Origin: Allobosea sp.
GTDB taxonomy: Bacteria; Pseudomonadota; Alphaproteobacteria; Rhizobiales; Beijerinckiaceae
Length of the DNA: 64,000 bases
NCBI RefSeq assembly: GCF_017308015.1
Contig: NZ_JAFKFW010000018.1
Coordinates: 43,485 to 107,484, forward strand
Direction of reading: 5' to 3'
The first letter of the stretch is position 1, and the number at the start of each line of letters is the position of its first letter. Below the pieces are notes generated by a model, which saw only the letters and a program-made list of their open reading frames with translations, made no database searches and was not told where the DNA came from. Of the stretch, positions 1 through 64,000 are shown in pieces. A program made the position numbers and the translations under genes.

Positions 1-263
1 AAATCCTGCTGGGCGTCCACCGCCTCGCCGATTTCCTTGCAGCTGCCGAGCCTGGCGCAGAACTCGGCCTGGGCTTGCATGCGGTGGCCCAGGAAGGCCA
101 AGATTTCCGAGGCGATCGCGAACTGCGTCTCCCAGATTTTCTGCGGCAGCACGGTTGCCGAAGCGAGCTGCGCTTTGACGATCTGCATGCCTTCGTCGAC
201 CATGGCGCTGGGGCCGATCTGGTCCGGAGCGAGCGAATTGGAGACAGGCTTCGTCGTAGGCAT
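1..263 (-). CDS. Phasin family protein (N-terminal part, gene continues off the window)
   Basis: On the reverse strand an ATG at 263 follows a perfect AGGAGG ribosome site about 5 bases upstream. The frame stays open to base 1, so the C-terminus is missing. The visible ~87 residues read MPTTKPVSNSLAPDQ, then a helical stretch with AQLASATVLPQKIWETQ and EILAFLGHRMQAQAEF. This amphipathic, Gln/Ala-rich helix with 'CKEIGEAVDAQQD' at the end is typical of Phasin_2 proteins, which coat polyhydroxybutyrate granules or act as granule-associated chaperones. It is too short to exclude another small helical protein. It is transcribed away from the Nudix gene, so the two share an upstream region. Confidence 0.68.
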   Translation of the reverse strand, partial: MPTTKPVSNSLAPDQIGPSAMVDEGMQIVKAQLASATVLPQKIWETQFAIASEILAFLGHRMQAQAEFCARLGSCKEIGEAVDAQQD

Positions 264-378
264 GTGAACCTCCTGAATTGTCTCGGCTGCCTGAATGGCG
301 GCAATGGAGAGTTTCCTCCGAGGGCGTCATCCGGTCTTTGACGCAACGCAAAATCCGGAGGCGACGGGAGTTTTTTCG

Positions 379-849
379 ATGACTGCGTCGAGTGCCGGGA
401 TTCTCATGTATCGCGTTGCGGAGGAAGGAACCCAGGTTCTCCTCGTCCACCCCGGTGGCCCGTTCTGGCGGCACAAGGATTTCGGCGCCTGGTCCATCCC
501 GAAGGGCGAGCCATGTCCGGCGGAGACCGCCGAAGATGCGGCGCGGCGGGAGTTCGCCGAAGAGCTGGGAACCGTGCTCGAGGGGGCTCTCGCTCCGCTC
601 GGATGCATTCGACAAAGATCCGGGAAAATCGTCGAAGCCTTTGCCGTCGAGGGCGACCTGGACACGGAGCGGATTCGTTCTGGCAGCGAGGTTGAGATGG
701 AATGGCCGCGCGGCAGCGGTCGGATTCACCGGTTCCCCGAAATCGACCGTGCGGCCTGGTTCTCGCTTCCCGAAGCACGGTTGCGCATCCTGGCGGCGCA
801 AGGCGAGTTCATCGAGCGTCTCGAGAAAAAGCTGCTCGGCGTGACCTGA
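379..849 (+). CDS. Nudix (MutT-type) hydrolase
   Basis: Nudix hydrolases cleave nucleoside diphosphates linked to another moiety. The ~156-residue protein has the Nudix box at residues ~43-65 (GEPCPAE, then REFAEELG), with the catalytic Glu pair and Arg of the GX5EX7REUXEEXGU consensus intact. The preceding 'AWSIPKGE' is typical of the small NTP/diadenosine-polyphosphate-like branch. The start at 379 was chosen because GGGAG lies about 8 bases upstream and the domain begins immediately (MTASSAGILMYR). An in-frame ATG at 295 would add 28 residues without family resemblance. The substrate cannot be told. It stands alone, with 316 non-coding bases downstream. Confidence 0.88.
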   Translation: MTASSAGILMYRVAEEGTQVLLVHPGGPFWRHKDFGAWSIPKGEPCPAETAEDAARREFAEELGTVLEGALAPLGCIRQRSGKIVEAFAVEGDLDTERIRSGSEVEMEWPRGSGRIHRFPEIDRAAWFSLPEARLRILAAQGEFIERLEKKLLGVT

Positions 850-1165
850 GACCGAGACCTGCCCGACGCCGATCTCTGCCTCTTCGATGGCTCTGTGAAT
901 TCAGCGTTGGCGGCGGCGTCGACGGCCTGGGGAATATCGTCCCCCGTATCACGGCGCCGAGCCCCAACGGGATCAGCAGCCACCGGCGGGCGACGAAGGA
1001 TGGGTCTGGGTCCATTTCGGGCAATCGACGGCTCTCCCGTTCCAAGTCAGCAGCGATTGCAATCGCTGTTGCGGCAGGGGGCGTATGATCGATGTTGGCT
1101 GGTCTCGACGCGATGCATCTGCCAATTGAGCATCCAAAGCAATATGGCGGCTAGGGAAGCGAACG
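850..1165. other. Intergenic region upstream of the family-3 binding protein
   Basis: About 316 bases without a convincing gene on either strand; the open frames here lack ribosome sites and family resemblance. The only clear structure is a perfect 18-bp palindrome at 1051-1068. No T-tract terminator follows the Nudix stop. Confidence 0.5.
1051..1068. promoter_or_regulatory. Perfect 18-bp palindrome, candidate operator
   Basis: CAGCGATTGCAATCGCTG is identical to its reverse complement over all 18 bases, with no loop. Such a site suits a homodimeric regulator better than a terminator. It lies about 98 bases upstream of the binding-protein ATG at 1166, a sensible operator distance. No regulator gene is adjacent, so the cognate factor is unknown. 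Confidence 0.45.
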
Positions 1166-2008
1166 ATGATGCGGGCGGGTTGGTTTGGGCTCCTGGGGGC
1201 GATGGTCTCGACTGCCGCTCTGGGGGCAGACACTCTTTTGCGGGCCCGAGAGACAGGAACGCTGCGTCTGGGAGTGCGGGCCGATGCCCCACCGTATTCT
1301 TATCGCGGCGCGAGCGGAGAATACTCCGGCTACATGGTTGATTTGTGCCGCGAGATGGGCAGGGCGGTAAGCACGAAGATCGAAAATCCGCGGCTGAAAA
1401 TCGAGTACATTGAGGTTTCGGCGAATGACCGTCTGGATGCGGTCAAAGACGGAAAGATCGACATTCTCTGCGACCCGACGTCTGTTACTTCATCCCGGCG
1501 TGAGATGGTGGATTTTTCTTATCCCACGATGATCGATGGGGTCGGAGCCGTTTATCGTAAAAATGGGCCCACCAGCATCTCTGAATTCAATGGGAAAAAT
1601 ATCGGGGTCCTTCAGGGGACGACTGCCGAGCAGGCCTTGAAATCAATCTTATGGCAAATGGATATCAAGGCTAATATTGTTCCATCAGTTTCGCATGCTG
1701 ATGGAATTAGGGATCTGACAAAAAATAAAATAGACGTCTATTTTGGCGATAGGGGGATTTTGAGCTATTATATCCGCGATAGTAAGGAATCTAAATCGAT
1801 TCAATTGGAGAATAATTACTATACATTTGAAACTTACGCGCTCGCGATACAGAGAGGCGATGGGGCGTTCCGCGCGCTCGTGGATGCCACTCTTGCAGAT
1901 CTCTATCGCAGTCATGCCATACAGAAAATTTATACTCGCAGCTTCGGGAGCACCGTACCCGACGAATTCGTTCGGGTTCTTTATGTGATAAATGGCGTGC
2001 CAAAATAA
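1166..2008 (+). CDS. Periplasmic solute-binding protein, family 3 (amino-acid type), orphan
   Basis: The 280-residue protein starts with a signal peptide (MMRAGWFGLLGAMVSTAALG, then ADTLL). It continues with the SBP_bac_3 pattern: 'GTLRLGVRADAPPYSY', 'GYMVDLCREMG', 'DILCDPTSVTSSRREMVDFSYP', 'GKNIGVLQGTTAEQAL' and 'ALAIQRGDGAFRALVDATLADLYRS'. Family members bind polar amino acids for ABC import, or serve as sensory or cyclohexadienyl-dehydratase-like domains. GGGAAG lies upstream of the tandem ATG ATG. No permease or ATPase is nearby, so it is an orphan. The stretch 1540-1860 is markedly AT-rich (AAAAATAAAATAGAC, AATAATTACTATACA) against the GC-rich surroundings, which suggests acquisition by transfer. 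The ligand cannot be predicted. Confidence 0.82.
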   Translation: MMRAGWFGLLGAMVSTAALGADTLLRARETGTLRLGVRADAPPYSYRGASGEYSGYMVDLCREMGRAVSTKIENPRLKIEYIEVSANDRLDAVKDGKIDILCDPTSVTSSRREMVDFSYPTMIDGVGAVYRKNGPTSISEFNGKNIGVLQGTTAEQALKSILWQMDIKANIVPSVSHADGIRDLTKNKIDVYFGDRGILSYYIRDSKESKSIQLENNYYTFETYALAIQRGDGAFRALVDATLADLYRSHAIQKIYTRSFGSTVPDEFVRVLYVINGVPK

Positions 2009-2191
2009 GACGGACATTATCTTCGCCGTCGCCCGAAAGCTCGCGTGACGGCTTGGCCATCACTCCCCGGCAGTATGGTTACGGCTCATCTGAGCCGCCT
2101 TTCGTTTCTCCCATCTTCCTAACCGCCTCTAACACTTTGAACAAAGCATACCATGCATTATCCGATACCTATGTTCAGGAGGGTTTCGGGC

Positions 2192-2539
2192 ATGCAGCGC
2201 CTGATCAACGCGTTTTTCAATTCTGTGCGGGCATTCCGCAGGCTGGCCGCAAGCGAAAAAGCCTTTCAGCAGGAGCTTTTTGTGCTCATCTTATCGCTCC
2301 CGATAGGCTGGGTCGTCGCAAGAAGTTGGAGCAGTTTCGCCTTGCTGATCGGTGCGTTGTTGGCGCTGATCATGGTGGAAGTGCTTAACACCGGTATCGA
2401 GGCCGTATGCGATGCGGTGACCCCCGAGTTCAACAAGAATATCCAGCTGGCCAAGGATTGCGGTTCTCTGGCTGTACTCATTGCCGCGCTGATCGCTGCG
2501 GGTGTTTGGGTTGTTGCCCTGGCGGAATGGCTGATTTGA
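2192..2539 (+). CDS. dgkA: Diacylglycerol kinase, DgkA family
   Basis: This small integral inner-membrane kinase phosphorylates diacylglycerol to phosphatidic acid, recycling lipid released by membrane-derived glucan synthesis. The 115-residue protein has an N-terminal amphipathic helix (MQRLINAFFNSVRAFR), EKAFQQE with the conserved Glu, three membrane segments, and the family signature 'VEVLNTGIEAVCD', followed by 'NIQLAKDCGSLAVLI' where E. coli has the AKD-GSAAV motif. The start at 2192 is set by CAGGAGGG 8 bases upstream; an upstream in-frame ATG at 2153 has no such site. Length fits the family (~120 residues). It appears monocistronic. Confidence 0.93.
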   Translation: MQRLINAFFNSVRAFRRLAASEKAFQQELFVLILSLPIGWVVARSWSSFALLIGALLALIMVEVLNTGIEAVCDAVTPEFNKNIQLAKDCGSLAVLIAALIAAGVWVVALAEWLI

Positions 2540-3208
2540 CACTTTTGGCTGTCCAGCCTGCCGCCGGCTTTCAGAAGCATGTGGAATGAATACTTGTAAT
2601 TCTCGTTCCGTCTCCGCCAGGATCAGAGCGAAGAGGGCGCCGGGCTTTAGGCAGCAACTTGGTTGAAGGGAGCGGCGCGCCTGAATCAGTTTGGCGATCT
2701 CCTCCCCGCCCGCCATTTCGGCAGGGGCGTGGTGAGGGGGCATTGGTTCGGCTTCAGCCATGCCATGACCCTCAGGTAGTTTTCGATATCGGGGGGCCTT
2801 GTCCCTGGCGATGCGACGATCGGGATCGCGATCGACCTGCATGTCCTCGATCATTAGATGCGGATAGCACTTCTCATCGCGCGTGTGGCCGAGGTTGATA
2901 TCAAGCCATTTGCAATGCGGGCAGCCGCCGTTCAGCGGGTCGAAGACTAGAGCCTCAGGCACCGGCGTCGCGGCCGGGAGAGGGAGGCGAATACCTCGGA
3001 GATCCTCGGCAGTGTGCGGATATCCATGCAAGGCTAAGAGATCAGCCGCGTTTTCGGGCGCCAGAGGTATGGCCCGGGCCCGCCGACCTGTCCTTCAAAT
3101 TTCCGGAGCCTTGGCCGGGGTCGCGATTTGCGCCGGGGCCGCTCGCTCGCCCGAGCGGCGTTGGGCCAGCTGCGCTGGAACGGGCAGGACGTCCGCAGCC
3201 GCTTTCGG
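2540..3208. other. 0.67-kb stretch with no secure gene; possible gene remnant on the minus strand
   Basis: No frame here matches a family I recognise. On the minus strand an open frame from 3031 reads MHGYPHTAEDLRGIRLPLP and contains 'GGCPHCKWLDIN' with a CxxC pair. Its first ~100 codons are mostly G/C at third positions, as in real genes here. However, it has no ribosome site, a stop lies immediately upstream of its ATG, and it runs 250 bases into dgkA on the opposite strand. It may be the decayed remnant of a gene. No terminator is visible after dgkA. Confidence 0.25.
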
Positions 3209-4087
3209 TCAGCGCGCGTCGATGACGTCCTGAACGGTCTCGAAGAAGCTGCGCACCAGCGGCAGGCGCTGGCGCTCGGCCCGGCAGACGATGTATTCGC
3301 CGACGTCGAAATCGGCGCCGGTGATGATGATGCGCTTCAGGCCGTCCTCAGGCCTGAACTCCGCGGCGAAGACCACGCCGATTCCGAAGCCGAAGGCCAC
3401 GGCCTCGCGAACCGCTTCGCGCGACTGCACCTCCAGCAGGTTCGCCGGCTTGATCCCGGCGGTGGAGAGCCTGTTCTCGAAGACCTCGCGCGTGATCGAC
3501 CCGCGCTCGCGCAGTACGATATCCTGGCCGGCGAAGGCCTCGATCGGCATGTGGTCATGCTTGGCCAGCTCATGCTGGTCCGAGACGAAGGCGACCAGAT
3601 CGTCCGAGCGCAATCGGACGCTGTGGATGCGCGGGTCGGAGTTGGCCCGCGCCGTGATAGCGACATCGGCGGCGAAATCCATGATCTGGTCGACGACCTC
3701 CGAGGAGTTTCCGATGCTCAGCGAGAAGGTCAGGCCGGGATAACGCTCGCGCATGCGCGCCAGGGCCGGCATGACATGGGTGGCGCTGTCGGCCGCGATC
3801 CGTAGATGCCCGCGTTGGAGTGTACGGCTGCCGGCGAGCAGCGATTCCGCCTCGTCCTCCGCCGAGAACAGTTTGGTCGTGATGATGAAGAGGCTCTGCC
3901 CGAGCGGGGTCAGCTTCACCTGCCGCCCGGCGCGGTCGAACAGCCGGACGCCATAGGCGTCCTCCAGCCCGCGCACCTGGGCTGACAGGGTCGGCTGGCT
4001 GACATGGCGCGTCTTGGCCGCGCCGGTGAAGCTCTGCGCCTCGGCGACGGCATGAAAGGCGGCGAGGCCGGAATAGCTGATGGCCAT
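3209..4087 (-). CDS. LysR-family regulator of the phosphonate (phnWAY) operon
   Basis: This is a 292-residue LysR protein. The N-terminal winged helix-turn-helix includes 'FTGAAKTRHVSQPTLSAQVRGLE' around residues 20-42. The C-terminal periplasmic-binding-like effector domain has 'LRIAADSATHVMPALARM', 'VLRERGSITREVF' and 'GFGIGVVFAAEF'. It is transcribed divergently from phnW with a ~107-base control region holding a T-N11-A palindrome, the usual arrangement for autoregulation and coinducer-dependent activation of the divergent operon. The likely effector is AEP or a pathway intermediate (inference). It is clearly paralogous to the second LysR gene at 12933-13802: both share RERGS, REAVR and a Gly-rich 'GIG-V-AAEF' segment. 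Confidence 0.9.
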   Translation of the reverse strand: MAISYSGLAAFHAVAEAQSFTGAAKTRHVSQPTLSAQVRGLEDAYGVRLFDRAGRQVKLTPLGQSLFIITTKLFSAEDEAESLLAGSRTLQRGHLRIAADSATHVMPALARMRERYPGLTFSLSIGNSSEVVDQIMDFAADVAITARANSDPRIHSVRLRSDDLVAFVSDQHELAKHDHMPIEAFAGQDIVLRERGSITREVFENRLSTAGIKPANLLEVQSREAVREAVAFGFGIGVVFAAEFRPEDGLKRIIITGADFDVGEYIVCRAERQRLPLVRSFFETVQDVIDAR

Positions 4088-4122
4088 ATTTCCATAGATC
4101 CTATCTATGGGAGATATGGAAA
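4084..4122. promoter_or_regulatory. LysR operator with nested inverted repeats (T-N11-A)
   Basis: The core at 4092-4110 is CCATAGAT-CCT-ATCTATGG, a perfect 8-bp inverted repeat containing a T-N11-A LysR box (T4095 to A4107). An outer pair CCATAT (4084) / ATATGG (4114) and TTTCCATA (4089) / TATGGAAA (4115) are nearly concentric with it. It overlaps the LysR start codon, fitting autorepression. It lies ~95 bases before the preferred phnW start, fitting activation from about position -65. Confidence 0.72.
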
Positions 4123-4194
4123 CGATGTATTGGACCTATGTCAATCACGGTCCTAGCGTCCGGTCATCCGCCGCAACACATCGCGAGACCGTTC

Positions 4195-5340
4195 ATGGCC
4201 CAGGCCCGCCGCCCTGCCTCCTCCGAAACCGGTGATCCGCTTCTCCTGACTCCCGGCCCGCTGACCACCAGCAAGGCCATCAAGGAAGCGATGGTGCATG
4301 ACTGGGGTTCACGCGACGCGACCTTCGTCGGCATCAACAAGGCGGTTCTGGAGGAGCTGCCGAAGATCATCCATGGCGGCGAGGACTTCGTCACCGTGCC
4401 GATGCAGGGCTCCGGAACCTTCGCCGTCGAGGCGATGCTGACCACCTTCGTGCCGCGCGACGGCAAGATCCTGGTCCTGATCAACGGCGCCTATGGCCAG
4501 CGCGCCAAGCGCATCGTCGAGATCGCCGGCCGCGCCGTTGCGGTCCACGAGACCGCCGAGGACACCCCGCCGGACCTCGCCGAGATCGACCGCATGCTCG
4601 TGGCCGATACCGCCATCACCCATATCTTCACGGTTCATTGCGAGACGACCAGCGGCATCCGCAACCCGGTCGAGGCGATCGCGGCGCTGGCCAAGCGCCA
4701 TGGCCGCCGCCTGCTGGTCGACTCGATGAGTGCTTTCGGCGCCCTGCCGCTCGACAGCCGCGAGGTCTATTTCGACGCGGTCGCCGCCTCCTCGAACAAG
4801 TGCATCCAGGGCGTTCCCGGCCTCGGCTTCGTTATCGCCCGCAAGAGCGCGCTGGCGCAGACCCAGGGCAATGCGACCACGCTGGTGCTCGACCTCCACG
4901 ACCAGAATGCCGGCTTCGAGCGCACCGGCCAGTACCGCTTCACCCCGCCGATCCATGTCATCGTCGCCTTCCATGCGGCCTTGCAGGAGTTCTGGGCCGA
5001 GGGCGGCGTCGCCGGGCGCGGCGAGCGCTATGCCGAGAACGCCCGTATCCTGATCGAGGGCATGGAAGGGCTCGGCTTCCGCACGCTGCTGCCGGCGGCC
5101 CGGCAGGCGCCGATCATCGTCACTTTCCACATGCCGGAGGACAAGAACTTCGTCTTCCAGCGCTTCTACGACGCGCTGAAGGATGCCGGCTACGTCATCT
5201 ATCCCGGCAAGCTGACGGTCGCGGACAGCTTCCGCATCGGCTGCATCGGCGCGCTCGGCGCGCAGGACATGCGCGCCTTCGTCGCCACGGTGTCGGATGT
5301 GCTTGATGAGATGGGCGTCGGCCTGAAGTCGGCCGCGTGA
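4195..5340 (+). CDS. phnW: 2-aminoethylphosphonate--pyruvate transaminase
   Basis: PhnW is a PLP-dependent class V aminotransferase that converts 2-aminoethylphosphonate plus pyruvate to phosphonoacetaldehyde plus alanine, the entry step of AEP catabolism. Family hallmarks are 'LLLTPGPLTTSKAIKEAM' near the N-terminus, 'VPMQGSGTFAVEAML', 'HCETTSGIRNP', the PLP lysine in 'SSNKCIQGVPGLGFVIA' (residue ~202) and 'VIYPGKLTVADSFRIG'. The start at 4195 places the motif and lysine where other PhnWs have them and leaves a leader consistent with the operator position. An upstream in-frame ATG at 4138 would add 19 unconserved residues and cannot be excluded. It is the first gene of a tight phnW-phnA-phnY operon. 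Confidence 0.95.
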   Translation: MAQARRPASSETGDPLLLTPGPLTTSKAIKEAMVHDWGSRDATFVGINKAVLEELPKIIHGGEDFVTVPMQGSGTFAVEAMLTTFVPRDGKILVLINGAYGQRAKRIVEIAGRAVAVHETAEDTPPDLAEIDRMLVADTAITHIFTVHCETTSGIRNPVEAIAALAKRHGRRLLVDSMSAFGALPLDSREVYFDAVAASSNKCIQGVPGLGFVIARKSALAQTQGNATTLVLDLHDQNAGFERTGQYRFTPPIHVIVAFHAALQEFWAEGGVAGRGERYAENARILIEGMEGLGFRTLLPAARQAPIIVTFHMPEDKNFVFQRFYDALKDAGYVIYPGKLTVADSFRIGCIGALGAQDMRAFVATVSDVLDEMGVGLKSAA

Positions 5341-5351
5341 GGAGCCCTGAG

Positions 5352-6605
5352 ATGACAATGCACACGAAGATCGGCTCGGATGTCGTTGCGAACGGGCGCG
5401 AATATGCGCGGCCGCAGCGCCCGACGGTGGTGATCTGCATGGACGGCTCGGAGCCGGCCTATATCGAGGCCGCCAGCGCCAAGGGCCTGACGCCGAACCT
5501 TGACCGGATCATGAAGACCGGCGCCAGCACCCATGCCTATTCGGTGATCCCGAGCTTCACCAACCCGAACAACCTCTCGATCATCACCGGCCGCCCGCCG
5601 GTCTGGCACGGCATCGCCGGCAACTTCTTCTATGACCGCGAGGCCAGGGAAGAGGTGATGATGAACGACGCCCGCTTCCTCCGCGCGCCGACCATCCTGG
5701 CCGAGTTCCAGAAGGCCGGCTTCAAGGTCGCGATGGTCACCGCCAAGGACAAGCTGCGCACCCTGCTCGGCAAGGGTCTCGACTTCGCCTCCGGCAGCGC
5801 CATCGCCTTCTCCTCGGAGAAGGCCGACAAGGCCAACAAGGCCGAGAACGGCATCGAGAACGTGCTCGATTTCGTCGGCATGCCCGTGCCATCGGTCTAC
5901 TCGGCCGATCTCTCCGAGTTTGTGTTCGCTGCCGGCGTCAAATTGCTGGAGACCTTCAAGCCTGACCTGATGTATCTCTCGACCACCGACTATGTGCAGC
6001 ACAAGGCCGGGCCGGGCTCGGAGATGGCCGACTCGTTCTACGCCATGTTCGACGGTTATGTCGGCAAGCTCGACGCGCTCGGCTGCACGCTGGTCATCAC
6101 CGCCGACCACGGCATGAACGACAAGCACCTCGCCAATGGCGAGCCGGATGTCGTCTATCTCCAGAGCCTGATGGACGAATGGTACGGCAAGGGCACGATG
6201 CGCGTGATCCTGCCGATCACCGACCCTTACGTGGTCCATCACGGCGCGCTCGGCTCCTTCGCCACGGTCTATCTACCTGATGGCGCCAGCCAGGAAGAGG
6301 TCGCCGCCCGCATCTCCGGCCTCGACGGTATCGCGCTGGCGGTGACCTCGGCGGAAGCCTGCGAGCGCTTCGAACTGCCGGCTGACCGCATCGGCGATGT
6401 CGTGGTCGTCTCGACGCGCCAGAAGGTCATCGGCACCTCGCCGGACAGGCACGACCTCTCCGGCCTGACCGAGCCTTTGCGCTCGCATGGCGGCATCACC
6501 GAGCAGCGCGTGCCGATGATCGCCAACCGGCCGATCACGGTGCCGATGGGCCGCACGCTCCGCAATTTCGACGTCTTCGACGTCGCCCTGAACCTGGTGA
6601 ACTGA
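5352..6605 (+). CDS. phnA: Phosphonoacetate hydrolase
   Basis: This hydrolase cleaves the C-P bond of phosphonoacetate to acetate and phosphate. It is a zinc-dependent member of the alkaline-phosphatase superfamily. Visible features are '[16 protein letters not shown]' (metal-binding Asp), '[17 protein letters not shown]' (nucleophilic Thr), '[11 protein letters not shown]', '[13 protein letters not shown]', '[12 protein letters not shown]' (Asp-His metal ligands) and '[15 protein letters not shown]' (final His). The 417-residue length fits the family. ATG 5352 is preferred because AGGAG overlaps the phnW stop 8 bases upstream; a GTG at 5337 is also in frame. This is PhnA in the phosphonoacetate-hydrolase sense, unrelated to E. 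coli PhnA. Confidence 0.95.
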
Positions 6606-6606
6606 G

Positions 6607-8058
6607 ATGAACGCGACGGTGAAGCCGCCGGTGCGGCGCGAGGCGATGCGCATCGCCGGCAAGCTGGTCACGACCGACGACATGGTCGAGGTCCATAATC
6701 CCTATGACAACAGCGTCGTCGGCCTGATCCCGGCCGCCCGGCCCGAGCATGTCCGCGAGGCCTTCGCCAAGGCCAAGGCGTTCAAGCCGAAGCTCTCGCG
6801 CTACGAGCGCCAGCAGATCCTGCAGAAGACGGCGGAACTGCTGCGCGACCGCAAGGAGCTGTTCGCGAAGCTGATCACGGCGGAAGCCGGCCTGTGCTGG
6901 AAGGACTCGCTCTATGAGGCGAGCCGCGCCTATGACGTCTGGTCCTTCGCGGCGCAGCTCACCATCAAGGACGATGGCGAGATGTTCTCCTGCGACATCT
7001 CCCCGAACGGCAAGGCGCGCAAGATCTTCACCACGCGCCAGCCGCTGCTCGGCGTGATCTCGGCGATCACCCCGTTCAACCACCCGCTGAACATGGTCAG
7101 CCACAAGCTGGCCCCGGCGATCGCGACCAATAATCGGCTTGTCCTCAAGCCGACGGAACTCACGCCGCTGACCGCGCTGGCGCTCGCCGATGTGCTCTAC
7201 GAGGCGGGCCTGCCGCCGGAGATGCTGTCGGTCGTCACCGGCAACCCCTCGACCATGGGTGACGCCATGATCACCGATCCCGATGCGGATCTGGTGACCT
7301 TCACCGGCTCGGTCCGCGTCGGCAAGCACATCGCCGACAAGGCCGGCTACAAGCGCATCGTGCTCGAGCTCGGCGGCAACGATCCGCTGATCGTCATGGA
7401 GGATGCCGATCTTGATAAGGCGGCCGAACTTGCGGTCACCGGCGCGACCAAGAACTCCGGCCAGCGCTGCACGGCGGTGAAGCGCATCCTGGTGGTCGAG
7501 AGCGTCGCCGACGCCTTCGCCAAGCTCGTCGTCGAGAAGGCGAAGAAGCTGAAATGCGGCGATCCGATGGACCCCAATACCGATGTCGGCTGCGTCATCA
7601 ATGCCCGCTCGGCCGCGCTCTTCCAGGCCCGCGTCGATGATGCGGTGACCAAGGGCGCCGAGGTGCTCCACGGCAAGCGGGCGGAAGGGGCGCTGTTCCA
7701 CCCGACCGTGGTCGACAAGATCCCCTACACCTGCGAGCTGGTGCATGAGGAGACCTTCGGCCCGGTGATCCCGATCATCCGCGTGCCCGACGACATCGCC
7801 GAGGTGATCCGGATATCGAACTCTACCGCCTATGGTCTCTCTTCCGGCATCTGCACCAACCGCTACGATTACATCCAGCGCTTTGTTGCCGATCTGGAGG
7901 TCGGCACGGTCAATCTCTGGGAGGTGCCGGGCTACCGGATCGAGATGTCCCCCTTCGGCGGCATCAAGGATTCCGGCCTCGGCTACAAGGAGGGTGTCGT
8001 CGAGGCCATGAAATCCTTCACCAACGTCAAGACGTGGTCGATGCCCTGGACCGCGTGA
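6607..8058 (+). CDS. phnY: Phosphonoacetaldehyde dehydrogenase
   Basis: This NAD(P)-dependent aldehyde-dehydrogenase-superfamily enzyme oxidises phosphonoacetaldehyde to phosphonoacetate, linking PhnW to PhnA. The 483-residue protein shows '[18 protein letters not shown]', '[19 protein letters not shown]', '[13 protein letters not shown]', the catalytic Glu in '[17 protein letters not shown]', the nucleophilic Cys in '[16 protein letters not shown]' (about residue 288) and '[28 protein letters not shown]'. One base separates the phnA stop from its ATG, so the two are co-translated. Sequence alone cannot fully separate it from other ALDHs; the assignment rests on this resemblance plus the phnW-phnA-phnY order known from Sinorhizobium meliloti. 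Confidence 0.93.
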
Positions 8059-8071
8059 AACAAGAAAAGCC

Positions 8072-8101
8072 AACGCAGGCGGAGCGATCCGCCTGCGTTT
8101 T
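8072..8101 (+). terminator. Rho-independent terminator after phnY
   Basis: A perfect 12-bp stem AACGCAGGCGGA / TCCGCCTGCGTT (8072-8083, 8088-8099) with a GCGA loop is followed by a short T run. It separates the catabolic operon from the transporter operon, which therefore needs its own promoter or read-through. Confidence 0.9.
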
Positions 8102-8166
8102 CGTCTGTCAGGGGAAGAAAACGTCGCAAGAGCGTTCAAACTACTCACAAAACAGGGGATGAGAAC

Positions 8167-9186
8167 ATGAAGAACTGGCTTGCTTCCTGCGTCATCGGGG
8201 CTATCGCGCTGGCGCTTCCGGGCGTCGCTCATGCGCAGAAGACGAAGGTGACCGTCTACACTGCCCTTGAGAACGATCAGCTCGCGCCCTTCAAGGCTTC
8301 GATCGAGAAAGCCGTGCCCGAGGTGGAGGTTGTCTGGGTCCGCGACTCGACTGGCGTCATCACCGCCCGTTTCCTCGCCGAGAAGGACAATCCCCGCGCC
8401 GACATGGTGATGGGGCTCGCGGCGTCGAGCCTCCTGATGTTCGAGAAGGCGGGGCTTCTCGAAGCCTACAAGCCCGCTGGCGCCGATGCGCTGAAGCCGG
8501 CGTTCCGCGACAGCAAGGAGCCCTATACCTGGACGGGTATGGACGCCTATCTCGGTGTCGTCTGCTACAATACCGTCGAGGCCAAGGGCGTAGCCGTTCC
8601 GGGTTCGTGGAAGGACCTGCTCAACCCGGCCTTCAAGGGCAAGATCGTGATGCCGCATCCGGCTTCGTCCGGCACCGGGTACCTGATGGTCGCCGGCTGG
8701 CTGCAGAGCATGGGCGAGGCCGAGGGCTGGAGGTTCATGGACGGGCTGCACGAGAATATCGGCGCCTATCTCCATTCGGGCTCGGCGCCTTGCGTCCAGG
8801 CCGCCCGCGGCGAGCGCACAATCGGGCTTGCGCTCGACATGCGCGCGGCTTCCGAGAAGAGCAAGGGCGCGCCGATCGAGGTCGTGATCCCGAAGGAAGG
8901 CGTGGGCTGGGAGATGGAGGCCAGCGCCATCGTCAAGGGCAACAAGAATATGGCCCTCACCAAGAAGATCGCCGACTGGTCGACGACCAAGGCGGCGAAC
9001 GAGCTCTACTCCAAGACCTATGCGATCGTTGCCGCCCCGGGTGTGGGGACCAAGCCCGCCAGCTATCCCGTCAATGCCGAAGCCGGGATGATCAACAACG
9101 ATCTCGGCTGGATGGCCGACAACCGCGAGCGCGTGCTCGCCGAATGGTCGAAGCGCTACGAGTCCAAGGCGGCGCCGAAGAACTGA
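8167..9186 (+). CDS. phnS: 2-aminoethylphosphonate ABC transporter, periplasmic binding protein
   Basis: The 339-residue protein has a clear signal peptide (MKNWLASCVIGAIALALP, cleavage near AHA-QK). It has the FbpA/ThiB-like iron-type binding-protein fold: 'KVTVYTALENDQLAPFKASI', 'VVWVRDSTGVITARFLAEKD', 'GMDAYLGVVCYN', 'SWKDLLNPAFKGKIVMPHPA', 'SSGTGYLMVAGWLQSMGE' and 'NEAGMINNDLGWMA'-like C-terminal features. This matches the putative AEP-binding proteins that accompany phnW. It captures AEP in the periplasm and delivers it to the permease encoded two genes downstream. A ribosome site GGGGATGAG precedes the ATG. A strong stem-loop follows the gene. Confidence 0.9.
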   Translation: MKNWLASCVIGAIALALPGVAHAQKTKVTVYTALENDQLAPFKASIEKAVPEVEVVWVRDSTGVITARFLAEKDNPRADMVMGLAASSLLMFEKAGLLEAYKPAGADALKPAFRDSKEPYTWTGMDAYLGVVCYNTVEAKGVAVPGSWKDLLNPAFKGKIVMPHPASSGTGYLMVAGWLQSMGEAEGWRFMDGLHENIGAYLHSGSAPCVQAARGERTIGLALDMRAASEKSKGAPIEVVIPKEGVGWEMEASAIVKGNKNMALTKKIADWSTTKAANELYSKTYAIVAAPGVGTKPASYPVNAEAGMINNDLGWMADNRERVLAEWSKRYESKAAPKN

Positions 9187-9193
9187 GCCTCCG

Positions 9194-9230
9194 CCATGCC
9201 GCCAGCCCGCATGAGCGGCTGGCGGCATGG
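9194..9230 (+). promoter_or_regulatory. Intercistronic stem-loop after the phosphonate binding-protein gene
   Basis: A perfect 14-bp stem CCATGCCGCCAGCC / GGCTGGCGGCATGG with a 9-base loop lies 8 bases past the stop codon. It has no T-tract, so it is more likely an mRNA-stabilising or partial-attenuation hairpin that favours binding-protein expression over the ATPase and permease genes than a full terminator. Confidence 0.7.
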
Positions 9231-9307
9231 TCTGTGCAAGACGTCAGGAGAGGCTCCGCCATTGCTTGCGGAGCGGATCTCCGTCCGTTCAGATGAAGGC
9301 CGGCCCG

Positions 9308-10399
9308 ATGTCCAACGACACGACCCCATTCCTTTCGATCCGCAATCTCGCCAGGAATTTCGGCGCCTTCCGGGCGCTGCGCGACATCGATCTCGATATC
9401 CATCGCGGCGAGTTCGTCTGCTTTCTCGGTCCGTCCGGCTGCGGCAAGACGACCTTGCTGCGTGCGGTCGCTGGTCTCGATCAGCAGGATAGCGGCACCA
9501 TCCATATGAGCGGGCGCGACGTTTCGCATGCCAGCCCTTCGGAGCGGGATTTCGGTATCGTTTTCCAGTCCTATGCGCTCTTCCCCAATCTCACCGTCGC
9601 CGACAATGTCGGCTACGGGCTGGTCAACCGGCGCCGCTCGCGCGACGAGATCGCCCGGCGCGTCGATGAGCTCCTGACGCTCGTCGGCTTGCCGGATCAG
9701 GGCAAGAAATATCCGGTCCAGCTCTCGGGCGGGCAGCAGCAGCGCGTGGCGCTGGCCCGCGCGCTCGCCACCGCGCCGGAGCTGCTGCTGCTCGACGAGC
9801 CGCTCTCGGCTCTCGACGCCAAGGTCCGCCTGCGCCTGCGCGACGAGATGCGCTCGCTGCAGCAGCGGCTGGGCGTGACCACGATCATGGTGACTCATGA
9901 CCAGGAGGAGGCGCTGGCCATGGCCGACCGCATCGTCGTGATGCGGGACGGGGCGGTCGAGCAGGTCGGCTCGCCCGAGGAGATCTACCGGCGCCCGGCG
10001 ACGCCCTTCGTGGCGGATTTTGTTGGGCACATGACCTTCCTCGATGCGGTCGTGACCGGACCGGGCAAGGTCCGCGTCGACGAGCTCGACCTCGTCGTCG
10101 CCAATGCCGCGCCCTTCGCCGTGGGCACGCCGGTCAGGCTGGCGATGCGCCCCGAGGAGGTCCGTACCCGTGGCATCGGCGAGGAGACGCTGAACCGCTT
10201 CGAGGCGACGATCGGGGACCTCGCCTTCCTCGGCTCCTTCTGCCGGGCGCATCTCCAGCCGACCGGATCGCGCGCGACCCGGATCGCCGCCGATTTCTCG
10301 ACCAATGCGATGCGCGATCTCGGCATTGTTCCCGGCCAGGTGCGCGCTGTCGCCTTTCCGCCCGAGGCCTTGCACGTTTTTGCCGGGGAGGGACGATGA
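9308..10399 (+). CDS. phnT: 2-aminoethylphosphonate ABC transporter, ATP-binding subunit
   Basis: This cytoplasmic ATPase energises AEP import. The 363-residue protein has Walker A 'GPSGCGKTT', Q-loop 'FQSYALFPNLTV', ABC signature 'LSGGQQQRVALARAL', Walker B 'LLLLDEPLSALD' and H-loop 'VTHDQEEAL', followed by a TOBE-like C-terminal regulatory region (~270-363). This is the CUT1/FbpC type used by phosphonate transporters of the PhnT kind. The start ATG 9308 has GAAGG about 8 bases upstream; earlier in-frame starts (9227, 9293) lack support. Its stop overlaps the permease ATG (ATGA), so the two are translationally coupled. Confidence 0.92.
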   Translation: MSNDTTPFLSIRNLARNFGAFRALRDIDLDIHRGEFVCFLGPSGCGKTTLLRAVAGLDQQDSGTIHMSGRDVSHASPSERDFGIVFQSYALFPNLTVADNVGYGLVNRRRSRDEIARRVDELLTLVGLPDQGKKYPVQLSGGQQQRVALARALATAPELLLLDEPLSALDAKVRLRLRDEMRSLQQRLGVTTIMVTHDQEEALAMADRIVVMRDGAVEQVGSPEEIYRRPATPFVADFVGHMTFLDAVVTGPGKVRVDELDLVVANAAPFAVGTPVRLAMRPEEVRTRGIGEETLNRFEATIGDLAFLGSFCRAHLQPTGSRATRIAADFSTNAMRDLGIVPGQVRAVAFPPEALHVFAGEGR

Positions 10400-12111
10400 G
10401 CGACCTCGCACAGCGCCTGACGATGACCGATGCGTCCGTGAAAGTGTCGCCGCTGCGGATCGGAGAGCGCCATGTCGCAGGCGCGCTGATCCTGGCGCTC
10501 TGCACGGTGCTGGTCCTGATCATCGCACTGCCGCTTTGGGCGCTTCTTTCCAAGAGCCTCGAGGATACGGACGGCAAGTTCGTCGGGCTCGCCAATTTCG
10601 TCAGCTATGCGACGACGCCCTCCCTGTTCTATTCGCTGCTCAACAGCCTGCTCGTCGCCAGCGTGACGACAGTGATCGTGGTGCCGCTCGCTTTCCTCTA
10701 TGCCTATGCGCTGCGCCGCAGCTGCATCCCGGCCAAGGGCGCATTTTACGCCGCGGCGATGATTCCGGTCTTTGCGCCCTCCCTCCTGTCGGGGCTTGCG
10801 CTGATCTATCTCTTCGGCAACCAGGGCATGCTGAAATCCTGGATGATGGGCGCCTCGCTCTACGGCCCGGTGGGCATCATCGCGGCGGAGACGCTCTACA
10901 GTTTCCCCCATGCGATGCTGATCCTGGTCACGGCGCTGGCGCTCTCCGACGGGCGGTTGCGCGAGGCGGCGGACGCGATGGGCACCTCGCGCTGGCGCAT
11001 TTTCCGGACGATCACCCTGCCGGGCGCACGTTATGGCGTGATCAGCGCGACCTTCGTCGTCTTCACGCTGGTCATCACCGATTTCGGCATTCCCAAGGTG
11101 ATCGGCGGGCAGTTCAGCGTTCTCGCGACCGACGCCTACAGGCAAGTCGTCGGCCAGCAGAATTTCCCGATGGGCGCTGTCGTCGGCATCATCCTGCTGG
11201 TGCCGGCCGTGCTCGCCTTCTTCGTCGACCGTGTCGTCCAGCGGCGCCAGAGCGCCATGCTCTCCGCCCGCGCCGTGCCTTACGTCCCGCGTGCCGACCG
11301 GCAACGCGACCTCGCGCTTCTCGGCTTCGTCAGCCTGATCGCGCTCGCCATCGTCGGCCCCTATGCGATCGCCTTCTGGGGCTCCTTCGTCAGATACTGG
11401 CCCTACAACCTGTCGCTGACGCTGAGCAACTACGACTTCGCGCAAGTCGAGCCCGACGGCTGGGGCACCTATGCCAACTCGCTCATGCTGGCTTCGCTGA
11501 CGGCGATGATCGGTACCGCGCTGATTTTTACCGGCGCCTACCTGATCGAGAAGGTGAAGCTCTTTCCGCGCCTTCGCGCCTTCGCCCAGTTCCTGGCAAT
11601 GCTGCCGATGGCGGTGCCCGGCCTCGTGCTCGGCCTCGGCTACGTCTTCTTCTACAATGCCGGCTGGAACCCGCTCGGCTTCCTTTACGGGACGCTGACG
11701 ATCCTGGTGATCAACACGATCGCGCATTTCTACACGGTCGGGCACATCACGGCGCTGACCAGCCTGAAGCAGCTCGACGGCGAGTTCGAGTCGGTCTCGG
11801 CTTCGCTCAAGGTTCCGTTCTGGTCGACCTTTCGCCGCGTGACCGCGCCGATCTGCCTGCCGGCGATCCTCGACATCGCCGTCTATGTCTTTGTCAACGC
11901 GCTGACCACGGTCTCCGCCGTGATCTTCCTCTATGGCGCCGACACCAAGCTCGCCTCCATCGCGATCGTCCATATGGACGAAGCCGGCGCCATGGCCTCG
12001 GCCGCTGGCATGGCGAGCATCATCATGGCCACGGCCATCGCCGTGAAGCTGCTCCATGTCGGTCTCGACCAGCTGGTCTTCGGCCGCCTGCAGCAATGGC
12101 GACAAAGATAA
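10396..12111 (+). CDS. 2-aminoethylphosphonate ABC transporter, fused two-domain permease
   Basis: The 571-residue inner-membrane protein carries two copies of the binding-protein-dependent permease domain, joined head to tail. Each has an EAA loop: 'EAADAMGTSRWRIFRTITLP' in the first half and 'EFESVSASLKVPFWSTFRRV' in the second. It therefore replaces the separate PhnU and PhnV subunits of Salmonella and would form the whole channel alone, as in the putative AEP permeases often found beside phnW. About 12 hydrophobic segments are visible. Its ATG overlaps the ATPase stop by four bases, and a near-perfect hairpin follows the gene. Confidence 0.9.
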   Translation: MSDLAQRLTMTDASVKVSPLRIGERHVAGALILALCTVLVLIIALPLWALLSKSLEDTDGKFVGLANFVSYATTPSLFYSLLNSLLVASVTTVIVVPLAFLYAYALRRSCIPAKGAFYAAAMIPVFAPSLLSGLALIYLFGNQGMLKSWMMGASLYGPVGIIAAETLYSFPHAMLILVTALALSDGRLREAADAMGTSRWRIFRTITLPGARYGVISATFVVFTLVITDFGIPKVIGGQFSVLATDAYRQVVGQQNFPMGAVVGIILLVPAVLAFFVDRVVQRRQSAMLSARAVPYVPRADRQRDLALLGFVSLIALAIVGPYAIAFWGSFVRYWPYNLSLTLSNYDFAQVEPDGWGTYANSLMLASLTAMIGTALIFTGAYLIEKVKLFPRLRAFAQFLAMLPMAVPGLVLGLGYVFFYNAGWNPLGFLYGTLTILVINTIAHFYTVGHITALTSLKQLDGEFESVSASLKVPFWSTFRRVTAPICLPAILDIAVYVFVNALTTVSAVIFLYGADTKLASIAIVHMDEAGAMASAAGMASIIMATAIAVKLLHVGLDQLVFGRLQQWRQR

Positions 12112-12120
12112 GCGCGGGTT

Positions 12121-12148
12121 GCGGCAGCAGGCATTGTCCTGCAGCCGC
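12121..12148 (+). terminator. Stem-loop after the phosphonate permease gene
   Basis: GCGGCAGCAGG / CCTGCAGCCGC (12121-12131, 12138-12148) forms an 11-bp stem with one A-A mismatch and a 6-base loop. No T-tract follows, so termination may be partial and the metallophosphoesterase gene may be read through. Confidence 0.5.
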
Positions 12149-12194
12149 GGCTCGCTAGGCTGTGGAACCGAACCACGAAGGATCGAGTCGCACC

Positions 12195-12926
12195 GTGCGC
12201 CTTGGAGTGATCGCCGATATCCATGGGAACCTGCCCGCGCTCGAAGCGGTGCTGGCAAAGCTCGACGGCGCGTCCGTCGATCGCCTGATCAATCTCGGCG
12301 ACTGCGCCTCGGGCCCGCTTTGGCCGGCCGAGACGGTAACCTTGCTGCGTTCGCGTGAAATCAGCCACGTCCGGGGCAATCACGATCGGGCGCTGGGCGC
12401 GGCCTCGGTCCTTGGGCTGGGCGAGTCGGACAGCTTTGCCTGGCAGGCCCTCGATCCCGAAGTCCGCGCCTGGCTTGCAGGTCTGCCGGTCGAGATCACG
12501 CTGGAGGGAACGCTCTGTTTCCATGCCTGTCCCGGCAACGACACGACCTATCTGATGGAGGAGGTCCAGAACGGCTATCTCGTGCCGTCGCCGATCCCGA
12601 CGATTGAGCACCGTCTTGCCGGGCGGAGCGCGCCCTTGATGCTTTGCGGGCACAGCCATCAGCCGCGCGCGGCGCGGTTGAGCTCAGGTGCCGTCGTCCT
12701 CAATCCCGGCAGCGTCGGAAACCCGGCCTATCATGATACGAACGCGGCCCATGTCTCCGAGAGCGGCATGCCCCATGCCCGCTTCGCCATCGTCACGCTC
12801 GGCGAGGAAATCGTGATCGAGCACCACCTCGTCGCTTACGACTGGGAGCAATCGGCCCGACGTGCCGAGGATAACGGCCGCGCCGAGTGGGCCCATGCGT
12901 TGCGGACGGGAAGGGCGCGGCCCTAG
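12195..12926 (+). CDS. Metallophosphoesterase, YfcE/calcineurin-like
   Basis: A dinuclear-metal phosphoesterase of about 243 residues. Metal-ligand motifs are present in order: 'GVIADIHGN' (D-x-H), 'INLGDCASGP' (GD), 'VRGNHDRAL' (GNHD), 'CFHACPGND' and 'MLCGHSHQPRAARL' (GHSH), closing with 'VLNPGSVGNPAY'. The GTG start at 12195 begins the domain directly (VRLGVIADIHGN) with GAAGGA upstream; an in-frame GTG at 12162 would add 11 unconserved residues. It sits inside the phosphonate island and converges on the second LysR gene with only 6 bases between stops. A role in phosphorus salvage is plausible from context only; the substrate is unknown. Confidence 0.85.
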   Translation: MRLGVIADIHGNLPALEAVLAKLDGASVDRLINLGDCASGPLWPAETVTLLRSREISHVRGNHDRALGAASVLGLGESDSFAWQALDPEVRAWLAGLPVEITLEGTLCFHACPGNDTTYLMEEVQNGYLVPSPIPTIEHRLAGRSAPLMLCGHSHQPRAARLSSGAVVLNPGSVGNPAYHDTNAAHVSESGMPHARFAIVTLGEEIVIEHHLVAYDWEQSARRAEDNGRAEWAHALRTGRARP

Positions 12927-12932
12927 CGCTGC

Positions 12933-13802
12933 TTACCTGCGCAGGGATCGCGCCAGCGCGAAGAAGGCTTGGATGACTTTGCTGTTGCGGCGCTCATGCA
13001 GGCAGATCAGCTTTTCGTGCATGAGGAGCGGCGGCCCGTCGAGCGGGATGCGCACCAGCCGCGGATCGTCCTCGCCGAATTCGGCCGCCGAGACGAAGCC
13101 GATCCCGCCGCCCGCCGCCACGATAGCGCGCACCGCCTCGCGCCCTTCGGCCTCGACGGAGTAGCTCAGGGTGACACCCTGTTCCGTCGCCCGCTGCTCC
13201 AGCAATTGCCGTGTGCGCGAACCGCGCTCGCGGATGACCAGCGGCCAGCTCGCGAGGTCCTGCAGTGAAAGCGCTGGACGCGCCGAGCTCGGATGGCCCT
13301 TCGCCGCAAAGGCAATGATCGGCGAGACATTGAGCGGCAGCACTGCGAAGGGGCGCTCGTCGGCGAGTTCGCCGAGCACCCCGATCTCGGCATCGTAGCC
13401 GATCAGCGTCTCGACGATGCTGCCGGTATTGCCCTGCGCGATCGAGACCTGGATGCCGGGATGGCGCTCGCGGAAGGCGGCCAGAACATCCAGTACGTGA
13501 TGGACGGAATCGGCGACGATCCTGAGCGCGCCGGTGCGCAACGAGCGCTCCTCCTGCAGCAATTCCAAAGCCTCGCCCTCGGCCCCGAACAGGCGATGCG
13601 TGACCGCGAGCAACCTCTGGCCGGCCGGTGTCAGGACGACTTGTCGGTGGCGGCGGCTGAACAGCGCGACGTCGTATTCCTCCTCCAGCTTGCGGACCTG
13701 ATCGGAGATCGCCGGCTGGGTCAGGTTGAGCGCGAGCGCCGCCTTCGAGAAGCCACCGGACAGCGCGACCTGATGGAAGGCACGAAGCTGGACATGACGC
13801 AT
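12933..13802 (-). CDS. LysR-family regulator of the PbfA-like gene
   Basis: This 289-residue LysR regulator has a helix-turn-helix at ~18-40 ('FSKAALALNLTQPAISDQVRKLE') and an effector domain with 'LRIVADSVHHVLDVLAAF', 'VIRERGSRTRQLLEQ' and 'IVAAGGGIGFVSAAEFGEDD'. It is divergently transcribed from the PLP-enzyme gene at 13945, with a 142-base AT-rich control region, so it most likely controls that gene and itself. Alignment by eye with the LysR at 3209-4087 shows strong similarity along the whole length, pointing to duplication within the island. The effector may be hydroxy-AEP or AEP (inference). Confidence 0.9.
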   Translation of the reverse strand: MRHVQLRAFHQVALSGGFSKAALALNLTQPAISDQVRKLEEEYDVALFSRRHRQVVLTPAGQRLLAVTHRLFGAEGEALELLQEERSLRTGALRIVADSVHHVLDVLAAFRERHPGIQVSIAQGNTGSIVETLIGYDAEIGVLGELADERPFAVLPLNVSPIIAFAAKGHPSSARPALSLQDLASWPLVIRERGSRTRQLLEQRATEQGVTLSYSVEAEGREAVRAIVAAGGGIGFVSAAEFGEDDPRLVRIPLDGPPLLMHEKLICLHERRNSKVIQAFFALARSLRR

Positions 13803-13835
13803 GGCGGAAGAAGCCTCGAAAAGCTGATCCGGATT

Positions 13836-13865
13836 GATATCGCCAAAATTTATACTTGGATATGA
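13836..13865. promoter_or_regulatory. Candidate LysR operator between divergent genes
   Basis: In the AT-rich gap, CCAA (13843) and TTGG (13856) form a short inverted repeat flanked by GATATC (13836) and GGATATGA (13858). Imperfect dyad symmetry in this position fits LysR binding, but it is weaker than the operator at 4084-4122. Confidence 0.35.
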
Positions 13866-13944
13866 AATAGCGATTTTTCAGATCGAGAAGGCGCGGGCAT
13901 TCTGAAACTCGAAGCGCCTGTCCGGCGCAAACCGAGGCCTTGTC

Positions 13945-15306
13945 ATGCGCGCCGAAACCGCCGCCATCGTCCATACCGAAGGCGAATCCAACACCTCCGC
14001 GGCACGCAGCGACTGGTCGGCGGGAATCGGCGACGCCGGAACGCGCGAACTGCTCGCGCGCGACTCCGCCGCCTTCCTGCACCAGAGCCTGTCGAGCCCC
14101 TGCCTGACTGCGATCGCCAAGGCGGAGGGCATCTGGATCGAGGACACGATGGGGCGCCGTTACATGGATTTCCATGGCAACAGCGTCCACCATATCGGCT
14201 ATGGTCACCCGCGCCTGAAGGAGGCGATCAAGGCGCAACTCGACGATCTCTGCTTCGCGCCGCGCCGCTTCACCTGCGAGCCGGCGGTCGAGCTGGCCGA
14301 GGCGCTCGCGCGGATGGCGCCGGGCGATCTCGGCAAGGTGCTTTTCACCACCGGCGGCTCGGATGCGATCGAGGTGGCGCTCAGGCTCGCCCGCGCCGCG
14401 ACCGGCCGCTTCAAGACGCTGTCGTTCTGGGATGCCTTCCATGGCGCCGGCTTCGGTGCTTCCAGCATCGGCGGCGAGGCCACCTTTCGTTCCGGCATAG
14501 CCGGCCCTCTGCTGCCGGGCGCCGAGCATGTCGCGCCCTGGGGCACCCGCAACTGCGCCTATGGCCGTGACAATCTGGAGGATTCGGCCCGCGCCTGCGC
14601 CCGCATGATCGCCTATGTGCTGGCGCGTGAAGGGGATGTCGCGGCCGTCGTCGCCGAGCCTATGCGCGCGACGCCATACCCGCCGGCACCCGGCTTCTGG
14701 AAGAGCGTGCGCGAGGCCTGCGACCGGCACGGTACGCTCTTGATCTTCGACGAGATCCCGACCGGTCTCGGCAAGACCGGGCGCTTCTTCGCCCATGAGC
14801 ATGACGAGGTGCAGCCCGACATGGTGGTGCTGGGCAAGGCGCTGGGCGGCGGCATCCTGCCGATCGCGGCGGTGGTGGCGCGGCGCGATCTCGATGTCGC
14901 CGGCGGCTACGCGATCGGCCACTACACTCATGAGAAGAACCCGGTCACGACCCGCGCGGCGCTGACCACGATCAACATCATCCGCGAGGAGGGGCTGACC
15001 GAGCGCGCCGCCGAACTCGGGGCCTATGCGATAGAGCGCCTGCGAAATTTCGGCGCGAGTTGCCCGGCCGTCGGCGATGTGCGCGGCCGCGGCCTTCTCT
15101 TCGGGATCGAGCTTGTTTCGGATCGCGATGCCTGGACGCCGGACAATGCCTTGGCCGAGCGGGTCTATTACCGCTGCCTCGAAGCGGGGCTCAGCTTCAA
15201 GATCAGCCAGGGCAATGTGCTGACTCTGTCGCCGCCGATGATGATCGCGCGGGCCGATCTCGAACGGGCACTCGCCATCGTCGAGCAGGCAATCCTGGCT
15301 GGCTGA
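13945..15306 (+). CDS. pbfA: PbfA-like PLP enzyme: (R)-1-hydroxy-2-aminoethylphosphonate ammonia-lyase (class III aminotransferase fold)
   Basis: The 453-residue protein is a fold-type I, class III aminotransferase relative: 'IEDTMGRRYMDFHGNSVHHIGYGHP', 'VLFTTGGSDAIEVALRLARA', 'LIFDEIPTGLGKTGRFFAHE' and the PLP lysine in 'VVLGKALGGGILPIAAVVAR' (about residue 298). In AEP clusters, a recurrent member of this family, PbfA, is known to be a lyase that removes ammonia from (R)-1-hydroxy-AEP to give phosphonoacetaldehyde, feeding PhnY/PhnA. The long N-terminus with 'FLHQSLSSPCL' and the phosphonate context favour that role. A conventional omega-transaminase remains possible. A LysR gene is divergent, and a 2-hydroxyacid dehydrogenase follows 7 bases downstream. 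Confidence 0.72.
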   Translation: MRAETAAIVHTEGESNTSAARSDWSAGIGDAGTRELLARDSAAFLHQSLSSPCLTAIAKAEGIWIEDTMGRRYMDFHGNSVHHIGYGHPRLKEAIKAQLDDLCFAPRRFTCEPAVELAEALARMAPGDLGKVLFTTGGSDAIEVALRLARAATGRFKTLSFWDAFHGAGFGASSIGGEATFRSGIAGPLLPGAEHVAPWGTRNCAYGRDNLEDSARACARMIAYVLAREGDVAAVVAEPMRATPYPPAPGFWKSVREACDRHGTLLIFDEIPTGLGKTGRFFAHEHDEVQPDMVVLGKALGGGILPIAAVVARRDLDVAGGYAIGHYTHEKNPVTTRAALTTINIIREEGLTERAAELGAYAIERLRNFGASCPAVGDVRGRGLLFGIELVSDRDAWTPDNALAERVYYRCLEAGLSFKISQGNVLTLSPPMMIARADLERALAIVEQAILAG

Positions 15307-15313
15307 GGGGGCG

Positions 15314-16327
15314 ATGATGAAGGCCGTCCGTACAGACCGGGAGCTGGAATGCCCGGAGATCGACGCAGGGCTGCGCGCCCGCGGCGTCGAACTCGTCACG
15401 CTCCCCGATGGAATTTCCGAGGAGGCGCTGATGCGGGAGGTCGCCGACGCCGACCTGCTGCTGATGTGCTACCAGCCGGTCACGGCGCGCGTGATCGCGG
15501 CGGCGCCCAAGCTCAAAGGCATCGTCAAATACGGCGTCGGCATCGACGCGATCGATATTCCCGCTGCGATTGCGCGCGGCATCCCTGTGGTCAATGTGCC
15601 CGAATACGCCGAGCAGACGGTCGCGGAAGGCGCCTTCGCCCTGATGATCGCGCTGGCGAAGCGTATGCCCGAGATCGGCCGGACGATGGAAGGCAAGGGC
15701 TGGATCTGGCCGGCACAGCACTGGATCGGCCGCGACATCGCCGGCGCGACGCTGGGCCTGGTCGGTACGGGCAAGATCGGCCGCAGCATGGCACGGATGG
15801 CGGGGCAGGGATTCCGCGCGCGGATCCTCGGCTATGATCCGCATGTCGATGCTAAGACGATGGCTGCCGCCGGGATCGAGAAGGTCGACGACCTCCATGC
15901 GATGCTCAGGCAATGCGATCTGGTCTCGCTGCACAGCGTCCTGAACGACGCGACCCGCCATGTCATCGGCCGGGCGGAGTTAGCCTGCCTCAACCGAAAT
16001 GCCATCCTCGTGAACGTCTCGCGCGGCGCGCTGATCGACGAGGCCGCGCTGGTCGAGGCGGTGCTGGCGGGCAAGCTCGGAGGCGTCGGGCTCGATGTCT
16101 ACAGCCAGGAGCCGCTCGCCCGATACGGGCATCCGCTTAGCCCCCTGTTCGGCCGCAACGACGTCATCCTGTTCCCGCACCTGACCTTCTTCACGGTGGA
16201 AGCGATGCGGCGGCTTTCGGACGACACGCTGGCGCGCTGCTTTGAGATTCTGGACGGCAGGCCGGTGCAAATCCGCTCGCAGGACCCGCGCCTGCGGGCG
16301 CAGACGCGGAATGTCGCGTTGGCCTGA
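15314..16327 (+). CDS. D-isomer-specific 2-hydroxyacid dehydrogenase
   Basis: The ~337-residue protein has the NAD-binding Rossmann motif 'GLVGTGKIGRSMARM' at ~150-165 and the three catalytic residues of the family: Arg in 'VNVSRGALIDEAALVEAV', Glu in 'GLDVYSQEPLARYGHP' and His in 'FPHLTFFTVEAMRRL'. The start has GAGGGGGCG upstream; a second in-frame ATG follows at 15317. It follows the PbfA-like gene by 7 bases, so they are probably one transcript. It resembles phosphoglycerate-dehydrogenase/C-terminal-binding-protein-like members more than phosphite dehydrogenase. A role on a hydroxy- or keto-phosphonate (such as phosphonopyruvate/phosphonolactate) is an attractive guess from context only. 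Confidence 0.85.
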   Translation: MMKAVRTDRELECPEIDAGLRARGVELVTLPDGISEEALMREVADADLLLMCYQPVTARVIAAAPKLKGIVKYGVGIDAIDIPAAIARGIPVVNVPEYAEQTVAEGAFALMIALAKRMPEIGRTMEGKGWIWPAQHWIGRDIAGATLGLVGTGKIGRSMARMAGQGFRARILGYDPHVDAKTMAAAGIEKVDDLHAMLRQCDLVSLHSVLNDATRHVIGRAELACLNRNAILVNVSRGALIDEAALVEAVLAGKLGGVGLDVYSQEPLARYGHPLSPLFGRNDVILFPHLTFFTVEAMRRLSDDTLARCFEILDGRPVQIRSQDPRLRAQTRNVALA

Positions 16328-16344
16328 GCTGGTTCAGCAGAGCG

Positions 16345-18771
16345 TCAGGACTTGACGCTCTTGCGGTCGAGCGGAGCCGCGAGGCTGGCACTGACCGGAA
16401 CGCTGGTGCCGGCAAGGTCGATCGTCCAGCTTCGGGCATCGAGCCAGGCCTGGTCGATCGGCTGGTCGCTCGAGGCCCAGCCCAGCGCCACGATGCCATC
16501 GAGACTTGCGCCGAAAGCGGCCGAGGTGATCTCGCCGACCGGCTTGCCATCAGCCAGGATCGCTTCGCCGCCCCAGGCCATTTGCCCGTTCGGGCGTGGC
16601 CCGACAAGAGCGATCAGCCGTTTCATGCGCGGCGCGGCCTTGGCGGCGACGAGCGCCTCGCGGCCAAGGAAATCGCCCTTGTCGAGTTTCACCGCGAAGC
16701 CGAGCCCGGCCTCGTAGGGATTGACGTCCGGCGTCAGCTCGCGGCCCCAGGCACGGAAGCCCTTCTCGATGCGCAGTGAGTCGACGGCGTAATAGCCGAC
16801 ATCGACCATCCCGAGATCGGCCCCGGCCTCGTGCAGCGCATCGTAGATCGCGGCGGTGAACTCGACGGGGGCATAGAGCTCGAACCCATCACCGAGATAG
16901 GAGCGGCGGCAGGCCCAGGTCGTGGCATAGCCGATCGTGATCTTGCGGATCGCGTTGGCCGGGAAGTCCGCCAGCTCGAAGGAGGTCGGCGAGAGGCGGG
17001 CCAGAAGCTCGGGGACCTTCGGCCCGGCCAGCGAGAGCACGGCATAGGACGAGGTCACGTCCGTCAGCGTCACGCTTTCTGGGAGTTGACGCCGGATCCA
17101 GTGCGCGTCGCGCGTCGCCTGCGCCGTGCCGGTGAGCAGGAGGTAGGTATCTGGCGCAATCCGGGCGGCGGTGAGATCGCTCTCGAAGGTGCCGCGCGCA
17201 TTGAGCAGCGCCGTGTAAACGGAGGTGCCGACCGGCACGGCGACATCGTTTGCGGCGAGGCGCTGCAGGGCAGCCTCGGCCTGCGGGCCCTGAAGCAGGA
17301 ACTTGGCGAAGCTCGACATGTCGACGAGGCCGGCAGCCTCGCGGCAGGCGCGATGTTCAGCTGCGACGGTTTCGAGCCAGTTCTGCGGGCCGAAGGAATA
17401 GCCGATCGTGCGCTCGCCCTGGGAGCGGGCGAAATAATTCGCGCGCTCCCAGCCCATTTTCGAGCCGAAGACGGCGCCCTTTGCCGCCAGCCGGTCATAG
17501 AGCGGCGAGCGCCGGAAGGGGCGGGCGGTGTCGAGCTCGCGGTTCGGCCACGGCATGGCATAATGCAGGCCGAGCGTTTCCTTGATGCGATCCTTCAGCC
17601 AGGCCGGGTTGTTGTTGAAATCGGCGAAGCGCCGGATGTCGACGGGCCAGAGATCGCTGGTCGCCTCGCCCTCGACAATCCATTCGGCCAGCGCCCGTCC
17701 GGCGCCGCCGGCCGAGGCGATGCCCATCGAGTTGAAGCCGGCGCCGACATAGACGCCTCCCACCTCCGGCGCCTCGCCGAGCAGGAAGTTGTTGTCCGGC
17801 GTGAAGCTCTCGGGGCCGTTGAGGAAGGTCTTGATCTCGGCCGTCTCCAGCGCGGGCACGCGCTGCAGCGCGTTCTCCATCAGGATGCCGAACTGGTCCC
17901 AGTCGTCGGGCAGGAGCTGGAACTCGAACGGGTAGGGGATGCCGTCCATGCCCCAGGGTTTTGCGTCCGGCTCGAAGCCGCCCATGACGAGCCCGCCGAC
18001 CTCCTCCTTGAAGTAGATATAGCCGTCGGGGTCGCGCATCACCGGCAGGTCGGGTGAGACACCTGCGATCTTGCCGGTGACGATGTACATATGCTCGGCC
18101 GAATGCAACGGCACCGAGACGCCGCACATCTGGCCGATGGTGCGCGACCATTGACCGGCGCAGATGACCAGCACCTCGCATTCGATCCGGCCCTGGTCGG
18201 TCTGGACCGCCTTGACCCGGCCCTTCTCCGTTTCGATCCCGGTGACGCGGATGCCTTCGCGCACGGTCGCGCCGCCGCTGCGGGCGCCGCGTGCCAGGGC
18301 CTGCGTGATGTCGGAAGGGTTGGCCTTGCCGTCGCCGGGCAGCCAGACGCCGCCGACGAGGTCGTCGGTGCGCATCACCGGCCATTTGTCGCCGGCTTCC
18401 TGTGGGCTCAGCTCCTCGATCTCGACACCCTGTGCACGCGCAGCCGAGATCGTCCGGCGGAGCTGCGTCATCCGCTCCTCAGTACGCGCGACCGAGACCG
18501 AACCGCAGCGCTTCCAGCCGGTGGCGAGCCCGGTTTCGTTCTCCAGCGAGGCGTAGAGCTCCGTCGAGTAGCGGATCAACCGCGTAATGCTGGACTGGCT
18601 GCGCAATTGCCCCACAAGGCCCGCCGCATGCCAGGTGGTGCCGGAGGAGAGGCGCCCCTGTTCCAGCAGCAGCACGTCACGCCAGCCGAGCTTGGTCAGG
18701 TGATAGGCGACCGAGCAGCCGATGATGCCGCCGCCGATGATGACGACACGGGATTGGGTGGGAATGGACAT
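16345..18771 (-). CDS. FAD-dependent oxidoreductase, dimethylglycine/sarcosine dehydrogenase-like, with C-terminal GcvT domain
   Basis: This is an 808-residue two-part enzyme. The N-terminal DAO domain (~1-385) has the FAD motif 'VVIIGGGIIGCSVAYHL' and 'SSGTTWHAAGLVGQLR', whose His is the covalent-flavin site in dimethylglycine dehydrogenases. A linker leads to an aminomethyltransferase (GcvT) domain (~430-800) with 'DMSSFAKFLLQGPQAEAALQRL' and 'GFRAWGRELTPDVNPYEAGLG', which binds tetrahydrofolate and captures the released one-carbon unit. Such enzymes demethylate N-methyl amines such as dimethylglycine or sarcosine. It lies downstream of gabD and deoR on the same strand and converges on the phosphonate island. 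An N-methylated aminophosphonate substrate is conceivable but only suggested by position. Confidence 0.85.
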   Translation of the reverse strand: MSIPTQSRVVIIGGGIIGCSVAYHLTKLGWRDVLLLEQGRLSSGTTWHAAGLVGQLRSQSSITRLIRYSTELYASLENETGLATGWKRCGSVSVARTEERMTQLRRTISAARAQGVEIEELSPQEAGDKWPVMRTDDLVGGVWLPGDGKANPSDITQALARGARSGGATVREGIRVTGIETEKGRVKAVQTDQGRIECEVLVICAGQWSRTIGQMCGVSVPLHSAEHMYIVTGKIAGVSPDLPVMRDPDGYIYFKEEVGGLVMGGFEPDAKPWGMDGIPYPFEFQLLPDDWDQFGILMENALQRVPALETAEIKTFLNGPESFTPDNNFLLGEAPEVGGVYVGAGFNSMGIASAGGAGRALAEWIVEGEATSDLWPVDIRRFADFNNNPAWLKDRIKETLGLHYAMPWPNRELDTARPFRRSPLYDRLAAKGAVFGSKMGWERANYFARSQGERTIGYSFGPQNWLETVAAEHRACREAAGLVDMSSFAKFLLQGPQAEAALQRLAANDVAVPVGTSVYTALLNARGTFESDLTAARIAPDTYLLLTGTAQATRDAHWIRRQLPESVTLTDVTSSYAVLSLAGPKVPELLARLSPTSFELADFPANAIRKITIGYATTWACRRSYLGDGFELYAPVEFTAAIYDALHEAGADLGMVDVGYYAVDSLRIEKGFRAWGRELTPDVNPYEAGLGFAVKLDKGDFLGREALVAAKAAPRMKRLIALVGPRPNGQMAWGGEAILADGKPVGEITSAAFGASLDGIVALGWASSDQPIDQAWLDARSWTIDLAGTSVPVSASLAAPLDRKSVKS

Positions 18772-18810
18772 GAGCGCCTCCGCGATGGAAGGAAGCTTAG
18801 CCGGTCATCT

Positions 18811-18840
18811 CCAGAAAACAACAAAAAACCACAAAAACAG
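18811..18840 (-). promoter_or_regulatory. A-rich tandem repeats, candidate DeoR-family operator
   Basis: Between the deoR stop and the oxidoreductase start lie tandem near-repeats of AAAACA, ACAAAAAACC and ACAAAAACAG (on the minus strand, TTTTTGTGG-like units spaced about 10 bases). Phased T/G-rich direct repeats are common DeoR-family sites. This one precedes the oxidoreductase and sits next to a deoR gene, so local control is likely. Confidence 0.4.
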
Positions 18841-18845
18841 TCAAA

Positions 18846-19616
18846 TCAGCCAGCGCGAATCCGGACCCCTTGCGTGGCCAGTTTCGCTGCGAGCGGGGCG
18901 GGGGGAGCCACGTCGACCAGAAGCCCGGCGCAAGGCCGGTCCCCGCCGATGCGGCTCGGCAGAACGAGTCCGAACTTGCCGCTGTCGGCCATCAGGAAGC
19001 CCTGCTCTGCCGCGTTCAGCAGCGCGGTTCGGGTTGCGGCGCCGGCGCGGGTATAGTCGGTGAGGTGCCCGTCCGGATCGACGCCGCCGACGCTGACGAA
19101 GGCGAAATCGGCCGAGAGCCGCGCGATTGCGCGCAGCGTCTCCGGGCCGGTGGTCGCATCCTCGTTGCGATCGAACTCGCCGCCGATCAGGAGGACGCGG
19201 GCGCCGGCCAGCCGGCTGACGAGCCGGGCATTCTCCAGCGAGGTCGTGTGCACGATCAGGCGCTTGCGGTCCGATCGGGCCAGGGCGCGTGCCAAGGCCT
19301 CGGTCGTCGTGCCGGAATCGAGCAGGACGGTCATGCCGTCGCCGAGCAGCGAGACGGCGAGATCGGCGATCCTCTCCTTGCCGGCGCGGTTCACGTTGCG
19401 ACGGCTGGCGAAGGAAGCTTCCGAGCGCTCGTTGCGGATGGCCCCGCCATGGACGATCGAGAGCAGGCTGCCAGCCGACAGGGCCTTGAGATCGCGCCTC
19501 ACCGTCTCGCGCGAGACATCGAGCGCCTGCGCCAGCTCCTCCACCGTGACGGAGCCCGTCTCGTCGAGTTTCGCCAGGATGGCGTTGTGCCGCCGCGCTG
19601 CGATGTCGCGTGTCAT
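18846..19616 (-). CDS. DeoR/GlpR-family transcriptional repressor
   Basis: The 256-residue protein has an N-terminal DeoR winged helix-turn-helix ('RRHNAILAKLDETGSVTVEE', then 'LDVSRETVRRDLKAL', ~8-45) and the DeoRC sugar-phosphate-isomerase-like sensor domain ('ERIADLAVSLLGDGMTVLLD', 'SGTTTEALARAL', 'VLLIGGEFDRNEDATTGPET', 'FAFVSVGGVDPDGHLTDYT'). Such repressors usually release DNA on binding a phosphorylated metabolite. It lies 14 bases after gabD and ahead of the FAD oxidoreductase on the same strand, so it probably regulates this group. The effector is unknown; a phosphorylated or phosphonate compound would fit the sensor fold (inference). Confidence 0.9.
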   Translation of the reverse strand: MTRDIAARRHNAILAKLDETGSVTVEELAQALDVSRETVRRDLKALSAGSLLSIVHGGAIRNERSEASFASRRNVNRAGKERIADLAVSLLGDGMTVLLDSGTTTEALARALARSDRKRLIVHTTSLENARLVSRLAGARVLLIGGEFDRNEDATTGPETLRAIARLSADFAFVSVGGVDPDGHLTDYTRAGAATRTALLNAAEQGFLMADSGKFGLVLPSRIGGDRPCAGLLVDVAPPAPLAAKLATQGVRIRAG

Positions 19617-19630
19617 GGAAGCGGAGCCGG

Positions 19631-21097
<1,467 letters not shown>

Positions 21098-21408
21098 GAT
21101 TCAGCCTTTCAGATACGGTGGGGAGAGCGCAACCGCGCATCATCATGGCGCATGGCGGCGAGGCGCTGTGGGGGATGGCGTCACGCATCCCTTCTACTGT
21201 GCGGGTGGCGCCATGGGAACATGCAGCCACACTGCGGTTTGCCGCGACATGGCAGAGGTGGCCGCCGCCGCCCTGGCGATCGTGCATTGCCTCCCTGTCA
21301 TCGGCGGCCATTTACGGCGCGCTCCCAACGGATACGCTCGCCACGATTCCCCGCTGCGTCCGACCTTTGCCGGATAATGCGGACCCCTTTGCTCGAAAAG
21401 GTGCTCCG
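21098..21408. other. Divergent promoter region between gabD and the amidase
   Basis: About 311 bases with no supported gene. The open frame that extends the amidase upstream to 21118 is low-complexity for this genome and lacks a ribosome site. No clear operator or terminator was seen. Confidence 0.45.
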
Positions 21409-22719
21409 ATGACCGAAAGTTTTCGCCCGTCCGCCGCTGAACGCCTCGAGAAGGCGTTCGCCCGGATCCACGATCCCAGGCTCGAAGGCGGGAAGGTGTT
21501 CACGGCGCTCTATGAAGCCTCGGCGCGACGCGAAGCCGCAGCTTCGGACGCTCGGGCCGCCGCCGGAAAGCCTCTGGGGCCGCTGGACGGGCGCATCGTC
21601 TCGATCAAGGACCTGTTCGACGTGGCGGGCGAGACCACGCGCGCCGGAGCGGCTGTCCTGCGCCGCCAGCCGCCGGCCGCTGCCGATGCTCCGATCGTGC
21701 AGCGTCTGCGCGCTGCCGGGGCCGTCATCGTCGGCAAGACGCAGATGACGGAGTTCGCCTTCTCGGCACTCGGCACCAATTCCCACGATCCGGTCGCCGG
21801 CAATCCGCATGATCGCAGCCGGGCGCCTGGGGGCTCGTCCTCGGGGGCCGTGGTTTCTGTGGTCGATGGCATGGCCGAGATCGCGATCGGCAGCGATACC
21901 GGTGGCTCGATCCGTATTCCCGCGGCCCTGACCGGCGCGGTCGGCTTCAAGCCGACCTCCGGGCGTGTTCCGACCTCTGGCGCCTTCTCCCTCTCCAGCA
22001 CGCTCGACACGGTCGGCCCGATTGCCGGCAGCGTCGCCGATTGCGCCGTCACCGACACCGTTCTTGCCGGGGAGGCACAGGCCCCGCTGGAGCCGCGGCC
22101 GCAGGCCCGCTTCGTGGTCGCGCGCGGGCGCCTGTTCGATGCGATGGAGACTGAGGTCGTCGAGGCGTTCGAAGCGGGGCTGGAGCGGCTGCGGCGTGCC
22201 GGCCTCAGCGTCGTGGACGGTTCGCTCGACCCGCATCTCGATGCAGTCGCGGCGCTCGACAAGATCGGCGGCTTCCCGTCGATCGAACTGGGTGCGACCT
22301 TGCGCGATCTCGGCGTGACCGGCCTCGACGAGGTAGATCCCAAGACGCGGGCCCGCATCGAACTGGGCGCCGGCATCCTCGGGGTCGATTATGTCCGCAT
22401 GCAGCGCCGGCGGGCGGCGGCAGTCGCGGCCTTCGCAGCGGCGATGACGGACGATACGGTCTATCTCCTGCCGACCACGCCGATCCGGGCGCCGCTGCTG
22501 GCATCCGTCGCCGACGATGCCGGCTTCCACCAGGCCAATGGCCTCGTGCTGCGCAATCCGCGCGTCGGCAATCTGCTCGACACGCCCTCGCTCTCGCTGC
22601 CTTTGCCGGTTCCGGCAGGCGCGCTGCCGGTCGGGATGATGCTGATCGGCCGGCGCGGCGCCGACCGGGCCTTGCTGGCAATGGCCGCGAGTGTCGAGGC
22701 GGCGCTCGCTCGCACATGA
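21409..22719 (+). CDS. Amidase (amidase-signature family)
   Basis: This amidase of about 436 residues uses the Ser-cisSer-Lys triad: Lys in 'DGRIVSIKDLFDVAGE', the signature 'APGGSSSGAVVSVVDGMAEI' with the cis-Ser, and 'GSDTGGSIRIPAALTGAVGFK' with the nucleophilic Ser. Closest in style are GatA-like amidases and aryl/indole-acetamide or allophanate-type hydrolases, but lack of a partner gene argues against a GatCAB role. The start ATG 21409 has AAAAGG upstream and begins the usual N-terminal helix; a longer in-frame start at 21118 is not supported. The substrate is unknown. A very strong terminator follows. Confidence 0.9.
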   Translation: MTESFRPSAAERLEKAFARIHDPRLEGGKVFTALYEASARREAAASDARAAAGKPLGPLDGRIVSIKDLFDVAGETTRAGAAVLRRQPPAAADAPIVQRLRAAGAVIVGKTQMTEFAFSALGTNSHDPVAGNPHDRSRAPGGSSSGAVVSVVDGMAEIAIGSDTGGSIRIPAALTGAVGFKPTSGRVPTSGAFSLSSTLDTVGPIAGSVADCAVTDTVLAGEAQAPLEPRPQARFVVARGRLFDAMETEVVEAFEAGLERLRRAGLSVVDGSLDPHLDAVAALDKIGGFPSIELGATLRDLGVTGLDEVDPKTRARIELGAGILGVDYVRMQRRRAAAVAAFAAAMTDDTVYLLPTTPIRAPLLASVADDAGFHQANGLVLRNPRVGNLLDTPSLSLPLPVPAGALPVGMMLIGRRGADRALLAMAASVEAALART

Positions 22720-22724
22720 GGTCG

Positions 22725-22772
22725 CGGGAGGCGCCGGGACGTTGCTATCCCGGCGCCTCCCGGTCTATTTTT
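22725..22772 (+). terminator. Strong bidirectional terminator between the amidase and the convergent unknown gene
   Basis: A perfect 15-bp stem CGGGAGGCGCCGGGA / TCCCGGCGCCTCCCG (22725-22739, 22748-22762) with an 8-base loop is followed by TCTATTTTT. It serves the amidase and also lies just downstream of the minus-strand gene ending at 22765. Confidence 0.92.
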
Positions 22773-23346
22773 CTGGCCCGTCCATGGCCGCCTCCAGTAC
22801 GGGCATCAGGTCCCAGATCCGGCGGTTCAGCGCGTGGAGGTCCTGTATCGTCCGGGAAATCTCCTCCAGCCGGTTGTCGTCGACGGGTTTGCGCAGGCCG
22901 AAGCGCAGGTTGCCGCGGCTCTCCTCCACCTTCATGTGCTGGGTATGAGTGATCTCGCCATCGGCATCGATGACGAAGGTCGCGTGGCTGAGATCGTTGC
23001 GCAGGCGCGTCGCGGCCGAGAAGCGTTCGACGATGTCGTTGATTTCGCTGCGGACCGCCTTGCCGAGCGGTGCGATCTTGGCGAGACGCTGCACCAGATC
23101 GAGCCGCGCCCGCGTCGTGTTCAGCGTGGCGAAGACGATGGCCGCAGCGCGTTCGTCCGTGCGGAGCAGCAGCATCAGCAGGTAGATGAACAGGCTCTCG
23201 TCGTTGGACCACGCAAGATTCAGGTCGCCTGCCAGGTTCATGAAGGCTAGCCTGCGTGTGGAGGAGCGTCGCGCGGAAACGATGTTCAGCGCGTCGAAAT
23301 CCGGGCGGGGCGGCAGGACCGATGATCCCTTCGCGGGCCTGCGCAT
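22765..23346 (-). CDS. Conserved-looking protein of unknown function with an RNDLSH (HEPN-like) motif
   Basis: I do not recognise the family. The 193-residue protein is predicted all-helical, soluble and without a signal peptide. Near the middle it reads 'LNLAWSNDESLFIYLLMLLL', then 'TTRARLDLVQRLAK', then 'RLRNDLSHATFVIDADGE'. The RNDLSH segment fits the R-x4-H motif of HEPN ribonuclease-type domains, and the surrounding helices fit the HEPN four-helix layout, but this is only a pattern match. ATG 23346 is preferred (GAAGGGGG upstream); a TTG at 23361 is in frame. It is divergent from the next gene with a 44-base gap. Codon use is normal for the genome, supporting a real gene. Confidence 0.65.
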   Translation of the reverse strand: MRRPAKGSSVLPPRPDFDALNIVSARRSSTRRLAFMNLAGDLNLAWSNDESLFIYLLMLLLRTDERAAAIVFATLNTTRARLDLVQRLAKIAPLGKAVRSEINDIVERFSAATRLRNDLSHATFVIDADGEITHTQHMKVEESRGNLRFGLRKPVDDNRLEEISRTIQDLHALNRRIWDLMPVLEAAMDGPEK

Positions 23347-23390
23347 CAGCACCCCCTTCAAGGAGAGATTTCGGATCGGGTGGGGACGCC

Positions 23391-23852
23391 ATGTTCGAAC
23401 TGCTCAGGATCCGCAGGGCGCGGCGGCTGGCTCACGCCACGCTCGAACCCTTTCTGCGTGGGGCTCCGGGCAGCAGCGACGGCCTGCAGGCGGGCGACTG
23501 GCTCCATCCTCAGATCATCGGCTTCCTCGCGACACTCGTCACGCTGGTCGCGCAGCGCGATTGCGGTCGGATGCGCAGCCATGCGCTCGCGGCCGTGCAG
23601 GCCGATGTTCTGAACGCCGTGACTGGCATCGGACCCGAACTGATCGGGGAGGAGATCTGCCTGTGGAGCAGCCGGGGCGATCCGGCTTTCGTTGCCGGCG
23701 TCGGCGGTGCGGCGGCGTTTCTCGAGGCGATGTCGGTTCGCGTCGGCGGTCCGGACGGGAACGAAGCAGACGATGCGGCGCTGACCCTGCTGTGGGAGGA
23801 GCATGTCGGCCATCTGCTTGCGTTTGGACAGGGCAGGCGCTCGGGGCCCTGA
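23391..23852 (+). CDS. Small protein of unknown function
   Basis: I do not recognise this 153-residue protein. It begins MFELLRIRRARRLAHATLEP and continues 'GDWLHPQIIGFLATLVTLVA', 'HALAAVQADVLNAVTGIGPE' and 'LTLLWEEHVGHLLAFGQGRR', a helical, soluble, moderately acidic protein with no signal peptide or metal motif. The start is chosen at 23391 because GGTGGGG lies just upstream and the longer frame before it is not protein-like. It is divergent from the HEPN-motif gene with a shared 44-base promoter gap, so the two may be functionally linked. Confidence 0.6.
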   Translation: MFELLRIRRARRLAHATLEPFLRGAPGSSDGLQAGDWLHPQIIGFLATLVTLVAQRDCGRMRSHALAAVQADVLNAVTGIGPELIGEEICLWSSRGDPAFVAGVGGAAAFLEAMSVRVGGPDGNEADDAALTLLWEEHVGHLLAFGQGRRSGP

Positions 23853-23895
23853 AGGCGTGGCCGTGCGCGACCGGGGCCGCTGTCGCTCGGACGGG

Positions 23896-24582
23896 CTAGA
23901 ACCGGGCATCGTTTTGCCCGCAACAACCCATCTGCAGTTCGGGGTCATCGAACAGGCTCAATTGGAGCTGCTGCTCACCGGATGCCTCGAAGCGCGGGCC
24001 CGGCCGACTTGCCGAAAACGCCAGCAATCGGTTCAGCGCGTCGAAGAATACGGCGTCGCTGCATGGTGAGGCGAGATTGTCGAGAGCGTTGAGGAAGCGC
24101 TCATAGCGTGCCCGGTAGATCGCCTGTCCCGGCTGTGGAGGCGCTGCCGCTTCCGGCAGGGGGCGACGGATATCGAGCGGCGGCCAGGTGTCCGCCGGCG
24201 GAACGCCGGAAGAGCTTTCTCTCGCGGTCAGCGCCGCCGCGATCTTGCCCTTCAGATGCCAGGCCGTCCGGACGGAAATGCCGAGGATCTGCCCGAGCTT
24301 CTGCGAACTCAGGCGATGACCGCTCGACATCAGGAGGTAGAGGCCCTGCAGCCAGACATGCATAGGGACATGGCTGTTCTGGAAAATCGTGCCGTGCCGA
24401 ACCGTGAAGGGCTTGCGGCAGGCATAGCATTTCCAGGTCCCGATCGAGCAACTCGATCCGCTCAGTCGGCCAAGACGGGAGCTTTCCCCGCAATGGGGGC
24501 AAACCGGACCATCGCGCCAGATCAACGCCTCCAGCGAAAGGAAGGCGGCTCGTTCGTCGTGCAGGCGGACGGCATACGTCAT
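23896..24582 (-). CDS. IS1595/ISXO2-type transposase zinc-ribbon protein lacking the catalytic domain
   Basis: Residues ~1-120 match the N-terminus of IS1595-family transposases: zinc ribbon 'CPHCGESSRLGRL' and 'WKCYACRKPFTVRHGTIFQN', then 'SHVPMHVWLQGLYLLMSSGHR' and the helix-turn-helix 'LSSQKLGQILGISVRTAWHL'. In active elements a DDE-type (DDNK/H) catalytic domain follows. Here it is replaced by ~110 unrelated residues (Pro-rich linker, 'YERFLNALDNLASPCSDAVF', acidic tail) and the gene then stops. No inverted repeats or target duplication were seen. It is therefore either a truncated element or, more interestingly, a domesticated DNA-binding protein, since the frame is intact and starts cleanly at 24582. 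Confidence 0.75.
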   Translation of the reverse strand: MTYAVRLHDERAAFLSLEALIWRDGPVCPHCGESSRLGRLSGSSCSIGTWKCYACRKPFTVRHGTIFQNSHVPMHVWLQGLYLLMSSGHRLSSQKLGQILGISVRTAWHLKGKIAAALTARESSSGVPPADTWPPLDIRRPLPEAAAPPQPGQAIYRARYERFLNALDNLASPCSDAVFFDALNRLLAFSASRPGPRFEASGEQQLQLSLFDDPELQMGCCGQNDARF

Positions 24583-25168
24583 TGCCAGCCTCCGACGTGC
24601 AGCAGTGAAGCGATCACTGGGTCGGTAAAAATCAACAAACGGTTAACGCAGGGTAGTCATTCGACACGTTGACGCATTCGCTACGTCATGGCTCTTTATA
24701 GCAACGGATTGCCTTCGAGGGAAACAAAATCGAAGAAGGCGTTCCAGCTTAGATTCCGACATAGCGAATTTGTTAGGCTGATTTATTCGTAATCAATGGC
24801 GATTGCGAAGCGTAATTATTTTGTCTTTCTCATATATTAATCCGCATTAATCATATGAAGTGCATTAAATTCTATAGTTATTTCATTTATTTCGATTGAT
24901 TGCTTCAGAGGAAAGGCGGGAGCCGAAGATTCAGTCGGAATGATTGTTCCGCAACAAGCAGTCGGGAGGGAAGCCAATGATTTAAGTCCGCCACTGGCCC
25001 GGGCTCGAAACCCGGAAATGGAAGGAAGTTTCGCTGCATCGGCGAGATGAATTCCGAGAATGCATGGCGTTTTCATTTAACCGACATCGTTTGTGACGGA
25101 ACGCGCAGCGCAGAAGAGAGGCGCATCACCGGCACGCCGCGATGTCTCCTGAAGGACAGGAGCGTGTC
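24583..25168. other. AT-rich intergenic region upstream of the type I secretion locus
   Basis: Roughly 586 bases without a supported gene. The stretch 24690-24950 is strikingly AT-rich for this genome (for example TTATTTCATTTATTTCGATT) and probably holds the promoter of the Q/G-rich protein gene, possibly bound by a xenogeneic silencer or other regulator. A tRNA T-arm-like hairpin at 24999-25015 is not part of a tRNA. Confidence 0.5.
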
Positions 25169-25993
25169 ATGGGTAGCCAGCAGCATCAGCCGAAGCATAA
25201 CGATCCCTCACAGGCCCAGGGTCAGGGCCAGCTTCAGGGGCAGGCCGAACTTCAGGCCCAGTTGCAGGGGCAAGGCCAGGGACAAGGACAAGGGCAAGGC
25301 CAGGGTCAGTCTCAGGGTCAGGCGCAATATGCCGGCCAGTACGCTGGCCAGGCCGTCGAAACCGACGTCTGGAATGCCAACGGCAATCTCAACGGCAATG
25401 GCAATCTCAATGCCAACGGCAACCTGAACGGCAACGTCAATTACAATGACAATTACCTCGGAAACGAGGTCAACAATGCCGTCAACAATTGTGTGAACGT
25501 TGATGTGAAGGTCGATCTCGACCTTGAAGGCTCGCTGGGCAGGCCGGCGGATGCCGACGCGATCGACATCGATTCGATCTGCGGGATCGAGGAATCGATC
25601 ATCATGCCGGACGTGGTCAGCCAGACTGTCGATTGCGGCAACAACTTCAACATCGACCAGGTCAACAACCTGACCGACAACGATACGCTGAACAACCCGT
25701 CGGTGAGCTACACCGCTGGCGGTCTCGCCGATGCGTGCTGCGATCCGTGCGGCGCCGATGCGAACTCGGTCGGCGACTTCTCGATGACCGCGACTGCGAC
25801 CGGTGGTACGGCCGATGCCTATATCGGTTCGCTCTCGGGCGATGACGGCGACTTCAGCGGCGCCGGCGCGGCCACAGCGGCGGTCAGCCTCTCCCAGGAA
25901 GCCTTTACCCAGTCGATCGTGCAGGGCGCGAACATCCAGTTCAACTCGATCGACCTGACGGTGGGCAGCGGGGACTCGCTCGACTCCCTGTAA
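25169..25993 (+). CDS. Low-complexity Q/G- and N-rich protein, probable type I secretion substrate or surface protein
   Basis: The 274-residue protein has no signal peptide. It runs through a Q-G tract (~15-55, alternating Gln and Gly), an N-G/N-L-N tract (~70-95, 'NGNLNGNGNLNANGNLNGN'), an acidic region 'NNCVNVDVKVDLDLEGSLGR', then 'NFNIDQVNNLTDNDTLNN' and a Gly/Ala/Ser-rich acidic C-terminus ending SGDSLDSL. Acidic, Ala/Gly-rich proteins without Sec signals and with a C-terminal export region are typical type I substrates. The exporter genes follow two genes downstream. The 'QVNNLTDND' segment recurs in the next protein. Start 25169 has ACAGGAG 7 bases upstream. A perfect terminator follows, so it is its own transcript. 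Confidence 0.75.
   Translation: MGSQQHQPKHNDPSQAQGQGQLQGQAELQAQLQGQGQGQGQGQGQGQSQGQAQYAGQYAGQAVETDVWNANGNLNGNGNLNANGNLNGNVNYNDNYLGNEVNNAVNNCVNVDVKVDLDLEGSLGRPADADAIDIDSICGIEESIIMPDVVSQTVDCGNNFNIDQVNNLTDNDTLNNPSVSYTAGGLADACCDPCGADANSVGDFSMTATATGGTADAYIGSLSGDDGDFSGAGAATAAVSLSQEAFTQSIVQGANIQFNSIDLTVGSGDSLDSL
25211..25330 (+). repeat. In-gene hexanucleotide repeat tract (CAG/CAA-GGN, Gln-Gly)
   Basis: About 120 bases of imperfect six-base repeats (CAGGGT, CAGGGC, CAAGGC, CAAGGA) encode alternating Gln-Gly with interspersed Leu/Ala/Glu. Because the unit is six bases, slippage changes length without shifting frame. The repeats are contiguous and coding, not CRISPR-like. Confidence 0.8.
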
Positions 25994-26012
25994 GTCCTGA
26001 TCGATCCAGAGG

Positions 26013-26041
26013 ACCGCGCGGGTTCGTCCCGCGCGGTTTTC
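26013..26041 (+). terminator. Rho-independent terminator after the Q/G-rich gene
   Basis: A perfect 10-bp stem ACCGCGCGGG / CCCGCGCGGT (26013-26022, 26028-26037) with a TTCGT loop runs straight into TTTT. It isolates the Q/G-rich gene from the repeat-protein/exporter transcript. Confidence 0.92.
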
Positions 26042-26125
26042 GCTCTGGAATGCCTTTTCTCATGCGCGACATGCGTTTGGACTTTTCCCGCCTGGCACCA
26101 GCCGGACGCAGCGGAGGATCGTGCC

Positions 26126-28111
26126 ATGCAGGCAGGCGGCATCACCGAGACCATCTGGCATTTCATCGGTTATCTGCATCTCGCCGATTCCGTGGCGCGC
26201 GCGCCGGAATTCTATGAGAGCGATCCGCCGCCGCCGCTATTGCCCGGGCTTTACGATCCCGCCTCGGAGCCGCTGCGCGGCCTTGCCTTCGACGAACTCG
26301 TCTCGATTCCGACCCCGATCCATGAGGCGTCGGTTTCGAATGCGCACGATAGCCTGGGCCATGCTTCGTCGCCCGCGAGCCTCGCCGGCCTGGCCCGGTC
26401 GCTGCCATCTGTTCTGCTGCCGCTGAAGCCGGTCGTCTTCCATGCCGAGGGGTATGGCATCGGCCTGCGCGCGACGCCCCGCGTCATCACCGCCGAGTAC
26501 CGGGAAGGCGGTATCGAGAACCAGATCCAGATTCGCCAAAGCAACGTCGCGGATGATCGCGATCTGATCACCTCGGATGCGATCCGCCATGCCGATGGCA
26601 GCCTCGTGGTTCCCGAAGAGCTGCAGCTTGGCGGTGATTTCGCCGCCCTCCTGGCACAAGCCGACGATGTCGCCCCGATAGGCATTCCCGATATGACGGC
26701 GGCGCTCCAGGCGGGGACCGGGGATATCGTCGCCATGATCTCGGGTCGTGACGCCGTCTGGGTCCAGACCGGGAGCCCCTATGCGGATGGCGGCCCGCCC
26801 GGCGCCGCGCCAGAAGGGCGTATCGTCGATGGGGTCGTCGGCGCTCCCGATCCTTACCAGCCGACTTTGCTCGACATCGCGCCCTGGCGCCCGGGGGAGG
26901 CGCCGGTCGAACTCGTCCATGAAGCGAAGCTGGATCTCACCGGCCCGACCGGAGGCGTCGCGACACTGGCCGAAACCGGCCTGAATACGCAGATCAACGC
27001 TGCCGTAATCGTCGACGCCAACGAGGCCACCGGCTCCATGATGGTCGGCGGCGATTATTTCTACAGCCGCGGCATCGTCCAGGTGAACATTCTGGCCGAT
27101 AACGATCATGTCGACATAGCCGTCGCTGGCAATCTCTCTCCCATCGTGAAGACCGCGGGAAACGAGATTCATAACATCGCAGAATTCATCACGCATGAAT
27201 CGACGATCGCGGTTCGCGGGGCCGCGGCCACTCCGCATTGGGTCGTCGACGTGATGCCCGGCGACTTCTACGACGTGAAGTCGATCGTCCAGTTCAACGG
27301 GCTCGACGACAACGACCGCACGGTCCAGGCGGAGTCCGGCACCTATTTCAATCTTGGCACTGGCGAGAACCAGCAGATCAATCTGACCAAGATCTTTGGT
27401 GCCGACCACTATGACATCATCATCGTCGGCGGCGACTATCATCGCGCGGACTGGATCTACCAGTACAACATCATGCTCGATCCCGACTACGCCAAGCTCT
27501 ACAGCACGGGCGGGGAGGGGGACGACACGACCGTCACCACAGGCTTCAACAGCCTGACCAACGCGGCCACCATCGAAAGCTACGATGCGACGGCGTTCAA
27601 GCCGATGCTCGACGCCCATCACGAGCTCCTCGGGCTTCTCGCGGATGGGGCCACCATCCTCATTCCCGACGCCGACTGGCAGCTCTACGGCAGTGCTTCG
27701 GGCACGCTCAGGATCCTCTACGTGCCCGGCGACTACTACGACATCAACGTCGTCACGCAGGTGAACTTCCTGGTCGACGGCGACCAGAGCCTCCAGGCCA
27801 GTGCCAGCGCGGGCACTGAGCAGGGGGTTGCCGCAGGTGGCAACAGCGCGCTCAACGAAGCCTATATCGTCGACCCCGGGCTCCTCTCGACCTCCAACTA
27901 TCTGGGTGGCGAGGCCTATGAAGAGGCGGTGCTGATCCAGGTCGACATCGTGACCGACAGCGACACGGTTACGATCCATGACACGACCACGCTGGTGCCG
28001 GAACTCGTCGCCTTCGCCGAGCACGCGGTGCAGGAGCCGGAGCCCGATTGCCCGCCCGCGCAGACCGTCGATCTCCAGCAGGATCATCTGACGTCGAGCA
28101 TCATGGCCTGA
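26126..28111 (+). CDS. Repeat protein associated with type I secretion, unknown function
   Basis: I know no named family for this 661-residue acidic protein without a signal peptide. From about residue 280 it contains five copies of a composite repeat. Each has an Asn-rich element ('GLNTQINAAVIVDANEA', 'GFNSLTNAATIESYDA') followed by a beta-like element with Gly-Asp-Tyr and Q-x-N-x-x-x-D-x-D: 'VGGDYFYSRGIVQVNILADN' (~307), 'MPGDFYDVKSIVQFNGLDDN' (~377), 'VGGDYHRADWIYQYNIMLDP' (~434), 'VPGDYYDINVVTQVNFLVDG' (~533) and 'LGGEAYEEAVLIQVDIVTDS' (~592). The Asp/Asn pattern suggests metal binding or a stacked beta structure. GGAGG precedes the ATG. It is followed after 41 bases by the ABC exporter gene, so it is likely exported or part of the system. 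Confidence 0.8.
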   Translation: MQAGGITETIWHFIGYLHLADSVARAPEFYESDPPPPLLPGLYDPASEPLRGLAFDELVSIPTPIHEASVSNAHDSLGHASSPASLAGLARSLPSVLLPLKPVVFHAEGYGIGLRATPRVITAEYREGGIENQIQIRQSNVADDRDLITSDAIRHADGSLVVPEELQLGGDFAALLAQADDVAPIGIPDMTAALQAGTGDIVAMISGRDAVWVQTGSPYADGGPPGAAPEGRIVDGVVGAPDPYQPTLLDIAPWRPGEAPVELVHEAKLDLTGPTGGVATLAETGLNTQINAAVIVDANEATGSMMVGGDYFYSRGIVQVNILADNDHVDIAVAGNLSPIVKTAGNEIHNIAEFITHESTIAVRGAAATPHWVVDVMPGDFYDVKSIVQFNGLDDNDRTVQAESGTYFNLGTGENQQINLTKIFGADHYDIIIVGGDYHRADWIYQYNIMLDPDYAKLYSTGGEGDDTTVTTGFNSLTNAATIESYDATAFKPMLDAHHELLGLLADGATILIPDADWQLYGSASGTLRILYVPGDYYDINVVTQVNFLVDGDQSLQASASAGTEQGVAAGGNSALNEAYIVDPGLLSTSNYLGGEAYEEAVLIQVDIVTDSDTVTIHDTTTLVPELVAFAEHAVQEPEPDCPPAQTVDLQQDHLTSSIMA

Positions 28112-28152
28112 GGCGCAGCAACGAGACGTCAAAAGAACAGGACGGGAAGGGC

Positions 28153-30228
28153 ATGAGCGAAAAAAGCGAAGCACTGCCGCCGGCCAGACCGCCTTCGGCG
28201 GGGTCGCCACCGGTCCGCCTGATCGGCTTGCCGCAGGCGATCGGCCTGGCGGGCGGGACGCCCGACGCTACGGCCAACAGCAACAGCCGCATCGGTCTGG
28301 CACCTGTCGCCTCGCCCCCGTTTCCCGCAGCGGGCACCCCGCGCGCCGATGCACGTGGCGATGGTCAGCCGCTACCCGAGCCCGTTCCGTTGCGTCCGAA
28401 AGCGGATGCCGAGGCGCCGAAGACTGCCCATGACGGCGATCGCGGCGGCAAAGGCGGAGGCGGAGGTCATGGCGGCGGTGGCGGGTCCGGCCACGGCACG
28501 CCGATCGAACAGCGCCTCGGCGATCGGGATTTCAAGCAGGTCCTCGGCCAGGGCCTTTCCGGAGCACGGCACAACCTGCTGATCGTGGCGGTGTTCTCGG
28601 TCGTGGTGAATACTTTGGTGCTCGCCGTCCCGATCTATCTCTTCCAGATGTCGGACCGCGTGCTGACCAGCCGCAGCCTGGACACGCTGATCATGCTGTC
28701 GCTCATCGTCATGGTCGCGATCGGGGCGCATGTTCTGCTCGACATGGTGCGCCGCTTCATGCTGATGCGGGTGGCGGTCGATGTCGAAAGCCGGCTCGGC
28801 GGCCCCGTGCTCGCGGCAGCGGCCAAAGCCGCCCAGACCGGCTCCAACCGCGAGTTCCAGACGCTGGCCGATCTCCAGCAGATCCGCAGCTTCCTGACCG
28901 GCCCGGTGATACTGACGATGCTCGATGCGCCGACGGCCCCGATCTACCTGCTGGCGGTTTATCTGATCCATCCGCATCTTGGCTACATCGTCACCATTGC
29001 GGCGGTCGTGCTCTTCGTCATCGCCTATTTCAACCAGCAGTTCACCGCCGTGCCGTTCGCGCGCTCCAGCGCCTTCTCGACGCGCGCCAATCTCCAGTCG
29101 GAGGCGATGTCGCGCAACGCGCAGGTCATCAATGCGATGGGCATGATCCCGGAGGGCGTGCTGATGTGGGGCCGCGAGACGGCTGAATCCCTAAAGGCCC
29201 AGGTCAGCGCCCAGGACCGCAACATCCTGATGACCGGCGCCTCCAAGTTCTTCCGGCTGGGCACGCAGGTCGCGATGCTCGGCTGGGGCGCCATGCTCTC
29301 GCTCGAAGGTCAACTGACCGGCGGCATGGTCATCGCCTCCTCGGTCGTCGCCGGCCGCGCGCTGGCGCCGATGGAGGGCACGATCGAGGGCTGGCGCAGC
29401 TTCATCCACGCGCGCGCCGCCTTCCAGCGCGTCAAGGCGCTGCTCCAGGCCTCGCCGCTCAATCTCGACCGGCTGAAGCTGCCGAGCCCGAAAGGCCGCC
29501 TCGACGTCGAGCGCATCCTCTATGTGCCGCCGCCGAACAAGAAGGTCATCCTGAACGGCATCAGCTTCAGCCTCGAGCCGGGGGATTCGCTCGCAATCGT
29601 CGGCGCCTCCGGCTGCGGGAAATCGACGCTCGCGCGCATGCTCGTCGGCTCGATCTCGCCGACGGCCGGCACGGTGCGGCTTGACCGGATGGAGCAGCGC
29701 AACTGGGATCCGCGTCAGTTCGGCGAGAATGTCGGCTATCTCCCGCAGGATGTTCAGCTCTTCCCGGCCTCGATCAAGGCCAATATCGCCCGTATGCGGG
29801 AGGACGCGTCGGACGCCGATGTCTTCGAGGCGGCCGAGATCGCCGATATCCACGAGATGATCGCGCAGTTCGCCCACGGCTACGAGACGCAGATCGGCAT
29901 CGATGGCGCTCCGCTCTCGGGCGGGCAGAAGCAGCGGCTCGGCCTCGCGCGGGCCTTCTACGGCAATCCGCGGCTGGTTGTGCTGGACGAGCCGAATTCC
30001 AATCTCGACGTGCTGGGCGAGGCGGCTCTCGCCCGCGCCTTCGAGCGGGCCAAGACGCGCGGCATGACCGTGGTCGCCGTGACGCAACGGCCGTCCCTGC
30101 TGCGCAGTGTCGACAAGATCATGATGATCAAGGACGGCGCCGTGCAGGCCATCGGCACCCGCGACGAAATCCTGCCGATGATCGTGGGGCAGCGCAGCAT
30201 CGATGGCGCCGCGCCGCGGCCGCAATAG
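28153..30228 (+). CDS. Type I secretion system ABC transporter (permease/ATPase fusion)
   Basis: This inner-membrane exporter of ~691 residues has three parts. A ~130-residue Pro-rich and then Gly/His-rich cytoplasmic N-terminus ends in 'GGKGGGGGHGGGGGSGHG'. A six-helix transmembrane domain follows ('LLIVAVFSVVVNTLVLAVPI' onward). The C-terminal ATPase has Walker A 'GASGCGKST', signature 'LSGGQKQRLGLARAF' and Walker B 'LVVLDEPNSNLD'. It lacks a C39 peptidase domain, so the substrate is not a double-glycine bacteriocin; the PrtD/LapB-like subfamily exports RTX-type or adhesin proteins. GGGAAGG precedes ATG 28153. The partner adaptor follows 22 bases on. No TolC-type outer-membrane gene lies in the window. 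Confidence 0.93.
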   Translation: MSEKSEALPPARPPSAGSPPVRLIGLPQAIGLAGGTPDATANSNSRIGLAPVASPPFPAAGTPRADARGDGQPLPEPVPLRPKADAEAPKTAHDGDRGGKGGGGGHGGGGGSGHGTPIEQRLGDRDFKQVLGQGLSGARHNLLIVAVFSVVVNTLVLAVPIYLFQMSDRVLTSRSLDTLIMLSLIVMVAIGAHVLLDMVRRFMLMRVAVDVESRLGGPVLAAAAKAAQTGSNREFQTLADLQQIRSFLTGPVILTMLDAPTAPIYLLAVYLIHPHLGYIVTIAAVVLFVIAYFNQQFTAVPFARSSAFSTRANLQSEAMSRNAQVINAMGMIPEGVLMWGRETAESLKAQVSAQDRNILMTGASKFFRLGTQVAMLGWGAMLSLEGQLTGGMVIASSVVAGRALAPMEGTIEGWRSFIHARAAFQRVKALLQASPLNLDRLKLPSPKGRLDVERILYVPPPNKKVILNGISFSLEPGDSLAIVGASGCGKSTLARMLVGSISPTAGTVRLDRMEQRNWDPRQFGENVGYLPQDVQLFPASIKANIARMREDASDADVFEAAEIADIHEMIAQFAHGYETQIGIDGAPLSGGQKQRLGLARAFYGNPRLVVLDEPNSNLDVLGEAALARAFERAKTRGMTVVAVTQRPSLLRSVDKIMMIKDGAVQAIGTRDEILPMIVGQRSIDGAAPRPQ

Positions 30229-30250
30229 CGCCAGGTTGGGGAGTGGGCAC

Positions 30251-31591
30251 ATGAGCGTCCAATTGGTCTCGCAGCCCTGGTACAGCGATGTGCCGCGCAG
30301 CACCCGCGCCGCTACGATCGGCGGCGCCGTCATCGTCGCTGTCACCGTGATGGGCTTCGGCGTCTGGGGCAATACCGCGCCGATCGCAGGAGCGGTCATC
30401 GCCACCGGCGTCTTCGTCACCACCGGCCAGAACAAGACGATCCAGCATCTGGAAGGCGGTGTGATCCGCGAGATTCTCGTCAGAGAAGGCGATGTCGTCG
30501 TGCCCGGCCAGCCATTGGTCAAGCTCGACGACACCTCCGCCCGGGCCGAATTGCGGCGCCATGAGCTCAAGCTCTATCGCCTCGAGATGATCGAGGCGCG
30601 GCTCCGGGCCGAGATCGCCGGCCTCGATGATTTCGTCGGGCCGCCGCATCTGCTCGACAAGCGGGCTGACCCCGATATCGCCGTGCTGTACGCAGCGCAG
30701 CGCACGGCCTTCCGCGCCCGGCAGAACAATATGGCGAGCGAGATCGCGGCTCATCAGAAGAGCATCGATGCGCTGGAGGAGAAGATCGCCGGCAGCAAGG
30801 TGCAGCTCGCCGGTGTCCAGCAGCAGTCGCAATTGCTGAAGGAAGAGCTGGAGGGCAAGCAGGCCCTGCTGCAGCGGGGCTACATCCGCAAGCCGGAGGT
30901 GCTCTCGTTGCAACGCCTGGCCGCCAATCTGGCGGGCGAGGCCGGGCGCATCAGCGGCGATATCGGGGATTCCCGCGAGCGGATCGCGCGCTCGGTCGAA
31001 CAGATCGACGGTGTTCGCAAGAACGCCCAGAAGATCGCCTCCGACCAGCTCCAGGAAATCAATGCCGATCTCAACGATGTGCGCGAGCGCATCCACACCG
31101 TGAAGGGCGTGCTCGACCGCTCCAACATCACCGCGCCGGTCAAGGGCACGGTGGTCAAGCTGCGCTATCACACCTCCGGCGGCGTCATCGAGGCCGGCAA
31201 GAACATCATGGAGATCGTCTCGCTGCAGGACGAACTCATCATCGAGGCGCGCGTGCGTCCGCAAGACATCGACAAGATCAGGCACAGCCAGGTCGCCACG
31301 GTGCGCCTGACGGCGCTCAACCAGCGTATCACGCCCATGGTCAGCGGCCGGGTCATCTACATTTCGGCCGATGCGCTGCCCGACGAGAAGCAGCGCGCCT
31401 ATCCCGCCGTACCGGACCTCTACGTCGTCCGCGCCCGACTCGATCCGGGCAGTCTCGTCGGTCTGCACGATTTCCAGCCGACGCCGGGAATGCCGGCCGA
31501 CATGTATATCCAGACGGCCGAGCGCACCTTTTTCGAGTATCTGATGCAGCCGCTGAAGGACAGCATGGCCCGCGCCTTCCGCGAAACCTGA
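30251..31591 (+). CDS. HlyD-family type I secretion membrane-fusion (adaptor) protein
   Basis: This periplasmic adaptor joins the ABC exporter to an outer-membrane channel. The ~446-residue protein has one N-terminal membrane anchor ('ATIGGAVIVAVTVMGFGVWG'), a lipoyl/barrel-sandwich half ('KTIQHLEGGVIREILVREGD', 'VVVPGQPLVKLDD'), a long coiled coil (~130-290, heptad-rich 'EIAAHQKSIDALEEKIAGSK'), the returning lipoyl half ('RSNITAPVKGTVVKLRYHTS') and a beta-barrel with a terminal domain. These are the HlyD/PrtE features in standard order. Start 30251 has GGGGAG upstream. It is co-transcribed with the exporter. A dyad follows at 31641. Confidence 0.93.
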   Translation: MSVQLVSQPWYSDVPRSTRAATIGGAVIVAVTVMGFGVWGNTAPIAGAVIATGVFVTTGQNKTIQHLEGGVIREILVREGDVVVPGQPLVKLDDTSARAELRRHELKLYRLEMIEARLRAEIAGLDDFVGPPHLLDKRADPDIAVLYAAQRTAFRARQNNMASEIAAHQKSIDALEEKIAGSKVQLAGVQQQSQLLKEELEGKQALLQRGYIRKPEVLSLQRLAANLAGEAGRISGDIGDSRERIARSVEQIDGVRKNAQKIASDQLQEINADLNDVRERIHTVKGVLDRSNITAPVKGTVVKLRYHTSGGVIEAGKNIMEIVSLQDELIIEARVRPQDIDKIRHSQVATVRLTALNQRITPMVSGRVIYISADALPDEKQRAYPAVPDLYVVRARLDPGSLVGLHDFQPTPGMPADMYIQTAERTFFEYLMQPLKDSMARAFRET

Positions 31592-31640
31592 GGCTGCCCG
31601 GGTCGACCGGCAGGATCGCCCTCAGGCCGGTCGGGACGGC

Positions 31641-31673
31641 GGTTTCCCTGGTGCTGCCCGCGCCAGGGAAACC
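31641..31673. terminator. Stem-loop between convergent genes
   Basis: A perfect 11-bp stem GGTTTCCCTGG / CCAGGGAAACC with an 11-base loop lies between the converging HlyD-type and IclR genes. T-tracts are absent on both sides, but its placement suggests a shared bidirectional terminator. Confidence 0.6.
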
Positions 31674-31717
31674 GTGTGCCGACCGAGATGGGCCGGTTTC
31701 TTTCGGAAAGGGAGAGG

Positions 31718-32560
31718 CTAGCCGATTTTGCGGCCGGCGCTGAAATGGCCGATGCGCCAGCCGAGCTTCTCCTCGATACGGCGGGCCGCATTCTTCACCG
31801 CCTCGACGAAACTCGCATGCTCCTCGTTCACGCGGAACTCCGGCACCACGATCGAGACCGTGATCGGGCAGGCGCCGGTCTCGTCCAGCACGGGCGCGGC
31901 GATGCAGGCAACCGCATAATCCGACTCGCCGGCCTGGATCGACACGCCCGCTGCGAGCGCGTCGCGCGATTGGGCGAGCAGGGTGGCGGGATCGGTGACG
32001 GCACGTCCGGTCGGCGAGGCCTTGGCACTCTTGCGGAAGAGGGCGCTCCGCCCCGTTTCGTCGAGCCCGGCGACGAGAAGCCGGCCGGAAGCCGTCCAGT
32101 TCAGCGGCACGCGGGTGCCGACGCGCGAGGTGATGATGAAATGGCCGGGGCCCTCTGCCATGGCCTCGACCACCATCATGCCGCCGTCGCGGCCGCAGAT
32201 CTGTACGGTCTCGCCGACTTCGCGCGAGAGCACATGCATCTCATGCGTCGCGACGTTGATGACCTGGAGATCGCGGGCATAGGCGAGGCCATAGTGATAG
32301 AGCCTCGGTCCCAGCCAGACACCGCCGTCGCCGGCACGGGCCAGCAGGCTCTTGTCGAGCAGGTCCTCGACGATGGCATAGACGGTCGAGAGCGGCGCGC
32401 CGATCGCGCGGGCGATCTCGTAGGCTGTCAGCGCCCGGCCTTCCTGCTGGAGATGGTCAAGAATCTGCACGGCGCGGTCGATGCCGCTGACGCGCGAGCG
32501 CCGCTGCCCGGTCGGTTCCGGGGCGTCTTGGCCTGTTTGCGTCGTCGGAGCCTTGCTCAT
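31718..32560 (-). CDS. IclR-family transcriptional regulator
   Basis: The 280-residue regulator has an IclR winged helix at ~25-85 ('SGIDRAVQILDHLQQEGRAL', 'TAYEIARAIGAPLSTVYAIV') and the IclR effector domain ('VGETVQICGRDGGMMVVEAM', 'PLNWTASGRLLVAGLDE', 'GVSIQAGESDYAVACIAAPV', 'PITVSIVVPEFRVNEEH'). It is last in the long minus-strand catabolic unit (42106 to 31718) and follows the amidohydrolase by ~42 bases. It is the obvious candidate controller; AT-rich palindromes upstream of the peptide-binding-protein gene (37224-37258) are possible targets. The effector is probably the imported compound or an early intermediate. Confidence 0.92.
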   Translation of the reverse strand: MSKAPTTQTGQDAPEPTGQRRSRVSGIDRAVQILDHLQQEGRALTAYEIARAIGAPLSTVYAIVEDLLDKSLLARAGDGGVWLGPRLYHYGLAYARDLQVINVATHEMHVLSREVGETVQICGRDGGMMVVEAMAEGPGHFIITSRVGTRVPLNWTASGRLLVAGLDETGRSALFRKSAKASPTGRAVTDPATLLAQSRDALAAGVSIQAGESDYAVACIAAPVLDETGACPITVSIVVPEFRVNEEHASFVEAVKNAARRIEEKLGWRIGHFSAGRKIG

Positions 32561-32602
32561 ACCAGCGCTTTCATACCTGCTGCTCGCCGAGTCAACGCCA
32601 AG

Positions 32603-33808
32603 TCAACGCCAGGACAGGCCGTGGCTGTGCCGGACGAGCCGGCGCGGACGCGGCACATAGCGACTGGCCGTGATCGGCTCCGCGCCGATCACGGCATGGC
32701 GTGGCTCGAACAGCCGGGCCAGGCGCGAGACGTCGCCATTGGAATCGGTGGCTTCGAGATCGCCGTCGATCAGGTCGAAGATCGTGAAATCGGCGCGCTG
32801 GCCGACGGTCAGCCGGTCGGTCATGTCGAGTTTGATCACCGACGCCGGTGCATGGGTCACCGCCTGGATGATGGCGTCGAACGGCATGCCGACCGACAGC
32901 AGCTTCGACATCGTCGTCGCCAGGTCCCAGACCGGGAAGTTCATGCAGCGGTTATGCAGGTCGGTCGAGATCGAGAACGGCATTAAACCGCGCTGGATCG
33001 CGGCCTCCGCCACCTTGAAGGAGAAGGAGGCGCCGCCATGGCCGATATCGAGGCGCACCCCCTCCGCCGCGCAGCGCTCGGCCAGCTTGAACAGGTCCTC
33101 GTCCTCCAGGATGCTCGATCCGGCCTTGCCGTTGAAGCAATGGGTGACGACGTCGCCGGGCCCGAGGATCTCCAGCACCTCGTCATAGAGTGCCGGGGGC
33201 TCGCCGACATGGACCATCATCGGCAGCTTCAGGATCTTGGCGATCTTCTTGCCGAGCTTGACCGGCGTGACGCCCCAGGAACCGGTGATGACATGGCTCG
33301 CGCGGACCTTGAGGCCGACGATGTGCTCGCTGTTCTCGGCATAGCATTCGATGATGCGGTCGAGATCGATATCCTTGATGTCGCGCAGCTCCGGCACGCG
33401 GTTGCAGGCGACGAGCCCGATCGAGCCGAGATTGAGGAAGGCCTTGATCCGCTCGCGCGCCGGCTCGATGACATATTCGCGGAAACCGTGGAAATTCGCT
33501 TCGCCGGCCGAGCCTGCGTCGACCATGGTGGTGACGCCGCGCTCGGCCCCGCAATCGCTCGGCCGGAGCGAGATGTCGGTGCCGCCATGCCAGACATGGA
33601 CGTGCAGGTCGACCCAGCCCGGCGAGATGAAGGCGCCCTTGCCGTCGATGCGCTCCGCATCGACCGGGGCAGCGAGCCCTGCGCCGATCGCGGCGATCCT
33701 GCCGTCGCCGCCGACGAGGATGTCAGTGGCCGCAGCCGGGATCGCCGGCCCGAAGGCGACCGGCTTCACATTGGCGATCAGGAGCGGCTGCCGCGTGGCA
33801 GGTGTCAT
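32603..33808 (-). CDS. Amidohydrolase/deacetylase-family metallohydrolase (dihydroorotase-like)
   Basis: This ~401-residue metal-dependent amidohydrolase has 'WVDLHVHVWHGGTDI' (metal-binding H-x-H), a Lys in 'HIVGLKVRASHVITGS' placed as the carboxylated lysine, His ligands in 'MMVHVGEPPALYDEVL' and 'DVVTHCFNGKAGSS', and Asp in 'PFSISTDLHNRCMNFP'. It belongs with the EF_0837-type deacetylases, which in many bacteria are encoded beside a SelA-like PLP enzyme, as here. The start at 33808 lies 1 base after the permease stop, so translation is coupled; the longer upstream frame is rejected. It probably removes an N-acyl or ring amide group from the imported compound before the PLP step (inference). 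Confidence 0.87.
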   Translation of the reverse strand: MTPATRQPLLIANVKPVAFGPAIPAAATDILVGGDGRIAAIGAGLAAPVDAERIDGKGAFISPGWVDLHVHVWHGGTDISLRPSDCGAERGVTTMVDAGSAGEANFHGFREYVIEPARERIKAFLNLGSIGLVACNRVPELRDIKDIDLDRIIECYAENSEHIVGLKVRASHVITGSWGVTPVKLGKKIAKILKLPMMVHVGEPPALYDEVLEILGPGDVVTHCFNGKAGSSILEDEDLFKLAERCAAEGVRLDIGHGGASFSFKVAEAAIQRGLMPFSISTDLHNRCMNFPVWDLATTMSKLLSVGMPFDAIIQAVTHAPASVIKLDMTDRLTVGQRADFTIFDLIDGDLEATDSNGDVSRLARLFEPRHAVIGAEPITASRYVPRPRRLVRHSHGLSWR

Positions 33809-33809
33809 G

Positions 33810-34682
33810 TCAGAGGTCCTTCCGCAGGCGCGGATCGAGCAGGTCGCGCAGGCCGTCGCCCACCATCTGCAGGGAGAGCACGGCCAGTACGATGGCAAGG
33901 CCGGGGAAATAGGTCATCCAGTCGGCCTGTCCGATATATTGCCGGCCCGAAGAGATCATCGTGCCCCAGGTCGGGATATCCGGGCTGACGCCGAGCCCGA
34001 GGAAGGAGAGGCCGGCTTCCGCCAGCATGGCGCTGGCGAAGATGAAGGTGGCCTGCACCGTGATCGGCGAGACGATGTTCGGCAGGACATTCCGGACCAT
34101 GATCCGCGAGGTCGGGTTGCCGAAGGCGCGCGCCGCCTCGACATAGGGCAGTTCGCGGATAACCAGGGTCGCGGCCCGAACGATGCGCGCGAGCCTGGGC
34201 GCATAGACGATCGAGAGCGCGATGATCACCGTCATAAGCGACGGGCCCAGCGCCGCGACCAGCGCGATCGCGAGCAGGATGTCGGGGAAGGCCATCATCG
34301 CGTCGATCAGGCGTGCGATCGGCGTGTCCAGCCGCTTGAAGAACCCGGCGAGCAGCCCGAGCGTAACCCCGATCAGCGAGGACAGCACGACGACGGCGGC
34401 GCCGACCGAGAGCGACAGCCGGCCCGCATAGAGCATGCGCGAGAAGATGTCCCGGCCGAATTCGTCGGTGCCGAACCAGTAGGTTGCGGAGGGCGGCTTC
34501 AGCCGGTTGACGATCGAGAGCTTGCCCGGCGCATAGGGTGCGAGCAGTGGCGCCAGCGCGGCGAGCAGCACGAAGACGATGAGGATCGCGAGGCCGATCG
34601 CCACCATGCGGCGCTTCAGCAGATCGCGCAGGAAGGTCCGGCCGCGGCTTGGCATCGGCGCGTCGGGGGCGAGATCGGTCAT
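33810..34682 (-). CDS. Peptide/nickel-type ABC transporter permease, DppC-like
   Basis: The 290-residue inner-membrane protein has an N-terminal cytoplasmic segment, a first helix ('RRMVAIGLAILIVFVLLAAL'), 'YWFGTDEFGRDIFSRMLYAG' (the DppC/OppC 'GTDxxGRD' motif) and the permease loop 'YVEAARAFGNPTSRIMVRNV', with 'SSGRQYIGQADWMTYFPGLA' near the end. It pairs with the DppB-like permease whose stop it overlaps by one base. Together they form the channel for the binding protein encoded at 35684-37206. No DppD/DppF ATPases are encoded in the unit. Confidence 0.92.
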   Translation of the reverse strand: MTDLAPDAPMPSRGRTFLRDLLKRRMVAIGLAILIVFVLLAALAPLLAPYAPGKLSIVNRLKPPSATYWFGTDEFGRDIFSRMLYAGRLSLSVGAAVVVLSSLIGVTLGLLAGFFKRLDTPIARLIDAMMAFPDILLAIALVAALGPSLMTVIIALSIVYAPRLARIVRAATLVIRELPYVEAARAFGNPTSRIMVRNVLPNIVSPITVQATFIFASAMLAEAGLSFLGLGVSPDIPTWGTMISSGRQYIGQADWMTYFPGLAIVLAVLSLQMVGDGLRDLLDPRLRKDL

Positions 34683-35623
34683 CAGTAGCGCACCCTCGGA
34701 TCGACCAGCAGGTAGAGCATGTCGATCGCGAAATTGATCAGGACATACAGGCCGGCGATGACGAGCAGCGCGCCCTGGATCACCGGATAGTCGCGCCGGA
34801 GCACGGCCGAGACCACGAGATTGCCGACGCCCGGCAGGCCGAACACCGTCTCGGTCACCACCGCGCCCGAGACCAGAACGGCGGCGGTGAGGCCGAGTAC
34901 GGTCAGGATCGGGATCAGCGCGTTCTTCAGCGCATGCTTGAGGACGACCCGCTGCTCGCCCAACCCCTTGGCGCGGGCCGTTCGGATATAGTCGTCGCCG
35001 AGCACGTCGAGCATCGAGGCGCGGGTGAAGCGCATGATCAGCGCCGAGGAGACGAGCCCGAGCGCCACTGCCGGCAGGATCAGGTGCCTGATGCGCTCGA
35101 GCAGGCTGGTATCGGGGCCGCCATAGCCGGAGACCGGCAGGAGCCCCAGCCGCACCGCGAATATCTGCATCAGGATAAGGCCGAGCCAGAAGCCCGGGAT
35201 GCTGGCGCCGAGCATGGCGAGAGTCGTCGCCGCCTGGTCGAGGAAGGAGCCGCGCCGATAGGCGGCGTAGATGCCGACCGGCAGGGCGATGACGCTCGCG
35301 ATCGCCAGCGACAGCAACGTCAGGAAGAAGGTCGGCTCCGCCCGCTCCATCAATGCCGAAGTCACCGGCATGTTCAGGAAGATCGACTGGCCGAGATCGC
35401 CGCGCAGCAGCTGCCCGACATAGATCGCGTATTGCGAGATGATCGAACGATCGAGGCCGAGCCGCGTGCGCAGATCGGCGACGTCCTGTGCTGTCGCCTC
35501 GGGGCCGAGCATCACCGCGGCGGGATCACCGGGCGTGACGCGCACGATCACGAAGACGATCGTGACGACGAGCAACATGACCGCGACCATGCCGGAAAGG
35601 CGCTGAAGGATGTAGCCGACCAT
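34682..35623 (-). CDS. Peptide/nickel-type ABC transporter permease, DppB-like
   Basis: The 313-residue permease has the typical DppB N-terminus ('MVGYILQRLSGMVAVMLLVV', 'VIVRVTPGDPAAVMLGPEAT'), a large first periplasmic loop, the cytoplasmic motif 'FTRASMLDVLGDDYIRTARA' followed by KGLGEQRV, and 'VVTETVFGLPGVGNLVVSAV' near the C-terminus. These are standard for oligopeptide/dipeptide/nickel-family inner-membrane subunits. It follows the binding-protein gene after a 60-base spacer that holds a perfect 16-bp hairpin, so its expression is probably lower than that of the binding protein. Substrate specificity lies in the binding protein. Confidence 0.92.
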   Translation of the reverse strand: MVGYILQRLSGMVAVMLLVVTIVFVIVRVTPGDPAAVMLGPEATAQDVADLRTRLGLDRSIISQYAIYVGQLLRGDLGQSIFLNMPVTSALMERAEPTFFLTLLSLAIASVIALPVGIYAAYRRGSFLDQAATTLAMLGASIPGFWLGLILMQIFAVRLGLLPVSGYGGPDTSLLERIRHLILPAVALGLVSSALIMRFTRASMLDVLGDDYIRTARAKGLGEQRVVLKHALKNALIPILTVLGLTAAVLVSGAVVTETVFGLPGVGNLVVSAVLRRDYPVIQGALLVIAGLYVLINFAIDMLYLLVDPRVRY

Positions 35624-35641
35624 GACCTGACTGTCTTGTTG

Positions 35642-35679
35642 CCCGCCATCCGGCTGCCATCATGCAGCCGGATGGCGGG
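35642..35679 (-). promoter_or_regulatory. Perfect intercistronic hairpin after the peptide-binding-protein gene
   Basis: A 16-bp perfect stem CCCGCCATCCGGCTGC / GCAGCCGGATGGCGGG with a CATCAT loop lies between the binding-protein stop (35684) and the DppB start (35623). No T-tract follows on the minus strand. It is likely a 3'-end-protecting or attenuating hairpin. Confidence 0.75.
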
Positions 35680-35683
35680 GGGA

Positions 35684-37206
35684 TCACTTCTTCAGGGTGA
35701 CGTTCCAGAAATACGGCCAGGGCGCCGGCACGATGCCGTCGAGCTTGGCGGATTTCGCCGAGAGCGCGTTGAAGTCGCCGATCTTGATGAAGGGCACCTC
35801 GTCATAGATCGTCTTCTGCACATTGGCCCAGAGCGCGGCGCGCTTGGCCGGATCGGCCTCGGAGGTGAAGGCATCGACGGCGGCCTTGCGGGCCGGCGTG
35901 TCCCACCAGCCGGGCGAACTGGTCGAAAGCGAGCCGATCAGCGCCGGCTCCGGCAGGAACGGACTATGGGTGATGTAGATCTCCCAGAGCGCCTTGTCGG
36001 TGCGCCGCTGGGTCAGCGTCGCCCAGTCGACCACCTGCAGGTCGACGGTGAAGCCGGCGGCCTTCAGATACTCGGCCGCGACCTGCGCCATCTTGTAGTG
36101 GAATTCGTACTGGCGGCTGGTCAGGATGCGGATCGGCTCGCCCTTGTAACCGGCAGCCTTGGCCGCGGCCTTCGCCTTGTCGGCGTCTCCGATATTGTAG
36201 TTTCCGGCGACACCGGCATCGGTATTCCAGACATAGCCCGGCGGGTAGATGTTGCCGTCGAGCGCATAGAACTCCTTGGTTCCGAACGCCGCCGCCAGCA
36301 TGTCCTCCATGTTGAGCGCCGTGCGGATCGCCTTGCGAACCGCTAGGTTCTTGGCAGCGCCTTCGGCGGTGTTCATGACGAAGACGGGGTAGCCGAAGGG
36401 CTTCAGCACCACGGGCTGGGAGGCTGCGCCCTTCAGCCGGTCGAAGGATTCCACGGGAAGCGAATCGACGTAGGAATACTGGCCCGACACCGCCGCCTCG
36501 ATGCGGGTGTTCGCATCCGGAACCGGCACGAAGCGGACCTCGTCCAGCAGCGGCTTCCGCGCGCCGCCATAGCCGTCGCCGGCACCCTCGCGGGGCTTGT
36601 AGCCGGCGAAGCGGACGAGCTGGATATACTGGTCGGCCTTGCGCTCCTTGAGCATGTAGGGGCCGGTTCCGATGAATTCCTTCATCGGCTCGTCCTGCTT
36701 CTTCGCCGAAATGATGATCGCGGCGGAGTTGTTGAAGGCGAGCAGCGACATGAGCGGCGCGTAGGGCTCCTTCAGCGTGATCGTGAGCGAGGCGGGGCCG
36801 GCAGTCTCGACGCTCTCGATGAAGCCCGCTGCCTGCTTGCCGCGCGAGGCGAGCTTCATCCAGCGCTTCAGCGAGGCGACCGCGTCCTCGGCGGTGAGGT
36901 CCGAGCCGTCATGGAACTTCACGCCCGCCCTGAGCGCGATGGTGTAACGCTTGCCGTCCGGGCTGACCGTTGGCAGCGCGTCCGCGAGCAGCGGCGTTAC
37001 CTTCCAGCTCTTGTCGAAGGTGTAGAGCGTCTCGAAGACATGCTGGGTGATCGTCCCGACCAGGTCGGCGGTCGAGACCATCGGGTCCATCGTCGGCGGT
37101 TCGCCGACGGTCGCGATCGTGGCGATGCCGCCCGCCTCCTGTGCGAAGGCGACGACGGGGCGGTGAGCAGGCTGCAGGCGAGCAGGCATCCGAACAGGCG
37201 TTTCAT
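35684..37206 (-). CDS. Peptide-type periplasmic binding protein (SBP family 5), signal peptide in a shifted frame
   Basis: The body (~490 residues) is a DppA/OppA-type binding protein: 'ATVGEPPTMDPMVSTADLVG', 'FETLYTFDKSWKVTPLLADA', 'VKFHDGSDLTAEDAVASLKR', 'KEFIGTGPYMLKERK' and 'DFNALSAKSAKLDGIVPAPW'. The natural start is the ATG at 37206 with AGGGA upstream, opening a textbook signal peptide MKRLFGCLLACSLLTA. That frame then runs out into 'PSSPSHRRR', while the mature frame reads 'PVVAFAQEAGG'. One base is missing in the C run at 37157-37160 (GGGG on the plus strand). Either a sequencing error or a real homopolymer mutation has inactivated export. The in-frame ATG at 37189 would give a protein with no signal. 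Confidence 0.82.
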
Positions 37207-37223
37207 AATCCCTCGCATTCTTT

Positions 37224-37258
37224 TATTATGTAATAGAGTGTTCAATAAGAGAATATTG
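37224..37258 (-). promoter_or_regulatory. AT-rich paired palindromes upstream of the peptide-binding-protein gene, candidate IclR sites
   Basis: TATTA-TG-TAATA (37224-37235) and CAATA-AGAGAA-TATTG (37243-37258) are two inverted repeats whose centres are ~21 bases (two helical turns) apart. They lie in the 82-base AT-rich gap between the SelA-like gene and the binding-protein ATG. Tandem sites of this kind suit the IclR regulator of the unit. Confidence 0.4.
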
Positions 37259-37288
37259 CTGGGCGGAGAATGTCAATGCCGCTGACGC

Positions 37289-38488
37289 TCAGTCAGGCCA
37301 TTTCGCCAGCGAGGCGGCGCGCCGGTTGCGGCGCTCGATCAGCGGGCTGGTGATGATCGTGTTGCTGCGCCGCGCGGTTTCCAGTTCGGCGACGATACGC
37401 TCGGCGACGATCTCCTCCTGGCCCGGATGCAGGTTGCAGGGATCGAGATAAAAATAGCCGTGCTCGACCTCGTGATCGCGCACGACCACCGGTTGCGGGC
37501 CGCGCGCCAGCGCGTCGGCGAGGTCCCAGGCGGTGATATGCGCCTGCTCGGGATCGATCGAGAGCTTCATCCGGTCGAGCGGGTTATGCGTCGGGTCGGG
37601 CTCGATCACGGCGGTGACGCCGGGCCGCTCGGTGAAACGTGCGAGCCAGAGGTCGAGCGCGCGCTGCTCGCGCGCGCGGATGCCGGCATGGTCGCGCTTC
37701 TCCCAGGCTTCCAGCGCCGCCATCGTGCCGAGCACGCTTTCCTTGCCGATCTTCATGCCGCGGCCGATGCCGCCATTCTGGATATAGGCCGCCCGGACCA
37801 TATCCTTGCGGCCGGCGACGATGCCGCCGGTCGGCCCGCCCAGGAACTTGTGCGAGGAATAGAGCACGATATCGGCGCCGGCCTCGAGGAAGCCGCGCAG
37901 GTCGTATTCGGAGGCCGCGTCGACGATCACCGGCACGCCGTGCTCGTGGCAGACAGCCGCGAACTCGTCGAGCGGCATGAGCCCGTACTGCACCGTATGA
38001 TGCGAGACGACATAGAGCGCCGCCGCCGTGTGCTCCGAGATCGCCCCGGCAAGCTGGTAGGCGCGGGCGCTGGTGGCCTGCCCGACGACGACCGGCGTGG
38101 CGCCGGCGAGGCGGATCGCCTGGTCGACGGGGGCGCCATAGCCGACCATATGGCCCATCATGATCACGACCTCGTCCTGGAGGCCGCTGGCATCCGGCAA
38201 CTGCTCGACGGCGAAGAGATCGTCGCCCGTCATGGCGCCGGCGATCGCCAGCGTGATCCCGGCCGAGCAGGAGGCGGTGACGAAGCCGGCCTCGCTGCCG
38301 CAAAGCCGCGCGATCACGGCGCTGGCCTTGCGCTGGAGATCGTCGATCTCGACGAATTGCGGCAGGATCGCCGCCATCGCGGCGATCGCCTCGGGCACGA
38401 CGATCGAGGCGCCGAGCGAGGTCATCGTCCCGGAAACATTGATGACGGGACGCAGGCCCAGCGACGGGCGGATATCGGAAGCGGACAT
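37289..38488 (-). CDS. SelA-like PLP-dependent enzyme (DgaE-type ammonia-lyase/aminotransferase-V fold)
   Basis: The 399-residue fold-type I enzyme reads '[20 protein letters not shown]' and '[20 protein letters not shown]' and carries the PLP lysine in '[20 protein letters not shown]', with '[20 protein letters not shown]' just before it (the Asp contacting the PLP nitrogen). This is the L-seryl-tRNA(Sec) selenium-transferase-like group that includes D-glucosaminate-6-phosphate ammonia-lyase (DgaE), not true SelA, since no selenocysteine genes are present. Its partnering with an EF_0837-type deacetylase is a recurrent pattern. The likely reaction is alpha,beta-elimination of ammonia or water from a beta-substituted amino acid, yielding a 2-keto product; the substrate is unknown. 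AGGAG precedes the ATG. Confidence 0.85.
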
Positions 38489-38530
38489 GATGTTCTCCTG
38501 AAAGGCGGGCAGTGGGGCTTAAGGCCCCGG

Positions 38531-39019
38531 TTATGAAACGGCGACGATCGCTTCGATCTCGACGGTGATCTGGCGGGGCAGCGAGCCGAAGCCGACCGCC
38601 GAACGGGCATGTTTCCCGGCCTCGCCGAAAACGGCGACGAAGAGGTCGGAACAGCCATTGATGACGGCCGGATGGTCGCTGAATTCCGGGGTGGCATTGA
38701 CCATGCCGAGCAGCTTGACGACGCGCCTGACACGGCCGAGATCGCCGAGCGCTTCATGCAGCACGGCGAGCAGGTTGAGGCCGGTCAGCCGGGCATGCTC
38801 GTAGGCTTCGGCGACGCTGATGTCACGGCCGACCTTGCCGGTATGGAGCCGGCCGTCCTCATGCGTCGGCCCCTGTCCGGAGAGGTAGATCAGGCCGCCT
38901 TCCTGAACATGGGTGGCGAAATTGCCGATCGGCCGCGGCAAGTCGGGAAGCTTAAGGCCGAGTTCCGCCAGCCGCTTGTAAGGTGCCGTGTCGGGAAGAG
39001 TGGACAGGACTGCGTTCAT
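38531..39019 (-). CDS. RidA (YjgF/UK114) family protein
   Basis: The ~162-residue protein fits the RidA fold with family segments 'LYLSGQGPT'-like ('GGLIYLSGQGPTHEDGRL'), 'HEALGDLGRVRRVVKLLGMV', 'VINGCSDLFVAVFGEAGKHA' and 'RSAVGFGSLPRQITVEIEAI'. RidA proteins hydrolyse reactive 2-aminoacrylate-type enamines/imines released by PLP lyases. Its position directly upstream of the SelA-like enzyme strongly suggests it clears that enzyme's intermediate. It is longer than canonical RidA (~128) because of an N-terminal extension, as in the YjgF-like subgroup found in catabolic operons. The start is set at 39019 with GAGGAA upstream; the longer upstream frame overlaps the ATPase gene and is rejected. 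Confidence 0.92.
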   Translation of the reverse strand: MNAVLSTLPDTAPYKRLAELGLKLPDLPRPIGNFATHVQEGGLIYLSGQGPTHEDGRLHTGKVGRDISVAEAYEHARLTGLNLLAVLHEALGDLGRVRRVVKLLGMVNATPEFSDHPAVINGCSDLFVAVFGEAGKHARSAVGFGSLPRQITVEIEAIVAVS

Positions 39020-39026
39020 GGGTTCC

Positions 39027-39839
39027 TCAGGCCGGGTTCGGGCGGAATCCGGCGAAGCGTGACAGGAAGGAGCGCAGTCGCTCATGCGGCTGCTCGCCGA
39101 AGACTTTCGCGGGCGGCGCATCGATGACGATCCGGCCCTGGTCGGTGAAGACGACGCGATCCGCGACGTCCCGTGCGAAAGCCATCTCATGGGTGACGAG
39201 GATCATGGTGCGGCCCTCGGCGGCGAGTTCCTGCACCACGGCGAGCACCTCGCCGACGAGTTCGGGGTCGAGCGCGGAGGTGATCTCGTCGAGCAGCAGC
39301 ACCTTCGGCTCCATCGCGACCGCACGCGCGATGCCGACCCGCTGCTGCTGGCCGCCGGACATCTGCGAGGGCATCGCATCGACCTTGGCCGCGAGCCCGA
39401 CGCGGGCGAGCCATTTCTCGGCGATGGCGCGCGCCTCGGCCTTGGAGCGCCCGCGCGACTTCATCAGGCCGAGCATGATGTTCTGCGCCGCGGTCAGATG
39501 CGGAAACAGGTTGAACTGCTGGAACACCATCGCCGCATCGACGCGGATCGCGGCCAGCTCCCGGTCGCTGCGGCGCTTGCGGCCGCCGGCGCCGTCGCGA
39601 TAGCCGACCTCGGTGCCGTCGATCCGGATCGAGCCGCCATCGTACTCTTCGAGGAAGTTGATGCAGCGCAGCAGCGTGGTCTTGCCGCTGCCGGAGGGGC
39701 CGATGATCGCCACGACCTCGCCCTTGCCGACGCGGAGATCGACGCCCTTCAGCACCTGATGGGTGCCGAAGGACTTGGTCAGGCCCTCGATCGCGATCAC
39801 CGGTTGCGCGGCGGAGGCACGGGCATCCGTCTCGGCCAT
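39027..39839 (-). CDS. Polar amino-acid-type ABC transporter ATP-binding subunit
   Basis: The 270-residue ATPase is of the GlnQ/HisP class: 'IEGLTKSFGTHQVLKGVDLR', Walker A 'GPSGSGKTT', 'FQQFNLFPHLTAAQNIMLGL', signature 'MSGGQQQRVGIARAV', Walker B 'VLLLDEITSALD' and H-loop 'VTHEMAFARDVADRV'. It powers the permeases encoded immediately upstream (39852-41160). It carries a ~10-residue insertion rich in Gly/Arg ('RDGAGGRKRRSDRE') before the Q-loop region. Because the unit lacks DppD/F, one could wonder whether this ATPase also serves the DppB/C pair, but the families normally do not mix. Confidence 0.93.
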   Translation of the reverse strand: MAETDARASAAQPVIAIEGLTKSFGTHQVLKGVDLRVGKGEVVAIIGPSGSGKTTLLRCINFLEEYDGGSIRIDGTEVGYRDGAGGRKRRSDRELAAIRVDAAMVFQQFNLFPHLTAAQNIMLGLMKSRGRSKAEARAIAEKWLARVGLAAKVDAMPSQMSGGQQQRVGIARAVAMEPKVLLLDEITSALDPELVGEVLAVVQELAAEGRTMILVTHEMAFARDVADRVVFTDQGRIVIDAPPAKVFGEQPHERLRSFLSRFAGFRPNPA

Positions 39840-39851
39840 GGATGCCTCCTT

Positions 39852-40487
39852 TCAGACGAAGCGCTTCTCGAGCCGGCGGCTGAGCGCCGAGAGCGGGAAG
39901 TTGATGGCGAAATACATCAGCGCGCCGATGAGATAGAGCGGCAGCGCGACATGGGTGCGCCCGATCACCTGCTGCAGCGACAGCATCAGGTCGACGATGC
40001 CGAGCAGCGAAACGAGCGATGAGCCTTTCACGGTGTCGACGACGCTGTTGACGAAGGGCGGCAGGAAACGACGCACGGCCTGTGGCGCCAGAACATGCGT
40101 GAAGCGGTCGAACAGGGTGAGCCCGATCGCCTTGGCGGCTTCGGTCTGGCCGGCGGGAATCGACTGGAACGAGCCGCGCGTGATCTCGATGATCTGCGCC
40201 GATTTGAACGCGGTCAGCGCGACGATCGCCGCGAGCAGGCTCGGCAGGTTCACCTTGATCGCCGGCAGGCCGTAATAGACGAAATAGAGCAGGACCAGGA
40301 TCGGCACGCCGCGCACGAAATCAGCATAGAGCCGGATCGGCGCGCGTGCCCAGAGCGGCCCGAAGGCGAGCACGCAGCCGAGCGGCAGGCCGACGATCAG
40401 CGACAGCACGATCACGCAGGCCGAGACCAGCAAGGTCGTCAGCAGGCCGTCGACGAGGAAGGGCAGGGTCTGGATCAGCGTCGCCAT
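39852..40487 (-). CDS. Polar amino-acid-type ABC transporter permease (HisM/GlnP-like) 1
   Basis: A 211-residue inner-membrane subunit with five hydrophobic segments and the family loop 'SIPAGQTEAAKAIGLTLFDR' followed by 'VLAPQAVRRFLPPFVNSVVD'. The N-terminus 'LPFLVDGLLTTLLVSACVIV' and 'YADFVRGVPILVLLYFVYYG' (the RGxP motif) are standard for the HisM/GlnP type. It pairs with the next permease to form a heterodimeric channel. The ATPase gene lies 12 bases downstream and the other permease 4 bases upstream, so translation is coupled throughout. Confidence 0.93.
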   Translation of the reverse strand: MATLIQTLPFLVDGLLTTLLVSACVIVLSLIVGLPLGCVLAFGPLWARAPIRLYADFVRGVPILVLLYFVYYGLPAIKVNLPSLLAAIVALTAFKSAQIIEITRGSFQSIPAGQTEAAKAIGLTLFDRFTHVLAPQAVRRFLPPFVNSVVDTVKGSSLVSLLGIVDLMLSLQQVIGRTHVALPLYLIGALMYFAINFPLSALSRRLEKRFV

Positions 40488-40491
40488 GCCG

Positions 40492-41160
40492 TCACCGCGC
40501 TATTCGATAGCGCCGTTCGGCGAGGCGCAGCAGCAGCAGGATGGCGTAGCTGGTGATCAGGTAGATCGGCGTCGCTAGGAGATAGACCTCTACCGTGCGG
40601 AAGGTCTGGGTCTCGATCCAGCGCATGCCATAGGCGAGTTCCGGCACGGCGATGGCCGAGGCGATCGAGGTGTCCTTGAACAGCGAGACATAGGTGTTGG
40701 AGAGCGAAGGCAAGGCGATGCGCATCGCGGTCGGCAGGCGCACATGCCAGAGCACCTTCATCGGCGTGAGCCCGATCGCCTTACCGGCCTCGATAAGCCC
40801 GCGCGGCACGGCCTCAAGTCCTGCCCGCATGACCTCGACCAGATAGGCTCCGGAATAGATCGAGAGCGTGGCCACGAAGGAGGTCACCGCATCATATTGC
40901 AGGTCGATGGCGCTGGGGATGCCATAGAAGACCAGATAGACCAGCAGCAGCAGCGGCACGTTGCGGACGAACTCGACATAGGCCGCAATCAGCGGGCGCG
41001 CCCATTTCGGGCCGTCCAGGCTGATCAGCGCCAGCACGAGGCCGATCGCCATGCCGATCGCGATGCTCGCCGCCGCGAGTTCGAGGCTGAGCAGCAGCCC
41101 GTCGAACAGCTTGCCGGCATAGCGCCAGACGATCGCGAAGTTGAAATGGTAATTCGCCAT
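40492..41160 (-). CDS. Polar amino-acid-type ABC transporter permease 2
   Basis: This second HisQ/GlnP-type inner-membrane subunit is 222 residues long and has 'LFDGLLLSLELAAASIAIGM', 'YVEFVRNVPLLLLVYLVFYG' and the EAA-like loop 'AVPRGLIEAGKAIGLTPMKV' plus 'LPTAMRIALPSLSNTYVSLF'. It completes the channel with the permease at 39852-40487. It follows the binding-protein gene after 73 bases; no long hairpin separates them, unlike in the other transporter operons of the window. Confidence 0.93.
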   Translation of the reverse strand: MANYHFNFAIVWRYAGKLFDGLLLSLELAAASIAIGMAIGLVLALISLDGPKWARPLIAAYVEFVRNVPLLLLVYLVFYGIPSAIDLQYDAVTSFVATLSIYSGAYLVEVMRAGLEAVPRGLIEAGKAIGLTPMKVLWHVRLPTAMRIALPSLSNTYVSLFKDTSIASAIAVPELAYGMRWIETQTFRTVEVYLLATPIYLITSYAILLLLRLAERRYRIAR

Positions 41161-41233
41161 GATGCCGAGGATCAGCCGGGCGTCGGGAGCGGAAGGGCGC
41201 GTGGCACCCTTCCGCTTGCGAAGCGTGGGACGG

Positions 41234-42106
41234 TCAGAAGCGCGGCAGGCCGGGCTGGCGCTGCGGCGGCTCGGCGCCGAAATAATCCTTCACTGCCGCG
41301 TCGTAGAGCTCGTTCTGGTGACCGAAGATCGCGATCTCGAAGGTGGTGTTGACGAAGCGCGCCCAGTCGGGATCGCCCTGCTTCATGCCGGCGCCGTAGA
41401 GCATCGTGTTCCAGGACTTGCCGGCGTCGGCATATTTGTCGGGATGGCGCTTGGCGAGCCACCAGACGGTGGAGAGATCGACCGCGGCGGCGTCCGCCCG
41501 CTTGGAATCGAGCGCCAGGATGACGTTGGCCTGGCTGTCGAGCTGCATCACCGTCGCCTGCGGCAGCACCTTCTTCACCGATTCCTCGGCATCGACATTC
41601 TGCAGGATCGAGACACGCGCCGAGGAGCCGGCCTTGAGCAGCGCGTCGAAGCTTTTCTTGTCGCTGTCCGGCCGGGTCAGCAGCGCGATGCCCTCGACAT
41701 AATAGGGGCGCGAGAAGGCGATGAGCTGCGCGCGCGCCGGCGACATGGTCATGAACTGGATGACGATGTCGACCTTGCCGGTATTGATGTTGGGGATGCG
41801 CTGGGCCGCGTCCTGCCGGACGAACTCGACCTTGCTGGCATCGTCGAACAGCCCCTTGGCCAGGATGCGGCCCATGGTGATGTCCATGCCGACGAGCTGG
41901 CCCTTCTCGTCCTCGAAATGCCAGGGCGCATTGGTGGACCCTGTGCCGACGATCAGCTTGCCGCGATCCAGAACCGTGCGCAGCAGGCTGTTGGGTGCCG
42001 ATTGTGCCGCGGCCTCGCGGGCCGTGCTCGCCGCGGCAGCCAGCGCGAGGCCGCCAATTACTCCACCCTTCAGAAGAAGCCTCTTGCCTTCATCCGTCCC
42101 GCTCAT
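41234..42106 (-). CDS. Family-3 periplasmic binding protein of the amino-acid-type transporter
   Basis: The ~290-residue binding protein has an N-terminal signal resembling a Tat/Sec hybrid ('KRLLLKGGVIGGLALAAAAS', cleavage near AAA-QS). The SBP_bac_3 body includes 'LIVGTGSTNAPWHFEDEKGQ', 'LVGMDITMGRILAKGLFDDA', 'VDIVIQFMTMSPARAQLIAF' and 'SILQNVDAEESVKKVLPQA'. It would bind a polar amino acid or derivative. ATG 42106 is preferred, with AAGAGGGG upstream; a TTG at 42127 is in frame. It is the first gene of the minus-strand unit, so its ligand is probably the substrate or inducer of the SelA-like pathway. Confidence 0.88.
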   Translation of the reverse strand: MSGTDEGKRLLLKGGVIGGLALAAAASTAREAAAQSAPNSLLRTVLDRGKLIVGTGSTNAPWHFEDEKGQLVGMDITMGRILAKGLFDDASKVEFVRQDAAQRIPNINTGKVDIVIQFMTMSPARAQLIAFSRPYYVEGIALLTRPDSDKKSFDALLKAGSSARVSILQNVDAEESVKKVLPQATVMQLDSQANVILALDSKRADAAAVDLSTVWWLAKRHPDKYADAGKSWNTMLYGAGMKQGDPDWARFVNTTFEIAIFGHQNELYDAAVKDYFGAEPPQRQPGLPRF

Positions 42107-42664
42107 TGGCGATACCCCTCTTTGCAAGATTAATCCATAATTGCAGAATATATCTTGTAGTAAGGGATGCTAGGGATGCTTTCACGCCGGAGTCAAGCAC
42201 GGCGGCTCTCCCGGTCACGGTGCCGGAGCTGGGATACACGCTGATGCTGCCGCGCAACGAACTGCGTCGACGGATCGGGCAGGCAGGGCTGGTGCACGGC
42301 GGCCATGGGCCCGCGCCGCGTCTGCCGGGCGTTCCGTGCACGTGAGTATCGACAAACTGGCGCTTGACCTCGCGGCCCAGAGATTCGCGGGTGGCGATGG
42401 GCAGGGCGGCTCTTATGCCGCCGGCGAGGGTGTCATTTCCCTCTGCGACGGAGGCCGCGCGCTGTAAAACTGGGCCAGGTCGTAGAGATCGTCATGCCTG
42501 ACGACGACCGCTATGGCGCGGCCCCGAAGCGTGATGCCGGGGCGACGGTGCGCGACAAGATCGAATAACAGGAGTCGGCGTCAATGCTGCGCCGCTAGGC
42601 GCAACCGTGTGCCATTCCGGGGTATTCGTTGCGCGAAGTCCCGGAATGACGAGTGTCGGTGTCG
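42107..42664. other. Intergenic region between two transporter operons
   Basis: About 558 bases with no supported gene. The right part holds a dispersed-type palindromic repeat (42613-42648). The left part, 42107-42180, is AT-rich and carries the promoter side of the amino-acid-type operon, with CAAGAT (42125) / ATCTTG (42152) arms and a GGATGCT direct repeat (42165, 42174) that might be regulatory. A TTGACT at 42190-42195 on the minus strand could serve as a -35 box. Confidence 0.5.
42613..42648. repeat. REP-like palindromic element (CATTCCGGG ... CCCGGAATG)
   Basis: CATTCCGGG (42613) and CCCGGAATG (42640) are perfect 9-bp arms around a GCGAAG-containing loop, resembling dispersed 'CATTCCGGG / CCCGGAATGAC' repeats that I recall from several Hyphomicrobiales genomes. 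It lies 16 bases past the stop of the ATPase gene and may act as its terminator or 3'-end stabiliser. Confidence 0.6.
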
Positions 42665-43762
42665 TTAGGCTGCCAGCCACAACAGCGCGTGCGGCGACAG
42701 CCTGAGCGTCGCACGGCTGCCGACCTCGAACAGTCCGCTGCCGGACTGGAACGGCACGTCGACCGCCACCTCCGTCGTCCCGATCTGGACGCCATAGCGC
42801 ACGCTGGCGCCGAGGAACTCGCGATTGGCGACGGTGCAGGGCAGGGCGAGCATCCCGTCCTCGGCCGCGCCGGCATCACCGAGGCTGGCATGCTGCGGCC
42901 GGAAGACCAGCTTGGCGCCTGCCGGAACCGTCGCTTCCGCCGGAACGGGCACCCGCGCCCCGCCCTCGATCTCGAAGACGCGATCCGCCCCGCTGCCCGT
43001 GAGCGTCCCGCCGAGGATGTTGGCGGTGCCGAGGAAGCCGGCGACGAACAGGTTCGCCGGGCGCTCGTAGAGGTCCATCGGCGTGCCGACCTGCTGGACG
43101 ATGCCGTCGTTCATCACGGCGATCCGGTCGCAGATCGTGTTCGCCTCCTCCTGGTCGTGGGTGACGAAGATCGTGGTCAGGCCGAGGCGCTGCTGCAGGT
43201 CGCGCAACTCGCGCCTCACCTGCACGCGCATCTTGGCGTCGAGATTGGAGAGCGGCTCGTCGAGCAGCAGCACCTTGGGCTCGACCGCGACGGTGCGCGC
43301 CACCGCGACGCGCTGCTGCTGGCCGCCCGAGAGCTGCGAGGGCCGCCGCTCGGCGAGATGGGCGAGGCCGACCAGGCCCAGTGCCGCCTCGACGCGCCGC
43401 TCGACCTCGGCCCGCTTCACGCCGCGCTCCTCCAGCCCGAAGGCGACGTTCCGGCGCACCGTCATGTGGGGCCAGAGCGCATAGGACTGGAAGACCATGC
43501 CGACATCGCGCTTCCAGGGTGGCAGGTCGGTGATCGGCTTGCCGCCGATCCGGACCTCGCCGGTATCGGCATGGTTGAAGCCGGCGATCAGGCGCAGGAG
43601 CGTGGTCTTGCCGCAGCCGGACGGGCCGAGGAAGGCGAAGAACTCGCCGGGCTTGATCGCCAGGTTGACGTCCTTGAGCACATGGTTGGTGCCGTAGGAG
43701 AGGTTGACGCCTTCGATATCGACGGCGACGGCGGGCGTGGTCAGGGAGACGGTTGCGTTCAT
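42665..43762 (-). CDS. ABC transporter ATP-binding subunit (FbpC/PotA-like, CUT1 type)
   Basis: The ~365-residue ATPase has 'GVNLSYGTNHVLKDVNLAIK', Walker A 'GPSGCGKTT', Q-loop 'FQSYALWPHMTVRRNVAFGL', signature 'LSGGQQQRVAVARTV', Walker B 'VLLLDEPLSNLD' and H-loop 'VTHDQEEANTI', and a C-terminal TOBE domain (~275-365). It energises the fused permease whose stop lies 2 bases upstream of its ATG. With the binding protein at 45657 this makes a three-gene importer of the iron/thiamine/phosphonate class. The 951-residue longer open frame spanning both genes is a read-through artefact of high GC. Confidence 0.92.
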   Translation of the reverse strand: MNATVSLTTPAVAVDIEGVNLSYGTNHVLKDVNLAIKPGEFFAFLGPSGCGKTTLLRLIAGFNHADTGEVRIGGKPITDLPPWKRDVGMVFQSYALWPHMTVRRNVAFGLEERGVKRAEVERRVEAALGLVGLAHLAERRPSQLSGGQQQRVAVARTVAVEPKVLLLDEPLSNLDAKMRVQVRRELRDLQQRLGLTTIFVTHDQEEANTICDRIAVMNDGIVQQVGTPMDLYERPANLFVAGFLGTANILGGTLTGSGADRVFEIEGGARVPVPAEATVPAGAKLVFRPQHASLGDAGAAEDGMLALPCTVANREFLGASVRYGVQIGTTEVAVDVPFQSGSGLFEVGSRATLRLSPHALLWLAA

Positions 43763-43764
43763 GA

Positions 43765-45501
43765 TCAGTGGCCCATTCCCTTGGCCTTCTGGCTGCGTTC
43801 GATGATGAGATGTGAGAGGAAGGTGCAGGCCGCGACGAGGATCACCGCGACGACGCCGAGCGCGGCACCGGGTCCGCGCCCTGCTGCCGACTGCATGAAG
43901 ACATAGAGCCCGTAGGCCAGCGGCGCGTCGGAGTTGGACTGAACCAGCATCAGCGTCGCCGAGAGCTCTACCGCCGCCGTCGAGAACGAGGTGACGAAAC
44001 CGGCGAGGATGCCGCCCGCCATCAAGGGCACGACGATGCGCCGGACCGTGCGCGCCTTGGTGGCTCCGAGGTTCTCGGCCGCTTCCTCCAGCGAGACCGA
44101 GATCTGCTGGAGCGCCGCGTAGCAGGCGCGCAGCGCATAGGGCAGGCGCCGGATCGCGAGCGCCATCACGATGGTGATCCAGAGGGCGGCGAGCGGCGTC
44201 CCGTCCGGCAGGGTGATGCCGTAGAAGGTCCTGAGATAGCCGATGCCGAGCACGACGCCGGGGATTGCGAGCGCGGCGGTCGCCATCCAGTCGAGCCATT
44301 CGCGGCCGACGAGCTTGGTGCGCAGCACCAGATAGGCGATGGCGACCCCGAGCACGACGTCGATGCCGCCGGCGATGGTGGCATAGATCAGCGTGTTCTT
44401 GATGTAGACCGAGCTCTCGCCGAAGACGCGCCCGTAATGCGCGATCGTGTAGGCGTCGGGCAGGGGCGAGAACGACCAGATCGTCGCGAAGGAGAGCAGC
44501 AGCAGGCCCAGATGCGGCGCCAGCACCAGCGCCAGGATCAGGATGACGATGCCGTAGCCGAACACGGCTTCCATCGGTGTCATCACCCGCTTGGCGAGGC
44601 CGCCGCCACCGCGCTGCGTCGTGGCGTAGTCGCGGCCCTTGAGCGCCCGCGCCGAGAGCCACATCGCCAGCACAGAGGCGACGATCAGCACGACCGAGAT
44701 GACATAGCCCATCGGGTCGGCGATGCCGATCGAGGTCACCCGCAGATAGGCCTGCGGCGCCAGCATGTCCTTGACGTTGAGCAGGAGCGGTGTCGCGAGA
44801 TCGTCGAAGACCTTGACGAAGACGAGCGAGGCGCCGGCGAGATAGCCCGGCATCGCCAGCGGGAAGACGATCCGCCGGAACAGCCTGAAGCCCGACGAGC
44901 CGAGATTCTGTGCGGCCTCTTCCATCGCACGGTCGACATTGCGCAGCGCCGCCGAGAGATTGATCAGGATGAACGGGAAATAATGGACGGACTGGACGAA
45001 GATGACGCCGTTCAGCCCCTCCATGAAGTCGATCTTGAAGCCGAACCAGTCGTCGAGCAGCAGGTTCACCGAACCGTTGCGGCCGAAGAAGAGCTGCATC
45101 GCCACCGCGCCGACGAAGGGCGGCATGATCAGCGGCAGGAAGCCCAGCGTCTGGACGATGGCCGCGCCGCGGAAGACGAAGCGCGTGGTGAGATAGGCCA
45201 GAGGCAGGGCGAAGACCGAGGCCCAGACCACCGACATCGCAGAGACATAGAACGAGTTCCACAACGAGCGCATGAACAGCTCGGTGCGGACGAAATCGTA
45301 GAAATTGACCAGCGTGAAGGTCGAGGTGCCCTTCTCCGTGAAGGCGACATAGATCACCGTCGCCACCGGCAGCACCAGGAACATCAGGAGGAAGGCGGCG
45401 ATCGCCAGCGCCAGCGCGATCTGGCCGGGCGTGCCGGCGATGCGACGGGGGCGGGGTGCCGAGGTCGGAATGGCTGTCATGGATGCGGGCCGGGCTGTCA
45501 T
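43765..45501 (-). CDS. Fused two-domain ABC permease (iron/phosphonate type, FbpB-like)
   Basis: The 578-residue inner-membrane protein is made of two permease domains, each with an EAA loop ('MEEAAQNLGSSGFRLFRRIV' and 'LEEAAENLGATKARTVRRIV'). About 12 membrane segments are visible, beginning 'GQIALALAIAAFLLMFLVLP'. It forms the whole channel for a solute bound by the protein encoded at 45657-46994. A second start at 45480 is possible. It is organised like the AEP permease at 10396-12111, so the two importers are of the same broad class. It is preceded by a cluster of three hairpins. Confidence 0.92.
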   Translation of the reverse strand: MTARPASMTAIPTSAPRPRRIAGTPGQIALALAIAAFLLMFLVLPVATVIYVAFTEKGTSTFTLVNFYDFVRTELFMRSLWNSFYVSAMSVVWASVFALPLAYLTTRFVFRGAAIVQTLGFLPLIMPPFVGAVAMQLFFGRNGSVNLLLDDWFGFKIDFMEGLNGVIFVQSVHYFPFILINLSAALRNVDRAMEEAAQNLGSSGFRLFRRIVFPLAMPGYLAGASLVFVKVFDDLATPLLLNVKDMLAPQAYLRVTSIGIADPMGYVISVVLIVASVLAMWLSARALKGRDYATTQRGGGGLAKRVMTPMEAVFGYGIVILILALVLAPHLGLLLLSFATIWSFSPLPDAYTIAHYGRVFGESSVYIKNTLIYATIAGGIDVVLGVAIAYLVLRTKLVGREWLDWMATAALAIPGVVLGIGYLRTFYGITLPDGTPLAALWITIVMALAIRRLPYALRACYAALQQISVSLEEAAENLGATKARTVRRIVVPLMAGGILAGFVTSFSTAAVELSATLMLVQSNSDAPLAYGLYVFMQSAAGRGPGAALGVVAVILVAACTFLSHLIIERSQKAKGMGH

Positions 45502-45511
45502 CCCGTGGGCA

Positions 45512-45613
45512 CTGCGGCATGTAGATGCCGCAGCGCAGACGCGGGACCGTTGTCAGGAAAAGGCGCCTGCTGGTCAGGCGGTCCCGTGTCTGCGCCGCAG
45601 CGTTTCACGCTGC
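45512..45613. repeat. Cluster of three hairpins (BIME-like) between binding-protein and permease genes
   Basis: Three adjacent dyads are packed in ~100 bases. They are CTGCGGCAT / ATGCCGCAG (45512-45533, 9-bp perfect), GCGCAGACGCGGGACC / GGTCCCGTGTCTGCGC (45533-45595, 16 bp, one mismatch) and GCAGCGT / ACGCTGC (45597-45613). The array fills the gap after the binding-protein stop, as REP/BIME elements do in maltose-type operons. It likely stabilises the upstream mRNA. Confidence 0.65.
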
Positions 45614-45656
45614 AGCGCGCACGGTATGACCCGCAGGACGACGACGACAGGCGAGT

Positions 45657-46994
45657 TTATTTCGCCGCCTTGAGCGCCTCTTCCGCCTTCGCCTTGGCCT
45701 TGGCGTAGTTGTCGCGGGCGAAGCTCGCCCACTTGCTCTCGACTTCGGCCTGACGGGCGCCTTTCTCCTTGCCGCCGATAAAGGCCCCGCGAAGCTCGGG
45801 GCTTGCGGCCTGCGCTTCGCTCACCGGCATGGCGGCAAGCAGCACGCGGGCTTCCTCGGCCAGCGCCTTGGCCTTGTCGTTCGGCTTCTTGGCCAGCGCC
45901 GCATCGACCTCGTGCAGCACCTTGTTGACGCCCTTCAGCCCCTCGAGCTGGAACGAGATCAATTGGTCGAACAGCGTGTCGACCACCGCGGTGCGCCCTT
46001 CCGACTTGTCGACATCGAAGCCGATCATCTTCTGGAAGCGGGGGTCGGTGAAGGGGTTCGGATAGTCAGCGCCGGCCTTGGCGTAGACCGCCGGGTTGAC
46101 CGGCAGGCGGCGGATGCCGGGTTCGAGCAGCACTTCCTGGCCTGCGGGCGACAGCAGGAACTCGACGAAGGCCTCGGCCGCCGCCTTGTTCGGCGGGTTG
46201 GCGACGATGCCGACATTGGCCGGGACGACGGTCGTCACGCTCGGGTAGACGAACTTGACGGGAAAGCCCGAGGCCTGGGCCGAGAAAGCGAAGAAGTCGA
46301 TGACGATGCCGACGCCGACCTGTCCGGAATTGACCTGTTCCGGCACGCCGAAGGAACGCTCGTTGATCGAGCGGAAATTGCCGGCCATCTCCTTGATGGT
46401 GCGCCAGCCCTTGTCCCAGCCTTCGCCCTGCAGGATCGTCTCGATCGTCAGATGCGTGGTGCCGGAGCGCGACGGCGCCGCGATCGAGACGTGGTCGTAG
46501 AAGACCGGCTTGGCGAGGTCCTGCCATTCCTTGGGCTCGGGCAGCTTGTTGGCCTTGGCATAGCGGTCGTTCCACATGATGCCGTAGCCGGAGGCGGCGA
46601 AGCCGAAATAGAAGCCCTGCGGGTCGTTGATCGGATAGGAGCCGATCTTCTCCGGGATGCCGGTTGCCTTGGGCTTGTAGGCGGTGAGGAGCTTCTTGCC
46701 CTTCAACACTTCGAAGGCGTCGGGCGCCGACGCCCAGAACAGGTCGACCTGGTTGTTGGCCTTGGTCTCCTCGACATATTTCACGCCGGCATTGGTGTTG
46801 CGGTTCTGCACTTCGAGCGTGACGCCCGGAACCGCCTTCTCGAAGGCTTTCTTGATGGGATCGGTGACGTCCTTGGAGAAGGAAGTCACCACCGTGACCT
46901 TGCCGGCCGGGGCCTGCGCCAGAGCGATGGTCATGAACGAGGCGCTCAGCGACAGGCCGAGAGTGGCCGCGAGCGCGGTCCGACGATTCAACAT
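45657..46994 (-). CDS. ABC transporter periplasmic binding protein, iron/PgtC-like
   Basis: The 445-residue binding protein has signal peptide 'MLNRRTALAATLGLSLSASF' with cleavage near ALA-QA. The mature part reads 'GKVTVVTSFSKDVTDPIKKA', 'NNQVDLFWASAPDAFEVLKG', 'AASGYGIMWNDRYAK', 'RSGTTHLTIETILQGEGWDK' and 'VNSGQVGVGIVIDFFAFSAQ', resembling FbpA/PgtC-type proteins, and ends with a Lys/Ala/Glu-rich helical extension (~360-445). It supplies the fused permease. It shares 'DLFWASAPDAFE' and general layout with the sensory protein at 50477-51865, implying duplication. A sigma-54 promoter lies just upstream, so its transcription should depend on the adjacent response regulator. Confidence 0.9.
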   Translation of the reverse strand: MLNRRTALAATLGLSLSASFMTIALAQAPAGKVTVVTSFSKDVTDPIKKAFEKAVPGVTLEVQNRNTNAGVKYVEETKANNQVDLFWASAPDAFEVLKGKKLLTAYKPKATGIPEKIGSYPINDPQGFYFGFAASGYGIMWNDRYAKANKLPEPKEWQDLAKPVFYDHVSIAAPSRSGTTHLTIETILQGEGWDKGWRTIKEMAGNFRSINERSFGVPEQVNSGQVGVGIVIDFFAFSAQASGFPVKFVYPSVTTVVPANVGIVANPPNKAAAEAFVEFLLSPAGQEVLLEPGIRRLPVNPAVYAKAGADYPNPFTDPRFQKMIGFDVDKSEGRTAVVDTLFDQLISFQLEGLKGVNKVLHEVDAALAKKPNDKAKALAEEARVLLAAMPVSEAQAASPELRGAFIGGKEKGARQAEVESKWASFARDNYAKAKAKAEEALKAAK

Positions 46995-47050
46995 GGCTTC
47001 CTCCCGAAGCAGATTTTGGGGTCGACGTCGAGGTCGATGCCATCTTCTTC

Positions 47051-47066
47051 AGCAATGGCGATGCCA
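47051..47066 (-). promoter_or_regulatory. Sigma-54 (-24/-12) promoter of the importer operon
   Basis: On the minus strand TGGCATCGCCATTGCT matches TGGCAC-N5-TTGCA: GG and GC are exactly 10 bases apart and most flanking bases agree. It points toward the importer genes, with an expected start about 45 bases before the binding-protein ATG (46994). The next gene upstream encodes a GAFTGA-containing sigma-54 activator. Confidence 0.8.
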
Positions 47067-47139
47067 AGTGCCGGTGGCATTGATTTCGTTGCGGAATTCG
47101 GGAGTCAGGGTCTTCAGGTATCCAATTTCGGGGGCGTGG

Positions 47140-47179
47140 CGGTAACCTGCCAGCCGCCCGGATGGGTCATCGCGGTAAC
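47140..47179 (-). promoter_or_regulatory. Candidate upstream activator sites for the response regulator
   Basis: Two CGGTAAC direct repeats (47140-47146, 47173-47179) are 33 bases apart, three helical turns, and lie 75-130 bases upstream of the sigma-54 promoter, the usual place for enhancer-binding-protein sites. One is within GGTAACC. This is a pattern-based suggestion only. Confidence 0.35.
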
Positions 47180-47187
47180 ATCGTTGC

Positions 47188-48543
47188 TCAATCCGCGAGC
47201 GCCGCGGAACCGCTCAGGCCATAGCGGCGCATCTTGAGATAGAGCGTCTTGCGGGTGATGCCGAGCGCCGAAGCCGTCACGCCGATCCGTCCGTTATGCC
47301 GCTTCAGCGCGGCGCCGATCGCATCGGCCTCGGCGAGGGCGACCAGCTCTTCCAGCGTCCGCTCCGCGCCGTCGGGTGTCGAGGCACTGGCATCCGCGTC
47401 CTCGAAATCCTCGTCCATGCCGAGCAGGCTGCGCTCGGCGGCATTGCGCAGTTCTCGCACGTTTCCCGGCCAATCCTGCCGCGTCAGCCGCTGCAGCAGG
47501 TCGCGGCCGAGCGGCGGGGCCGACCGGCCGACGCGGGCGGCGGCGAGCGCGAGAAAATGCTGGAACAATAGCGGAATATCCTCGCGACGGTCGCGCAAGG
47601 GCGGCAGGCGCAGCGTCACGACGTTCAACCGATAGACCAGGTCCTCGCGGAAGCCGCCGGCCTTGGCGAGCGCGGCGAGATCGGTCTTGGTCGCCGCGAC
47701 GATGCGGATATCGACCGCGATCTCCTTGTTGGAGCCCAGCCGCTCGATCCGCCGCTCCTGCAGGGCGCGCAGCAGGCGCACCTGCGCCGCCATCGGCATC
47801 GACTCGATCTCGTCGAGGAAGAGCGTGCCGCCGCTGGCATGCTCGATCTTGCCGATCCGCCGCTCGCGCGCCCCGGTGAAGGCGCCGGCCTCGTGCCCGA
47901 ACAATTCGCTCTCGATCATCGTCTCGGGGATTGCCCCGCAATTCACCGCGACGAAGCGCCCGGCGCGGCGATTGCCGAGATCGTGCAGGGCGCGGGCCGC
48001 GACCTCCTTGCCGGTTCCTGTCTCGCCGAAGAGCAGCACGTCGGTATCGGCATCGGCCAGCAGCGCAAGCCGGCTGCGCAGACGCGCGACCGCCGGCGAG
48101 TGCCCGACGACGCGCGCCGCCCAGGGGTCTTCCGGATGAGCGCCGGCCTTGAGCGAACGGTTCTCGATGATCAGCCGGCGGTATTCGCTGGCGCGCCGGA
48201 TCGTCTCGATCAGGCGAACAGGGTCGGCCGGCTTCTCGACGAAATCCCAGGCACCTTCGCGGATCGCCTTCACCGCCATGGGAACATCGGCATGGCCGGT
48301 GATCAGCACGACCGGAATCTCCGCGTCGATCGCGGTGACGGCCGAGAGCAGCCCGAAGCCGTCGCGGCCGGGCATGCGGACATCGCTGACCAGCACGACG
48401 GAAGCGTCGCGGCCGAGTTCCGCGAGCGCCGCGTCGCCGGAGCGTCTGGGCAGGACCGTGAAGCCTTCGAGTTCGAGCGTCAGCCGCCAGGCTTCGAGAA
48501 CCTCGGCATCGTCGTCGACGAGGACGATCGTGGGAGCGCTCAT
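47188..48543 (-). CDS. Sigma-54-dependent response regulator (PgtA/DctD-like)
   Basis: The 451-residue activator has three domains. The receiver (1-120) has Asp54 in '[14 protein letters not shown]' as phosphorylation site. The AAA+ domain (~140-365) has Walker A 'GETGTGKE', the sigma-54-contacting '[12 protein letters not shown]', Walker B '[12 protein letters not shown]' and '[18 protein letters not shown]'. The C-terminal Fis-type helix-turn-helix (~405-445) reads '[20 protein letters not shown]'. It overlaps the histidine-kinase start by 4 bases. The kinase, a second binding protein and this regulator form a PgtABC-like set. Its natural target is the sigma-54 promoter at 47051. Confidence 0.94.
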
Positions 48544-50480
48544 GCGTCGATTTCCAGCGGGGCCATGACGTGGGCTGTCGTCCCTTCGAGCGTGATCAGG
48601 AAGCGCGTGCCTCCGGGGCCGGTCTCGGCGACGGCCAGCGTGCCGCCGAGATCCTTGATGATGTTGTAGGACAGCGAGAGGCCGAGGCCGAGCCCGGAGC
48701 CCACCGGCTTGGTCGTGAAGAACGGATCGAATATCCGCTCCAGATGCGCCCGGTCTATCCCGGGTCCGTTATCAGCGACCCAGATCTCGACCCGGTGGCC
48801 GTCGCGCCGCGCACCGATCGCGATCGTCGCATCGCGGGCGCCCGCGACGGCGTCGAGCGCATTGGCGATGAGGTTGACCAGCACCTGTTCCAGCCGGATT
48901 TCCTCGGCATGGACATGAAGGCGAGCCGCCGGCAGATCCCGTTCGAGCGCCACGCGCTCGGCATCGAAGCGCGGCCCGAACAGCGACAGCGCGGTTTCGA
49001 CGACATCGCCGACAGCGACCGGCGCCAACACCACGCCGGGCTTGCGCGCAAACCGGCGCAGATGCGCGATCAGGTCGGCGGCGCGCGTGGTCAGCGCCTG
49101 GATGCGGCCGATGGCCTTCCGCGCTTCCTCCGGCCGCCCGCGCTCCAGTAGCAGTGCGCCGTTATGGGCATGCGAGCGGATCGCGGCGAGCGGCTGGTTG
49201 AGCTCGTGGCTGAGACCTGCCGCCATCTGCCCGAGTGCCGCGAGCTTGGCGGCCTGGATGAGGTCGTCGCGCGTCTGCCGGAAGACGGCGAGTGCACGGG
49301 CGAGATCGCCGAGCTCGTCATTGCCCGCTTTCGGCAGCAGGGCCGAGGACTGGCCGCTGGCGATGCTGGTCGCGGCTTCGGTCAGGATGCGCAGGCGCGC
49401 CACCAGATGGCGCCGGACATAGAACCAGCCGATCAGCAGCGCGCCGAGCAGCGAAGCCGCCGCGATGGCGAGCAGCAGGTTGCGGCCAAGCCGGATCGCC
49501 TCGGCCGAGCGGTCGGCGGCATCCTTGGCGACTGCTTCAGTTCGCTGCACCTCCTGCGAGACGAGCGTGCCGAGTTCCGTGACGAGGCGCCGGCTCTCGG
49601 AAATCAGGCGCTGCGCGTCGGCGAGCGCGGCGAGCTCGGCACGCTTGAGGCCGGGCAGGCCGGTGGTGGTGTCGGCGAGTCCGATCAGGCGCTGCGTGAT
49701 CTGGCGGACCGTGATCGTGTCGGGCCAGCCCGCCAGCGCCTTGGCCTCGACCTCGAGCTGGTCGACCGCCTCGCCGATGACATGGCCGGTCTGCTCCATG
49801 TCCTCGCGGGTCTGCACCGTGCCGAGCCGCCCGAACAGGCCGACGATCAGGTTGGCCTGGGCGTTGAGCGTCATCAGCGCTTCGCTCTTGCGGGTCTCCT
49901 CGCGGATCGTGTTCGGCTTGGCCGATGCCGCTTCGCCGCCGCTCTGGCCGAGCGCGGTATCGATGTTGAAGCGGGCATCGTCGGTCAGCGGCTCGATTTC
50001 GTCGATCAGGTCGGCCTGAAGCCAGCGCAGCTCCTCGCTGACGCCTCGGATGCGCTCGGCCAGCGTGAAGCGCCGCCCCGAGACGTCATCGATGGCGCCG
50101 AGATTGCGCCGGATCTCGGCCGCCACGGCCGTCAGCTGCGGCGCGTCGAAGCCGCTGCCCGCCCGCTCCGACAGCACCTTGTCGAGTTCGCTCAAGCGCT
50201 CGCCGACCACCCGCCGGCCGCGGTCATAGCCATCGCGCCGTTCTGCATTGGCGAGTTCCGGCATGCCGGCAATGACGCGGGCGCTCGCTTCTGCCAGCCG
50301 CGCCGCTGAGGCAAGGCCCGGCAGATGCTCGCGGGCGATTGCCGCCAGCTCCTTGCTCAATCGCTCATAGGAGATGACGCCGACGATGCCGGCGCCGACC
50401 GCGAAGAGGCCGACGCCGAGGAAAGCTGCGATCAATCGGCCGCCGATGCCGAAGCGCCGTCTGGGCAGGGCAGGCGTCAT
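48540..50480 (-). CDS. Sensor histidine kinase (PgtB-like)
   Basis: The 646-residue membrane kinase begins with TM1 (~12-34, '[20 protein letters not shown]'). A long periplasmic helical sensor domain of ~300 residues follows, then TM2 (~338-360, '[20 protein letters not shown]'), a HAMP region, HisKA with the phospho-accepting His in '[20 protein letters not shown]' (~424), and HATPase_c with '[10 protein letters not shown]', 'VADNGPGID' and '[20 protein letters not shown]'. The big periplasmic domain fits sensing through a ligand-loaded binding protein, as PgtB does with PgtC. Its ATG overlaps the neighbouring genes' stops, so all three are co-translated. Confidence 0.93.
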
Positions 50481-51865
50481 GGCCGCGGTCCGGTCAGGCT
50501 CTCGTCGCGCCAGCCCAGCGCGGTGAGGCGTTCGGCGGCCTGCTGCAGGCTGTTGCTCGCCTCCGCAGCGCGGGCCACGATCGCGTTCCTGATGTCGCCT
50601 TCGAGGCGCGCCTGCTGCTCGGGCACGGCAAGGCCCCGCGGCACCCGCACGATGTTCCGGAAGCGATCCGCTCCCTCAAGTTCGGCAGCCGAGACCGGCG
50701 GCTGTGTCAGAGCGGCCCGGGCCTGCGTCAGCAGCCGCGCCGCCGGCTCGTCGGGTCGGCCGAGCAGCGCCGCCTCCATGGTCTGCAGGCTGCGCCAGAG
50801 CCTGGCATGTTCGGTGCGTCGCAGGGTGATCCACTCGTCGAAGATCAGGTTCACCAGCTCGTAGCGTCCGGCGGAGAGGCCGGCGTCGAAGCCCGTCCGG
50901 TTGAAGATGCCTTCGGTCTCCGACAGATGCGGTGGCGTCTCGTCCGGTCCGTAGGCGGAAGGCGAAACAGCAAGGCGTCCGATCCGGGGTTCGCGCAGCA
51001 TCCTTTGCCCTTCCGGAGAGAGCACGAAGTCGATGAAGAGCTCGGCCTCCTTCGGATTGGGCGAGGTCGCCAGCCTTGCGATGCTGGCGGGAGCGAACAG
51101 GGTCTCGCCCGGCAGCACGAAGCGGTTGCTCTCGCCGTTGGTCGTCCGGGCCTCGGTCAGGAAATCGATGGAGATGCCGATGCCGAACCGGCCGCGGGCC
51201 ACGCCGGCGGTGACGCCGAAGCTGCGCGCCGTGATCGTCGCGAGATTGCCGCCGATCGCCGACCACAGCGCCCAGCCACGTTCCCAGCCGAGCGATTGAA
51301 GCAGGGCCTCGACCATCAGATGGGTCGTTCCGGAGCGGGCGGGCGAGGTCAGGCCGATATGGCCGGCATAGACCGGCGCGGCGAGGTCGGCCCAGTTGCG
51401 CGGCACAGGCAGGTCGCGCGCTGCGAGATAGCCTGGGTTGTATACGAGACCGTAGCCGGAGACCGCGAAGCCGAGATAGCGATGGCCGGGATCGTTGACC
51501 GGATAGCCGGCGATGGTCTCCGGCGCGCCGGTTTGGCGCGGCTGCACCGGCGCCAGCAGGTTTGCCCGCTTCAGCAATTCGAAGGCGTCGGGCGCGGAGG
51601 CCCAGAACAGGTCGGCTTCCGGCCGCTTCTGCGTGCGGATGTCTACGACGGCAGCGGTGGTCTTGCGCTGCACCACCTCGACGGCGATGTCGGGATGCCG
51701 ATTGCGGAAGGCGCTGCGGAAAGGCTCGAAGAAGGAAGGCGGGAACGAGGTGATGATCTGGACTCGCCGTCCTTCGGCCATGCCGATGGCTGGCCAGCCG
51801 CAAGCCAGCAAAGCAAGGAAGACAAGCCTGATCGTAACAGCGTAACGGCCCATGCAAACCGTCAT
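50477..51865 (-). CDS. Periplasmic binding protein of the sensory system (PgtC-like)
   Basis: The 462-residue secreted protein has a signal segment 'YAVTIRLVFLALLACGWPAI' followed by 'GMAEGRRVQIITSFPPSFFE', and a body paralogous to the importer's binding protein: 'EADLFWASAPDAFELLKRAN', 'AVSGYGLVYNPGYLAARDLP', 'RSGTTHLMVEALLQSLGWER' and 'ARGRFGIGISIDFLTEART'. It is the first gene of the sensory operon, ahead of the kinase, where PgtC-type proteins present the ligand to the sensor. An alternative start lies at 51853. Likely ligands are phosphorylated or phosphonated anions (PgtC family, inference). Confidence 0.9.
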   Translation of the reverse strand: MTVCMGRYAVTIRLVFLALLACGWPAIGMAEGRRVQIITSFPPSFFEPFRSAFRNRHPDIAVEVVQRKTTAAVVDIRTQKRPEADLFWASAPDAFELLKRANLLAPVQPRQTGAPETIAGYPVNDPGHRYLGFAVSGYGLVYNPGYLAARDLPVPRNWADLAAPVYAGHIGLTSPARSGTTHLMVEALLQSLGWERGWALWSAIGGNLATITARSFGVTAGVARGRFGIGISIDFLTEARTTNGESNRFVLPGETLFAPASIARLATSPNPKEAELFIDFVLSPEGQRMLREPRIGRLAVSPSAYGPDETPPHLSETEGIFNRTGFDAGLSAGRYELVNLIFDEWITLRRTEHARLWRSLQTMEAALLGRPDEPAARLLTQARAALTQPPVSAAELEGADRFRNIVRVPRGLAVPEQQARLEGDIRNAIVARAAEASNSLQQAAERLTALGWRDESLTGPRP

Positions 51866-52140
51866 ATAGTCGGCTTCGCGGCCCGGCTAGGCCGTTCGGC
51901 TCCGCATGGCAAACGACGCCATCCGCTCGCGCCGGCCCCTCTGTGAGGTGTCCTCGCCACGCATGATTCCGGCCCGATGCGGACCTTCGTATCGCTTCCG
52001 GAAGCGACGAGCAGGCGTGGCAGTCGCTTCACGAATATCGATTCGCATGCGGTCGAAAGGGGGCCCGGCGATGAAATGCCTGCGCCATAACCCCGGAAAG
52101 CAAGGCCAGTGCCCGCACCCGCAGGCGGCCGAGGGTTCGG
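51866..52140. other. Divergent intergenic region, nothing coding supported
   Basis: About 275 bases separate the sensory operon from the marR promoter. Short open frames here lack ribosome sites and resemble nothing. It must hold the minus-strand promoter of the sensor genes, but no clear -24/-12 or -35/-10 pair was identified for that direction. Confidence 0.4.
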
Positions 52141-52170
52141 TTGACAAAATTAATTAGGAATCCTAATTAT
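52141..52170 (+). promoter_or_regulatory. Promoter with overlapping palindromic operator for the MarR gene
   Basis: A consensus -35 TTGACA (52141) is followed 18 bases on by AATTAT (-10, 52165). Between and across them is the perfect inverted repeat AATTAGGA-A-TCCTAATT (52152-52168). MarR proteins bind such 17-bp dyads, so autorepression is clear. The predicted start falls at or within a base or two of the ATG at 52176, implying a leaderless mRNA. Confidence 0.78.
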
Positions 52171-52175
52171 CTGAT

Positions 52176-52844
52176 ATGGCGGAAACGACCGACGATATCG
52201 TTACGCGGCTACGCGAGGGTTTCGAGCGGATCGCTCTGGTCCAGCGCGCGGATCTCTGGACCGCCGCCGGGGAGGTGGGCCTCAACCCGACGCAGGCGCA
52301 GGTGCTCGGTTTCCTTGCCGCCCATCCGCCGGGCATTCGTCCGAAGGAGATTGCCGCCCATCTCGGAGTCTCGGCCGCCAGCGTGACCGACACCCTCAAC
52401 GCGCTCGACCGCAAGGGCTTCGTCCTGCGCGAGGCAGATCCGGCCGATGCGCGCGCCGTCGCGCTGCGGCTGACGGACGAGGGACTGCGCGTGAACCGCG
52501 CGATCGCGGCTGCAGCCTCGCAGGTTGCGCTGGCGCTGGCACAACTCTCGCCGGCCGAGCAGGCGAGCCTCTTGCTGGCGCAGGTCAAGCTCGTCCGCAG
52601 CCTCCAGCTCGCGGGCGCGATTCCGGCCCAGCGTCTTTGCGTCACCTGCCGCCATTTCCGGCCGAACGCCCATCCTGGCGCGGCCCATCCGCATCATTGC
52701 GCCTTCGTGAACGCCGCCATTGGGACGGAGGATCTCCGGCTCGATTGCGGCGAGCATGAACCGGCCGACCCGGCGACCCGGTCTGCCAACTGGATCGCCT
52801 TCGAAAACGGCCGGCCACCCCTCCAGGCACAGCCAGACATCTGA
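52176..52844 (+). CDS. MarR-family regulator with C-terminal Cys/His metal-binding extension
   Basis: The 222-residue protein has a MarR winged helix-turn-helix core (~20-140: 'LNPTQAQVLGFLAAHPPGIR', 'PKEIAAHLGVSAASVTDTLN', 'LREADPADARAVALRLTDEG') and an unusual C-terminal part (~155-215) rich in Cys and His: 'LCVTCRHFRPNAH', 'HPHHCAFVNAAIG', 'LRLDCGEHEPAD'. The CxxC plus H..HC..C pattern suggests a bound metal ion, perhaps used for sensing. It is followed after 9 bases by a secreted-protein gene, likely its regulatory target. Its own promoter carries a matching palindrome. Confidence 0.88.
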   Translation: MAETTDDIVTRLREGFERIALVQRADLWTAAGEVGLNPTQAQVLGFLAAHPPGIRPKEIAAHLGVSAASVTDTLNALDRKGFVLREADPADARAVALRLTDEGLRVNRAIAAAASQVALALAQLSPAEQASLLLAQVKLVRSLQLAGAIPAQRLCVTCRHFRPNAHPGAAHPHHCAFVNAAIGTEDLRLDCGEHEPADPATRSANWIAFENGRPPLQAQPDI

Positions 52845-52853
52845 AAAGGACGT

Positions 52854-53579
52854 ATGCGCATGAACGGACTGGGAACCGGAGGCTTCGGCCTCGCGGCGTT
52901 GGCCCTGCTTGGCCTGTCGCCGGCCGCGATGGCTCATGAGATCAAGGCGAAGAGCGACGACAAGGTGCTCGCGAGCTTCGACATCGTCGAGACCCGCATC
53001 ACCACGGAAGCAGGCCAGGCCGTCTTCCGCACCCGCGTCCGCGCCGATGCGGGCAAGGCGATGCCGGCGACGACCGGCAATTTCGCCGGCTCGGAGGTCT
53101 ATGCCTATGTCTGGCCGACCTCGCTCAATTCGGGCGATATCGGCTTCGATACCGGGGAGGGAATCGTCGCGCTGGCGGTGACCTTCCATCCCGACTTCGA
53201 CGATGGCGCGCGCGGCGCCAGGAATCGCGACGTCTGGCATCCGCATTGGGTGGTGCTGAACGAGGACAAGGCCTGCCCCGGCGGGCTGAAGGTCAAGGAC
53301 ATCCCGCAGGGCGCGAAGCCCAGGCTGCCCGAGACATGGCCGGGCGTGCCGCTGCTGATCGACAGCCCGGCCTATCCGACCGAATTGAAGGGCGATGCCG
53401 TCGAGGTCCGCGTGCCGCTCGCCGGCATCGGGACGCTTGCGAGTGCATCCTTCGACGGCGTCACCGCCGGGCTGAGGATCGACGGCAATCTCCACGCGCC
53501 GCTGCTCTGCGTCAGCAATGTCTTCAAGGTCGCGTCGGGAAACCTGTCGCTGCCCGGCAAGGTCGCGCCGGCGCGCTAG
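52854..53579 (+). CDS. Secreted protein of unknown function, regulated with marR
   Basis: This ~241-residue protein starts with a signal peptide (MRMNGLGTGGFGLAALALLG, cleavage near AMA-HE). I do not recognise the mature domain. It is beta-rich, with 'MAHEIKAKSDDKVLASFDIV', 'FRTRVRADAGKAMPATTGNF', 'EVYAYVWPTSLNSGDIGFDT', 'VWHPHWVVLNEDKACPGGLK' and two lone Cys residues that could pair. The His at the mature N-terminus plus 'WHPHWVV' could bind metal. AAAAGGA precedes the ATG and it lies 9 bases after the marR-like gene, so both form one operon. Confidence 0.8.
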   Translation: MRMNGLGTGGFGLAALALLGLSPAAMAHEIKAKSDDKVLASFDIVETRITTEAGQAVFRTRVRADAGKAMPATTGNFAGSEVYAYVWPTSLNSGDIGFDTGEGIVALAVTFHPDFDDGARGARNRDVWHPHWVVLNEDKACPGGLKVKDIPQGAKPRLPETWPGVPLLIDSPAYPTELKGDAVEVRVPLAGIGTLASASFDGVTAGLRIDGNLHAPLLCVSNVFKVASGNLSLPGKVAPAR

Positions 53580-53658
53580 GGGATTTTCTGCGAAGCGGAT
53601 ACGGGATCGCATGAAGACGATGCGATGGAACCGGAGCCGCGTTACGGTTCATGTAAAA

Positions 53659-53690
53659 GGCGGCCCGGCGACTGCCATCGCCGGACCGCC
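53659..53690 (+). terminator. Stem-loop terminator after the secreted-protein gene
   Basis: GGCGGCCCGGCGA / TCGCCGGACCGCC (53659-53671, 53678-53690) makes a 13-bp stem with one mismatch and a 6-base loop, followed by CCGTTTCCCC. Likely terminator of the marR operon. Confidence 0.65.
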
Positions 53691-53800
53691 CCGTTTCCCC
53701 CTCCAGGCAACAGAGAAGGACGGCAGATCATGACACGTCTCCGATCGGCCGGGCTAGCATCCGGCTTGCTGGTGCGGGCAGCGCGTGCTTGCCGGTCGTC

Positions 53801-54490
53801 ATGACTGTGCCGCTGCATGCGTTGCTGGTCGGAGCCGTCCGCCCATTCGGGCCCGATGCGGTGCCGAGCGGGATTGCCAAGGCGCCTGTCGACCGCGCGG
53901 TTCATCTGGGACGCGAAGGCTTTCTCGGAGACGGGCAGGGCGACCGCCGTCATCATGGCGGGCCGGACAAGGCCGTTCATCACTATGCGTTCGAGCATTA
54001 TGCGACCTGGCGACAGGAGATCGGTCGGCGTGATGTGCTGGAACGGGCCGGAGCCTTCGGCGAGAACCTGTCGACCATCGGCCTGACCGAGGCCGATATC
54101 GCAATCGGTGACGTCTTCCGGCTTGGCGGTGCGGTGATCGAGGTCTCGCAGGGCCGCCAGCCCTGCTGGAAGCTGAATCATCGCTTCGACCAGCCGGACA
54201 TGGCACTGCGCGTGCAGCGTAGCGGGCGGATGGGCTGGTACTATCGCATCGTGGAGGAGGGGCTTGTCGCGCCCGGCGCGGCGCTGGAACTGCTCGATCG
54301 CCGTACGCCGGACTGGTCCCTGCAGCGGCTCTGGCGCGTGCTTTATGTCGACACGCTCGACAGGGACGAACTCGCGGCGATGGCCGCCTTGCCGCATCTG
54401 CCGGAGAACTGGCGCCGGCTAGCCGAGCGGCGCCTCGCGACGCGCGCCGTCGAAAGCTGGGCGTCGCGTTTGCAGGCGCCGGAGCGCTAA
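53801..54490 (+). CDS. MOSC-domain protein (YiiM-like)
   Basis: This ~229-residue protein carries the YiiM pattern: 'PSGIAKAPVDRAVHLGREGF', 'LGDGQGDRRHHGGPDKAVHH' (His-rich), 'AGAFGENLSTIGLTEADIAI' and 'EVSQGRQPCWKLNHRFDQPD' with the conserved Cys. MOSC domains occur in molybdenum-cofactor sulfurases; YiiM homologues reduce N-hydroxylated bases such as 6-N-hydroxylaminopurine, using the Mo cofactor via that Cys. The C-terminal ~60 residues form a 3-alpha-type domain. ATG 53801 is chosen over an upstream TTG (53789). It converges on ubiX with overlapping stop codons. Confidence 0.9.
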   Translation: MTVPLHALLVGAVRPFGPDAVPSGIAKAPVDRAVHLGREGFLGDGQGDRRHHGGPDKAVHHYAFEHYATWRQEIGRRDVLERAGAFGENLSTIGLTEADIAIGDVFRLGGAVIEVSQGRQPCWKLNHRFDQPDMALRVQRSGRMGWYYRIVEEGLVAPGAALELLDRRTPDWSLQRLWRVLYVDTLDRDELAAMAALPHLPENWRRLAERRLATRAVESWASRLQAPER

Positions 54491-55113
54491 GAACGATTCG
54501 TTGGATCGTCGCGGCCTTCGCCCGCAGCAGCCGCGCCGCCTGGCCATTCCGTTGCCGCCAATCCGTCGAGGTCGAGCCCGAGAAGGCCGATGGCGCGCAG
54601 CGCAATCTGGTCGATGATCGCCGCGATATCATGCGGCTTCAGGTAGAAGGCGGGGACCGGTGGCGCGATGATGGCGCCGTATTCCGTGACCTGCGCCATC
54701 GCCCGCAGATGGCCGAGATGCAGCGGGCTCTCCCGCGCCACCAGCACGAGCCGGCGCCGCTCCTTCAACTGGACATCGGCGGCGCGGGTCAGAAGATCGC
54801 CGAGCTGGCCATAGGCGATGGCGCAGAGGCTGCGCATCGAACAGGGAGCGACGATCATCCCAGCCGTCCGGAACGAGCCGCTGGCGATGCTGGCGCCGAT
54901 ATCGCGATGATCGTGACAGTGCGCCGCCAGCTTCCGTGCCCGTGCCGGCGCTCCGTGGTCGATCTCGGTCGCGAGCGTCCGTTCCGCTGCCGGCGAGATT
55001 ACCAGATGCGTTTCGATCGTCCGCATCTCGGCCAGTCTTTCCAGTATCCTGAGCCCGATCCCGGCCCCCGAGGCGCCGCTGATCCCCACGATGACGCGCA
55101 GCGGCCGGCTCAT
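54487..55113 (-). CDS. ubiX: UbiX-family flavin prenyltransferase
   Basis: UbiX joins dimethylallyl phosphate to FMN to make prenyl-FMN, the cofactor of UbiD decarboxylases. The 208-residue protein has 'VIVGISGASGAGIGLRILER' (FMN/phosphate loop), 'SGSFRTAGMIVAPCSMRSLC', 'RAADVQLKERRRLVLVARES' and 'YGAIIAPPVPAFYLKPHDIA', all classic UbiX. The start at 55113 overlaps the ubiD stop by four bases, so both are co-translated; the longer upstream frame is rejected. Partner enzymes lie divergently, making this an anaerobic ubiquinone module rather than a stand-alone phenolic-acid decarboxylase. Confidence 0.93.
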   Translation of the reverse strand: MSRPLRVIVGISGASGAGIGLRILERLAEMRTIETHLVISPAAERTLATEIDHGAPARARKLAAHCHDHRDIGASIASGSFRTAGMIVAPCSMRSLCAIAYGQLGDLLTRAADVQLKERRRLVLVARESPLHLGHLRAMAQVTEYGAIIAPPVPAFYLKPHDIAAIIDQIALRAIGLLGLDLDGLAATEWPGGAAAAGEGRDDPTNRS

Positions 55114-56657
55114 CGCGCCGCCTCCGAGCCAGGCGCCAGCCCCAGTGAAGACCAGAGCGCATCGATCCGGGCGGAGACGGCCGGGTCCATTGCCATCGGC
55201 CGCCCCCATTCCCGTTCGGTCTCGGGTGGCATTTTGTTGGTGGCGTCGATCCCGAGCTTGCCGCCGAGGCCCGGCTTCGGCGAGGCGAAGTCGAGATAGT
55301 CGATCGGCGTGTCCGCGAGCGTGACGAGATCGCGGCTGGCATCGGCGCGCGTCGCGACCGCCCACATCACCTGCGCCCAGTCGCGCGGGTCGATATCGTC
55401 GTCCACCACGATGACGAGCTTGGTGTAGCTGAACTGCGGCAGCAGCGACCACAGGCCGAGCATCAGGCGCCGTGCCTGGCCGGGATAGCGCTTGGCGATG
55501 GCGACGATGGCGATCCGGTAGGAGCAGGCCTCCGGCGGCAGCCAGACATCGGCGACCTCCGGGAATTGCCGCTGCAGCAATGGCAGGAACAGCACGTTGA
55601 GCGCCTCGCCGATGCGCGAGGGCTCGTCAGGCGCGCGGCCGGTGAAGGTCGAGAGATAGCGCGGCGCCCGCCGCATCGTGACGGCCGTGACCCGCATCAC
55701 CGGGAAGGGTTCGACGGAGTTGTAAAAGCCGGTGTGGTCGCCATAGGGGCCTTCCGGTGCGGTCTCGTCTGGCGAAACCAGGCCTTCGATCACGATCTCG
55801 GCCTCGGCCGGCACCATGAGAGGCACGCTGACGCAAGGTGTGAGCACCGGCCGCTCGCCGCGCAGCAACCCCGAGAAGCGCAATTCTGGAACCGTCTCCG
55901 GCAAGGGCAGCACGGCTGCGAGGATCGTCGCGGGATCGGCGCCGATCACCACCGCGACCGGCATCTCGCGGCCGAGCCGGCGCCATTGCACATGGTGGCG
56001 CGCGCCGCCGCGATGGGCCAGCCAGCGCAGGATGGCGCGATCGCGGCCGAGAACCTGCATCCGGTAGACGCCGAGATTGCTCTCGTCTCCGGGGGAAGGC
56101 GCGGGCGGCACGGTCAGGACCAGGGGCCAGGTGATCAGCGGGGCGGGTTCACCGGGCCAGCAGAGCTGCACCGGCAGCGTGGTCAGGTCGACCGCCTCGC
56201 CACGAAAGACGAGTTCCTGCACCGGCGCCCGCCGGCATTCGCGCGGGCGCATCGAGAGAGCGGCGCGGGCCAGCGGCAGCGCCTGCCAGGCTTCCGTCAA
56301 TCCGCGCGGCGGCCGCGGCTCGCGCAGTTCGGCGAGCTTGCAGCCGAGCGCGGGCAGATTGCCCGGCTCGACGCCCAACCCCCAGGCGACGCGTTCGACC
56401 GTCCCGAACAGGTTTGTCAGGAGCGGGATGGACGAAACAGTCCCGCCTGGCAGCAACGGGCGCTCGAACAATAGCGCCGGCCCGTTATCGGCAATGACGC
56501 GGCGATGGATCTCGGTGACTTCGTGCACGACGCTGACCGGTTCGGCGATCCGCCGGAGCTGCCCGTTGGCGTCGAGATGGACGAGAAAGGCGTTGAGGTC
56601 GCGGAAGCGAGGCAGGTCGCGGATCGGCAAGGGCAGGGGCTCCGGTTGCCGGACCAT
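55110..56657 (-). CDS. ubiD: UbiD-family decarboxylase
   Basis: UbiD removes the carboxyl group from 4-hydroxy-3-polyprenylbenzoate in ubiquinone synthesis, using prenyl-FMN from UbiX. The ~515-residue protein shows 'PVAVVIGADPATILAAVLPL', 'IVIEGLVSPDETAPEGPYGD' (active-site E-x-P-EGPYGDHTG core), 'HTGFYNSVEPFPVMRVTAVT', 'VIVVDDDIDPRDWAQVMWAV' and 'DASRDLVTLADTPIDYLDFA'. ATG 56657 is used because the family N-terminus ('FRDLNAFLVHLDANGQLRRI') begins shortly after; an earlier ATG at 56795 would overlap the divergent ubiT. A UbiD acting on another aromatic acid is possible but less likely beside ubiTUV. Confidence 0.9.
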   Translation of the reverse strand: MVRQPEPLPLPIRDLPRFRDLNAFLVHLDANGQLRRIAEPVSVVHEVTEIHRRVIADNGPALLFERPLLPGGTVSSIPLLTNLFGTVERVAWGLGVEPGNLPALGCKLAELREPRPPRGLTEAWQALPLARAALSMRPRECRRAPVQELVFRGEAVDLTTLPVQLCWPGEPAPLITWPLVLTVPPAPSPGDESNLGVYRMQVLGRDRAILRWLAHRGGARHHVQWRRLGREMPVAVVIGADPATILAAVLPLPETVPELRFSGLLRGERPVLTPCVSVPLMVPAEAEIVIEGLVSPDETAPEGPYGDHTGFYNSVEPFPVMRVTAVTMRRAPRYLSTFTGRAPDEPSRIGEALNVLFLPLLQRQFPEVADVWLPPEACSYRIAIVAIAKRYPGQARRLMLGLWSLLPQFSYTKLVIVVDDDIDPRDWAQVMWAVATRADASRDLVTLADTPIDYLDFASPKPGLGGKLGIDATNKMPPETEREWGRPMAMDPAVSARIDALWSSLGLAPGSEAAR

Positions 56658-56681
56658 GGCCTGCCCCGATCGCCGCCGTCT

Positions 56682-56695
56682 TTGCGCGAGCGCAA
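56682..56695. promoter_or_regulatory. FNR/NnrR-type palindrome between ubiD and ubiT
   Basis: TTGCGCGAGCGCAA is a perfect TTGCG-N4-CGCAA dyad, the spacing of Crp/FNR-family sites (TTG-N8-CAA). It sits in the 83-base divergent gap, 31 bases from the ubiD start and 45 from ubiT. Oxygen- or nitric-oxide-responsive control of both operons would fit their oxygen-independent role. It is short and GC-rich, so chance is possible. Confidence 0.5.
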
Positions 56696-56740
56696 CGAGC
56701 GCGGCGGCTACCAGCCTAGTTTCCGGGCTGGAGGTGAGCG

Positions 56741-57289
56741 ATGCCGGAAGCGGAGACGACAGAATTGCGGGTGATGCCGCCACGACTCCCATCATGGCTG
56801 TCGCGGGCGGTCGCGCCCTTGCCGCTGGCGCCGCTGCAGCCTGCTTTGGCGTTGATGCTCGCCCGCATCGGCCGCGCCCATCCGGAGCTTTATGACCGCC
56901 TCGGCGAGCACGCCGAAAAGCGCTTCGGCATCGATCCGACCGATCTGCCCTTCGCCTTCGTCCTGGAACCGCGCCCGGCCCGGCCGTTGGCGCGGGCCGT
57001 CCGCACCTTGCCGGGGGGACTCGACGCCAGCATCCACGGCCCGCTCGCGGGGCTCATCGGCATGGCCGAGGGCACGCTCGACGGCGACGCCCTGTTCTTC
57101 TCGCGTGTGCTCCGGGTCGAGGGCGACGTCGCGGCCTCGCTCGCTCTGCGCAACGCCATCGACGACGCCCGCATCGATTTCGGCAAGCTTCTGCTCGGCA
57201 GCTTCGGGCCTTTGGGGGCGCGCCTCGCCGATGCCGTGCGCGAGCGGATGCGGGCTTTGCCCGTCGCGGGAGGCTCTTCGTGGAACTGA
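56741..57289 (+). CDS. ubiT: Anaerobic ubiquinone accessory factor UbiT (SCP2-domain lipid carrier)
   Basis: UbiT binds polyprenylphenol intermediates during oxygen-independent ubiquinone synthesis. The 182-residue protein consists of a short N-terminal helix and an SCP2 sterol-carrier domain (~45-150) with 'RIGRAHPELYDRLGEHAEKR', 'FGIDPTDLPFAFVLEPRPAR', 'DASIHGPLAGLIGMAEGTLD' and 'GDALFFSRVLRVEGDVAASL' with 'ALRNAIDDARID'. The last three phrases are characteristic of UbiT/YhbT. GAGGTGAGCG precedes the ATG. Its 3' end overlaps ubiU by 10 bases, so translation is coupled. Confidence 0.9.
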   Translation: MPEAETTELRVMPPRLPSWLSRAVAPLPLAPLQPALALMLARIGRAHPELYDRLGEHAEKRFGIDPTDLPFAFVLEPRPARPLARAVRTLPGGLDASIHGPLAGLIGMAEGTLDGDALFFSRVLRVEGDVAASLALRNAIDDARIDFGKLLLGSFGPLGARLADAVRERMRALPVAGGSSWN

Positions 57290-58257
57290 TCTGCCCGGCC
57301 GGAACCCCGGCGAGCCTCGAAGCCGCCGTCGAGGCGGGAGCAGATGCGGTTTATTGCGGCTTTCGCGACGAGACCAACGCCCGCAACTTTCCTGGCCTGA
57401 ATTTTTCGCGCGAGGAACTGAAGAAGGGCATCGCCTTCGCCCATCGCCACGGCGTCAAGGTGCTGGTCGCGATCAACACCTTCGCGCGCGCCGGTTCCTT
57501 CGGGCTCTGGCAGGCGGCGATCGACGCCGCCGCCGCCGCCGGGGCCGACGCCCTGATCCTGGCCGATCTCGCGACGCTCGACTATGCCGCGCGCCGCCAT
57601 CCGGCGCAGAGGCTGCATGTCTCGGTCCAGGCCGGCGCCGCCAATCCCGATGCGATCCGCTTCTACGCCGAGAGTTTCGGCGCCCGGCGGGTCGTGCTGC
57701 CGCGCGTGCTCAACGTGATGGAGATCGCCTCGATCGCGCGTGAAAGCGCCTGCGAGACCGAGGTCTTCGTCTTCGGCGGACTCTGCGTGATGGAGGAGGG
57801 GCGCTGCTCGCTCTCCTCCTATGCCACCGGCCAGTCACCGAACATGAACGGCGTCTGCTCGCCGGCGAGCCATGTCGCCTATGCCGAGCGCGACGGACGC
57901 ATCACCTCGACGCTCGGTGGCTTCACTATCAACAGCTTCGGCAAGGGCGAGCCGGCCGGCTATCCGACCCTGTGCAAGGGCCGCTTCGCCTCGCCAAAAA
58001 GCTCCGGCTACCTCTTCGAGGAGCCGGTCAGCCTCGATGCCGCGGTGATGCTGCCGGCCCTGCGCGAAGCGGGCGTCACCGCACTCAAGATCGAGGGCCG
58101 CCAGCGCGGGCGCGCCTATATCGCGGGCGTCGTCCGCTCCTTCCGCGGCATCCTCGCCGCGCTTGACGAAGGGCGCCAGGTGCAGACTCCCGGCCTCGCC
58201 GCCATGGCGGAAGGGCAGGCGAGCACGGTCGGCGCCTATCGCAAGGGCTGGCGCTGA
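57280..58257 (+). CDS. ubiU: O2-independent ubiquinone hydroxylase component UbiU (U32 peptidase-like, 4Fe-4S)
   Basis: With UbiV, UbiU forms an iron-sulfur heterodimer that hydroxylates ubiquinone precursors without oxygen, using prephenate as hydroxyl donor. The 325-residue protein is a U32-type TIM-barrel: 'MELICPAGTPASLEAAVEAG', 'ADAVYCGFRDETNARNFPGL'. It has four cysteines at 169, 176, 193 and 232 ('GLCVMEEGRCSLSSYATGQS', 'MNGVCSP', 'PTLCKGRF'), the same spacing and numbering as the 4Fe-4S ligands in E. coli UbiU. The GTG start has GGGAGG 6 bases upstream. It is followed 13 bases on by ubiV. Confidence 0.94.
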   Translation: MELICPAGTPASLEAAVEAGADAVYCGFRDETNARNFPGLNFSREELKKGIAFAHRHGVKVLVAINTFARAGSFGLWQAAIDAAAAAGADALILADLATLDYAARRHPAQRLHVSVQAGAANPDAIRFYAESFGARRVVLPRVLNVMEIASIARESACETEVFVFGGLCVMEEGRCSLSSYATGQSPNMNGVCSPASHVAYAERDGRITSTLGGFTINSFGKGEPAGYPTLCKGRFASPKSSGYLFEEPVSLDAAVMLPALREAGVTALKIEGRQRGRAYIAGVVRSFRGILAALDEGRQVQTPGLAAMAEGQASTVGAYRKGWR

Positions 58258-58270
58258 GGGATTGACGACG

Positions 58271-59167
58271 ATGCAGCTTACTCTTGGTCCCGTGCTCTAT
58301 CATTGGCAGCCGGAACGCTGGCGCGATTTCTATTTCAGGATCGCCGACGAGGCGCCGGTCGACACGGTCGTGGTCGGCGAGGCCGTCTGCTCCAAGCGCA
58401 CGCCCTTCAAGCAGGATCACATCCCCGCCGTGGTCGAGCGGCTGGAGGCGGCAGGCAAGCGGGTCCTGCATGCCTCGCTGATCCTGGTTTCGCTGCCGCG
58501 CGAGCGCCGCCAGACCCGTGAACTGATGCAGGCCGCCGAGGCGGAGGTCGAGATCAACGACCTGACCTGCCTCGCTTCGCTCGGCGAACGAGCGTTCTCG
58601 GTCGGGCCCTTCGTGAATGTCTACAACGAGGCGGCAGCGGGTTTCCTCGCCGGGCGCGGCGCCAGCCGCATCTGCCTTCCGCCTGAATTGCCATTGCCGG
58701 CGGTTACGTCGATCGCCGCCGCGCTGCCCCGGGTCACGATCGAGGTCTTCGCGTTCGGCAGGCTGCCGCTGGCGATCTCGGCGCGCTGTTACCATGCCCG
58801 CGCGCACAAGCTCAGCAAGGATAACTGCCGCTTCGTCTGCGAACAGGACCCGGACGGCATGCCGGTCGCCACGCTGGACGGCGCCGGCTTTCTCTCGATC
58901 AACGGCGTGCAGACCCTGTCGCATGGTTGCGCCAGCCTGCTCGGCGATATTCCGGCCTTGCGCGAGGCCGGCGTTGCAGCACTCAGACTCTCGCCGCAGG
59001 ATTGCGACATGGTCGCCGTCGCCGGGCTGTTCCGGGAGGTTGCCGACGGGCGGCTGGATGCGGAGGAGGCAGAATGCCGGCTCGGCGCGATCTATCCGGA
59101 TGTACCGCTGGCCAACGGCTTTCTGCATGCCGTTCCGGGGCATCAGCACGTCCGCAAGAGCGTCTGA
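58271..59167 (+). CDS. ubiV: O2-independent ubiquinone hydroxylase component UbiV (4Fe-4S)
   Basis: Partner of UbiU, the 298-residue UbiV has the U32-like fold ('LTLGPVLYHWQPERWRDFYF', 'DTVVVGEAVCSKRTPFKQDH', 'AGKRVLHASLILVSLPRERR') and four cysteines at ~40, 173, 186 and 190. The spacing of the last three (13 and 4 residues) equals that of the cluster ligands in E. coli UbiV. 'GRLPLAISARCYHARAHKLS' and 'LSINGVQTLSHGCASLLGDI' are also family features. ubiT-ubiU-ubiV is the conserved order in proteobacteria capable of anaerobic ubiquinone synthesis, so this organism can probably respire without oxygen. Confidence 0.94.
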   Translation: MQLTLGPVLYHWQPERWRDFYFRIADEAPVDTVVVGEAVCSKRTPFKQDHIPAVVERLEAAGKRVLHASLILVSLPRERRQTRELMQAAEAEVEINDLTCLASLGERAFSVGPFVNVYNEAAAGFLAGRGASRICLPPELPLPAVTSIAAALPRVTIEVFAFGRLPLAISARCYHARAHKLSKDNCRFVCEQDPDGMPVATLDGAGFLSINGVQTLSHGCASLLGDIPALREAGVAALRLSPQDCDMVAVAGLFREVADGRLDAEEAECRLGAIYPDVPLANGFLHAVPGHQHVRKSV

Positions 59168-59212
59168 GCCGCGGTTCGGGGCAGCCGGGGGCCGAACGCA
59201 GGGGAGGCGGAG

Positions 59213-59575
59213 ATGGGCGCCAGCTACGACGATGCCTCGCAGCACGAGGCCGGCCGGACTACGTCGGCAAGCGATCTGATCGGCCGGCTGCGGCGCGTGC
59301 TCCAGCCCGAGGGACTCGATTGCGCCTGCCGCGAGACGCTGGACGGCGCGCTCGACCGGTTCGACCAGTTGGAGCGGCGGCGGGAGGCGCGGCGACGCCT
59401 CGCCGATGCCCGCGACCACAAGATCCGGATCGAGGCGCTCCTGTCCTTCCTCCGCGATCTCGACACCCTGACCGAGGCCGAGAGCGACCGCACCGTCTTC
59501 GACGAGATGGCGCTGCTCCTGGTTGAGATCGCGCGCAGCGCCGAGGCCGGAGCGGCGGCCCTGCGCGGGATGTGA
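59213..59575 (+). CDS. Small helical protein of unknown function, ubiTUV-linked
   Basis: I do not recognise this 120-residue protein. It is strongly helical and charged: 'ASDLIGRLRRVLQPEGLDCA', 'DRFDQLERRREARRRLADAR', 'IEALLSFLRDLDTLTEAESD', with two Cys in 'DCACRETLDG'. It has a good ribosome site (GGGGAGG) 7 bases upstream, follows ubiV by 45 bases on the same strand, and its codon use is normal for the genome, so it is probably a real gene of the ubi operon. No signal peptide or membrane segment is evident. Confidence 0.6.
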   Translation: MGASYDDASQHEAGRTTSASDLIGRLRRVLQPEGLDCACRETLDGALDRFDQLERRREARRRLADARDHKIRIEALLSFLRDLDTLTEAESDRTVFDEMALLLVEIARSAEAGAAALRGM

Positions 59576-59705
59576 TGCTGCCACGCTGTGCAGGTCGAGG
59601 GACCCGCCGCCGGAGCCGTCATGCGCCATGAACTCCCGGCGAAAACAGTGAAGGTTGCGGGTCGTCCCGCGGAGCAGGCCGACGATGGCGAGACGGCAGC
59701 TCGTC

Positions 59706-60398
59706 CTACCAGGGCCGGCGCGGCCCGGTATCGATATGGATCAGTCCGTTCCAGTAGACATGGTTGCCGCCAACCTCGGGCATGGCACGCACCCATTCCA
59801 GTACCGCGCGCGGCCTGACGCCGGGAACCCGGAAATCCATCGCCTGGCAGCCCTTGTGATAGGAGCCGCGCCGGGCACGCCAGGGCGGCCGCCAGGTCGA
59901 AGTCACCTTCACCGCTCCGTATTTGTCCGCGATCTTGCCGAGAATCTGTTTCAGCTCCGGCGGAAGGCAAGCGGTCGAGGTGCCAGGGTCGGTCGAGATG
60001 CCCGGCCGCTCCGCCCGCTCGTTGGGATCGAAATCGGGTTCCGCACCCGCCTTCTGGCCGGGCGTCAGCTTCGGCCATTCGACGCCCTCGTCGTCATCCG
60101 GCTCGCCCGGATTGGGCGGCGTGGCCGCGGCGGGCGGCGTTTCCGGAGCCGGCGACGCGGCGGGTGTTTCCTCCGAGGAGGCCGGCACCGGGGTGTCGGC
60201 AGCAGAGGCGCGTGGCGTCGGCGGCGGTACCACGATCGGGGGCAGCTTCGGCGTGCCTTCGAGGTCGAGATCGAATGGGCGCTGTGGCGGCAGCGGCGCG
60301 CGCATCGGCTCGCCCTCCTCGGCGCAGATTGCGGCTGTCGAGAGCAGCAGGGCGAGCGCCGGCATGGCCAGCGCGTGCGGGAGGCAGGCCCGGCTCAT
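59706..60398 (-). CDS. Secreted M15/DUF882-type peptidase-like protein with Pro/Ala-rich linker
   Basis: The ~230-residue protein has a signal peptide ('HALAMPALALLLSTAAICAE'), a ~85-residue Pro/Ala/Glu-rich linker, and a C-terminal domain (~150-230) with 'GKIADKYGAVKVTSTWRPPW', 'SYHKGCQAMDFRVPGVRPRA' (H-x6-D zinc ligands) and 'NHVYWNGLIHIDTGPRRPW' (final His). This is the hallmark of D-Ala-D-Ala carboxypeptidase/M15-like (YcbK, DUF882) hydrolases acting on peptidoglycan. ATG 60398 is preferred over a TTG at 60419. It is divergent from nuoA, with ~328 bases between. Confidence 0.82.
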   Translation of the reverse strand: MSRACLPHALAMPALALLLSTAAICAEEGEPMRAPLPPQRPFDLDLEGTPKLPPIVVPPPTPRASAADTPVPASSEETPAASPAPETPPAAATPPNPGEPDDDEGVEWPKLTPGQKAGAEPDFDPNERAERPGISTDPGTSTACLPPELKQILGKIADKYGAVKVTSTWRPPWRARRGSYHKGCQAMDFRVPGVRPRAVLEWVRAMPEVGGNHVYWNGLIHIDTGPRRPW

Positions 60399-60726
60399 CG
60401 CGTCGACAGGTGTCCGCAAAAGGAGGGCTGACGAGCAGGGCAGGAATCACGAAACATCGAAGGCCTTTCGGAAGGAAGCGCTCGCACAGCCGGCGACGAT
60501 TCGGCGCGGTGAACGGATGATTGCCGTTCCCGAGATCGAAAGCGGGCGGTTTTGCCGGATTTTCGCCACTGCTGCGCAGGGCGATGGCGGGACGTGACCG
60601 GATTTTGCCGTATTCTGCGCTGGGTTCAACCCAGATACGGCGATTGTGCGGCGCGGCGGAGTCTTGCTTCATTCTAATCGAGGGTCTAAGCGACTGGGAC
60701 AGCGAGCCGCGCCACGGCCGTCTGAA
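60399..60726. other. Divergent promoter region of the nuo operon
   Basis: About 328 bases without a supported gene. It should hold the nuo promoter. Two near repeats (CCGGATTTTCGCC at 60554, CCGGATTTTGCCG at 60598) precede an unusual bulged palindrome at 60608-60640. Confidence 0.55.
60608..60640. promoter_or_regulatory. Bulged palindrome upstream of nuoA, candidate operator
   Basis: CTGGGTT-C-AACCCAG (60620-60634) is a perfect 7-bp dyad. On its right ATACGG follows directly, and its complement CCGTAT lies on the left after a 6-base bulge (60608-60613). It is ~87-119 bases before the nuoA ATG. It may be an operator or a transcribed leader hairpin; no assigned regulator. Confidence 0.4.
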
Positions 60727-61119
60727 ATGAGTTCGACCATGCAAGCTGCCTCGGTGCCTTCCATTCTGAGCGATTATCTGCCGCTGGTGCTGTTCATCGG
60801 CGTCTCGGCGGTCATCGGCCTGGCCCTGCTGATCGCGCCCTTCGCGATCGCCTATTCCAAGCCGGATGCGGAAAAGCTCTCGGCCTATGAATGCGGCTTC
60901 AACGCCTTCGACGACGCCCGCATGAAGTTCGACGTCCGGTTCTATCTGGTCGCGATTCTCTTCATCATCTTCGATCTTGAGGTCGCGTTCCTGTTCCCCT
61001 GGGCCGTCGCCTTTGGCGGGCTCGGCTGGTATGGTTTCTGGTCGATGATGGTCTTTCTCGGCGTGCTCACCGTGGGTTTCATCTACGAGTGGCGCAAGGG
61101 CGCGCTGGAGTGGGACTGA
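60727..61119 (+). CDS. nuoA: NADH-quinone oxidoreductase subunit A
   Basis: Complex I subunit A is a small membrane protein at the junction of the peripheral and membrane arms. The 130-residue protein has three helices ('[20 protein letters not shown]', '[20 protein letters not shown]', '[20 protein letters not shown]') and the conserved '[20 protein letters not shown]' loop with the Cys characteristic of NuoA. ATG 60727 is chosen over earlier frame starts; a second in-frame ATG is at 60739. It leads the nuo operon. Confidence 0.96.
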
Positions 61120-61184
61120 CTGTCGGGTTGCGAGGCGGCGCTCCGCATTCGATCCGGCAGGCAAAGGTTCACAAGGGATAGGTC

Positions 61185-61769
61185 ATGGCAGTCACAGCGA
61201 TCGATCGTGGTGATCCGCTCTTCGCGCAGGCGCCGAGGGGTTTGCTCGGTCCCGACGGTAAGCCGTTGGGGGCGCGTGATCCGTTCTTCGTCGAGATCAA
61301 CAACGAGCTGGCCGACAAGGGCTTCCTCGTCACCGCGACCGACGATCTGATCAACTGGGCCCGCACCGGCTCGCTGATGTGGATGACGTTTGGCCTGGCC
61401 TGCTGCGCCGTCGAGATGATGCAGCTCTCGATGCCGCGCTACGACGTCGAGCGCTTCGGCTTCGCGCCGCGCGCTAGCCCACGCCAGTCCGACGTGATGA
61501 TCGTCGCGGGCACGCTGACCAACAAGATGGCCCCGGCGCTGCGCAAGGTCTACGACCAGATGCCTGAGCCGCGCTACGTCATCTCGATGGGCTCCTGCGC
61601 CAATGGTGGCGGCTACTACCACTACAGCTATTCGGTGGTCCGCGGCTGCGACCGCATCGTCCCGATCGACATCTATGTTCCGGGCTGCCCTCCGACGGCA
61701 GAGGCGCTGCTTTACGGTGTCCTGCTGCTGCAGAAGAAGATCCGCCGCACCGGCACGATCGAGCGCTGA
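61185..61769 (+). CDS. nuoB: NADH-quinone oxidoreductase subunit B
   Basis: NuoB carries iron-sulfur cluster N2, the last electron carrier before ubiquinone. The 194-residue protein has the N2 ligands in '[20 protein letters not shown]' (tandem Cys), '[20 protein letters not shown]' and '[20 protein letters not shown]'. The N-terminus (~1-35) is an unconserved extension typical of alphaproteobacteria. GGTC-type weak ribosome site; 65 bases separate it from nuoA. Confidence 0.97.
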
Positions 61770-61810
61770 GCGCTCTTTCGGTCGATGCTGCAGGCGATGA
61801 AGGTGAGACG

Positions 61811-62416
61811 ATGAGCGAAGCGCTCGTACAACTCGGCGAAGAGATCAAGGCGGCGCTCCCCGGCGCGGTGACGCAGGCCGTCGTCGCCTTCGAGGAGCTG
61901 ACTGTTCATGCCGAGGCGGCTTCAATCGTCGAGGTGCTGCGCACGCTCTACAGCGATCCGCGCTTCCGCTTCGTGAATTTCACCGACATTGCCGGCGCCG
62001 ACTATCCCGGTCGCGAGAAGCGCTTCGACGTCGTCTACCACTTGCTGGCGCCGCATCATAACCGCCGCATCCGCGTCAAGGTGCAGACCGACGAGGCGAC
62101 GCCCGTCCCCTCCGCGGTCGATGTCTTCCCGGCGGCGAACTGGTTCGAGCGCGAGGCCTACGATTTCTACGGCATCCTGTTCTCCGGCCATCCGGATCTG
62201 CGCCGCATCCTCACCGATTACGGCTTCGAGGGCTATCCGCTGCGCAAGGACTTCCCGCTGACCGGCTTCGTCGAGGTCCGCTACGACGACGAGCAGAAGC
62301 GCGTCGTCTACGAGCCGGTCAAGCTCAACCAGGAATTCCGCAACTTCGATTTCCTTTCGCCCTGGGAAGGCACGGATTACGTGCTGCCGGGCGACGAGAA
62401 GGCGACGGGGGCGTGA
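61811..62416 (+). CDS. nuoC: NADH-quinone oxidoreductase subunit C
   Basis: NuoC (30-kDa-type subunit) is a peripheral-arm scaffold of complex I. The 201-residue protein has '[20 protein letters not shown]', '[20 protein letters not shown]', '[20 protein letters not shown]' and '[20 protein letters not shown]' followed by '[20 protein letters not shown]', the family signature. It is separate from NuoD, unlike the fused NuoCD of enterobacteria. Its TGA overlaps the ATG of the inserted GFA-family gene. Confidence 0.96.
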
Positions 62417-62859
62417 TGGCGTCCGGCCACCAACCCCTGTCCGGCGGCTGTCTCTGCGGCGCGGTGCGGTTCACCGCGAAGCCCGAGAAGCAGGAGATGG
62501 ACGTCTGCCATTGCGGCATGTGCCGGAAATGGAGCGGCGGCGTCTTCATGGCCGTGGCTTGCACTGACGTGTCCGTGGCGGACGAGCAGGCGCTCGGCGT
62601 CTACCCGTCTTCCGACTGGGGCGAGCGGGTCTTCTGCAAGACCTGCGGGTCGAGCCTGTTCTGGCGCCTGCGCGAGGGCGGAAACGGCCATGTCGCCGTA
62701 GCCTTCCAGAGCTTCGACGACCCGTCGCCCTTCGACTTCGTCGCGGAGATCTTCATCGATGAAAAGCCGGCACTCTATGCGTTTGCCGGCGAGCGGCCAC
62801 GGCTGACCGGGGACGAGTTCCTGGCCCGCGTCGCGGCAAAGCAGGGCGGCACGGCATGA
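62416..62859 (+). CDS. GFA (CENP-V/glutathione-dependent formaldehyde-activating) family protein, inserted between nuoC and nuoD
   Basis: This zinc-binding protein of about 147 residues has the GFA pattern of Cys ligands: '[17 protein letters not shown]', '[20 protein letters not shown]' and '[17 protein letters not shown]'. GFA members bind zinc and may act on glutathione adducts; most have no proven function. Its ATG overlaps the nuoC stop (GTGATG) and its TGA overlaps the nuoD ATG (ATGA), so all three are translationally coupled. The usual order is nuoC-nuoD without an insert, so a function linked to complex I, or its assembly, is worth testing. GTG 62413 is an alternative start. Confidence 0.93.
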
Positions 62860-64000
62860 CCGAGCACAATATCCGCAATTTCTCGATCAATTTCGGCCCG
62901 CAGCATCCGGCAGCGCACGGCGTGCTGCGCCTGGTGCTGGAGCTCGACGGCGAGATCGTCGAGCGCGTCGATCCGCATATCGGCCTGCTGCATCGCGGTA
63001 CCGAAAAGCTGATCGAGGCCAAGACCTATCTCCAGGCCGTGCCCTATTTCGATCGGCTCGACTATGTCGCGCCGATGAATCAGGAACATGCCTTCGCGCT
63101 CGCGGTCGAGCGACTCGCCGGCGTGAGCGTGCCGCGCCGTGGCCAGCTCATCCGCGTGCTCTATTCCGAGATCGGCCGCATCCTGTCGCATCTCCTGAAC
63201 GTCACCACGCAGGCGATGGACGTCGGCGCGCTGACGCCTCCGCTCTGGGGCTTCGAGGAGCGCGAGAAGCTGATGATCTTCTATGAGCGGGCCTGCGGCG
63301 CGCGCATGCACGCGGCCTATGTCCGGCCCGGCGGCGTGCATCAGGACATCCCGGTCTCGCTGATCCACGACATCGCCGAGTGGTGCGATCCTTTCCTCAA
63401 GGTCTGCGACGACCTCGAAGGCCTGCTCACCGACAACCGCATCTTCAAGCAGCGCAACGTCGATATCGGCGTGGTCGATCTCGAAACCTGCTGGAAATGG
63501 GGTTTCTCGGGGGTGATGGTGCGTGGCTCCGGCGCGCCCTGGGATCTGCGCAAGTCGCAGCCTTACGAGTGCTACGAGGAGATGGAATTCGACATTCCCG
63601 TCGGCAAGAACGGCGACTGCTACGACCGCTATCACATCCGCATGGAAGAGATGCGCCAGTCGGTTCGCATCATGAAGCAGTGCTGCGACAAGCTCTTGGC
63701 GCCCGATGGCGGCGGCCCGGTCTCCTCGCTCGACGGCAAGATGGTGCCGCCCAAGCGCGGCGAGATGAAGCGCTCGATGGAAGCGCTGATCCACCATTTC
63801 AAGCTCTATACCGAGGGCTACAAGGTGCCTGCCGGCGAGGTCTATGCCGCTGTCGAAGCCCCGAAGGGCGAATTCGGCGTCTATCTGGTCTCCGACGGCA
63901 CCAACAAGCCCTATCGCTGCAAGATCAAGGCCCCGGGCTTCGCCCATCTCCAGGCCATGGATTTCATGTGCCGCAAGCACATGCTCGCCGACGTCTCCGC
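62856..64000 (+). CDS. nuoD: NADH-quinone oxidoreductase subunit D (3' end beyond the window)
   Basis: NuoD (49-kDa-type subunit) forms part of the quinone-binding site of complex I. The ATG overlaps the GFA stop. About 381 residues are visible: '[20 protein letters not shown]', '[20 protein letters not shown]', '[20 protein letters not shown]', '[20 protein letters not shown]' and '[20 protein letters not shown]', then '[20 protein letters not shown]' and '[20 protein letters not shown]'. The frame is open at base 64000, with roughly 15-20 residues missing compared with the usual ~400. It is typical of alphaproteobacterial NuoD. Confidence 0.97.

What the first reader, a model, noticed from the sequence alone, without database searches (positions are those of the whole stretch)
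25169..31591. Type I secretion locus whose two putative cargo proteins share a repeated QVNxLxDND motif
The 661-residue protein has five repeats with a core Q-x-N-x-L/V-x-D-x-D after a Gly-Asp-Tyr element. The same core (DQVNNLTDND) occurs once in the neighbouring Q/G- and N-rich protein. Neither has a Sec signal, and an ABC exporter plus HlyD-type adaptor follow on the same strand. I know no named family with this repeat. Shared motif plus exporter linkage suggests a cognate secreted repeat-protein family, possibly a matrix or surface polymer with metal-binding or stacked-beta repeats.
Basis: partly seen in the sequence, partly recalled or inferred. Interest (0 to 1): 0.82.

Follow-up and report, generated by a model that had tools for sequence, protein, structure and literature searches.

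The report
Dedicated exporter with twin repeat proteins
A four-gene unit in Bosea and other Alphaproteobacteria pairs a dedicated protein exporter with two uncharacterised repeat-built proteins that probably form a surface or biofilm material outside the cell.

Summary
P2 (661 aa) has five Q-x-[ND]-x-[LVIM]-x-D-x-D cores (shuffle mean 0.006; 0 of 20,000 reach five), P1 has one, and a PrtD-type exporter and HlyD adaptor follow. Neither cargo matches a named family.

Among 199 genomes of the family, the 22 with P2 are exactly the 22 whose best exporter scores 711 bits or more (next 441), although 101 carry some PrtD-like exporter. In the order sample, 24 of 24 exporters at 756 bits or more come with P2; lower-scoring exporters mostly do not. 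In 51 of 51 fetched loci P2, exporter and adaptor share a strand; 48 have a P1-like gene upstream.

P2 alternates two elements whose conservation falls on every second residue, as in beta strands; P1 carries both. In four genomes of another genus P1 is about seven 64-aa units with exact curlin motifs, but the window proteins fail every curlin test.

Best reading: a dedicated type I system exporting a two-protein extracellular structural polymer. Secretion, polymerisation and role are inferred. Curli-like amyloid is possible, unproven.

The parts
25169..25993 (+). P1: Q/G- and N-rich putative cargo with one B core and one A core near its C terminus
   Evidence: Start inferred; in-frame ATG also at 25142.
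26126..28111 (+). P2: 661-aa putative cargo with six B and five A elements
28153..30228 (+). PrtD-type ABC exporter (longest ORF starts at 28048)
   Evidence: TIGR01842, 695.7 bits, cut-off 510.15; tree
30251..31591 (+). HlyD-type adaptor (longest ORF starts at 30203)
   Evidence: TIGR01843, 368.3 bits, cut-off 208.65
26507..26563 (+). B element 0 of P2, degenerate in the window
   Evidence: Q138 invariant in 35 relatives
27050..27106 (+). B element 1 of P2 (Q319)
27260..27316 (+). B element 2 of P2 (Q389)
27431..27487 (+). B element 3 of P2 (Q446)
27728..27784 (+). B element 4 of P2 (Q545)
27908..27964 (+). B element 5 of P2 (Q605)
26978..27010 (+). A element 1 of P2
27155..27187 (+). A element 2 of P2
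27362..27394 (+). A element 3 of P2, weakest copy
27542..27574 (+). A element 4 of P2
27836..27868 (+). A element 5 of P2
25643..25684 (+). B core in P1
   Evidence: Matched by the model of the 64-aa unit; conserved in 19 relatives
25901..25948 (+). A core in P1 (QSIVQGANIQFNS)
   Evidence: Matched by the model of the 64-aa unit; conserved in 19 relatives

Best explanation
A dedicated type I secretion unit. The PrtD-type exporter and HlyD adaptor, with a TolC-like channel encoded elsewhere, most likely carry P1 and P2 out of the cell in one step. Outside, the asparagine- and glutamine-lined strands of P2, and the matching segments of P1, stack as beta-solenoid rungs. P2, conserved at both ends and mostly 593-720 aa long, would be the nucleating or anchoring subunit; P1, whose low-complexity body differs greatly between genera, would be the bulk or adhesive subunit of a surface or biofilm polymer. 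Shown: gene order, exporter class, linkage of cargo and exporter, shared elements, strand-like periodicity, purifying selection. Inferred: secretion, division of labour, polymerisation, matrix role.
For: P2 and exporter subfamily coincide in 22 of 22 genomes, none discordant in 199; 24 of 24 at 756 bits or more in the order sample; one strand in 51 of 51 loci, P1-like gene in 48; 50 of 53 P2-linked exporters form one clade. A model of 64-aa units from P1 of other genera scores window P2 14.0 and P1 12.7 bits; best of 5,400 shuffles 9.4. Column information has autocorrelation 0.50 and 0.32 at lags 2 and 4, near zero or slightly negative at odd lags, against a shuffle maximum of 0.165 at lag 2. 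The genome has two ORFs with TolC-type OEP domains.
Against: Nothing here shows secretion or polymerisation. No structure could be predicted. Three P2-linked exporters fall outside the main clade with three that lack P2; eight of nine followed-up exporters of 525-646 bits have no P2. Of the 48 P1-like genes, 7 rest on composition and position alone. No outer-membrane channel was noted in the operon.
Confidence: 0.6

Rival explanations
1. Curli-like functional amyloid exported by an ABC exporter instead of CsgG, with P1 as the CsgA-like major subunit and P2 as the CsgB-like nucleator.
For: In four genomes of genus g18 P1 has about seven 64-aa units with the exact curlin motif 4-7 times (0 of 5,000 shuffles reach it). 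The unit model finds the repeats of E. coli CsgB (15.9 bits) and CsgA (11.8 bits); best of 4,000 shuffles 9.1. In G115 and G090 the only Curlin_rpt match in the genome lies in this P1. CsgG is absent in 21 of 22 genomes scanned.
Against: Those two Curlin_rpt matches (E 0.034 and 0.084) and the one are below the curated cut-off, and G018 and G058 of the same genus give none. The fifth unit-bearing P1 (L101) has no strict motif. Zero minimal curli motifs in 35 P2 and 19 P1, fewer than shuffles give (means 4.2 and 7.8); profiles of P2 and P1 score CsgA/CsgB no better than shuffles.
Confidence: 0.3
2. Calcium-binding secreted adhesin of the RTX or Rap kind: the D-x-D ends of the B elements bind calcium and trigger folding outside the cell.
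For: Each B element ends in a conserved D-x-D, and type I cargo is usually of the RTX kind (passages of PMC2275737).
Against: No RTX nonapeptide in window P1 or P2; 2 matches in 35 P2 relatives (shuffle mean 0.73), 0 in 19 P1; no RTX, cadherin-like or other adhesin family in Pfam scans.
Confidence: 0.15
3. Secreted antagonistic protein such as a bacteriocin or contact toxin.
For: Some type I exporters carry bacteriocins (recalled; a bacteriocin-type exporter of a rhizobium appears in passages of PMC2275737).
Against: None of the recurrent neighbour clusters listed looks like an immunity gene, no toxin domain was found in the P1 or P2 scans beyond chance-level hits, and the exporter is PrtD-like, not bacteriocin-type.
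Confidence: 0.05

Closest known systems
PrtD/PrtE-type (AprD, PrsD) type I secretion systems
   Same: Exporter and adaptor meet the curated cut-offs
   Different: A distinct exporter subfamily tied to two unnamed non-RTX cargos; rhizobial PrsDE exports at least 13 dissimilar proteins (passages of PMC2275737)
Curli (CsgA major subunit, CsgB nucleator)
   Same: Two proteins sharing Q/N-rich repeats; in genus g18 P1 has exact curlin motifs; a LuxR-type regulator gene is nearby in 15 of 51 loci, as csgD is beside csgBA
   Different: No CsgG in 21 of 22 genomes; window proteins lack the curlin motif and any similarity to CsgA/CsgB beyond shuffles; an ABC exporter takes the place of CsgG. LuxR HTH likeness is generic.
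Rap proteins of Rhizobium leguminosarum
   Same: Alphaproteobacterial, type I secreted, biofilm-matrix role (start of abstract of PMC9298526; passages of PMC4018554)
   Different: Rap proteins share cadherin-like Ra/CHDL domains and use PrsDE; Pfam finds none here
Rhizobial toaDE and tobDE type I systems
   Same: Reported without identified substrate (passages of PMC2275737), the gap that a cargo family like this could fill
   Different: Whether either belongs to this exporter subfamily was not tested

Membership tests
PrtD-type type I secretion system | ABC exporter above the TIGR01842 cut-off | tested here: met
   695.7 bits, cut-off 510.15
PrtD-type type I secretion system | HlyD-type adaptor above the TIGR01843 cut-off | tested here: met
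   368.3 bits, cut-off 208.65
PrtD-type type I secretion system | TolC-type outer-membrane channel in the genome | tested here: met
   Two ORFs with OEP domains above cut-off, on other contigs; that they serve this exporter is not shown
PrtD-type type I secretion system | Cargo leaves the cell through this exporter | not testable with these tools
   Needs a bench experiment
RTX proteins | Glycine-rich calcium-binding nonapeptide repeats | tested here: not met
   0 in window P1 and P2; 2 in 35 P2 relatives, 0 in 19 P1; no Pfam match
Curli subunits (window proteins) | Curlin repeat Q-x-G-x(2)-N or PF07012 | tested here: not met
   0 minimal motifs in 35 P2 and 19 P1 including the window's; no similarity to CsgA/CsgB beyond shuffles; no PF07012 match in G000
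Curli subunits (P1 of genus g18) | Curlin repeat Q-x-G-x(2)-N-x-A-x(3)-Q or PF07012 above cut-off | tested here: inconclusive
   Motif present 4-7 times in four proteins; PF07012 13.5 bits in one of the four and 2 of 4 genomes below cut-off, the other two none
Curli system | CsgG secretion channel | tested here: not met
   Absent in 21 of 22 genomes with the operon, G000 included; G083 has one elsewhere, with curlin repeats nearby
Curli system or any functional amyloid | Amyloid fibre formation | not testable with these tools
   Bench assay; structure prediction switched off

The most novel reading that the evidence does not exclude
A class of bacterial amyloid or beta-solenoid fibre exported in one step by its own ABC (type I) exporter instead of the CsgG or Fap routes, with a constant nucleator (P2) and a major subunit (P1) remodelled between genera, from one degenerate repeat beside a Q/N/G-rich body to seven exact 64-aa curlin-bearing units.
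Probability: 0.3. Interest if true: 0.78.

Novelty: new variant of a known kind. Interest (0 to 1): 0.62.

Why it matters
It defines two unnamed protein families and the exporter subfamily that goes with them. P2 is found in 46 distinct genomes of the two samples (22 of 199 in the family, 26 of 297 in the order, two shared) and, by name, in Bosea and on plasmids of Ensifer, Sinorhizobium, Shinella, Paracoccus, Sulfitobacter, Rhodobacter and others. Three plasmid homologs are labelled as a secretion ATPase, which they are not. Two rhizobial type I systems without identified substrate are on record (passages of PMC2275737); a cargo family of this kind makes such orphan exporters testable. If P1 and P2 polymerise, an ABC-exporter route joins those known for Gram-negative functional amyloids. 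Eight searches of an open-access library listed no paper that I recognised as describing this system; I saw listings, starts of abstracts and passages only, and most subscription journals are not held.

Tried and rejected
Curlin membership of the window proteins: rejected. RTX membership: rejected. Viral contigs: 14 stretches matched a pattern, none encodes a relative. Solved structures: two chance-level matches for P2 alone (E 0.66 and 0.83), none for its profile up to E 10, two Asn-repeat chance matches for P1. Pfam scan of 19 P1: six match EBNA2_Core weakly (best E 0.028), taken as low complexity. NCBIfam was run on 35 P2, on P1 of the window and on four other unit-bearing P1, one further P1 and three P2, not on the 19 P1 of A2. 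A link to roseobacter biofilm plasmids was suggested by neighbours, but the paper I wanted is not held; that connection is recalled only. Whether toaDE or tobDE of R. leguminosarum is this system was not tested.

How far adjacency was seen: of the 46 genomes with P2, the window and 40 fetched loci show it directly; for G203, G303, G333 and G413 it is read from hit coordinates only; in G124 P2 and exporter lie on different contigs of a fragmented assembly, so it is unknown. The 51 loci are 39 of those 40, plus 4 named loci, 2 and 6 plasmid loci; L062 was dropped as the same genome as L032, and the window itself is not among the 51. Only 6 of 31 plasmid hits were opened.

Full report
OBSERVATION. 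P2 (26126-28111) has five Q-x-[ND]-x-[LVIM]-x-D-x-D cores; shuffles of the same protein give 0.006 on average and 0 of 20,000 reach five. P1 (25169-25993) has one; 168 of 20,000 shuffles reach one, so that alone is weak. The exporter is TIGR01842 and the adaptor TIGR01843, both above curated cut-offs. P1 and P2 of the window match no Pfam family, and NCBIfam gives only two chance-level matches for P1. Of 35 P2 relatives no Pfam or NCBIfam family is matched by more than one member; of 19 P1 relatives six match EBNA2_Core weakly (best E 0.028, low complexity). No solved structure is a credible relative.

COGNATE LINKAGE. The window's genome is probably a Bosea: three of the four named relatives found are Bosea (the fourth is an unnamed Rhizobiales bacterium), and the exporter is 97% identical to that of Bosea sp. 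47.2.35. In an even draw of 199 genomes of its family, 22 have P2, whether sought with the single protein or with a 35-row profile. The same draw searched with the exporter has 101 genomes with a match at 1e-60 or better; 22 genomes hold one at 711 bits or more, the next best exporter scores 441, and these 22 are exactly the 22 with P2. In a draw of 297 genomes of the order, 26 have P2. All 24 exporters at 756 bits or more are in P2 genomes; the other two P2 genomes have exporters of 653 and 624 bits. Lower down the rule ends: of nine exporters of 525-646 bits whose genomes had no P2 match, and whose surroundings I fetched, one has a weak P2 (L195, 44 bits with the profile) and eight have none. 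A tree of 69 exporters puts 50 of the 53 P2-linked ones in one clade (98/82); the other three (L100, L101, L195) fall outside it, and three without P2 nest with L100 and L101. So the linkage is old, and cargo was probably replaced or lost at least once. Elsewhere P2 is rare: one further genome among 385 of the class draw, and among 299 of the phylum draw one outside the order. On plasmids, 31 of 72,556 records match.

ANATOMY ACROSS 51 LOCI. In 51 of 51 distinct fetched loci P2, exporter and adaptor are on one strand. A P1-like gene stands upstream of P2 in 48: 36 by profile, 5 by the 64-aa unit model, 7 by composition and position only. Of the other three, L088 and L093 end at a contig edge and L118 has reading-frame trouble. 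P1 bodies differ greatly between genera: Q/G-rich, N/G-rich, D/N/S-rich or G-rich, from 198 to 1,569 aa as ORFs. All four genes are under purifying selection against three Bosea relatives.

THE REPEAT. Aligning 35 P2 proteins shows two alternating elements. Element B is G-x(7)-[IL]-x-Q-x-N-x-[LV]-x-D-x-D (six copies, the first degenerate in the window). Element A is G-x-N-x(3)-N-x-A-x-[IF] (five copies, the third weak). Conservation falls on every second residue: the autocorrelation of column information is 0.50, 0.32 and 0.24 at lags 2, 4 and 6, and between -0.07 and -0.02 at lags 1, 3, 5 and 7; the largest lag-2 value in 2,000 shuffles was 0.165. That is what one buried face of a beta strand looks like; stacking is inference. 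In genus g18 (L078-L081) P1 consists of about seven tandem units of 64 aa, each with a B core, a curlin-like stretch and an A core; L101 of another family has at least three. A model of these units scores 26 of 54 P1 and P2 relatives above the best of 5,400 shuffles (9.4 bits), among them window P2 (14.0) and window P1 (12.7). So P1 and P2 share both elements, though the P1 match is modest.

CURLI? The four g18 P1 proteins hold the exact curlin motif 4-7 times (0 of 5,000 shuffles reach it); L101 holds none. The unit model finds the repeats of E. coli CsgB (15.9 bits) and CsgA (11.8 bits); best of 4,000 shuffles 9.1. A six-frame scan of 22 genomes with Curlin_rpt finds in G115 and G090 only this P1, below cut-off (E 0.034 and 0.084); G018 and G058 of the same genus give nothing; G083, G304 and G348 have curlin repeats elsewhere. 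CsgG is absent in 21 of the 22. Against: 35 P2 and 19 P1 of the main type have no minimal curli motif at all, and their profiles score CsgA and CsgB no better than shuffles. Curlin is therefore a likeness of some relatives' P1, not a membership of the window proteins.

NEIGHBOURS. Clusters recurring beside the operon in the fetched stretches: a protein, mostly 159-229 aa, with the motif R-N-x-[LFY]-[SNH]-H (17 of 17 aligned) in 20 of 51 loci, present in the window at 22765-23361 (-); a LuxR-type (GerE) regulator in 15; an IS1595-type zinc-ribbon protein in 12, in the window at 23896-24582 (-); a GNAT-TPR protein in 10. In two Sulfitobacter plasmids the locus is beside galE and a UDP-glucuronate decarboxylase gene.

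MECHANISM AND LIMITS. Most likely the exporter carries P1 and P2 out in one step, and they form a beta-stacked surface or matrix polymer, with P2 as conserved nucleator or anchor and P1 as variable bulk. Linkage and sequence features are shown; secretion, polymerisation and role are not.

LITERATURE. Eight searches, and passages of PMC8319176, PMC4062626, PMC4018554, PMC2275737, PMC3806328, PMC3521004 and PMC5959193, showed me no description of this family. PMC2275737 (passages) reports two rhizobial type I systems, toaDE and tobDE, with no substrate found; PMC3521004 (passages) gives the minimal curli repeat used. Michael et al. 2016 (PMC5030684) is not held.

Noticed in passing
window 22765-23361 (-): 198-aa protein of no Pfam family, conserved beside the operon in 20 of 51 loci, with R-N-x-[LFY]-[SNH]-H in 17 of 17 aligned; the spacing recalls HEPN proteins (recalled, not tested).
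   Followed up: partly
window 23896-24582 (-): Zinc-ribbon protein (Zn_ribbon_IS1595) with a weak HTH match, recurrent in 12 of 51 loci; perhaps a regulator derived from a transposase.
   Followed up: partly
window 24583-25168: About 590 bp without a listed gene before P1, AT-rich beside its surroundings by eye; a likely control region.
   Followed up: no
L114 5209-7317: P2 homolog annotated as 'type I secretion protein ATPase'; two further Sulfitobacter plasmid records carry the same label. Likely a misannotation.
   Followed up: yes
L115 3268-5010; L116 3189-5000: P1 relatives of Ensifer and Paracoccus with long Gly/Asp/Ala-rich bodies that recall PE-PGRS proteins (recalled).
   Followed up: no
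L192-L194: Exporters of 610-646 bits with no P2; other open reading frames upstream, one Pro/Cys-rich at its start (L192), may be replacement cargo.
   Followed up: partly
L118 2563-7116: Annotated single CDS spanning P1 and P2; the middle looks like a frame problem.
   Followed up: partly
genomes G304 and G348 (loci L149, L150): Curlin repeats above the Pfam cut-off in genomes where no CsgG was found.
   Followed up: no
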